From assembly GCA_937958875.1 (NCBI GenBank), contig CALGMJ010000186.1, forward strand, positions 1 through 34,393: a DNA stretch of 34,393 bases. Direction: 5' to 3'. The notes below the pieces were generated by a model. That model was not told the origin of the DNA. It saw only the letters and a list, made by a program, of their open reading frames with translations, and did not search any database. This DNA comes from an uncultured Verrucomicrobiales bacterium (lineage in GTDB: Bacteria > Verrucomicrobiota > Verrucomicrobiia > Verrucomicrobiales > Akkermansiaceae). Positions 1-34,393 of this stretch are shown one piece after another. The position numbers and the translations under genes were made by a program. Each line of letters begins with the position of its first letter. Position 1 is the stretch's first letter.

Positions 1-183
1 GAAACCTGAGGTATTAGCGGAAGAAAACCACTGATTACCCAGATTTCACTGATTTTCTTAGACTCTGCAATATAGGCATCAGTGAAATCTGGGTAATCAG
101 TGGTTTTTAAAACGATTTTCCAAGTAATGGCGATCACTCTAGCAAGATTTTAGTCTGGATGCCCCCCTTGTGTAGGAGCCCTG
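1..183 (+). mobile_element. MITE-like repeat, copy 1 (left end outside window)
   Basis: These bases match 17464-17646 with nine substitutions and no gaps. The copy contains a perfect 30-bp inverted repeat (24-53 and 78-107) around a 24-nt loop. It ends in the right terminal repeat CCCTTGTGTAGGAGCCCTG at 165-183. Compared with the complete copy, its first 43 bp, including the left terminal repeat, should lie just before the window. The nine bases after it, CGCGGAGAG (184-192), are the predicted target duplication and should also precede the missing left end. The element stops 59 bp before the start of the next gene and could supply part of its leader. Confidence 0.8.
24..107. repeat. Perfect 30-bp inverted repeat (hairpin) in MITE copy 1
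   Basis: The arm at 24-53 begins AAAACCACTGATTACCC and the arm at 78-107 is its exact reverse complement. The loop is 24 nt (54-77). As RNA it would form a very stable stem on either strand. No U-tract follows it as a canonical terminator would need, although TTTTTAAAA follows the right arm. Confidence 0.95.
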
Positions 184-242
184 CGCGGAGAGTGAGATTT
201 CTGGTCTCGACTTGGAGGGAAACGAGGAGAATTCTAGCATAA

Positions 243-1934
243 GTGATTGTCGGAGAAAAGAACGTGGGGCAAAGGGTGTTTAGATACCCGGTTGTTTGGA
301 TCGTATTGGCGAGCGCTTTCGCCCATCTTTGGTGTTTAAATTCGGTCTTTTTTCTCGATGATATTCCTCACATCCGAGACAATGCTTATCTTCACGAAGG
401 AGATTGGTGGCGCGTTCCGGTATTTCTGAGATGGACGTATTTCAGTTATTGGATTCAGACGAAGCTATGGGGATTTTCGACGGTTGGGTTTCATTGCGTT
501 AATTGGGGACTGCATACCGCGGTGGCATGTGCGCTGTATGGCTTTGCAAAGCAGGCCTTGCGGGATGAATCTGGGGCAGCGGTGCCGTTGATTGGGGCTC
601 TTCTTTTCGTGGTGCACCCTTTAGGGAGTGAGATTCCAAATTACGCCCGAACTCAGGATATCGCGTGGGTGACTTTATTTTCGATTCTTGGTGTCTGGAG
701 TTTAGTGAGGATTAGCCGTGAATTTTCCTGGTCGGGGTTGTTTTTTCTCGGGCTGATGTTGGCTGGGGCGTCGCTGTCAAAAGGTCCCGGTTTTTTTCAT
801 GCCGTGATGATGATTGGAGGATGCGCTATCGTTTATCTTCCGTGGCGCCGATTGTTGGTTCGGGTAACGAAGAAGAAGTGGGTGGTTTTTGGTGTTTTTT
901 TAGTGATCTTGTTGGGATGGATGGGCACAGGTGGGATGGAGTGGTATGGGATGAGGCACTGGGGGTCACAGGAATTGTATTGGCATGGGGTGACGCTGTG
1001 CCGGGTGTTCTGGCGTTTTGTAGCACTTTTCTTTTACCCAACAGGATTTTCCGCTGATCATTTTATTGCTGGGACCATTTCTTGGGATGACCCGGCTGCG
1101 ATTCCCTCAGTGATAGGGCTCGGATGCTGGGTGATCGTAGCGGGCGGCTTGATAGTTTTTAGGAAAACTCGATTTTTAGGGATGTGTCTCATGCTTTTTT
1201 CGGGAGCCATCGTCCTGAGAATGCTTTTTTTGATTAATGAGTTTATGCCTGAATATCGGATCTATCCTGGCTTGCCATGGCTAGCGCTAGCGGTGGGCTG
1301 GATGATCAATGGGGGGCTACAGAAACTGAGAACTCCTGCGTGGCAAAGGGGTGCTTCGGTGGTTTTGACGGTGGGCGTAGTTGTTATAGCGGGGCTTTCG
1401 ATGAGGAGGGCTTTTGTGTGGCACGATCTGGAAGACTTGAGTCAAGAGGTGCTCCATCAATATCCGGCGAAAGGACGAGCCCTCTGGATGCTGCAGCGTG
1501 CAGATATTGAGAAGGGGAATTGGCAAGCGGTTCTCGATCGTCATGTTGAATTCGAACAGGTGGAAAGAGCCTTTTTCGAAGAATCTCAAAAGGGAGTGCC
1601 CGGGAGAGAGCTTTCGGGTGGGCATCTGATGTTAGCTCAATTTGCCTGTCTCGGATATTATGCCGAGGCTCTTGCTGCGACTGGGAAGGGGCAAATGGCA
1701 GAGCAAGTGATTGACGCTCTTCTAAAGGCTGTAGACGGACCAGGTATCCCGCAGGCGAATCAGAAAAATCTCAAACTTCTTGTTCAGCGAGCGCAAGCGC
1801 GAGTTTTAGAGAGAGGTGGAAAGTTACTGGCAGCACTGCAAATTTTAGAGAGGCTACCCAAACGTGATCAATCATTTATCGATAGGAAGCGATTACTTGA
1901 GATCATAAAAAAACCTCACTCCGAGGCGGAGTGA
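243..1934 (+). CDS. TMTC/PMT-like GT-C membrane glycosyltransferase with helical C-terminal part
   Basis: A 563-residue polytopic membrane protein. An N-terminal helix is followed by an extracytoplasmic loop with the acidic pair FLDDIPHI, placed as in GT-C glycosyltransferases. The following stretch (YFSYWIQTKLWGFSTVGFH, then N-x-x-LH) resembles the N-terminal region of TMTC/DUF1736 proteins. About ten hydrophobic segments run to roughly residue 400. The rest is soluble, helix-rich and TPR-like. By family it would transfer a sugar from a lipid-linked donor on the periplasmic face; the acceptor cannot be read from the sequence. The start is GTG, preceded by GAGGAGA at 224-230, one of the few SD-like sites in the window. 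The last codons form the left arm of a terminator. Family is moderately sure, substrate unknown. Confidence 0.65.
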   Translation: MIVGEKNVGQRVFRYPVVWIVLASAFAHLWCLNSVFFLDDIPHIRDNAYLHEGDWWRVPVFLRWTYFSYWIQTKLWGFSTVGFHCVNWGLHTAVACALYGFAKQALRDESGAAVPLIGALLFVVHPLGSEIPNYARTQDIAWVTLFSILGVWSLVRISREFSWSGLFFLGLMLAGASLSKGPGFFHAVMMIGGCAIVYLPWRRLLVRVTKKKWVVFGVFLVILLGWMGTGGMEWYGMRHWGSQELYWHGVTLCRVFWRFVALFFYPTGFSADHFIAGTISWDDPAAIPSVIGLGCWVIVAGGLIVFRKTRFLGMCLMLFSGAIVLRMLFLINEFMPEYRIYPGLPWLALAVGWMINGGLQKLRTPAWQRGASVVLTVGVVVIAGLSMRRAFVWHDLEDLSQEVLHQYPAKGRALWMLQRADIEKGNWQAVLDRHVEFEQVERAFFEESQKGVPGRELSGGHLMLAQFACLGYYAEALAATGKGQMAEQVIDALLKAVDGPGIPQANQKNLKLLVQRAQARVLERGGKLLAALQILERLPKRDQSFIDRKRLLEIIKKPHSEAE

Positions 1935-1941
1935 GGTCTTT
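1907..1941. terminator. Bidirectional intrinsic terminator
   Basis: A perfect 10-bp stem, CCTCACTCCG (1914-1923) with CGGAGTGAGG (1927-1936), and a 3-nt loop. Seven A residues at 1907-1913 give a U-tract on the minus strand; TCTTT follows on the plus strand. It lies between two convergent genes. The stem includes the last codons and stop codon of the plus-strand glycosyltransferase. Confidence 0.85.
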
Positions 1942-1965
1942 GAAATTTAAGATTAGTGAGTCCTA

Positions 1966-2559
1966 CTAACTACGCTTGCGTCTGCCAAGAAGGAGACACG
2001 CGCCAAGCGAGCTGAGAACCAAGGAACTTGGTTCTGGGACAGGGATGGTTGTAGCAAATGGAGATGATGCATCTTCCCAGACTAAATCATCTGATACAAC
2101 TGGAGGAAAGTCCGGGCCTGCAAGATTAATGTTCCGTGGAAGCGGATCACCGCCGTTACCGGGATCACCCTGTAGAGTCCATTCGAGATTGTTCGGATTA
2201 GTGACGGTATTAAAATTTCCGTTACGATCAGTGAATCTCAAAGCGACTTGAGCACCTGCTTCATAGGGCGAAGTTTCTGAATCTAATTCGATTCTACCCG
2301 TATAGTGACCTGCTTCTCCACCTGTTCCAAAATTGAATGACCCAAGTGGAGTCCAAGTTCCGAGTAAAGCAGAGGTGTCGGCTCCTGTGCCAGTGAAAAT
2401 CCCTAACTCAACCAGGCCACTATCAATAGGCTGTCCTGTTTGGTTATTGATTGTGAATGTCGATCCAAAAAACGATTGATTATCAATTTGTAGCGCAGCT
2501 GTGAATGCGCTGAGGTTACCTGCAAGAGCAAGTGATAAAAGAGTAGTAGTTGTTTTCAT
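1966..2559 (-). CDS. PEP-CTERM sorting-signal exported protein
   Basis: A 197-residue exported protein. It begins with a signal peptide (MKTTTTLLSLALAGNLSAFTA). It ends with a PEP-CTERM tripartite signal: VPEPSS around residue 174, a short hydrophobic helix (LVLSSLGACLLLG) and a basic tail RRKRS. In known systems this signal is processed by an exosortase and directs proteins to the surface or exopolysaccharide. The middle, rich in Gly, Asn and Thr, has no motif I recognise. It lies 21 bp downstream of the TIGR02597-like gene on the same strand, so the two are probably co-transcribed, ending at the 1907-1941 terminator. No exosortase gene is in the window. Confidence 0.85.
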   Translation of the reverse strand: MKTTTTLLSLALAGNLSAFTAALQIDNQSFFGSTFTINNQTGQPIDSGLVELGIFTGTGADTSALLGTWTPLGSFNFGTGGEAGHYTGRIELDSETSPYEAGAQVALRFTDRNGNFNTVTNPNNLEWTLQGDPGNGGDPLPRNINLAGPDFPPVVSDDLVWEDASSPFATTIPVPEPSSLVLSSLGACLLLGRRKRS

Positions 2560-2580
2560 TTAAAGAGATTAGAAATCTGA

Positions 2581-3609
2581 TCAATCGATTGAGTAAGGGA
2601 GATCTGATACAGCTGGGCTGTCTCCTTCAGTACCCGAGGATATACGAGATATAAACAAGGCAGTATTTGCTGGAATAGGATCATTCACTGATAATCCAGA
2701 GTTGCCAGGAATGAGTTCCCAAGCGGATCCACTGTTAAAGTAAGTAATCCATTCCGTGCCGGTCCATCTAAATACCTTATCTGCGAAAGTAGAGGAGCCA
2801 AATCGTTGCCATCCGGGAATGTCCTCAAAACCCATATCTTGGATCGCGGTAGCAACAGGATATCTAGATGCGACGAAATTTGCTGCATTACCTGGAATAG
2901 TCGAGATTTGAGGTCTGACTGGAACATCGCCAAAGAAAGTTAGTTCTAAGTCTGATGTTCCTTTACGCTGCATGAAGAAACCTTCATCCGGAAAAACAAC
3001 ATCATCAGCAGGGTCAGATGCCCCTGCGCCTCCAGATCTATTCCATTCTGATCCCGTGAAGAAGTAAGTTACCCAGCTCGAGCCATTCCAGATGAATATG
3101 CTATCTGCGAATGCCGATGAACCAAATTGTTGAAGTTTTACTTCGGCCGCAGTTCGCCCAAAGAGGGAGCCTATAGTGTGGGCTTTCCTGATTGTCACAG
3201 TACTAGATTCGGGAAACCGATCGTTTAATCTTAAATCAAAAGTGCTACGTAAAGTAAGCGTAGAATCAGTATTATCTGTAATTAAGAACGCTTCTTCAGC
3301 ACCTTGAGTCGGTGCATCAGTAATATAAACAACGTGCGGAGTGGAAATCCATTGATCGTCCGTCCATGGTGTTCCACTTACACTCAGTGTTTGTGTGTCA
3401 GACGAAAAATTGCTATTTATTGTAGCTGCTCCTGAAAATTCAACTTCATTCAGTAATGCAGCAGAGACTGCTGAAAGAGATGCTGTTCCACCAGAAGAGG
3501 CAGGAAGAGTAACTTTCACATAGCCCGAAGGAGCGGTGAAGGCGGTTTGGGCGGTGGCTTGGCTGGCGCAAGCGAGGGCTAGTATTGAGAGTTTGGCAAG
3601 AGCTTTCAT
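2581..3609 (-). CDS. Exported TIGR02597-like protein with internal duplication
   Basis: A 342-residue protein starting MKALAKLSILALACASQATAQ, a clean signal peptide. An upstream in-frame ATG at 3672 would place 21 extra residues before this signal, so 3609 is preferred. The mature N-terminus AFTAPSGYVKVTLPA and the overall pattern recall the verrucomicrobial family TIGR02597, named from memory and not searched. Two copies of a unit FGSS-x-FAD-x-x-F-x-W-x-G-x-x-W-x-TYF occur near residues 162-235 and 270-325, so the C-terminal two thirds is a tandem duplication. Function is unknown. It is the first gene of a likely two-gene operon with the PEP-CTERM protein. Confidence 0.7.
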   Translation of the reverse strand: MKALAKLSILALACASQATAQTAFTAPSGYVKVTLPASSGGTASLSAVSAALLNEVEFSGAATINSNFSSDTQTLSVSGTPWTDDQWISTPHVVYITDAPTQGAEEAFLITDNTDSTLTLRSTFDLRLNDRFPESSTVTIRKAHTIGSLFGRTAAEVKLQQFGSSAFADSIFIWNGSSWVTYFFTGSEWNRSGGAGASDPADDVVFPDEGFFMQRKGTSDLELTFFGDVPVRPQISTIPGNAANFVASRYPVATAIQDMGFEDIPGWQRFGSSTFADKVFRWTGTEWITYFNSGSAWELIPGNSGLSVNDPIPANTALFISRISSGTEGDSPAVSDLPYSID

Positions 3610-3996
3610 GGGTTTATCTACAGTGGCAGTTGCGATTAGTGTGAGGATGCTAGAGAATGGATAGGGAAGCAATGGAAAAAATCGTATTTAAGGTCTAGGA
3701 AATGCGACGATCAGTTCTTGTTCTTATGCTTTATGGGTTTATTTTGAAATGATATTTTTTGCAAGGAAAGAATTATTTTTTGAGGTGTTTTCCTAGATTC
3801 ACTAAGCGAGAGCTTGTTTTGCGACACGGTGGTAGTTTGCTATCATTAAGCATGTTGTAACATGTAGATCTTAAGCGGAGATGAATTTGGGTCTTTTTTT
3901 GAGAAGAGTCGATTTTTACCTTTTTCTCGAATCATGGCTCGAAGGATGAGGATCAGGGGTTGCAGGGGGCAGGCGCTTTGCTAGGGTCTGCGCGAC
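3610..3996. other. Intergenic region between divergent genes
   Basis: 387 bp with no convincing gene. It must hold promoters for the TIGR02597-like operon (leftward) and the Fe-S carrier (rightward). It is locally A/T-rich around 3720-3790. The only symmetric element noticed is CATGTTGTAACATG at 3851-3864 (6-bp arms, 2-bp centre), which could be an operator. No -35/-10 pair is convincing enough to place. Confidence 0.4.
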
Positions 3997-4353
3997 GTGA
4001 AGGCGGGTTATACAGTTGGAAATGAAAAGTTGGTCAAGGTTCTGGATGGAGCTTCGGGTCAGTTATTGGGGCTGTGGAAGAAGCAGGGGAAGGATGACGG
4101 TGCGTTGAGGATCGCGGTGGTGGGAGGTGGCTGTAGTGGTCTGCAATATCAGATGGATTTAGTGGAAGGGCCGAGAGATCGAGACATTTTAGTAGAGAGT
4201 AATGGCGTGAAGGTGGTGATCGATCCCAAGAGCGCGCTTTTTGTGAGTGGCAGTGAGCTGGACTATTCAGATGATCTCCAGCAGGGAGGATTCAAGGTGA
4301 CGAATCCAAATGCGGTGGTGACTTGCTCTTGTGGTGAGAGTTTTGCTGCTTAG
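3997..4353 (+). CDS. A-type iron-sulfur cluster carrier (IscA/ErpA/HesB family)
   Basis: A 118-residue protein of the usual A-type carrier length. It has the three invariant cysteines: Cys46 in GGGCSGLQY and Cys110/Cys112 in the C-terminal CSCGESF (commonly CGCGxSF). These bind an Fe-S cluster for transfer to apo-proteins in the cytoplasm. The start is GTG at 3997, with no strong SD. Nineteen bases downstream is an HscB-like co-chaperone gene, which supports a role in Fe-S maturation. No cysteine desulfurase, scaffold or HscA is in the window. IscA, ErpA and SufA cannot be told apart from sequence alone. Confidence 0.9.
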   Translation: MKAGYTVGNEKLVKVLDGASGQLLGLWKKQGKDDGALRIAVVGGGCSGLQYQMDLVEGPRDRDILVESNGVKVVIDPKSALFVSGSELDYSDDLQQGGFKVTNPNAVVTCSCGESFAA

Positions 4354-4372
4354 ATTTTTTGTGTGAAAAACG

Positions 4373-4933
4373 ATGGATGCGTTTGAACGGTTGGGGATCA
4401 TGCGCTTGCTGGTGCTCGATGAGGGGGCTTTGGATGCGCGGTTCCGAGAGCTGAGTAAAAAGGCGCATCCAGATGCGGGTGGCGACGCAGAGGAATTTGA
4501 GGCGATTAGAAAAGCGTATGATTCTCTGAGGTCTCCTTTGGCTCGTTTACGAGTAGCTTTGAGCTCGTTGGGTGATTTCGAGTCACGTGGAGCAGTGCCA
4601 GGAAAGGTCATGGATCTTTTCGGGCCGATGGCGGATGGTTTACAGGCGGTGGATCAATTCTTAGGGGAGCGCGAAAAGGCTCGGAGTGGATTAGGGAAAG
4701 CGCTGCTGGATGCCAAAATGCCGGCACTTAAGGTAGAGCTGGAGAGTCTGGGAAATGAGCTGACACTTCTGGAAAGCGATTTAGTGGGGCGGTTCTCGAT
4801 CTTTGATCAAGAGGGGTGGGAGTCGAGCCGTGCTGAGATGGAGGAGGTGTCTCGAGGCTTGGCTTTTGTGACGAAGTGGCAGGCGCAGACTCGTGAAGCG
4901 ACGGGGAAGTTATTTCAAGCCTTGCTGGGCTAA
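4373..4933 (+). CDS. hscB: HscB-like J-domain co-chaperone
   Basis: A 186-residue protein. Residues 1-60 form a J-domain with the HPD motif at 32-34 (KKAHPDAGGD) followed by EFEAIRKAYDSLRSP. The rest is helical, matching the size of the HscB scaffold-binding domain. HscB delivers the scaffold to the Hsp70 HscA during Fe-S transfer. The close upstream A-type carrier gene supports this reading. The C-terminal domain is divergent, so a general DnaJ-type protein is the alternative. The two genes likely form an operon. Confidence 0.75.
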   Translation: MDAFERLGIMRLLVLDEGALDARFRELSKKAHPDAGGDAEEFEAIRKAYDSLRSPLARLRVALSSLGDFESRGAVPGKVMDLFGPMADGLQAVDQFLGEREKARSGLGKALLDAKMPALKVELESLGNELTLLESDLVGRFSIFDQEGWESSRAEMEEVSRGLAFVTKWQAQTREATGKLFQALLG

Positions 4934-5026
4934 AGGGGTGGGTATTCGGGAGGTGTAACCACGAAAGAGATGGAATGGATGAAAGTTCCATTGCCCAAAC
5001 TCATTAGGCTTTTCCTCATGAGAGGG

Positions 5027-5428
5027 TTATTTTTGCTCGAGGGCTAGTTTGACTTGCTCTGCGCCTAGGAGCCCGGTTTTTAGGTGGAGGATTTTTTTGA
5101 AGCCGAGTTTTTTCCACACAGGGATGGAGCGTGCGCTCCGGCCACCGCTACCGCAGTGCATGAGGTAGGTTTTGTTACGGTCAAGTTGTGCGATCTTTTT
5201 TTCGAAATCGGGTGATTTGAAATCGATGTTCCGAGCGTTTGGGAGATGGCTTTTGGTGAATTCAGCGGGCGTACGGATATCGATAATGATGATTTCAGGG
5301 TTTTTCTTAATGGCTTGGGCTGCCTGAGCGGGGGAGAGGTTTGTGACGGTACGTCCTTTCTGCTGGGCTTGGCCCAGACTGACGGAGAGCATGAGGGTGA
5401 GGAGGATTTTTAGGAAATTTGAGTTCAT
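5027..5428 (-). CDS. Exported single-domain rhodanese
   Basis: A 133-residue protein with a signal peptide (MNSNFLKILLTLMLSVSLGQAQ) and one rhodanese domain. It shows IIDIRTPAEFTKSHLPNARNI and the active-site loop HCGSGGRSA with Cys92. Rhodaneses carry a persulfide on this cysteine. The six-residue CGSGGR loop is typical of single-domain sulfurtransferases. Export suggests a periplasmic sulfur-transfer or stress role. It is convergent with the Fe-S gene pair and divergent from the YebC gene. Confidence 0.9.
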   Translation of the reverse strand: MNSNFLKILLTLMLSVSLGQAQQKGRTVTNLSPAQAAQAIKKNPEIIIIDIRTPAEFTKSHLPNARNIDFKSPDFEKKIAQLDRNKTYLMHCGSGGRSARSIPVWKKLGFKKILHLKTGLLGAEQVKLALEQK

Positions 5429-5549
5429 GAGAGGACTGGAGCTTCGATTGCGGTGAGTGTCAAATCCTGAGGGCTCTGTGAATGAGCTGAATTTCGGCGT
5501 TGGAAAAGTGTCTCAGGTCGCTAGTTTCTCCTTCGAAAAGCAATTATCT

Positions 5550-6260
5550 ATGGGAAGAGCATTTGAATATCGCAAGGCGGCTAAGGAGAAACGTTGGGGA
5601 AAAATGTCACGCGTTTTCCCAAAGCTGGCTAAGACGATCACCATGGCGGCGAAAGAGGGGGGAACTGATCCTGATTCCAATGCGAAGCTCCGGACGGCGA
5701 TCATGAATGCCAAGGCGGAGAACATGCCGAAGGATAATATCGATACTGCGATTAAGCGGGCGGCTGGGAAGGATCTCGCTGATATTACCGAGATCAGTTA
5801 TGTGGGTAAGGGGCCTCACGGGGCGCTCATCTGGGTTGAATGTGCGACAGATAATACGAATCGCTCGGTGACGAATGTGCGGACCATTTTTAATAAAAAC
5901 GGTGGGGAAATGGCTCAGTCTGGCTCGATGGACTTTATGTTCGACCGTAAGGCGGTGATCGAATTTAAGACAGAGGGGGTTGAAATTGATGAGCTGGAGC
6001 TGGAGCTGATCGACGCTGGCCTGGAAGAGCTGGAGGCTGAGGGCGATATGGGGCTGGTTTATGGAGATTTCACCGCGTTTGGTGATTTGGTAGCGGCGAT
6101 GGAAAAGATGAATGTGGAGGTTTCAAAGGCGAGCCTTGAGAGAATTCCGAATAATCCACAATCCTTCGGTGAAGGTCAGCTTGAGACGATTGATGCTCTG
6201 GTGGATAAGCTAGAGGATGATGAAGATGTGCAGGCTGTCTTCACTAACGTTGACCGTTAA
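5550..6260 (+). CDS. YebC/PmpR (TACO1) family protein
   Basis: A 236-residue protein. It begins [21 protein letters not shown], the conserved YebC N-terminus, then [14 protein letters not shown] and [17 protein letters not shown]. The reading frame is open back to 5457, but those 31 residues are not conserved and the family begins at this ATG. YebC-like proteins have been described as DNA-binding regulators and as translation factors that help ribosomes through proline-rich stretches. A strong terminator follows 12 bp after the stop. The gene is probably monocistronic. Confidence 0.92.
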
Positions 6261-6272
6261 TGGGTAAAAAAA

Positions 6273-6308
6273 TCGCCGTCTTTGATTTCTGAGACGGCGA
6301 ATGTTTTG
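6273..6308 (+). terminator. Intrinsic terminator after YebC
   Basis: A perfect 9-bp stem, TCGCCGTCT (6273-6281) with AGACGGCGA (6292-6300), and a 10-nt loop, followed by ATGTTTTG. A run of A residues precedes it, so it may also work on the minus strand. Confidence 0.8.
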
Positions 6309-6320
6309 TAGACTCTCGAA

Positions 6321-6357
6321 AAGTGCGCCCTGATTAAGGTCAGGGCGTGATCTTTTT
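6321..6357. terminator. Second hairpin terminator, probably bidirectional
   Basis: An 8-bp stem, CGCCCTGA (6326-6333) with TCAGGGCG (6340-6347), and a 6-nt loop. It is followed by TGATCTTTTT on the plus strand. On the minus strand CACTTTTC follows, so it could end transcription of the small membrane ORF at 6372-6482. Confidence 0.65.
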
Positions 6358-6371
6358 CGGGCAGGGAGGAA

Positions 6372-6482
6372 TTAGGAGAAAAATCCCATCATCTTAAGGA
6401 CTCCGTAGAACCAGTAGATGAAGGTAAGGATGAGGGCAATGATGAAGCCCTTGATGCAGAATTCGATCGAGTTGCGAGTCAT
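6372..6482 (-). CDS. Candidate 36-residue single-span membrane microprotein
   Basis: An ATG-started 36-codon ORF, MTRNSIEFCIKGF followed by the hydrophobic stretch IIALILTFIYWFYGVL and the tail KMMGFFS. The composition is that of a small inner-membrane protein: a short polar N-terminus and one helix of about 18 residues. It ends 15 bp from a hairpin with a T-run on its strand. No SD is visible, but most genes here lack one. It fills an otherwise empty 400-bp gap. I do not recognise the family; a chance hydrophobic ORF is possible. Confidence 0.5.
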   Translation of the reverse strand: MTRNSIEFCIKGFIIALILTFIYWFYGVLKMMGFFS

Positions 6483-6665
6483 GGCGGCGGGAAGATGGGG
6501 GGCGGTTCGTCAGAGGTCAATGCGTTTTCAGCAAGCGTTCGATAGGAAAAAGAAATAGGTGGCGCAGAATGGCCCGGGCATTGGGTTGAAATGTGCAACT
6601 AAGCGTTCATTTATGACGGATTAGAGTTTTAAATTACCTGAAATAGTGTTTGTTCTCTTCTAGAG

Positions 6666-8672
6666 ATGTCCATGTGGAATGAAGATCGTCTTGAACTCGC
6701 TTTTCGGGCTTCAAAGGAAGGGATCTGGGATTGGAACCTAGAGAAGGGGACGATATTTTACTCAGGGAGAACTTTGCGCTTTCTGGGCTACCGTCGGGCT
6801 GATGCGCCACATCTTTTTCTGGAGACAGAGAAGCTGATGGATGAGGAATCTCAGACCGCTTTTCGTGAGGCTTACCAGCAATTGGAAGCAGAAGAGACGG
6901 ATCTCTTTGCGGTGGAGCCTAGGATGAAGACTCGGCGTGGGCGCTGGAAGTGGTTCCGAGTGCGGGGGACTCCGGTGCGGGATGATGAGGGGAAAATTTT
7001 ACGGCTTGTGGGGTCTGTGATTGATATTTCCAAGCGCAAGACTGCGGAGCTTGAGCTGGTAGAAGAGCAGGCACTCATGGCCTCGCTGATCGAGAATATC
7101 TCGATGAGTGTTTACTTTAAGGATTTGGAGTCCCGTTTCGTGATGGCGAATACGCCGACCGCTCATAAGATGGGATTGGATAAAGTCTCAAAGCTGCTGG
7201 GGAACACGGACGCCGATTTTTTCTCGAAGGAGCATGCCGAAGGCTCTCGAGAGCAGGAAAAAACGATTATACGGAGTGGGGTGGGGTTGGAAAAGCATCT
7301 CGAGCGCGAAGAGTGGCCGGATCAAAGCCATACTTGGGTGCATACGTGTAAAAAGCCGTGGCGTGGGCGCGACGGAAAAGTGAAGGGGCTATTTGGCGTC
7401 GCTAGTGATGTGACCGAATTCATTGAGGCGCAGAAGGAACAGGAAAGGGTGGCTTCTCAGCTGCATGAGACGAATCAGCTCATCGAAGAAGAGCGGCATC
7501 TCCTGCGATTGGTCATCGATAACGTGCCGTTGAATGTATATTTTAAAGATCGAGATTCCTGTTTCGTGCTCGTGAATCAGGCGATGGCAATTTGGTTGGG
7601 GAAAGAAAAGCCTGAAGACCTCCAGGGGAAGAGTGATCGGGATTTCTTTTCTGAGGAGCACTGGAGAGCTGCTGAGACAGATGAGCAGAAGATCATGCGG
7701 ACCGGCGAGTCGATGCAGGGAGAGGTGGAGCGTGAGACCTGGGGGGGGAAGAGTGACACTTGGGTTATGACTTCTAAATATCCTTGGAAGGATGCTGATG
7801 GCCAGACTCTGGGGACCTTTGGTGTTTCGAGTGATGTAACAGATCTTGTACGAGCTCAGCGTGACTTAACTTCTCTGGCAGAGACGCTGCAGAAAAAAAA
7901 TCAGGAAATGGAGGAGGGGCTAAGTCTCGCGCGTGAAGTGCAGCAGGCGCTTATTCCTAGTGAATTGCCAGTGTATTCGGGTTGGGGTCAGGATGAAAAA
8001 TCACAATTGAAGTTCTATCACTTTTATCAACCTGCGTCTGAGCTGGCGGGTGATTTTTTTGAAATCCTTCCCCTTGGTGGTGATAAGGTTGGTTTTCTGG
8101 TGTGTGATGTCATGGGGCATGGAGTGCGCTCTGCTTTGGTGGTGGCGATGCTGAGAGGGTTAATCGAGAAGCAGGTGAAAGTGGTGGCGGGAGCTGGTGA
8201 ATTTTTGACAGGGCTAAATGAAGGCCTCACACATCTGCTTGAACAATCTGGGGTCAGTCTTTTTGCTACGGCGATCTGTGGGGTGGTGGATCTTGCAGAG
8301 GAGACGATTGAGCTTTCGCTAGCGGGGCATCCGAATCCGATAGCGGTGTTCCGTGATGGGGTTCGGCAGTTAGCTCCTCCTAAAGAAGCCCGTGGTCCGG
8401 CCTTAGGGATGATCGATTCCATTACCTATGGTGCAGTCACTCAGCCATTGGCGGGGTTGATTCGCTTAGTGTGTTTTACGGATGGATTACTGGAGGCTGA
8501 GAATGAGCATGGGGAGGAATTTGGGGTCACCCGGATGTTAGAGAAGATTGAGCAAGGCGGGCGCTTGGCTCCGCTGTTTAAGAATATGGTCAAGTCGGCC
8601 AGTATTTTTGCAGAGCAAGAGGTGTTCGATGATGATGTGTGCCTCTTAGGCTTAGAATTTAGTGCACGATGA
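6666..8672 (+). CDS. PAS-PAS-PAS-SpoIIE (PP2C-type) serine phosphatase, paralog 1
   Basis: A 668-residue soluble signalling protein. PAS 1 spans about 8-125 (KWFRVRGTPVRDDEGK, then LVGSVIDISKRK); PAS 2 about 135-258 and PAS 3 about 280-400, each with VYFKD and a terminal FGV-x-x-DVT. A helical linker (405-440, ending LAREVQQALIP) leads to the SpoIIE domain. That domain keeps the metal-binding aspartates in SELAGDFF, CDVMGHG, CFTDGL and FDDDVCLL. Such phosphatases dephosphorylate anti-sigma antagonists in partner-switching. No RsbV/RsbW-like partner is nearby. No membrane helix is seen, so PAS sensing should be cytoplasmic. It overlaps its paralog by 4 bp. Confidence 0.92.
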   Translation: MSMWNEDRLELAFRASKEGIWDWNLEKGTIFYSGRTLRFLGYRRADAPHLFLETEKLMDEESQTAFREAYQQLEAEETDLFAVEPRMKTRRGRWKWFRVRGTPVRDDEGKILRLVGSVIDISKRKTAELELVEEQALMASLIENISMSVYFKDLESRFVMANTPTAHKMGLDKVSKLLGNTDADFFSKEHAEGSREQEKTIIRSGVGLEKHLEREEWPDQSHTWVHTCKKPWRGRDGKVKGLFGVASDVTEFIEAQKEQERVASQLHETNQLIEEERHLLRLVIDNVPLNVYFKDRDSCFVLVNQAMAIWLGKEKPEDLQGKSDRDFFSEEHWRAAETDEQKIMRTGESMQGEVERETWGGKSDTWVMTSKYPWKDADGQTLGTFGVSSDVTDLVRAQRDLTSLAETLQKKNQEMEEGLSLAREVQQALIPSELPVYSGWGQDEKSQLKFYHFYQPASELAGDFFEILPLGGDKVGFLVCDVMGHGVRSALVVAMLRGLIEKQVKVVAGAGEFLTGLNEGLTHLLEQSGVSLFATAICGVVDLAEETIELSLAGHPNPIAVFRDGVRQLAPPKEARGPALGMIDSITYGAVTQPLAGLIRLVCFTDGLLEAENEHGEEFGVTRMLEKIEQGGRLAPLFKNMVKSASIFAEQEVFDDDVCLLGLEFSAR

Positions 8673-10681
8673 TGAAGGTTGGGGAAACAAGTGATGAGGA
8701 TGACCGTCTCGAGCTAGCTCTTAAGGCGTCCAATGAAGGGGTGTGGGATTGGCAGCTCGAGAGTGGAGAAATTTTTTACTCAAATCGTGTTCTCGGGTTT
8801 CTAGGCTATGGACGTGTTGGGGCTCCGAATATTTTTGCCGACCTTTCCACGCACGTTCATCCAGAAGATCTTGCAGGCTTTAAGAAGAAGCTCATTAGAG
8901 TGACCGTAGGTGGGGGGCGTCTCTTGGCAATCGAGCCTCGAATTAAAACAAGCTCGGGTCACTGGAAGTGGTTTCGAATCCGGGCTACGCCGGTGCATGA
9001 TGAAGACGGAAAAGTGGACCGTCTGGTAGGCTCGATTATCGATATCTCTAAGCGGAAGAATGCCGAGGCTGCTCTGGCTGAGGAGCAGCAGCGTATTGAG
9101 CTGCTCTTTGAGAATGTCCCGGTAAATGTTTATTTTAAGGATCTGAATTCGCATTTTATTCGGGCGAACCGATCAACTGCGCTGCGCATGGGAGCGGGCT
9201 CGGTGAAAGACCTGTTGGGAAAAACGGATCACGATTTTTTTGATGCGGCACATGCCGATGCCGCTCGGGCTTGTGAGATGGAGATTATCCGGACGGGAGA
9301 ACCTCAGAAGGAGAAGCTCGAGCACGAGATTTGGGATGATGGTCGGGAGACCTGGGTCATGGTGACTAAGAATCCCTGGCGTGGAAGTGACGGGCAGATT
9401 AAAGGAACCTTCGGAGTGACGCATGATGTTTCTGAACTTATGAAAGCTCAGAATGAAGTTGCAGCGGTGACGCGGCAGCTCAGCTCTGTCAATCAGGAGA
9501 TCGAGGGCGAACGCCACCTGCTTCGGCTCGTGATCGATAACATCCCGATGTATGTTTACTTTAAAAACCTGGAGTCACAGTTTGTTCTCGTGAATCAGGG
9601 GATGGTCGAACTCTTTGATGTGAAGAGTACGGACGAGATCATTGGGAAACATGATCGAGATTTTTTTGGTGAGGGATTTGGTGAAATTGCCTCTTCGGAT
9701 GAGGCTGCGGTGATGGAAGCTTGTGAGCCCATTGTGGGGCGTCTGGAGCGAATCCCTTGGGCTAATGGAAAGGTGACATATTCCCTTACCTCGAAGTTTC
9801 CCTGGATTGATAAAGACGGAAAGATTGCAGGGACCTTCGGGGTCTCAGCGGATGTGACCGAGCTGGTGGAAACACGAAATGAGCTCGCAAAAATTACCGA
9901 AGTTCTGGGGCGGAAAAATCAAGCGATTCAGGAAGAACTTCAGCTCGCGCGAGAGGTCCAGCAGGCTGCGATTCCAGAATGTTTACCGACTTTCCAGAGT
10001 GACCAGCGTGAGCTTCACTTTTACCATCGTTATGAACCGGCATCCGATCTCGCTGGTGACTTCTTTAAAGTGATTCCTCTTGGGAATGATCGCGTTGGAT
10101 TTCTGATTTGTGATGTTATGGGGCACGGGGTACGGGCGGCTCTCATCGTTTCCATGCTACGGGGCTTGATTGAAAAAGCGCTCGACTACTCAGAGGAGCC
10201 TCGGCTCTTTTTAAAAAGTCTGAACGATGGACTCAGTCACTTACTGGAGCGGACTTCTCTAACCATGTTTGCTACCGCTCTCTATGGAGTGGTGGATCTT
10301 GATACGATGACTCTGCGAGTTTCTTCTGCTGGTCATCCAGCTCCGCTTCTAAAGCGCGAGGGCGAGGTGGAGCAGATGGTCTTCGGTCACGAAGATAAAG
10401 GAATGGCGCTAGGATTACTGGAGGGGCTCGATTACCAAGAGCAGGAAATTTCTCTCAATGAAGTGGATGCTTTTATGTGTTTTACCGATGGTCTACCAGA
10501 GGTGGAAAATGAGGGACGCGAGGAATTTGGGACAGACCGGATGGCGCAAATTTTAACGGAGGCGACGGATCTTCGCTTGGGGATGGATCGCGCACTTTGT
10601 GCCGGGCGGGAATTTAGTGAGAAAGATCGCTTCGAAGATGATGTGTGCCTTTTGGGTTTAGAAGTACGATCACTTTCATAG
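8669..10681 (+). CDS. PAS-PAS-PAS-SpoIIE (PP2C-type) serine phosphatase, paralog 2
   Basis: A 670-residue protein, a close paralog of the previous gene with the same domain order: three PAS domains (about 12-128, 134-258, 282-402), a helical linker (ending LAREVQQAAIP) and SpoIIE (about 440-668). The catalytic aspartates are kept in SDLAGDFF, CDVMGHG, CFTDGL and FEDDVCLL. The start ATG overlaps the upstream stop (ATGA), implying co-transcription and probably translational coupling. The PAS domains differ more than the phosphatase cores, suggesting one output class with two inputs. Three bases after its stop, a minus-strand gene ends. Confidence 0.92.
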   Translation: MMKVGETSDEDDRLELALKASNEGVWDWQLESGEIFYSNRVLGFLGYGRVGAPNIFADLSTHVHPEDLAGFKKKLIRVTVGGGRLLAIEPRIKTSSGHWKWFRIRATPVHDEDGKVDRLVGSIIDISKRKNAEAALAEEQQRIELLFENVPVNVYFKDLNSHFIRANRSTALRMGAGSVKDLLGKTDHDFFDAAHADAARACEMEIIRTGEPQKEKLEHEIWDDGRETWVMVTKNPWRGSDGQIKGTFGVTHDVSELMKAQNEVAAVTRQLSSVNQEIEGERHLLRLVIDNIPMYVYFKNLESQFVLVNQGMVELFDVKSTDEIIGKHDRDFFGEGFGEIASSDEAAVMEACEPIVGRLERIPWANGKVTYSLTSKFPWIDKDGKIAGTFGVSADVTELVETRNELAKITEVLGRKNQAIQEELQLAREVQQAAIPECLPTFQSDQRELHFYHRYEPASDLAGDFFKVIPLGNDRVGFLICDVMGHGVRAALIVSMLRGLIEKALDYSEEPRLFLKSLNDGLSHLLERTSLTMFATALYGVVDLDTMTLRVSSAGHPAPLLKREGEVEQMVFGHEDKGMALGLLEGLDYQEQEISLNEVDAFMCFTDGLPEVENEGREEFGTDRMAQILTEATDLRLGMDRALCAGREFSEKDRFEDDVCLLGLEVRSLS

Positions 10682-10684
10682 TTT

Positions 10685-12010
10685 TTAGCGGGTATGCGAT
10701 TTGAAGTCGATCCAGTAGCGATGTTCGAGAGTGACGATTTCTGGGCATTCTTGGTCGTGATTCCACCGTGTTTTCACGGTGACCGGGTGAAGATTTCCGG
10801 GAGCCGTATCTAGGATGCGGCTGAGCTGGTGGGAGAATGGAGCGCTTGGGTCTGCATAGGCAAAGACTTGTTGCTGAGGAGTATGAGAACTCATGCCAAA
10901 GAAGGGCTCACCCTGTGAAATGTCTCGCAGTTGACGGGAGATGAATACTCGCATCGTAATCGGTGAGGAGGGTTTTTGATCGATAAATGATTCCCAAGAA
11001 ATTTCATCATAGCCGACAGATGATTCCCAATCGATGAGGAAAGATTCACCCTTCGGTAAGAGGTTGAAAATATGAGAGGCGTTCGCTTGATCTTTCGCGA
11101 GGACGACGAAAAAGGGGAGTCCTTCTTGGGCGAAAAAATTTTCATTCACAATTTCTAGAAATCCTTGTGGCGGGGTGATTTTAGGGCGGCCGAAAAACTC
11201 CTTCATGAGGGGGATTTTTGATTCCCCATCGATCAAGACATGACTGCGCTCCTGGTTAGAGTCTGCATTCATATAAGCTTCGACGATTCTTCGGGCCTCG
11301 TTACTGATTTCGAGCGAACTCGCTTTTTCCATAAAGCGGCCTTGAATTTCTGAGTCTGAATTTGAGGACTCTGTCAGTGGGGTTGTTGCCTTGGGCTGAT
11401 TAGGTGGGCGTAGTCCCCAGAAAAAAAGTGCACACAGAGCTGCCGCGCCGAGAGCGAGGAGATACTTAAGAGGAATGAGCTGCGTGATCCATTGTCCAGG
11501 AACTGCCTCACGATCTTGATCTGCCAGCGGGAGCGTGGAAGGGCTCTGAAGTTCTACGGGGTCGCCGAGATATTGCTCATCCAGAGAGCTGCCACTTCGG
11601 CGTTGCGCTTCTAGCCGTGAGTCTGGGAGTTCTGAATTTTGAGTGACACCTGCGAGTTCTTCCTGAGTGGGTTCACGGAGAGGGAACTCACGAGCAAGTC
11701 TTTGGACTTCGAGAAGTTTTTTTCTGTTTGTAACTGGGTCAGATAGCTCTCTACGCAGAGATTCGTAGCGTAAGGCCATCTCAACGTAGAGCTGTCGGAG
11801 GCGCTCATTTTCTTCGCGAAGCCGATTCAGGCTATGATCTTCATTCCCTTGCGGATGAAGAGTGTAAGAGGCCCAGCTTTGAATCGTCTCTTCGGGGATT
11901 CCATACCGCTCGCTAAGAAAGGAAAGGTTTTCGCCTCGTTCGAGCTGAGCGATGATTTCCTCTCTTTTATTGGCTGAGATTTGAGCATGTGATATTTTTT
12001 GATCAGCCAT
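10685..12010 (-). CDS. HTH, coiled-coil, single-TM protein with uncharacterised C-terminal domain
   Basis: A 441-residue protein of unusual architecture. Residues 10-50 look like a helix-turn-helix of the transposase/sigma-4 type (FLSERYGIPEETIQSWASYT). Residues 60-110 form a coiled coil (LREENERLRQLYVEMALRYE). One membrane helix lies at about 181-200 (LKYLLALGAAALCALFFWGL). The C-terminal 215 residues contain LIDWESSVGYDEISWESF, a pattern I associate with an uncharacterised domain in verrucomicrobial and planctomycetal exported proteins. The domain starts with a helix (ARRIVEAYMNADSNQERSHVL). The protein could couple a periplasmic domain to a cytoplasmic HTH, but the real function is unknown. 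It is tail-to-tail with the phosphatase pair. Confidence 0.75.
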   Translation of the reverse strand: MADQKISHAQISANKREEIIAQLERGENLSFLSERYGIPEETIQSWASYTLHPQGNEDHSLNRLREENERLRQLYVEMALRYESLRRELSDPVTNRKKLLEVQRLAREFPLREPTQEELAGVTQNSELPDSRLEAQRRSGSSLDEQYLGDPVELQSPSTLPLADQDREAVPGQWITQLIPLKYLLALGAAALCALFFWGLRPPNQPKATTPLTESSNSDSEIQGRFMEKASSLEISNEARRIVEAYMNADSNQERSHVLIDGESKIPLMKEFFGRPKITPPQGFLEIVNENFFAQEGLPFFVVLAKDQANASHIFNLLPKGESFLIDWESSVGYDEISWESFIDQKPSSPITMRVFISRQLRDISQGEPFFGMSSHTPQQQVFAYADPSAPFSHQLSRILDTAPGNLHPVTVKTRWNHDQECPEIVTLEHRYWIDFKSHTR

Positions 12011-12200
12011 TCAGCAGATAGTTTAAGGGAGTCGGAAGGGCGTTTCTAGCTAAATGATGTTTGTAAAAAAGGGATGGGTCTATCTTCTGGGGTGGTGGTC
12101 ATGTTCGTTTGGCTAGCTGGCAGATGGTCTGCCTGGAAACTAGGAGAAGGTTGCGGTCGAGGCTTGAGCTTCTCTTAAGCTGTGATAAATCCAGCCTACT

Positions 12201-13166
12201 TTGAGCGAGAAAGTAGCCATTCTAACCTCCGGCGGAGATGCCGCCGGGATGAATCCTGCCGTTAAATCTGCTGCCGAATATGCCGCAAAACGAGGCATGA
12301 AACCCTACGTTGTCGAGTGGGGACTTCGGGGCCTGATTGAGGGATGGATTCATGAAGTTACAGGAGAACGTCTGTCAGGGATCTTACACCGAGGGGGGAC
12401 TGTTTTAGGGTCTTCTCGGTCAAAACGTTTCTTCGATATCAAGTTCCGTGAACAGGCTTTCCAGAACTTGAAGGAGCGAGGGATTTCAAAGCTCATCGTC
12501 GTGGGTGGCGATGGTTCCTTTAATGCTCTGAACCAATTTTACGCAGATTTCGGAGTCCCATTCGCTGGGATTCCAGCCACGATTGATAATGATATCGCAG
12601 GCACAGACTACTGTCTCGGGGTGGACACCGCTCTCAATGTGATCCGTCAAAGTGTGGACAGTATTCGCGATACCGCATCGTCATTCTCACGTGCTTTTGT
12701 GATTGAGACGATGGGACGTCACTGCGGCTATCTAGCGATGACGAGTGCTCTCGCCACGGGTGCAGAAGTGTGTCTCGTGCCGGAAATTCCTTATGATTTG
12801 GATTCCATCGCGGAGCGTATGAGAGAGGAGAAGGCTCATGGCCGAAACTATCTTTTAGGAATCGTCGCCGAAGGTGTGGGGATGGGTGAGAGCCTGACTC
12901 GCTGGATGGGGGATGCTCTTGGGATGGATGCGCGTCTGACCGTTCTTGGTCACGTGCAGCGCGGTGGTTCTCCCACAGTTTATGACCGTATTATGGCCTT
13001 CAAATTCGCCGTCGCGGCTGTCGATGCACTCCAGGCTGGAGATACGAATCGAGTCATTACCTTTAAGGATGGAACCTTCGGGAGTTCTTCCATTAATGAG
13101 ATTGCCGACAGCAAGCATGCGGTCGATCCTAATCTCATTAGGCTCTGTGAAAACCTGAGTCGTTAA
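12201..13166 (+). CDS. pfkA: 6-phosphofructokinase (PfkA family)
   Basis: A 321-residue enzyme of typical bacterial length that phosphorylates fructose 6-phosphate in glycolysis. Motifs in order: ILTSGGDAAGMNPA, GSSRSKRF, VVGGDGSFNAL (102-106), PATIDNDIAGTD with catalytic Asp129, ETMGRHCGYLA and LGHVQRGGSPT. GGDGS favours ATP over pyrophosphate, where GGDDS is usual. The residue before TIDND is Ala126, where ATP enzymes commonly have Gly and PPi enzymes Lys. The start is TTG at 12201, placed as in the family; no ATG lies near. A terminator follows. Confidence 0.92.
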   Translation: MSEKVAILTSGGDAAGMNPAVKSAAEYAAKRGMKPYVVEWGLRGLIEGWIHEVTGERLSGILHRGGTVLGSSRSKRFFDIKFREQAFQNLKERGISKLIVVGGDGSFNALNQFYADFGVPFAGIPATIDNDIAGTDYCLGVDTALNVIRQSVDSIRDTASSFSRAFVIETMGRHCGYLAMTSALATGAEVCLVPEIPYDLDSIAERMREEKAHGRNYLLGIVAEGVGMGESLTRWMGDALGMDARLTVLGHVQRGGSPTVYDRIMAFKFAVAAVDALQAGDTNRVITFKDGTFGSSSINEIADSKHAVDPNLIRLCENLSR

Positions 13167-13184
13167 AGTTGAGCTGACTTATTT

Positions 13185-13238
13185 TTAAATCAACCTTCCT
13201 CTGTAGTGCTCCCGCATTTACCGAGGAAGGTTTTTTAT
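13185..13238. terminator. Bidirectional terminator between pfkA and ispA
   Basis: A perfect 10-bp stem, AACCTTCCTC (13192-13201) with GAGGAAGGTT (13223-13232), and a 21-nt loop. A T-run follows on the plus strand. An A/T-rich tract (TTTTTAAAT) precedes it and could serve the convergent minus-strand gene. Confidence 0.85.
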
Positions 13239-13251
13239 TACGTGTTAGGAA

Positions 13252-14157
13252 TCAATAATCGCGGTCTAGCAAGTAGTGCGCGATGGCCTCTAAGTGGGTT
13301 GCCTTTTTTCCGAAGATAGACAGGGAGTCGAGAGCTTTTGTTGTGAGGCGAGCTGCTTCTTTTTTCGACTTTTCCAGGCCAAGAATAGAAGGGTAGGTGG
13401 CTTTATTGACGCTCTCGTCTTTACCGGCTGTCTTACCGAGTTTTTCGGTCGACTGAGTGACGTCGAGAATGTCATCGATGACCTGAAAGGCGAGTCCGAG
13501 GTTGTATCCGAAGGTGGTGAGGGCTTCTAATTTTTTAGGCGTGGCATTTGCAGTCATGCCTCCGAGCCTGAGAGAGGTGGTGAGAAGAGCCGCGGTTTTG
13601 TTTTCGTGAATTTTAATGAGCTGAGCCTTGGTGAGATCTTTACCCTCACCTTCGAGATCGAGCACTTGGCCGCCGATTAATTTTTTAGATCCGCCGCAGA
13701 TAGAAAATTCCTGAATGATTTCCTTTAGCGAATAACGCGCCGTGGGCTCAGTCTCAGCAATGATGGTGAAGGCCTCGGTAAGAAGGGCATCTCCAGTGAG
13801 GACAGCCATTCCTTCCCCGTAGACTTTATGAGAAGTCGGGCGTCCTCGGCGGAGGTCATCGTCATCCATCGCTGGGAGGTCATCATGAACGAGGGAGTAT
13901 GTGTGCATGATTTCTACCGCGCAGGCAGAAGGGAGTGCGGCTTCAGGTTCTCCGCCGCAGGCTTCAGCCGCGGAGAGAGTTAAGATGGGGCGAAGCCGTT
14001 TTCCTCCCGCGAAGATCGAGTAGCGCATCGCTTCATGGATCGTCTTAGGTGCGGCATTCGCGCGGGGGAGAAACTTACCGAGAGCTTGATCGACGAGCAG
14101 TTGTTGACTTTTCAGATAGGCTTTGAGGTCAGACACGGCGCAGTCATTAAGGAACAA
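13252..14157 (-). CDS. ispA: Farnesyl/geranyl diphosphate synthase (polyprenyl synthetase)
   Basis: A 301-residue short-chain isoprenyl diphosphate synthase. The first aspartate-rich motif is DDLPAMDDDDLRRGRP (from residue 92), preceded by YSLVH. Tyr at the fifth position before the motif fits C15 products. The second motif is IDDILD near 228, followed by KLGKTAGKDE. GGKRLRP (51-57) binds isopentenyl diphosphate. It supplies precursors for quinone tails and undecaprenyl phosphate. The start is uncertain: TTG at 14157 gives the usual length, and GTG at 14136 is also possible. It is divergent from the peroxiredoxin gene. Confidence 0.9.
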   Translation of the reverse strand: MFLNDCAVSDLKAYLKSQQLLVDQALGKFLPRANAAPKTIHEAMRYSIFAGGKRLRPILTLSAAEACGGEPEAALPSACAVEIMHTYSLVHDDLPAMDDDDLRRGRPTSHKVYGEGMAVLTGDALLTEAFTIIAETEPTARYSLKEIIQEFSICGGSKKLIGGQVLDLEGEGKDLTKAQLIKIHENKTAALLTTSLRLGGMTANATPKKLEALTTFGYNLGLAFQVIDDILDVTQSTEKLGKTAGKDESVNKATYPSILGLEKSKKEAARLTTKALDSLSIFGKKATHLEAIAHYLLDRDY

Positions 14158-14220
14158 GGCAATTTTGCCAATCTCTAAAAGTTACTAGACGGAAGAGAGT
14201 TCAGCCCTAGCTTGCGCCTG

Positions 14221-14727
14221 ATGAAATTAACGACGCTTTTTTCTTGGCTTTGCACAACCTTATTTTCGGTCGGGAATGTGCTCGAAATCGGTGATCCGTT
14301 GCCAAACCTGCATGGGGTTAATCAGAAAGGGGAAAAGCTCGTTATTAAATCGAAAAAGCCAGATGGCTGGCTTCTGGTTTTCACTTATCCTAAGGCTCTC
14401 ACTCCGGGATGAACGAAGCAGGTTTGTTCAGTGCGGGACGCATTTGATAAGATGACAGAGAAGAAGGTAACGGTTTTTGGCCTTTCAACAGATTCCGTGG
14501 AGACGCAGTTGAAATTTCATCAAGAGCATCAGCTGTCTTTCGATCTCATTTCAGATGAGAAAGGAAAAATTGCTCAAGCGCTTGGAATTCCGGTGAAGCT
14601 CGGAGGACGTTTTATGGCGCGGCGTGCTTATCTTTTCCGTGATGGAAAACTCTTTTGGAAAGATGAAGAGGGGGCCACTAAAACTCAGGGCGAGGAGGTC
14701 CTCGCCGTGATTAAAAAGTCCTCGTAG
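14221..14727 (+). CDS. Selenocysteine-containing PrxQ/BCP-type peroxiredoxin (TGA at 14410-14412 read as Sec64)
   Basis: One frame runs through a single internal TGA and encodes 168 residues. The sequence around it is YPKALTPG-TGA-TKQVCSVRD. This is the PxxxTxxC active site of PrxQ/BCP with TGA in place of the peroxidatic Cys, and the resolving Cys69 exactly five residues later. Downstream, FHQEHQLSFDLISDEKG and GRFMARRAYLFRDGK match the family fold. The frame is intact on both sides. The N-terminus MKLTTLFSWLCTTLFSV looks like a signal peptide, so it probably reduces peroxides in the periplasm. A SECIS-like hairpin follows the TGA. An upstream TTG at 14212 is a possible start. A recent nonsense mutation is the alternative. 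No selA/B/C/D is in the window. Confidence 0.85.
14410..14412 (+). other. In-frame TGA predicted to be a selenocysteine codon
   Basis: This is the only in-frame stop in the peroxiredoxin and sits at the peroxidatic cysteine position. TGC or TGT would be the cysteine codons, one substitution away. Recoding requires SelB, tRNA-Sec and a SECIS; only the SECIS candidate can be seen here. Confidence 0.8.
14423..14451 (+). promoter_or_regulatory. Candidate bacterial SECIS hairpin
   Basis: The upper stem AGTGC (14430-14434) pairs with GCATT (14440-14444), including one G-U pair, around the loop GGGAC. If G and C close, the loop is GGA. After one C/U mismatch, six more pairs (three G-U) extend it to 14423 and 14451. 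The apical loop begins with G and starts 22 nt after the TGA. Known bacterial SECIS elements have a G in the first two loop positions and lie about 16-37 nt downstream. Confidence 0.6.
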
Positions 14728-14731
14728 GACT
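14711..14731 (-). terminator. Short terminator for the helicase gene
   Basis: On the minus strand, AGTCCT and AGGACT form a 6-bp stem with a 3-nt loop, followed directly by TTTTTAA. It lies just past the helicase stop codon and overlaps the end of the convergent peroxiredoxin gene. The stem is short, so strength is uncertain. Confidence 0.55.
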
Positions 14732-14738
14732 CTGCGAA

Positions 14739-15959
14739 TTAGCGGCGTTTCCGGCGTGAGGAACCACCACGCTTCTTCTTTTTGAAGCTCTTAATGGGCG
14801 AATCATCAAGCATGGCGGTGTATTCGTAGTCGAAGCCTTCCAGCTTTTTGCGCTCGATTTTCTTTTCTAAGAAACATTCTACCGAAGTCGCGTAGTCGAG
14901 CTCGTCTGCGGTGAGCAGGGTGAAAGCATCGCCTTCCTGTTTGGCTCGGCCAGTCCGGCCAATCCGGTGAACGTAGTCCTCCGCATTTTCCGGTACGCGG
15001 TAGTTGATGACATGAGTGACTCCTGAGATGTCGATTCCTCGTGCTGCAACATCGGTCGCTACCAGCACTTTGAATTGGCCATCTTTAAATCCTTTCAGAG
15101 CTTTCATTCGATCACTCTGACGGATGTCTGAGTGCATCGCGGTGACCTTGCCTTTCAAGGCTTCCACCTCGTTAAGCATTGCGGTCACGGTGTCCGCTTC
15201 TTTTCGAGTTCTTGTGAAGACCATGACAGAATCGAAATCCGTTTTTTCTAAAAGACCAAGGAGAAGGCCATCACGCTGGGTCATAGCGACAGGGTAGAAA
15301 GCATGTGAAACCGTGGAGGCAACTTCGGCTCGAGCGATTTCGACCGAAGATGGATCAGTGAGACACCACTCGGCGAAGCCCTTGATGACAGGGGGCATGG
15401 TCGCAGAGAAGAAAAGAGTCTGGCGTGTCTGCTCTTCATTATTCCAGGGGCAGATATTGATGATTTTACGAACCTGAGGGAGGAAACCCATGTCGAGCAT
15501 GCGGTCGACTTCATCTAGAATCAAAACCTTGAGGGCGCCGAAGCGCACTGTGGTCCGATAGAAATGATCAATGAGGCGGCCGGGGCAGGCCACGATGATG
15601 TCAGCTCCAGCTTTGAGTTGTTCATCTTGTTTGCCGTAACCGACACCTCCGTAGAGAAGCGCGACTTTCAAGCTCGTATGCTTTCCGTAAGCGATAAATT
15701 GCTCTGCCACTTGGTCCGCCAATTCACGGGTTGGTTCGAGAACGAGAATCTGAGGTTTCCCCAGAGGTTCGATTTTAGAAAGAGAAGGGAGTGCGAAAGC
15801 TGCTGTCTTACCTGTGCCCGTCTGGGATGCTCCGATGACATCTTTTCCTTCCAGGACAAGCGGGATAGCCTCTGCCTGAATAGGCGTAGGTTCTTCATAA
15901 CCCGCCTCAGTAACGGCTTGGAGAACGGGGGCGGAAAGGCCGAGCTGGTCGAAAGGCAT
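14739..15959 (-). CDS. DEAD-box-type ATP-dependent RNA helicase (RhlE-like)
   Basis: A 406-residue helicase core. Motifs in order: TPIQ (Q motif), ASQTGTGKT (44-52), EPTREL, CPGRLID, motif II DEVD (149-152) followed by RMLDMGF, SAT (185-187), VFTRTR, ATDVAARGID and HRIGRTGR (331-338). The RMLDMGF context and overall layout are RhlE-like. Motif II reads DEVD instead of DEAD; the two acidic residues are kept. The tail is short and very basic (KKKKRGGSSRRKRR), likely for RNA binding. Roles in ribosome assembly, RNA decay or cold adaptation are typical. Convergent with the peroxiredoxin. Confidence 0.93.
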   Translation of the reverse strand: MPFDQLGLSAPVLQAVTEAGYEEPTPIQAEAIPLVLEGKDVIGASQTGTGKTAAFALPSLSKIEPLGKPQILVLEPTRELADQVAEQFIAYGKHTSLKVALLYGGVGYGKQDEQLKAGADIIVACPGRLIDHFYRTTVRFGALKVLILDEVDRMLDMGFLPQVRKIINICPWNNEEQTRQTLFFSATMPPVIKGFAEWCLTDPSSVEIARAEVASTVSHAFYPVAMTQRDGLLLGLLEKTDFDSVMVFTRTRKEADTVTAMLNEVEALKGKVTAMHSDIRQSDRMKALKGFKDGQFKVLVATDVAARGIDISGVTHVINYRVPENAEDYVHRIGRTGRAKQEGDAFTLLTADELDYATSVECFLEKKIERKKLEGFDYEYTAMLDDSPIKSFKKKKRGGSSRRKRR

Positions 15960-16027
15960 GGAGGTGACTAGGGGAGAACGGCACTAAGGTCGAGACTGAT
16001 ATCACGTAAATCGAAATCGTGACTTCT

Positions 16028-17011
16028 CTAGCGAAAGCGAAGCCGTAGTCCTCGGGGCTTCCAGAAGCGTTCCAATCGGCCCTGAACTTGCCTCGCTTCC
16101 TCTGGAGTAATCAATTTTGGAAGGGGAGTTTGAGTATTCTTCACTGTCGCGATTTTGGTGAGGTAGGTTTTCACTATTTCCAGTCTCTCTTCGCCGCCAT
16201 GAAAGTGATAATGGATCAGAAGTAAAGCGGAGGAATAAGCTTCGAGGACCTCTGCGGGGGGCAGTTTTGAGACTCTCTCACGCCACCCATCTGAGCTGAG
16301 CCCTACGAGATCAGCAAGTGCTGTTACCTGTGTGTGCGACTGTGAGGGCGGTAGGTGCGCTCGAAGATGGTCTTTGATTCTCACATCAATCCGATTGAAA
16401 CGGAAGCTGCCCTCATGAGTGTGAGCGGCGGCTAGATATTCCGCTACCCCTTCATGAAACCACGTATCGTATTTCCATAAATGCTCATGCATACATAAAT
16501 GCGTGAGTTCGTGAATAAGCAGATCGTGGTTAGGACGAGCGCGTCCCGTTTCTGAAAAGAAAAATTTTCCTCGCAGAATCACATGCTGCTTTCTCCCATC
16601 ATAAACGCCAGCAGCTCCGATGTGGCCCCCAGCTTTTAGAAATGATTCATCGTCATTAAAGATTCGCACCTGAGGGCGTCCCTTCCGTGGAGGAGAAAAG
16701 AGTGCCAGTGGAAAGCGTTTCAGAATCACTGGAACGGATTCGATGGTTTGAGTGAAGCCCCTAAGCTGGGTTGGATTCATCTTTTCCGGTGACTCGATCA
16801 GAAAATGTTGGCTCTGGTATCGGTGAGCCATACCATTCCACGGTAATATGCGCGCCTCACGATGGATGGGTAAAGTCGGCTGGAAACTCTGTGGCCATGA
16901 CTGTCCCAGCGCTAAGCTGCAGGACAGAAGTATGAGAAGAATAGCCATCGGGAATGAGGTGATCATCAGAAAACTAGGGAGCATGAAAACAAAGAAGTGA
17001 CGGAATCTCAT
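16028..17011 (-). CDS. Exported gluzincin-type zinc peptidase (peptidase MA/DUF1570-like)
   Basis: About 327 residues. A hydrophobic N-terminus (MAILLILLSCSLALGQSW) acts as signal peptide or anchor. The zinc motif HELTH (167-171, counted from 17011) is followed by WFHEGVAEYLAAA with a likely glutamate ligand at 187, the pattern of peptidase MA-like enzymes. RIFNDDESFLKAGG and AAGVYDG before the motif also fit that group. Several in-frame starts exist (17062, 17011, 16966, 16948). 17011 is a compromise and 16966 gives the most compact signal peptide. The start region is divergent from rpsP. Substrate unknown. Confidence 0.75.
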   Translation of the reverse strand: MRFRHFFVFMLPSFLMITSFPMAILLILLSCSLALGQSWPQSFQPTLPIHREARILPWNGMAHRYQSQHFLIESPEKMNPTQLRGFTQTIESVPVILKRFPLALFSPPRKGRPQVRIFNDDESFLKAGGHIGAAGVYDGRKQHVILRGKFFFSETGRARPNHDLLIHELTHLCMHEHLWKYDTWFHEGVAEYLAAAHTHEGSFRFNRIDVRIKDHLRAHLPPSQSHTQVTALADLVGLSSDGWRERVSKLPPAEVLEAYSSALLLIHYHFHGGEERLEIVKTYLTKIATVKNTQTPLPKLITPEEARQVQGRLERFWKPRGLRLRFR

Positions 17012-17073
17012 AAAAAAAGCTTGGCAAAGAGGCGGAATTCCAACAGCTTCCGCCCTCCACAACTCCGAGCTTT

Positions 17074-17316
17074 ATGGTAGCACTCAGACTTTCCCGCAAA
17101 GGTTCCAAAGACCGTCCTTATTACAAGATCGTAGCCGTTGACAGCCGTAAGCGCCGTGACGGACGTTATATCGAGCAAATTGGCACCTACAATCCAATGA
17201 TTGAAGGTGAAAATTACACCCTCGACCTAGAAAAAGCCGATAAATGGCTCGGTGTTGGCGCTAAGCCAAGCACCACTGTTGGCAGCATCATCAAGAAGGT
17301 GCGCAACGCTGGCTAA
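17074..17316 (+). CDS. rpsP: 30S ribosomal protein S16
   Basis: An 80-residue protein starting [25 protein letters not shown] (shown in part), with [12 protein letters not shown], the S16 signature. Length is normal. The often-seen downstream partners rimM, trmD and rplS are absent. Instead a terminator follows at 17348, then a MITE-like element, so rpsP appears monocistronic. No SD is visible upstream of the ATG. Confidence 0.96.
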
Positions 17317-17347
17317 GCTAGCTTTCTTTACCTCAAAGATTTTTCAG

Positions 17348-17380
17348 ACCTCGGTTGATTCAAATCATCCGGGGTTTTTT
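17348..17380 (+). terminator. Intrinsic terminator after rpsP
   Basis: ACCTCGG (17348-17354) pairs with CCGGGGT (17369-17375) with one G-U pair. TGAT/ATCA pairs inside the loop can lengthen the stem. A six-T tract follows at 17375-17380. Confidence 0.8.
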
Positions 17381-17411
17381 GCGTTCGGGGATGGAGAATC
17401 TGAGCCTAAAG

Positions 17412-17420
17412 GGACAGTGG
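17412..17420. repeat. 9-bp target site duplication, left copy
   Basis: GGACAGTGG directly abuts the left terminal repeat of the MITE-like element. The identical nine bases directly abut the right end at 17647-17655. One shared G would allow a 10-bp reading. Confidence 0.85.
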
Positions 17421-17646
17421 CAGGGTCCCTACACAAGGGTGAAATTCAGAGCAGAGGCAGGGCGAAACCTGAGGTATTAGCGGAAGAAAACCACTGATTA
17501 CCCAGATTTCACTGATTTTCTTAGGCTCCGCAATATAGGCATCAGTGAAATCTGGGTAATCAGTGGTTTTTAAAACGATTTTCCAAGTAATGGCGATCAT
17601 TTTAGCAAGATTTTAGTATGGATTACTCCCTTATGTAGGAGCCCTG
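17421..17646 (+). mobile_element. MITE-like non-autonomous element, complete copy (226 bp)
   Basis: The element is bounded by imperfect 19-bp terminal inverted repeats: CAGGGTCCCTACACAAGGG (17421-17439) and CCCTTATGTAGGAGCCCTG (17628-17646), matching 16 of 19 when one is reverse-complemented. Identical 9-bp duplications flank it, as left by transposition. It carries no transposase and needs one in trans. Inside is a perfect 30-bp inverted repeat (17487-17516 and 17541-17570). Its last 183 bp match bases 1-183 with nine substitutions. Nine-bp duplications with C-starting ends are compatible with IS4- or ISAs1-type transposases, but this is not assigned. Confidence 0.88.
17487..17570. repeat. 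Perfect 30-bp inverted repeat in MITE copy 2
   Basis: The arms 17487-17516 and 17541-17570 are exact reverse complements and are identical to the arms of copy 1. The 24-nt loop differs from copy 1 at two positions. Confidence 0.95.
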
Positions 17647-17655
17647 GGACAGTGG
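17647..17655. repeat. 9-bp target site duplication, right copy
   Basis: GGACAGTGG follows the right terminal repeat directly and is identical to 17412-17420. Confidence 0.85.
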
Positions 17656-17792
17656 TGAATTTTTAAAGCCACTCAGAATCAGCCAAGTAATGAGCTTGCT
17701 ACAGTCGTAGCTCATGCGTGTGGAACTGAGGTGCCATTGCATATTTTCGTTCGAGTGGGAGTGGCTCAGACTCCCTAAATGAGTGAGCTCTT

Positions 17793-19037
17793 TTAGCGAT
17801 GGATCGGTAAGGTAGGATCACCGAGCAGGTGAAGTTCACAGAGACACATATGAAAATTTGGTGACTCCTTCGCCCGTTCAGCGAGCAGGGACTTCGTTTT
17901 CATCAGGGCTTCTCCGGTGGTGAGGGAGTGGGTGATTCCTTCTTGCCAGAAAAGAGTCATCGTTTCGGTGGTGCCGTCGAGTTTTCCTTCCTTCATCATG
18001 AGCGGGAAGTCGCGGCGGGGGTCAGTGAAGTGTGGTTTGCCTTCCCGGCACGGGGCGACGATGGCGACTGCTCCGGCTTTTGGGAGGCGGAGCATCGCTT
18101 CTGTGATGCATGGATCTTCTGCGGCATCGAAGTGGCCGGTGAAGCAGGAGACGGTGGTGATGATAGGGTAGTGGTTTTCGTTTTTCAGCTGATTGAGATG
18201 CTTTTCACTGAAAAAAGAGCGATCATCTTCCATGACCCAGCCGTGGATGAGGCCATGACCGTGGAGGTGGAGTTTCCCATAACGGTGGTCATTGAAGATT
18301 TTGACCCAGTTCTCCGCCGTGATTTCGTAGTCGCCAGGTGCGTCTTTATCCCACGGGCTTTCATCGGCAAAAAAGCGTTCTGCTTTTCCTTCAGGGAGGC
18401 TTTTTGAAATGTAGTCATCCCAGCTATTACGTACTTTCGGGTAAGCGCCGGCGACGGTGCAGGTGTAGAGAAACGAGTTTGAGAAATCGCTTTTCTTTGG
18501 GCTGGTCTCATAGGCTTTCACTTTTTCGGTGTAAGCTTTGACATCCTCAGCGGTGCGGACGGGGATGCGCCCGAGGCCGACGCTGCCATCGGGGTAAGTG
18601 ATTGCTGCTCGATCATCGTCAAACTCGCCGATGATACCATCTCCATCGGCATCCCAATTCGTAGGGGAGAGATAAAAGATATCGGCAGGGATGTCTGCAT
18701 TTTCGCCCCACATTGTGGAATGGACGGTGTCCTGGTCTGGGACGAATTTGGTTCCGTCAGGTGAGCTGTCACCGCCCAAAATTAACCATTTGGTGCCGGA
18801 TTTGAGATGAGTCTGAACCTCTTGGCGGATTTTCTCAGGTGTGGATTCCTTGCCTTCGTGAGCTGCAATTTTTTCTACCGTGACGAGAGTGACGTCAATA
18901 TTGCGCGTTTTTTTCCATGCAATGAAGTCTTCCCATGCTGGTGCGAGTTCGCTGGTGGTGACCAGGAGGGCCTTTTCTTTCGCCTGAATGAAAGGGGTGA
19001 GAAGGAGGGCGAGTGAAAAAGAGAAACGATTCATCAT
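17793..19037 (-). CDS. Exported gingipain-like (C25 family) cysteine protease
   Basis: About 414 residues starting MMNRFSFSLALLLTPFIQAKEK, a signal peptide. A GTG at 19058 is a longer option. The core follows C25: WLILGGDSS, then DIFYLS, DADGDGIIGEFDDD (acidic, possibly Ca-binding), VGLGRIPVRT, LHLHGHGLIHGW with candidate catalytic His261, and TTVSCFTGHFD with candidate nucleophile Cys298. Gingipains are extracellular proteases. This one has no visible prodomain, Ig-like domain or C-terminal sorting domain, so it is a minimal form. It is monocistronic with no clear partner. The catalytic residue choice is inferred from spacing. Confidence 0.75.
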   Translation of the reverse strand: MMNRFSFSLALLLTPFIQAKEKALLVTTSELAPAWEDFIAWKKTRNIDVTLVTVEKIAAHEGKESTPEKIRQEVQTHLKSGTKWLILGGDSSPDGTKFVPDQDTVHSTMWGENADIPADIFYLSPTNWDADGDGIIGEFDDDRAAITYPDGSVGLGRIPVRTAEDVKAYTEKVKAYETSPKKSDFSNSFLYTCTVAGAYPKVRNSWDDYISKSLPEGKAERFFADESPWDKDAPGDYEITAENWVKIFNDHRYGKLHLHGHGLIHGWVMEDDRSFFSEKHLNQLKNENHYPIITTVSCFTGHFDAAEDPCITEAMLRLPKAGAVAIVAPCREGKPHFTDPRRDFPLMMKEGKLDGTTETMTLFWQEGITHSLTTGEALMKTKSLLAERAKESPNFHMCLCELHLLGDPTLPIHR

Positions 19038-19139
19038 GATTGGTGAAGACGCTCTCACAAATTTGAGGGGATGACAAACGCGTCATTTTAGAACAGCTCT
19101 TGTAAAGCTCTCTTTAATTCACGAAGAGGGCGTCGCGTC

Positions 19140-19550
19140 TTACTTTTCGGAGGCCTCGCTGCGATTGTTTTGCCAGAGTTGGAAGACGATAGCGGCGAGT
19201 GCGATGAGGGCGCCAAAGAATTCGCGGGTGAGTTCGACGCGAGCGTCATCCGCGCTCATGGAGACTTGCGTCATGGTGAAGGGCTGATCTCCGAAGAGGT
19301 TTTCCCAGAGTCCGGGACCTGAGAGTGCCATTTCGATGAGGCAGGCCGTGATGGCGAGGATGAAAAAGAAGCGGGGGATTTTCCGAAAGCAAAGCCAGAT
19401 GAAGCCAGCTGCGATGAGGAGGTAGAAAAGGAGCCACAAGGCGGAGTCGAGCGAGGAGGCGTTGTGGTAAATTTCGGGGTCGATGTCATTGCGCTGGAGC
19501 CAGGCAAAGGCGACAAAGATGAGGGCAAGGATTCCGTTAAGGATGTTCAT
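19140..19550 (-). CDS. TMEM220-like small membrane protein
   Basis: A 136-residue protein with about four hydrophobic helices. After helix 1 comes AWLQRNDIDPEIY, resembling the QxNDPDP motif of the TMEM220 family. The last helix is introduced by ELTREFFGALIAL, which also fits. The family has no known biochemical function. It lies 100 bp downstream of leuB on the same strand, separated by a long hairpin, so co-transcription is uncertain. Confidence 0.65.
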   Translation of the reverse strand: MNILNGILALIFVAFAWLQRNDIDPEIYHNASSLDSALWLLFYLLIAAGFIWLCFRKIPRFFFILAITACLIEMALSGPGLWENLFGDQPFTMTQVSMSADDARVELTREFFGALIALAAIVFQLWQNNRSEASEK

Positions 19551-19584
19551 TTTTTAGAATGTTAGATCCTCTTTTCCACTTTCT

Positions 19585-19631
19585 CCAGCCCGCGTTTCAC
19601 CGAGATAGTGTCGCGGGCTGGATGGGTGAAA
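19585..19631. repeat. 10-bp hairpin between leuB and the TMEM220-like gene
   Basis: CCAGCCCGCG (19585-19594) pairs perfectly with CGCGGGCTGG (19612-19621). TTTCACC (19595-19601) can also pair with GGTGAAA (19625-19631), so two interleaved structures compete. No U-tract follows on either strand, so a canonical terminator is not supported. Confidence 0.6.
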
Positions 19632-19650
19632 ATATGTTCTGAAGTAAAAC

Positions 19651-20763
<1,113 letters not shown>

Positions 20764-20854
20764 TTAGCGGGAAATTGCAAATTTGAAAGATGAGATTTTT
20801 TCGAGGGGGAAAAGCCAGTTGCTCCAGCCGGAAAAAGTACGCATTCTGAGGCCG

Positions 20855-22084
20855 ATGGCAGGGAGCAAGGATGGCAGCGATGACCTCGAGAAGTGGGGTG
20901 CTGATGTGATCTTTGGTCGGGCGAAAGGATTTTGGCCATTCGTGATGCGAAAAGTTCTCTGGGGGTTTTCACTACTCTACCGAGGGGGAGTAAAGACTCG
21001 GCTGAAGCTCTATCGTGATGGCTGGAAAGAGACCCATGAGCTGGGCACGATGGTGATTAGCATCGGGAATCTCACTGTGGGGGGGACGGGGAAGACTCCG
21101 GTGGTGGAGCGGTTTGCGCGAGAGCTAACGGAGCGGGGGAGGAAGGTGGCTATTCTGAGTCGTGGTTATAAAAGCTCTGATCTAGAGGAGGTGCAGGAGT
21201 GGCGGCATCCGAAGACTGGAAAGGTGCAGACGAGTCCGCCCAAGATTGTCAGTGATGGAGAAGAGGTTTTGCTCAAGGCGAAATTCGCAGGAGATGAACC
21301 CTACATGCTGGCGAAAAATTTGCCTGGAGTAGCCGTGGTAGTGGATAAAGATCGTGTGCGTGGAGGGCGTTTCGCAGTGCGCGAGCTGGGAGTGGATACT
21401 CTGCTTCTGGATGATGGGATGCAGTATCTGGACTTAGCGCATTCACTCGATGTCGTGCTGGTCGATCAAGGCTCGCCTTTTGGGACGGGGCAGATTTTAC
21501 CGCGAGGAACGCTACGTGAGCCGCCGGGAAATCTCTGCCGGGCGGACTATGTCTTCATTACGAAATGTGATGGCTCTTCGAATGAAAAGCTGCGGAAGAA
21601 GATCCGGCGGAAAAATAAAACGGCGGAAATCTTAGAATGCACGCACGGACCGAAGCATTTACAGGGGGTCTTTCATAAAGAGGTGCTTCCGCTAGAAGTG
21701 CTGGACGGGAAATTCATCGCGGGGATTTCTGGGATCGCGGTGCCGGAGAGCTTCGATAAGCTGCTTCAGGATCTTGGCGCTGAGGTGGAATTTCACACGA
21801 CCTTCGCGGATCACCATAATTTTACGAATAAAGATATTGATCGCTTTATGAAGCGCTGCGTGAACCGTGGCATTGAGATGATCATTACCACGGAAAAGGA
21901 TGCGGTGCGTTTTCCGTTTCCTTCAGAGCCGGACGTTCCCATTTATTTCCTACGGATTGAGGTGAAAATCCTTGAGGGAGAGGAGGTCTGGGAGCGCTGT
22001 ATCGAGCGAGTGTGCGCTCGCGTGGCAAAAGGACCAGAGGATTGGACGCGGGAGCGACTCCTCAAGACAAGTGCGGATTTATGA
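20855..22084 (+). CDS. lpxK: Tetraacyldisaccharide 4'-kinase
   Basis: About 409 residues. LpxK phosphorylates the lipid A disaccharide precursor at the inner membrane. The N-terminal amphipathic/membrane segment ([17 protein letters not shown]) is followed by [19 protein letters not shown], the unusual LpxK P-loop, then [24 protein letters not shown], and [11 protein letters not shown] and TTEKDAVRF near the end. The frame is open from a TTG at 20783; the ATG at 20855 starts closer to the family N-terminus. The gene implies lipid A, hence an LPS-bearing outer membrane. It overlaps the next gene by 4 bp (ATGA). Confidence 0.92.
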
Positions 22085-22746
22085 TTGCGATGTTCCGTCT
22101 CATGCTGCTGCGGCCCATTATTAAGCCTTTGTCCCGCTTACTGGTTGGCTTGATTGCGATCCCGATTTTCCGGCTCGTGGTGCGGCATGGCTTCCGGGCG
22201 GCTAATGTGAGGGTGGAGATGGAGAAGGATCTTGAGCAATGGTTTCGCGCCTGCCTCATCCTGTTAGTCGCAACGGCAAATATGGAGCATGCGCTTTTCG
22301 GCTGGCTCCCGGTGGACTTTGTCGGGGCTGATGCTTGGATCGCGGTCTTTTTACGTCTTTTCTTGGCAATCGGAGTAATCGAGCTGATGCCGGATCAAGC
22401 ACTCTTCGGGCTCATCCATACCAGCCCTACCGGACTCAAATTTCACCGAGGCCTGTTTCAGCAGCTCTGGGTCGAGCGGAAGAAATGGCTTAAGAAGGTC
22501 GGTTGCATTCACTTGAACCGATCATCGCCGATTTTTCTGATTATGGCGGCGATCTTCGGAGGTGATCCTGGAACGACAAAATATTACGTTGGGTGGACCT
22601 GCTACGGAGTAGCCGTAGTACAATATCTCATCATCGCATTCATCACCTCCGCGTATAAGGGCGGAGACTTGATGGAGCGCTTTGATACCATCGTGGCGCA
22701 GAAGCGCCAGCTCCTGAAGGATGAGTTCGTGAAGGATGCGAAATAG
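22081..22746 (+). CDS. Uncharacterised membrane protein coupled to lpxK
   Basis: A 221-residue protein with several membrane helices: MFRLMLLRPIIKPLSRLLVGLIAIP, ACLILLVATANMEHALFGWLP, AVFLRLFLAIGVIELMP, FLIMAAIFGG and VAVVQYLIIAF (segments given separately). Charged loops lie between. I do not recognise the family. The ATG overlaps the lpxK stop codon, implying a shared transcript and a possible envelope role. An upstream in-frame start at 22012 lies inside lpxK and is unlikely. Convergent with the coiled-coil gene two bases away. Confidence 0.75.
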   Translation: MIAMFRLMLLRPIIKPLSRLLVGLIAIPIFRLVVRHGFRAANVRVEMEKDLEQWFRACLILLVATANMEHALFGWLPVDFVGADAWIAVFLRLFLAIGVIELMPDQALFGLIHTSPTGLKFHRGLFQQLWVERKKWLKKVGCIHLNRSSPIFLIMAAIFGGDPGTTKYYVGWTCYGVAVVQYLIIAFITSAYKGGDLMERFDTIVAQKRQLLKDEFVKDAK

Positions 22747-22748
22747 GA

Positions 22749-23228
22749 TTAATCTTTTGGTGGTTTTACGAAGCGCTGACCAGGCTCTTCCGCCATGAAG
22801 AGGGCTCGGAAAATACCGCCTAAGGTAATTTTTTCGTCGTGTCGAATGCGAGAGGCCTGTTGAGGGGAGAGCGCTTCCTCTGGTTCGGTCTTGGCCTCAT
22901 CTGTGCTAGGGAAGGGGGTGATGGTTTCCTCAGACTGGTAGTGGGTGACGGATTTCAGTTCGCAGCTGTCTTCATGAGCAGTGCCGAGTTTTTCACGAAC
23001 GTCGCGGAGGCTGCGATGGAGTTCGTAAATACTCGCTCCGAGGGCGTCGATTTGCTTTTGGATTTCTGGATTTCGCTGGCTCACGAGGTCTCGTAAGTTT
23101 GCGCATTCTAAGTCTAGTTCACTTTCGACTCGATTTAGATTTTCCTTAAGCAGGTGTAAGGCGTCGTCCAGTTCGTGTTGGATTTCTGAACTGAGGGTTT
23201 GAATGGTGTCGGTGGCGGTTGCGGTCAT
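22749..23228 (-). CDS. Coiled-coil protein of unknown function
   Basis: A 159-residue protein. Residues 10-85 are strongly helical with heptad-like spacing (LSSEIQHELDDALHLLKENL, then DLRDVREKLG). The middle is acidic and disordered; the tail is ITLGGIFRALFMAEEPGQRF. No signal peptide and no recognisable domain. The coiled coil suggests a scaffold or dimer. It ends two bases from the end of the convergent membrane gene. Confidence 0.7.
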   Translation of the reverse strand: MTATATDTIQTLSSEIQHELDDALHLLKENLNRVESELDLECANLRDLVSQRNPEIQKQIDALGASIYELHRSLRDVREKLGTAHEDSCELKSVTHYQSEETITPFPSTDEAKTEPEEALSPQQASRIRHDEKITLGGIFRALFMAEEPGQRFVKPPKD

Positions 23229-23325
23229 GATTCGAATGGGTTTTGGTTATCTCTACATATGAAAGAGGTATTATTTGACTAATAGCACCTTAGAGACGGA
23301 GAGGGGAGTTGCAACTGCTTTTCTG

Positions 23326-23380
23326 AAGACGAATTTTGGAAAACGGTGAAGAATTCCCTGAATAAAGCGAATTTCGTCTT
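23326..23380 (+). promoter_or_regulatory. Long-range stem in the rpsN leader
   Basis: AAGACGAA (23326-23333) is complementary to TTCGTCTT (23373-23380) across a 39-nt loop, ending 36 nt before the rpsN ATG. It could be an autoregulatory leader structure, but an 8-bp match may be chance. Confidence 0.25.
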
Positions 23381-23416
23381 GCTTCTCTGGGCGATCTGGA
23401 TAGTTCTTCCCGTCCC

Positions 23417-23686
23417 ATGGCAAGAAAGTGCTGGATTGAGCGCGACAAGCGCAAAGCTAAAACCGTTAAGAAGTATTCTGACCTTCGTCATCAACTGAAG
23501 AAGGAAAAGGACTATATTGGACTCACAATGCTTCCACGTGATGCGAGTCCGACTCGTCTCGTGAATCGTTGTGTTATCACTGGTCGTCGTCGTGCGTTTC
23601 TTCGTCGCTTCCAGCTTTCACGTATCACCTTCCGTGAGATGGCTTCTGCTGGTCTCATTCCAGGTGTGACAAAGTCCAGCTGGTAG
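23417..23686 (+). CDS. rpsN: 30S ribosomal protein S14
   Basis: An 89-residue protein, [17 protein letters not shown] at the start, then [14 protein letters not shown] and [15 protein letters not shown], the S14 signature. It lacks the paired CxxC zinc ligands, so it is the zinc-independent form. It stands outside the spc ribosomal operon, which often occurs with zinc-independent copies. No SD is seen. A terminator follows. Confidence 0.95.
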
Positions 23687-23714
23687 GCTAATTCTCTGAC
23701 CCCTTGCCGGATGT

Positions 23715-23750
23715 CGGGTCCGTTTCTATAAACGGGCCCGTTCCTGTATT
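23715..23750 (+). terminator. Hairpin terminator after rpsN
   Basis: An 11-bp stem, CGGGTCCGTTT (23715-23725) with AAACGGGCCCG (23730-23740), one T-G pair, and a 4-nt loop. It is followed by TTCCTGTATTT, a weak T-rich tail. Confidence 0.7.
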
Positions 23751-23775
23751 TAGGTTAGTCTGAAATGATCCTCCC

Positions 23776-24036
23776 ATGCCGATTTACGAATATATTTCTA
23801 AGAGTCCGGACGATACGGATTCTAGCTGTCGCATTTGTGCGAAGGGGTTTGAGCTGCGCCGCCCCATTGACCGAGAGGCTTTGACAAACTGCCCTCTCTG
23901 TAAAAATCCCGTGAAGAAAGTCATTTCCCGGGTCAATACTCCTAAGGTGACCAAGCCGTTCTCTACGAGTGACGCGAAAAAAGCAGGCTTCCAAGTTCTG
24001 GAAAAGCGTTGTGATGGGTCCTTTGAGAAGATGTAA
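23776..24036 (+). CDS. FmdB-family zinc ribbon protein
   Basis: An 86-residue protein starting MPIYEYISKSP, with CRIC at about 18-21 and CPLC at about 39-42 forming a zinc ribbon, and FELRRPIDREALTNCP between. FmdB-type proteins are small putative regulators of unproven function. The basic region after the ribbon (NPVKKVISRV) is typical. A hairpin at 24046 ends the gene. It is probably monocistronic. Confidence 0.85.
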   Translation: MPIYEYISKSPDDTDSSCRICAKGFELRRPIDREALTNCPLCKNPVKKVISRVNTPKVTKPFSTSDAKKAGFQVLEKRCDGSFEKM

Positions 24037-24045
24037 TATCTCACG

Positions 24046-24077
24046 GAAACGTCGCTACATTAAGACGTTTCAATTTT
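24046..24077 (+). terminator. Hairpin terminator after the FmdB-type gene
   Basis: A perfect 8-bp stem, GAAACGTC (24046-24053) with GACGTTTC (24064-24071), and a 10-nt loop, followed by AATTTTAAAA. Confidence 0.65.
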
Positions 24078-24157
24078 AAAAGGGGTAAAAAACGCTGTTT
24101 GAGGGGCAATCGCTTGCACCCAGAACTAGACCAGTGGATAGTCAGGTCGTAAGATCT

Positions 24158-25342
24158 ATGAAGTTTGGCCCTTTTTTCTATGTAGCGCTATTTTTTGCGG
24201 CTTCTTATCAAGCCTTTGCTGAGGCAGAGCGTGTCGAGCGGGTGATGCCTCCGCTGTTACAGACTCAGGTGAAAGGCCTACTCATCATCACTTTGCCCGA
24301 TGGTTCTCATGCAGGCGCGGCCTCTCAAATGAATGCGACTGTGGTCCCCGCCAAGAAGGGCGAGGATTTCAATATCAGGTTTAACCAAGAAGTGGGAAAA
24401 ATGATGAGCGCGGCGACGAAGGAAGTGACGAAGCTGATGCGCGTTCGTCATGCTGATCAGCTCCCAGTGGGAAATGTGATCGAGCTAGGGTTTGCTGATA
24501 AGCATACCCTCAAGGATGGCCCTTCTGCTGCGGTTGCATCGGCACTGATGGCAAATGCTATTATTACTGGGGAAAAGCTCGACCAGACCTTCGCTGCTAC
24601 CGGTGATATGACCGCCACTGGAGAAGTGCGTCGGGTCGGAGGAGTCTCAGCGAAGATTCGGGGAGCATCTCGCAAAGGCTGCCGCATCTTTGCGGTGCCG
24701 AAGGGGAATCTGAGCGCGATTTCAGATCTTTACGTCTCTGGCGGAGTAAAAGCAGTGTGCCAGATTCAGATCATCGCGGTTGAGAATTTTGATCAAGCAG
24801 TGGCGCTGTCGCTGGCGGAGAAAAACTCAGAGGTCGAAGCTGCCTTGGCTGATTTCGAGCTCGTAAAAAAAGCGGTGATGAAAAATGTCGCAAATGCGGG
24901 TCATTCAAAGGTGAGGGCAAAATTAAAATCCATTTTAGAGGTGATTCCGAATCACGAATCGGCGCGTCTGGTAGCGCTTCATGGTGTTAAAAAGGGGCCC
25001 AAGCGTCTTTCGTTAGCAGGTTCACTCCATGAAATTGATCAGGCCGCAGACGAACTCGTCGGGATCTTGCGGGCAGGCAACTATCAGCAGGCGACTGGGA
25101 GTGATGAACTCTGGAGCAGTATGGCGCGTATGGATAAGCTCCGGAAGGCGGTGGATAGCCGGACAAAAGATTACTTAGATGCCTTTCTGAATACCGCAGA
25201 CTTCATCAAGAAGCGCCGTGAAAGAAAGTATTATAATGAAGGCGAAAAGGCTCAGTTCCACGCTCTAGTCCGCTCCATCAACTCGGCTAAAGAAGATCTG
25301 CGGAAAAATCAATCGGTGCAGGAAGAACTTCTGGCCGAGTAG
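24158..25342 (+). CDS. Exported stand-alone Lon-like (S16) protease
   Basis: A 394-residue protein starting MKFGPFFYVALFFAASYQAFA, a signal peptide. The GTG at 24134 would bury this signal. Residues 95-200 match the Lon proteolytic domain: KDGPSAAVASAL with nucleophile Ser123, TGDMTATGEVRRVGGVSAK with Lys166, then GASRKGCRIFAVP. The Ser-Lys spacing of 43 equals that of E. coli Lon (Ser679/Lys722). There is no AAA ATPase. The C-terminal half is helical with no known motif. Export without an ATPase implies ATP-independent periplasmic proteolysis. Both catalytic residues are present, so it should be active. Confidence 0.82.
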   Translation: MKFGPFFYVALFFAASYQAFAEAERVERVMPPLLQTQVKGLLIITLPDGSHAGAASQMNATVVPAKKGEDFNIRFNQEVGKMMSAATKEVTKLMRVRHADQLPVGNVIELGFADKHTLKDGPSAAVASALMANAIITGEKLDQTFAATGDMTATGEVRRVGGVSAKIRGASRKGCRIFAVPKGNLSAISDLYVSGGVKAVCQIQIIAVENFDQAVALSLAEKNSEVEAALADFELVKKAVMKNVANAGHSKVRAKLKSILEVIPNHESARLVALHGVKKGPKRLSLAGSLHEIDQAADELVGILRAGNYQQATGSDELWSSMARMDKLRKAVDSRTKDYLDAFLNTADFIKKRRERKYYNEGEKAQFHALVRSINSAKEDLRKNQSVQEELLAE

Positions 25343-25543
25343 TAGGTAAAAAACCTCGAAATTAGAGGTGCTGCACCTAGGCCAAAGGTGAGAGGGGCAG
25401 TTCAGAAACGCAGCGGTTCTGCATTAAAGAAAACTCTCAGATTTGGGATAGGTTCTATCTTATGTTTTTCCTCATGAGGCAGAGTGCTCCTTCTTGCCTT
25501 CCGCGCGTCGCGGCCTTATCGGTATTTCTAACAAATTGTGTGA

Positions 25544-25894
25544 ATGAGTTTTGATCAGATTGTTATCCGTGGGCTTACCCTTTCTTGCCATATCGGAGTG
25601 CCTGAGGAAGAGCGCCAAGAGGCCCAGCAGCTACGCGCTCATTTATTGTTAGAGGTTGATGAGTTTCCTACTCAGGACTGTATCGAGGGCACGGTGGATT
25701 ATAAGGCGGTATCAGATGGGGTGCGTGCGCTTGCGGCAAAAGGGGAGCGGAAGCTGATTGAGACTTTGGCCCAGGATATTGCGAGTGAGATTCTGGCAAA
25801 TTATCCGGTGCGGAAAGTGCGTGTTGAGTTAGAGAAATTTATTCTCCCAGAGACGGATTGGGTAGGAGTGATCATCGAGCGAAAAAGAAATTGA
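25544..25894 (+). CDS. folB: Dihydroneopterin aldolase
   Basis: A 116-residue enzyme of folate synthesis. It shows LSCHIGVPEEERQEAQ, the TVDYKAVSD segment, KLIETLAQDIA and VRVELEKF, all FolB signatures and of normal length. The start ATG overlaps a TGA (TGAATGA). No other fol gene is in the window. The 201 bp before it contain a short hairpin (25353-25369) but no gene. Confidence 0.9.
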   Translation: MSFDQIVIRGLTLSCHIGVPEEERQEAQQLRAHLLLEVDEFPTQDCIEGTVDYKAVSDGVRALAAKGERKLIETLAQDIASEILANYPVRKVRVELEKFILPETDWVGVIIERKRN

Positions 25895-25970
25895 ACAGAT
25901 TATCGCGGCGCGTGTCCTTATCTCCGTGCAGAGAGTGTTAGAGGGAGCTCCGGCAGTAACTAAACGGCCT

Positions 25971-26555
25971 ATGGCGAAAGAGACCATTAATGATCCAGAT
26001 CTGGAGTGGGTCCAGCGTGCGCAGGAGGGAGATACCCGTGCCTTTGATGAGTTAGTCGTCAAATTTTCGCCCAGATTGTATGCCATGGTTTATCACATGA
26101 CTTCGAATCGGGATGATACTCATGATTTATTACAGGATATTTTTGCCAAAGCGTATCGTTCGCTGAAGCGGTTTCGGGGGAAATCCACCTTTTATACCTG
26201 GATTTATTCCATCGCGACTAATATGACGCTGAACTTCCTTAAGAAGAGAAAGCGGCGTGCGGCCCAGAGCCTCGATGATGTTGATTCAGGGATTCAGAAT
26301 GATGATGCGATGGTGGATCTACGCCATGTGGCGAACCCTCGTCAACAGAGTGGTATTCACGAACTTCAAAAAAAATTGAACGAAACTTTACAGTCTTTGT
26401 CAGAAGATCATAGAGCGGTGGTAACCATGTTTGATATTCAAGGTTTACCGCATGCTCAGATCAGCAAAATCCTAGGAATTTCTGAAGGAACTGTGAGATC
26501 ACGCCTCTATTACGCTCACCAGCAGATGCAGGCTCACCTCACTGATTATCTTTAG
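25971..26555 (+). CDS. ECF-type RNA polymerase sigma factor
   Basis: About 195 residues. Region 2 includes DEVLV-like FDELVVKFSPRLY, DDTHDLLQDIFAKAYRSL and FYTWIYSIATN. Region 4 includes LSEDHRAVVTMFDIQGL and ISKILGISEGTVRSRLYYA. The basic linker FLKKRKRRA is also typical. An upstream GTG at 25926 is possible; the ATG at 25971 gives normal ECF length. The next gene, 21 bp downstream, encodes a single-span membrane protein, as is usual for sigma/anti-sigma pairs. Confidence 0.93.
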   Translation: MAKETINDPDLEWVQRAQEGDTRAFDELVVKFSPRLYAMVYHMTSNRDDTHDLLQDIFAKAYRSLKRFRGKSTFYTWIYSIATNMTLNFLKKRKRRAAQSLDDVDSGIQNDDAMVDLRHVANPRQQSGIHELQKKLNETLQSLSEDHRAVVTMFDIQGLPHAQISKILGISEGTVRSRLYYAHQQMQAHLTDYL

Positions 26556-26576
26556 AAATCCAGCAGAACCATCCAC

Positions 26577-26987
26577 ATGACACCTGAGGAAAAAGTCCAG
26601 AAGCTCATTGCTCTCAAGCGCTATGAACAGCCGCCAGAGGGGTACTTTGACGACTTCTTGAGCGAATTTCAGCAGCGCCAACGTGAAGAACTCCTCCAGC
26701 GGTCTGCGATCTCGCTCGGTTGGGAACGTTTTTTGACCTGGTTCAGTGAAGTCGGCTGGTCCAAGTGGATTCTAGGAGGTGGGCTCGCTTATGCTGCGTT
26801 GATGCTCGTTTTCGTGATTGTGAAAGGGAAGCCTGTTGCTCCAGCTCCGCCTGAGGCAGGATTACAGCCAGCCTCTTATCAGGGCGCGCCGATGCATTCT
26901 GCCCGTCCACTCCGAGTTGTTGATTTTGAAAATGGCACTCGTTATCGCAAGGCTGACATGCGCCAAGAGCAGCGGCGGGAATTTTAA
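26577..26987 (+). CDS. Single-span membrane protein, possible anti-sigma factor
   Basis: A 136-residue protein. Residues 1-60 are soluble and begin TPEEKVQKLIALKRYEQPPE. One helix lies at about 64-82 (WILGGGLAYAALMLVFVIV), then a Pro-rich stretch (KPVAPAPPEAG) and a polar C-terminus. Its position behind an ECF sigma gene suggests an anti-sigma or regulator. No zinc HxxxCxxC motif of the ZAS class is present, so function is inferred from context only. Confidence 0.7.
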   Translation: MTPEEKVQKLIALKRYEQPPEGYFDDFLSEFQQRQREELLQRSAISLGWERFLTWFSEVGWSKWILGGGLAYAALMLVFVIVKGKPVAPAPPEAGLQPASYQGAPMHSARPLRVVDFENGTRYRKADMRQEQRREF

Positions 26988-27118
26988 TAGATTTAGCAAT
27001 TTGCTAGATCAAAGAAGGGGGGACGAAGGCTCAATTTTAGGGTCGATTTTCTTTGGAGAGAGGGTATTTCTTTGACCCTTCACTCGTTTACGTTCCGTAA
27101 TTTTTTCCGCTCACTCGT

Positions 27119-28000
27119 ATGATTCTATCTTCTTCTTTACGCCAGCGCTTCGCGTCGGCGTTTTTCATGTGTTCTCTGATTTCTGTTTCTCTCGCTCAGC
27201 GTGCGGTTGATTTTCCCCGTCTCGATGGGGAGGGGAAAGAGCGAGCCATTCTTGTCCCAGTCGATGATGCTGGCCTATATGCCACCATTGGAGTGGTGGC
27301 TGCGGATGTGACAAAGGGGAAAAGTGGGGCTGATACTTTTGAGCTGCTTGCCCAAGATCCCCAGTCTCGCATTACTCTCCTCCGTGGAGTGAAGGGGAAC
27401 GAGCCCGCGGCAAAGTTCCAGAGTGGACGTTCTCTGAAGCCAGGCGAGATGGTGAAGCGTGGTGGAGCGAATGCTGCCGTTGTCAGTTGGGAGTCTCATT
27501 TTCATGATCAGCTTCTCCCTCTTTCTTTCCTGAGAGTCCATCACCAGGGTTCAGTTCCGGCTCCGGGTTATCCGCTTAAGAATGAACAGGGTGAAATCAT
27601 TGCGCTCTGTCATCAAGCAACTGATGCTTTTGGTAATGGCACCTATGCTCTCCCTGCTGAGGCGGTGCAGAGTGTGGTTACGAGTTACCAGAAGTACCAA
27701 AAAATTCGCCGTTCTTTCTGCGGTATTAATTTGGATGCTCGCGATCCCATCGCTTCTATCGTTGGGGTTCGTCCAGATTCGCCTGCTGCGATTGCTGGGA
27801 TTAAAAAAGATGACGTTTTGCTCGCGATCAATACTCAGCCAGTGACGGATTACGCGACCGCGATTGATGCTTTTTTCTATCTCGTCCCTGGTGTGGAGGT
27901 GGAATTTAAGCTCCTGCGTGGGCTCGAGGTGAAGGTCTTAAAAGTGACTCCCGTGATCGATCCTCGTCACGCAGCCTCCGAGTCTCAGCAGAAGAAGTAA
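27119..28000 (+). CDS. Exported PDZ protein with degenerate trypsin-like (HtrA-type) domain
   Basis: A 293-residue protein with a signal peptide (ending ISVSLAQ). Residues 40-190 align by eye with an HtrA-type fold: GYPLKNEQGEIIAL (150-163) takes the place of GNSGGPLxNxxGEVIGI, so the catalytic serine position holds Pro. No clear catalytic His/Asp pattern is present. A PDZ domain follows (about 200-285: GVRPDSPAAIAGIKKDDVLL). This reads as an inactive protease used as a binding or scaffold protein in the periplasm. Its stop and the yjbQ start overlap (TAATG). Confidence 0.75.
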   Translation: MILSSSLRQRFASAFFMCSLISVSLAQRAVDFPRLDGEGKERAILVPVDDAGLYATIGVVAADVTKGKSGADTFELLAQDPQSRITLLRGVKGNEPAAKFQSGRSLKPGEMVKRGGANAAVVSWESHFHDQLLPLSFLRVHHQGSVPAPGYPLKNEQGEIIALCHQATDAFGNGTYALPAEAVQSVVTSYQKYQKIRRSFCGINLDARDPIASIVGVRPDSPAAIAGIKKDDVLLAINTQPVTDYATAIDAFFYLVPGVEVEFKLLRGLEVKVLKVTPVIDPRHAASESQQKK

Positions 28001-28419
28001 TGGCTGCACATGCTGCGAGTTTTGCGGTTTCCTCCCGTGGGAAGGGAACTTATGAGGTGACCCGACAGGTAGCTGAGATCGTTTCCGAATCAGGAATTTC
28101 CACGGGGACGGTTACCGTCTTCGTGCAGCATACGAGCGCGAGTCTGGTCATCATGGAGAATGCTGATCCTAGCGCGCGCACGGATTTGGAAGCATTTTTT
28201 GATCATCTAGTTCCCGAGGATACTCCGTACTTCATTCATACCTATGAAGGTCCAGATGATATGCCTTCTCACATTCGGATGGCACTGACTCGGACTAGTG
28301 AGGTGATCCCAGTGGTAGATGGGAGGATGACTCTCGGCACTTGGCAGGGGATTTTTCTTTTCGAGCACCGCGTTCATTCTCATCAACGGCGTCTGGTGGT
28401 TTCAGTGGTTGGTGACTGA
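28000..28419 (+). CDS. yjbQ: YjbQ/UPF0047 family protein
   Basis: A 139-residue protein of typical length. It carries FVQHTSASLVIMENADP, EGPDDMPSHIRMAL and LGTWQGIFLFEHR, the UPF0047 signatures. Family members show weak thiamine phosphate synthase activity; the physiological role is unclear. It overlaps the PDZ gene by one base, so the two are co-transcribed. Its 3' end overlaps the convergent HAD gene by 18 bp. Confidence 0.92.
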   Translation: MAAHAASFAVSSRGKGTYEVTRQVAEIVSESGISTGTVTVFVQHTSASLVIMENADPSARTDLEAFFDHLVPEDTPYFIHTYEGPDDMPSHIRMALTRTSEVIPVVDGRMTLGTWQGIFLFEHRVHSHQRRLVVSVVGD

Positions 28420-29262
28420 GGGGAAGAGCTTTTTGAGAGAGCTGAGAGAGGTGATGACTGCATCTGCGGGATGAAGTTGATCGAGGTTTTCTCGAAGTCT
28501 AAGAGATCTCTGACTTCCTGCGAAGAGAGCTGTTTTAAAACCCAGTTCGGCGGCTGGGTGAACGTCATTTAAGGCGTCATTCCCGATAAATAGAGTCTCT
28601 GCAGGAGTGATGTTCTTTTTCACCAGGGCGTTGGCGAGTTGCTGGTAGAGGAATATTCCCGGCTTTGCCTGCCGATGTTGGTACGAGTAAAATGAGAGTT
28701 CCGGTGGGAAGCCGAGTTCTTCGAGTGATTTTCCCAGAAATGCTTCAAACATCAATGGGGTGCAGAACTGGGCGTTCGACACGATCGCGAGGGTGAACTG
28801 TTTCTCGTGTGCAAAGTCTAGGATCTCTTTGAGTCCAGTCATGGGCCAGACGGGGTTTGTCTTTAGTTCGTAGCGGACGGCGAATTCTTCGAGATCAGGA
28901 GGCGTGATTTTCAGTTGCTCAAAGAAGCGCTGCCAGATTTCACGAATATCGACTTCGGGGAATTCGGTGCCTTGTTCGCGGTTACGAGCGTGATCTTCAG
29001 TGATAAGCTCGTGGAAAAATTGGACGAGGTTTTCCTCAGGAGGGTCATATTGATACTCTCTTAAAAGCTCTTTTAGCGCACTGTCTCGATGAGTGGCGGA
29101 GGCGAGGCCGATATCTCCAGAGCCAGAAACGACCAAGGTGCCATAGATATCGAAGGCCAGGCAGCGGACGGATGTTAGGTCTGGAAGTTTTTCCTCCAGG
29201 GGCACTGGTTGTGCAATCAGTTCCGTAGAATGATCGCGAATGAGTTGAGCGAGTGGGGACAT
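28402..29262 (-). CDS. HAD superfamily hydrolase
   Basis: About 286 residues. Motif I reads AFDIYGTL (second Asp replaced by Tyr, common in haloacid dehalogenase-type members), motif II IVSNAQF, motif III lysine in QAKPGIFLYQ, motif IV FIGNDALNDVHPA. It is probably a small-molecule phosphatase or dehalogenase-type hydrolase. The frame opens at 29319, inside the upstream glycosyltransferase gene; the ATG at 29262, eleven bases after that gene's end, is preferred. Last gene of a likely three-gene operon. Confidence 0.85.
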   Translation of the reverse strand: MSPLAQLIRDHSTELIAQPVPLEEKLPDLTSVRCLAFDIYGTLVVSGSGDIGLASATHRDSALKELLREYQYDPPEENLVQFFHELITEDHARNREQGTEFPEVDIREIWQRFFEQLKITPPDLEEFAVRYELKTNPVWPMTGLKEILDFAHEKQFTLAIVSNAQFCTPLMFEAFLGKSLEELGFPPELSFYSYQHRQAKPGIFLYQQLANALVKKNITPAETLFIGNDALNDVHPAAELGFKTALFAGSQRSLRLRENLDQLHPADAVITSLSSLKKLFPSVTNH

Positions 29263-29272
29263 GCAGGTGGGT

Positions 29273-30604
29273 TTAAGTGCGGAGGAAGTGGAAACGATTT
29301 GGTGAGAGGAATTGATCAAGAACGCGTTCTTTGTCGAGCCAGGTTACGGGGCTAGGTGTGGAAGTTGATACTTGGTTTATGAGGGTGTCTAGCTGCTGGG
29401 TGTAGCGTTTCTGGGACCAATTTTCTGCGTTGGTTTTTAACGGTTCAGTGATGTTAAGAGCGCTGGTGAGCCAATCTTTGAGAGTTGGGATTTCTGGCCC
29501 TTTGATGATTTTTTCCTGCTCTGCTTCAGGAAGATTTCCAAAATCGACCTGATCTTCCGAGATCATGGTTTCGGTGGCTTGCCGGATATGCTCATCGCTA
29601 GCTACGCGCCCGTAAGCAGCGTAAACGGTGGTGAGTTGATGGCGAAGTTCGTTGAGGTCTAAATGGTCTTTTGAGACTGGAATTTTTTGATACAGAGTCC
29701 CTGTGGGGGAGCCGAAGTCACAAGTGATATCAGGAAGGTCACGCCCGATGAGAGGAGTACCTTGAAAAGCAGGCTCTAAAAAAGAAAGGCCAAATCCTTC
29801 CGCAACTGAAGTGGTGATGGCGTGGGTGGACTGGCTCAGCCACCAATGGTAATCCCGTTCTGCAGTGACAGCTCGGAAGATGATGGGGAGTTCTAGTTCT
29901 TCTGCCAGCATCTCCCAGTGATCATGGATGGGAAACCATTGAGGATTTTCAGGAGGCAGAGTGAGGGCGAAGCGGGTTCCCGAAGGGGCATGCTTCGCGA
30001 GGAGGCAGAGTTCGCCTAGATTTTTCCTGCGAATTCCTCGGACGGGGTAAAGGACGAGAGGATGGTCTTGCCGTGTTTTTTTCTTAATGGGCTCTGGGTT
30101 GACTGCATTTGGAAGGCAGTGGCAGTGTTCATCAGGTAAGCCAGCCTGTTTCAGGAGTCCTAGGTCTCGGGAGTTAATAAAAGCGTGATGAATGTGATCG
30201 GCGATTGGGTAGACGTCTTGTTGTGCGATCAGTTCATAATTTCCCGGGCGGCCATCTTCGGCGAAATCATGATACTGAAGAAGAAGGGGGATTTCCATTT
30301 CCGCGAGAGCTGAGAGCAGGCGGGGGAGAAGCACATTTTTTCCTAATGATGGATTATGGATGATCCATAGTTCTGGCGTCCAAGGCAGGGTGGCTAGAAT
30401 TTGAGTGAGAAGGGATGTGCCAGCGAGAGCGCTTTTCTTTAGGTAATCGAGTTCCGGGACAATGGTATGCGGCAGTTCCGAATCACCATAACCTGCAACG
30501 AGACGGACCTCATGGCCCAGAGAGGAAAGTGCTTCCACCTGAGATTCCATAACCCGGGTGACTCCACCTTTTCTCAGGTGGTAGTGAAGGATGGCGATTC
30601 TCAT
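29273..30604 (-). CDS. GT-B glycosyltransferase (GT4-like)
   Basis: A 443-residue protein. The N-terminal Rossmann half starts MRIAILHYHLRKGGVTRVM, the glycine-rich acceptor-side loop of GT4 enzymes. The C-terminal half has VLYPVRGIRRKNL and SVAEGFGLSFLEPAFQGTP, containing the E-x7-E donor-binding motif. It likely transfers a sugar from a nucleotide-sugar donor in the cytoplasm; donor and acceptor unknown. It lies 6 bp downstream of the lipoprotein gene and 10 bp upstream of the HAD gene. Confidence 0.88.
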   Translation of the reverse strand: MRIAILHYHLRKGGVTRVMESQVEALSSLGHEVRLVAGYGDSELPHTIVPELDYLKKSALAGTSLLTQILATLPWTPELWIIHNPSLGKNVLLPRLLSALAEMEIPLLLQYHDFAEDGRPGNYELIAQQDVYPIADHIHHAFINSRDLGLLKQAGLPDEHCHCLPNAVNPEPIKKKTRQDHPLVLYPVRGIRRKNLGELCLLAKHAPSGTRFALTLPPENPQWFPIHDHWEMLAEELELPIIFRAVTAERDYHWWLSQSTHAITTSVAEGFGLSFLEPAFQGTPLIGRDLPDITCDFGSPTGTLYQKIPVSKDHLDLNELRHQLTTVYAAYGRVASDEHIRQATETMISEDQVDFGNLPEAEQEKIIKGPEIPTLKDWLTSALNITEPLKTNAENWSQKRYTQQLDTLINQVSTSTPSPVTWLDKERVLDQFLSPNRFHFLRT

Positions 30605-30610
30605 AAATGC

Positions 30611-31321
30611 TTACCAAGTGATCGGCCGAAAGGGGATACTTTCGAGAGCTGGGTTTGGTTCGTTTCCATTCAGCCAACGGACAGTTTGTTTCGCCCAGCG
30701 GTTCATCACGTTCTGCTGAGCTTTGTAGAAACGAATTTTAGCGAGATCTAGAATCGCGATAGGAGGCATGTCTCGATCTGCGAAACTGGCGAGGATTTTT
30801 CCGCTACGAGCATCTGTGACTCGCATTTCAATGGCGGTGACCGGGTTGTTGAGGACTCCTGCTCCCCGGACCACTGTGCTCACTGCTTCAAGTGAAGGGC
30901 GAGACGGAGCAATCTCCACCAACGCCGCCTCTACGATGAGAGCGTCACGTAGGCGCTTCGGTTGAGAGATGAGATCCCATTCTCTCTTTTTGGAATGGGT
31001 GAATGCTTTTTTAAGCGAATTTTCCATGAAGACCGCATTTTTCTTAACGTCATCAGTGAGAGGACGTTTGAAGAGATTACGCTCGTTGTATCGGGTGTTT
31101 TTGATCTTGGTATATGTGGTATCGACAGGCGCGATATAAACTTTGCGATATTTTGAAAAATCGGCGTCTGTTTTTTTCCAGGACCGTTGAAAGAGAGTGG
31201 TGTGGTCTCGTTCGGTTGGTTCATGCGCCTTTAGGAAGCCCGTTGGTACCGCCGGGCCGACACAGGAAATAAGAAATAAGCAGCTAAAAAGGGGGAGGAT
31301 AAAGAGTAAATTAGATTTCAC
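30611..31321 (-). CDS. DUF3313-like lipoprotein
   Basis: A 236-residue protein with a lipoprotein signal ending LFLISC (lipidated Cys20). Features fit DUF3313: TGFL after the signal, DADFSKYRKVYIAPVD, ALIVEAALVEIAPSRP and ARSGKILASFADRD. The family has no established function. It is the first gene of a likely minus-strand operon with a glycosyltransferase and HAD hydrolase. It is divergent from ftsH. Confidence 0.75.
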   Translation of the reverse strand: MKSNLLFILPLFSCLFLISCVGPAVPTGFLKAHEPTERDHTTLFQRSWKKTDADFSKYRKVYIAPVDTTYTKIKNTRYNERNLFKRPLTDDVKKNAVFMENSLKKAFTHSKKREWDLISQPKRLRDALIVEAALVEIAPSRPSLEAVSTVVRGAGVLNNPVTAIEMRVTDARSGKILASFADRDMPPIAILDLAKIRFYKAQQNVMNRWAKQTVRWLNGNEPNPALESIPFRPITW

Positions 31322-31515
31322 TGGCTGGAGAATGGTACTGATCGAAGTAGCGTCAAGAGCTTAGCGGATTCTACGCCAAACCCGGTGAATGAGCATGAAA
31401 TTATCATATTTCAGTGCCTGAAGGGAATTCCCGCCTAAAAAAGGGATTTCCATTCCTAAAACATGCGGTAGCGTTCTCGCGTCGGCGGGAAGAACTCCTC
31501 GCCGCTTTTTGTCCT

Positions 31516-33858
31516 ATGTCTGAGAATACTCCACCAGAGACACCCCGCTCACCGAAAACACCTCCAAGCGCCGAAGGAGGCGTTAATTGGAAGGTCATCA
31601 TTCTTTTAAGCCTCGCGTTGGTGGTCATCTGGGTCGCCTTTAAGGCTTCTAATGAAGGGAATAATAGCCGTCTGACTTATCCTCAATTCCGATCCGCTCT
31701 CATGGAAGGGCGCGTTCTTCGTGAAGCTCCAGATACATTTAATGGCAAGAAGCTGGAGCTTGTTGACTTCGTGGGTGAAGGCCGTTCCGAAGTCATGGGG
31801 ATGTATCACGAAAAAGAATCCCTTGTGAAATGGGATAACGTACGTGAAGTCGCCATCCCAGTTCAATTTGACATCGATGGAGAGTCGATGAATCGCTTCT
31901 TTGGAGAACTTCTCGTTTGGAAACAAGGAGACGCGCCTGCGGTAGCCAGTGGCGAAACCCTTTCGTTCTCCGGTCTTTTAGGACTGATGCGGGATAATGA
32001 GCTCGTTACCTCTCCAGAGACAAAGATCATGGTTTACCGTGATGGGGATTCCTCTCAGGGAATGATGATCGCTCGTCGAGGCACTGCCGTTTCCTATTCA
32101 GCTGAGGAATTACAGGCGAAAAACTTGAAGAAATTTACGGTGAAAATGCCGACTCTGGTTCTTCGTGATCAAATTGCGACCCTTTTTGACTCAGGGATTG
32201 AGACTCGGACCGAGAAGAATACGGGAAGCCAAATTTTCTTCAGTTTCCTCCCAATTCTCGTTCTCATCGCACTTCTCTTCTTCCTCTTCCGTCATCAGAT
32301 GAAATCTGCTGGCCGTGGAGCAATGAGCTTCGGTAAGTCTAAGGCAAAGCTTCTTACCATGGATCAGGGGAAGGTGACCTTTAAAGATGTCGCAGGTATT
32401 CAGGAGGCGAAAGAAGAGCTTTTTGAGATCGTTGATTTTCTACGTGACCCTAGGAAATTTCAGGCTCTCGGTGGAACGATTCCGAAAGGTGTGCTCATGG
32501 TAGGCCCTCCAGGAACAGGTAAGACTCTTCTTGCTCGTGCCATCGCAGGAGAGGCCGATGTGCCGTTCTTCTCGATCTCCGGATCTGATTTCGTAGAAAT
32601 GTTCGTTGGCGTTGGAGCCAGCCGAGTTCGCGACATGTTTGAGCAGGGGAAAAAGCAGGCTCCATGTCTTGTTTTCATCGATGAAATTGATGCTGTTGGC
32701 CGCCACCGTGGACACGGAATGGGCGGAGGCCACGATGAACGGGAGCAGACTCTCAATGCTCTTCTCGTAGAGATGGATGGTTTTGATACTCAAGAAGGAG
32801 TCATCATCATCGCCGCAACGAACCGTCCTGATGTTCTTGATCCGGCGCTTCTCCGTCCGGGTCGTTTTGATCGCCAAGTTACCGTTGCTCTCCCTGATGT
32901 GAATGGGCGTGAGAAGATTCTCGGAGTCCACGTTAAGAAAATCAAACTCGCGGCTAACGTTGACCTCAGTGTCATTGCCAAAGGAACTCCTGGCTTCTCT
33001 GGTGCTGAACTTGCGAACCTTATTAATGAGGCGGCTCTTCTGGCGGCTCGGAAGGGGATTAAAGCAGTCACTCTAGCTGAGCTGGAAGAAGCCCGTGACA
33101 AGGTTCGCTGGGGACGTGAGCGTCGCAGTCTAGCTCTAAGTGAGGACGATAAGCTGAAAACTGCCTATCACGAAGCTGGTCACGCGATTCTCAATGAAAT
33201 TCTCGATCACACTGATCCTCTTCATAAAGTCACCATCATTCCTCGTGGTCCTTCCCTAGGTTCCACCATGTTCCTTCCTGAGAGTGATAAATTCAGTTAT
33301 CACAAGAAGGAGATGATCGATCAGCTCGTCGTCCTCATGGGCGGCCGTGTTGCCGAAGAAGTCATGCTTGATGACGTCGCTAGCGGTGCCAGTGGAGATA
33401 TCCACATGGCCACCAGTCTCGCACGCCGCATGGTCTGTGAGTGGGGCATGAGCGAGAAGATGGGCATGATCGAGTATGGCGATAATGGCGGCGGAGGATT
33501 CCTCGCTCGCGACATGATGAGCCAGAGCAAGAATTACTCTGAAGATACCGCGCAGCGGATCGATGCAGAAATTAAGCGTTTTATTGACGAAGCTTACGCC
33601 GATGCTCAGCGCCTTCTGGGTGAGCGAAAAGAGCTCCTTGAGCTCATTGCCCAAGCTCTGATGGAGTTCGAGACTCTTGATGCAAAGCACATCAAAGATC
33701 TTCTCGAGCACGGTGAGATGAAAGATCCACCACAAACGCCTCAACCGCCTGAAATTCCGGCTGACATGAAAAAGGAAGACCAGGCTGAGAAGAAAGAAGA
33801 AGAGAATCGTGAAGATGACGGCACTCTTCCTCCTGAAGTTGTGGGCGCTCCTGCCTAA
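31516..33858 (+). CDS. ftsH: ATP-dependent zinc metalloprotease FtsH
   Basis: A 780-residue membrane-bound AAA+ protease. One helix lies at about 27-42 ([16 protein letters not shown]), then a long periplasmic domain and a second helix at about 240-259. The AAA domain has Walker A GPPGTGKT (330-337), Walker B VFIDEID (DE at 389-390) and RPGRFDRQV. The peptidase zinc motif is HEAGH (552-556). The acidic/proline C-terminal tail is disordered. It degrades membrane and some soluble proteins such as LpxC in enterobacteria. The frame is open from 31414, but the ATG at 31516 gives a proper N-terminus. The periplasmic domain is larger than in E. coli. Confidence 0.96.
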
Positions 33859-33916
33859 TCGGCTAGTGGCTTAAAAATTACTGGAATTTTTTGATCTAGA
33901 ACCCCTCTCTAAAGAC

Positions 33917-34393
33917 ATGGAAAATGTAGTCATCATTGGAACCGGCTGTGCCGGTTGGACCGCCGCTATTTATACTGGGCGCGCAAATCTTACTCCTCTT
34001 GTTCTCTCCGGCACTCAGCTAGGAGGACAACTCACCACCACCACCGAGGTCGAGAACTTCCCTGGTTTTCCAGAAGGAGTCATGGGCCCAGAGCTGATGG
34101 GGCGGATGCAGCAGCAGGCGGAGAAATTCGGTGCGCGTGTCGAATACAAGAAGGTTGAAGAAATCGCTAAAAACGCTGATGGCACTTTTACCGTCACATC
34201 TGACGGCGGAGAAATTCAGACCAAGACTATCATCATCGCTACCGGTGCAGCTCCTCGCTACCTCGGTCTCGAAAATGAAATGAAACTCGTAGGTCACGGG
34301 GTGACCTCATGTGCAACTTGTGATGGAGCCTTTTATCGTGACGTTCCTGTCGCGGTTGTGGGTGGGGGTGACTCTGCCTGTGAAGAAGCTAAC
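33917..34393 (+). CDS. trxB: Thioredoxin reductase, 5' part (cut by window end)
   Basis: The first 159 codons, running off the window. It opens [19 protein letters not shown], an FAD-binding GxGxxG loop in which the usual GSGPAG reads GTGCAG. Next come [30 protein letters not shown], the redox motif CATC (132-135, [11 protein letters not shown]) and the start of the NADPH loop [12 protein letters not shown]. TrxB transfers electrons from NADPH to thioredoxin. No SD is seen. The rest of the gene lies outside. Confidence 0.95.

Follow-up and report, generated by a model that had tools for sequence, protein, structure and literature searches.

In a PrxQ-type peroxiredoxin with selenocysteine (Sec), a selenolate attacks the peroxide, a cysteine resolves the resulting selenenic acid and a thioredoxin-like reductant closes the cycle. 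PrxU is a peroxiredoxin with a peroxidatic Sec, as the protein described here very probably is, and its family model NF040737 is presumably named after the Sec-peroxiredoxin of Eubacterium acidaminophilum. The Planctomycetes belong to the same superphylum as the verrucomicrobia. Selenoproteins have been reported in them (PMC4807772). The Sec-peroxiredoxin of E. acidaminophilum is cited in PMC13188914, where the PxxxTxxU motif is named for the Sec-peroxiredoxin (Sec-Prx) family. Sec-Prx (TxxU, COG1225) is the second most abundant family of the Sargasso Sea set, with 43 genes (PMC1088965), and comprises 253 sequences in the GOS (PMC2398784); a survey of 2016 counted 91 proteins from 78 organisms (PMC5029168). 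Elsewhere, the family is entered as COG1225 (Bcp) (PMC9312934).

The string "Verrucomicrob" is absent from the main texts of PMC13188914, PMC2398784, PMC5029168, PMC1794560, PMC12013277, PMC9312934, PMC5330540 and PMC1088965, the supplements of which may list members. A literature search gave no paper on verrucomicrobial selenoproteins among the titles and the beginnings of the abstracts. The window analysed here, a stretch of 34,393 nucleotides, is contig C186 of an Akkermansiaceae genome of 2.94 Mb that is 77% complete and consists of 253 contigs. It contains a PrxQ gene interrupted by TGA, which is very probably a selenoprotein gene. The features of the locus and of two related genes are collected in Table 1.

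Table 1. Features of the Sec-PrxQ locus and of two related genes. Positions are those of the window unless the row names another source.
Feature	Position	Strand	Basis or remark
Sec-PrxQ/BCP peroxiredoxin coding sequence, 168 aa, TAG stop	14221..14727	+	translation, Pfam, synteny with polyprenyl synthetase across genus orthologues
Hydrophobic N-terminus MKLTTLFSWLCTTLFSVGN, possible export signal	14221..14277	+	by eye; pLDDT 56 (residues 1-10), 61 (residues 11-20)
Thr61 of the PxxxTxxU active-site motif	14401..14403	+	invariant in alignments A2 (22 rows) and A3 (46 rows)
UGA codon, Sec64, peroxidatic position	14410..14412	+	translation and homologue columns
Cys69, putative resolving Cys, Sec64 +5	14425..14427	+	in 22/22 genus orthologues and 39/40 Cys genes
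SECIS-like hairpin	14425..14449	+	upper stem 14430-14435/14439-14444, loop GGA 14436-14438, 23 nt past UGA
Arg134, candidate catalytic Arg	14620..14622	+	invariant in A2 (22 rows) and A3 (46 rows)
Polyprenyl synthetase, divergent neighbour	13252..14157	-	PF00348; adjacency conserved within the genus
DEAD-box RNA helicase, convergent neighbour	14739..15959	-	Pfam; gene order comparison
Second Sec-PrxQ (L069), own genome, G000:C70:4400-4810	514-1035	+	TPGUIKQVKSLR, TGA at the U64 column
Genus orthologue with TGT for TGA (L025), genome G011	1498-1998	-	

The reading frame interrupted by TGA

Translation with TGA read as U gave a single U, at residue 64, ahead of the TAG stop, which bears out the claim of an earlier note on this DNA that a frame of 168 codons carries one TGA at the peroxidatic position. 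The active-site stretch of the protein is TPGU64TKQVC69; the PxxxTxxU motif of PrxQ/BCP with a resolving cysteine five residues on, also read by that note, is present, and the resolving role of Cys69 is putative. For Arg134, we assume the catalytic role from peroxiredoxins in general.

The Pfam domain AhpC-TSA matched the read-through protein with 84.7 bits over residues 23-139, spanning the TGA. The piece after the TGA (104 aa) matched the same profile alone with 52 bits, starting at profile position 42, which agrees with the earlier observation that PrxQ sequence continues past the TGA. The piece before the TGA (63 aa) covered profile positions 1-40 with 13.1 bits, below the cut-off of 26. 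In the plain list of open reading frames, the gene appears just as a 98-aa fragment with a GTG start at 14431.

The TGA-interrupted PrxQ gene is a confirmed observation. In-frame TGA codons with at least 40 open codons on both sides occur in 43 cases in the window, this gene included, and it alone among them has a redox motif recognisable by eye at the TGA. As interrupted frames are not rare in the window, the weight of the argument rests on the position of the TGA and on its conservation.

Predicted fold and family membership

The AlphaFold model, computed from 46 rows, had a pLDDT of 90.1 and a pTM of 0.83, and Sec64 and Cys69 lie in one predicted helix (62-80). Among the ten best PDB folds, eight carry BCP or PrxQ in their names, and a yeast nuclear thiol peroxidase ranks first; by sequence, the top PDB matches were yeast Dot5, BCP entries and a peroxiredoxin. 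The NCBIfam model PRK09437 (thioredoxin-dependent thiol peroxidase) gave 90.7 bits against a cut-off of 140, which places the protein outside this narrow family. It has both the AhpC-TSA domain and the PxxxTxxU motif that define a Sec-peroxiredoxin of the COG1225 TxxU type, and its model has the BCP/PrxQ fold; the COG1225 placement rests on the Pfam domain, the motif and the fold. The N-terminus is possibly an export signal, and several genus orthologues have, by eye, a clearer SAAP-like cleavage site than the window protein.

Components of Sec decoding in the genomes

The earlier note had proposed a search of the genome for the Sec machinery, and three of the four components were found in the own genome of the window. 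The tRNA-Sec scored 59.2 bits (Rfam cut-off 47) and was labelled by ARAGORN as tRNA-SeC with the anticodon tca; SelA scored 476.8 bits (cut-off 267.9) and SelB 307.3 bits (cut-off 242.25). No SelD was detected in the assembly, which is 77% complete; the best match reached 46.8 bits (cut-off 125). The missing SelD is likely a gap in the assembly. Of the 26 other genomes of the genus, 23 have a SelD above the cut-off, the exceptions being G015, G020 and G024.

Across 144 genomes of relatives (the own genome included), scores above the cut-off were obtained for SelA in 69 genomes, for SelD in 68 and for tRNA-Sec in 61, the last count coming from stricter filters that lose weak matches. One TGA is held by 59 of the 68 SelD matches above the cut-off (e.g., L055-L058), as expected for a Sec-containing selenophosphate synthetase.

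A homologue of the peroxiredoxin was matched in 135 of the 144 genomes, and 90 loci were examined: the 30 first returned and 60 picked, which were all the remaining ones with an internal stop and part of those without. They are spread over 73 genomes, 37 with a TGA homologue and 36 with Cys loci only, the latter being judged on the examined loci, so that a further TGA homologue could lie there. All 37 genomes with a TGA homologue had one or more of SelA, SelD and tRNA-Sec above the cut-off, 35 had at least two and 24 had all three; in the Cys-only group, 27 of the 36 had none and 9 had one to three. SelA was present in 35 of the 37 TGA genomes versus 8 of the 36 Cys-only genomes (Fisher p = 7.8e-11, a test that ignores relatedness and includes some incomplete genomes). 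One candidate for a TGA genome without Sec components, G062, was rejected: its column has TGC, and the TGA seen is the end of its own gene (L048).

A SECIS-like hairpin downstream of the UGA codon

In the published bSECIS model, the loop has 3-9 nt with a G in the first two places and lies 16-37 nt from the UGA, the upper stem has 4-16 bp, and the free energy is at most -7.5 kcal/mol; some known elements do not fit the model (PMC13188914). The window hairpin has the bSECIS form, with a GGA loop, an upper stem of 6 bp and a spacing of 23 nt, and its energy of -5.8 kcal/mol fails the published limit. In the free RNA of the window, a competing hairpin containing the UGA has the greater stability. 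An Rfam search of the gene returned just two irrelevant snoRNA matches, far below the cut-off.

A hairpin of bSECIS form was found in all 21 TGA orthologues of the genus, in 9/9 TGA genes of the family, in 6 of the 20 other TGA homologues and in 15 of the 40 Cys genes. At -7.5 kcal/mol or below, the counts were 14/21, 4/9, 5/20 and 5/40, respectively, and one of the five Cys hairpins lay at the common place. The 20 other TGA homologues are mainly the second paralogue, in which the core of the hairpin has 3 bp and a bulge.

For the resampling test, the protein was kept fixed, synonymous codons were redrawn and the local folding energies were compared. Identical stretches were entered once (19 of 21 genus genes, 7 of 9 family genes, 17 of 19 paralogues and 40 of 40 Cys genes), and L068 was left out. 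The TGA genes of the genus had a mean energy of -7.39 versus -3.74 (sd 0.41) after resampling, and none of 400 resamplings was as low. The same (0/400) was obtained for the family TGA genes and for the TGA paralogues, and the Cys genes gave 57/400. For the window alone, the pairs were less striking than the energy, since 127 of 1000 resamplings matched the three core pairs and 49 of 1000 all nine.

Covariation was scored on 26 TGA orthologue sequences. In five of the seven stem pairs, both partners change in one or more sequences (14 cells). The score was 0.289 versus 0.103 in shuffled data (0/500), and with slid partners it did not exceed 0.115. These figures lean in the hairpin's favour, as the covarying changes go back to a small number of lineages and the same sequences had served to derive the structure. 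The lowest stem pair forms in 5 of the 26 sequences. At the codon level, position +8 is CGG in 45 of the 50 TGA genes and 8 of the 40 Cys genes, and position +10 is GCA in 42/50 and 0/40. The mean folding energies over the 39-60 nt past the codon did not separate TGA genes from Cys genes and lend no support; at 60 nt, they were -11.7 for the 30 TGA orthologues, -12.1 for the 20 other TGA homologues and -14.8 for the 40 Cys genes. By the resampling and covariation tests, the hairpin is kept in the TGA genes beyond the demands of the protein, which supports Sec insertion.

The weak hairpin and the absence of SelD from the own assembly could also mean that the gene belongs to a Sec family and this strain inserts Sec inefficiently, with a mostly truncated product. 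We consider this highly improbable: the genome is incomplete and SelD is common in the rest of the genus, the window retains an intact upper stem and GGA loop, and the local folding energy of the window was matched by just 1 of 1000 synonymous resamplings.

Exchange of Sec and Cys codons at the U64 column

At the column of U64, the 90 loci have 50 TGA and 40 TGC or TGT codons and nothing else, a split that gives no prevalence because the loci were selected partly by their internal stop. The exchange of Cys and TGA in relatives, which had been proposed as a check of the selenoprotein reading, is therefore seen, and a TGA at one column in 50 loci with a Cys codon in the other 40 exceeds chance. 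In the genus (27 genomes), an orthologue was found in 22, with TGA in 21 and TGT in one (L025 of genome G011). Four further genomes (G015, G017, G018 and G020) gave no match at E 1e-20, and G022 has the paralogue only. The motif reads TGGU in 17 of the 21 TGA orthologues and TPGU in the window and three others. TGA also stands at this column in other genera of the family. In a scan of named genome contigs, the 80 loci listed had 6 TGA, 65 TGC and 9 TGT, from which no TGA frequency is derivable, as one of the two scan patterns demanded a Cys codon at the column; the six TGA loci are from Akkermansiaceae bacterium (3) and Roseibacillus sp. (3).

On a tree built from the 90 rows, TGA as a character required 5 changes versus 29.8 in shuffles; the root was placed for drawing only, several end branches are long, and a direction of change is read for L025 alone. 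This Cys gene is nested in the TGA clade of the genus, where it forms a group with eight TGA rows (97/94), and we read it as a likely Sec-to-Cys reversion. The three core pairs of the hairpin are broken at the common place in L025, while a different hairpin, 35 nt past the codon, passes the bSECIS filter. Genome G011 retains a TGA paralogue (L072) alongside the Cys gene. L025 would be a clean case of Sec/Cys exchange in which the RNA signal was lost once the UGA was gone.

These data bear on the possibility of a pseudogene or of an assembly or sequencing error, in which the TGA would be a nonsense mutation of an earlier Cys peroxiredoxin. A single base change turns TGC or TGT into TGA, and the window comes from a fragmented assembly. 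Nevertheless, the identical TGA occurs in 20 further genomes of the genus and in other genera of the family, and the frame and the domain run on for 104 codons past it. Several of ten gene pairs also show a third-position bias over the 57 codons past the TGA (1, 1 and 12 at positions 1, 2 and 3 for L029/L032; 3, 2 and 20 for L031/L033), although the pairs L020/L021 (4, 0, 3) and L020/L023 (4, 4, 4) are without it. The earlier note had named a TGA confined to one strain and accompanied by decay as the pattern that would speak against its reading; this pattern is absent, with TGA in nearly all of the genus orthologues found. We reject the pseudogene or error, a scarcely credible explanation, because the TGA is shared by independent genomes.

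Readthrough of UGA is known in bacteria, and the codon might be read as another residue (Trp, by near-cognate readthrough) or under a changed code, but this is hardly conceivable here, since 8 of the 34 open reading frames taken for genes in the window end in TGA, so that UGA is still a stop and a changed code is rejected, while Cys is aligned at the column in all 40 non-TGA homologues examined, and tRNA-Sec, SelA and SelB are present in the own genome.

Proposed decoding and catalysis

The selenoprotein reading is supported by the machinery, by the exchange column and by the absence of decay, with reservations regarding SelD and the weak hairpin. We infer that the gene very probably encodes a PrxQ/BCP peroxiredoxin with a peroxidatic Sec. 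The UGA at 14410 would be decoded in the cell by SelB and Sec-tRNA(UCA), guided by the hairpin just downstream. The selenolate of Sec64 would reduce the peroxide and become a selenenic acid, with which Cys69, five residues away in the same helix, could form a selenenyl-sulfide. A thioredoxin-like donor would then reduce the Se-S bond, and the protein may be exported.

A second Sec-PrxQ paralogue

The own genome has a second Sec-PrxQ gene (L069), which matched AhpC-TSA with 110.1 bits. It has Lys at +5 and a lipobox-like N-terminus, LVSCAH. In its paralogue group (L065-L084 without L068; further genus members are L070-L080, L082 and L083), Cys is found at +5 in 0/19 and at +54 in 19/19, and many N-termini look, by eye, like lipoprotein signals (TAC, VSC, AAC). 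Between +50 and +58, no Cys occurs in any of the 22 orthologues of the window gene from the genus. The corresponding position 118 (+54) of the window protein lies in a predicted helix (116-120).

The second Sec-PrxQ, without Cys at +5 and with a conserved Cys at +54, is more unusual than the window gene. We tentatively suggest, as a rather unlikely possibility, that there are two envelope Sec-PrxQ proteins: the window protein, exported and using Sec64 and Cys69, and the paralogue, a putative lipoprotein in which the resolving residue would have moved to a later helix or been replaced by an outside thiol. If true, this would be a selenium-based peroxide defence of the envelope, undescribed for the phylum, and would pair Sec with Cys in a way that is new to the PrxQ fold.

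Gene neighbourhood and other genes of the window

The divergent polyprenyl synthetase gene adjoins Sec-PrxQ in L119, in L120 and in every one of the 22 genus loci; the flanks of 1-2 kb of seven other loci compared (L043-L045, L130, L138, L143 and L146) showed no such gene. The helicase neighbour was found in the window locus only, among the loci compared, and the comparison of neighbourhoods gave nothing suggesting an operon.

Elsewhere in the window, 17793-19058 (-) encodes a protein of peptidase family C25 (172 bits), and 6666-10681 (+) holds tandem look-alike open reading frames of 668 and 670 aa of the PAS/SpoIIE type (Pfam on the first). The small protein at 1966-2559 (-) has a VPEPSS...GRRKRS tail that, by its look, resembles a PEP-CTERM sorting signal. 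Two predicted proteins, at 10685-12010 and 16028-17062 (-), had no Pfam match at E 0.001.

Comparison with known peroxiredoxins

Sec-peroxiredoxins (COG1225, TxxU) are already known, and the window gene is a further member of this family, well supported by its sequence. Most reports of them concern other phyla and marine metagenomes; here, the Sec-peroxiredoxin appears as a conserved trait of a verrucomicrobial genus, which recurs in the family of the genus and is hidden where a plain list of open reading frames shrinks the gene to a short fragment.

The Cys-type PrxQ/BCP proteins (PRK09437; Xanthomonas PrxQ, 5iiz; yeast Dot5, 2a4v) share the domain and the fold with the window protein, and 39 of the 40 Cys genes have a Cys at the peroxidatic position +5, as Cys69 in the window; unlike them, the window protein has Sec in place of the peroxidatic Cys. 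PrxU (NF040737) is another subfamily, to which the window protein scored 29 bits against a cut-off of 270. The bacterial Sec-Prx (COG1225/PF00578) are the closest: the window gene has their domain, the PxxxTxxU motif, the peroxidatic Sec, the TGA with a downstream hairpin and widespread Cys homologues. It differs from the described members in coming from a verrucomicrobial clade that is unnamed in the main texts of PMC1088965, PMC2398784, PMC9312934 and PMC13188914, and in the hydrophobic N-terminus, which suggests export.
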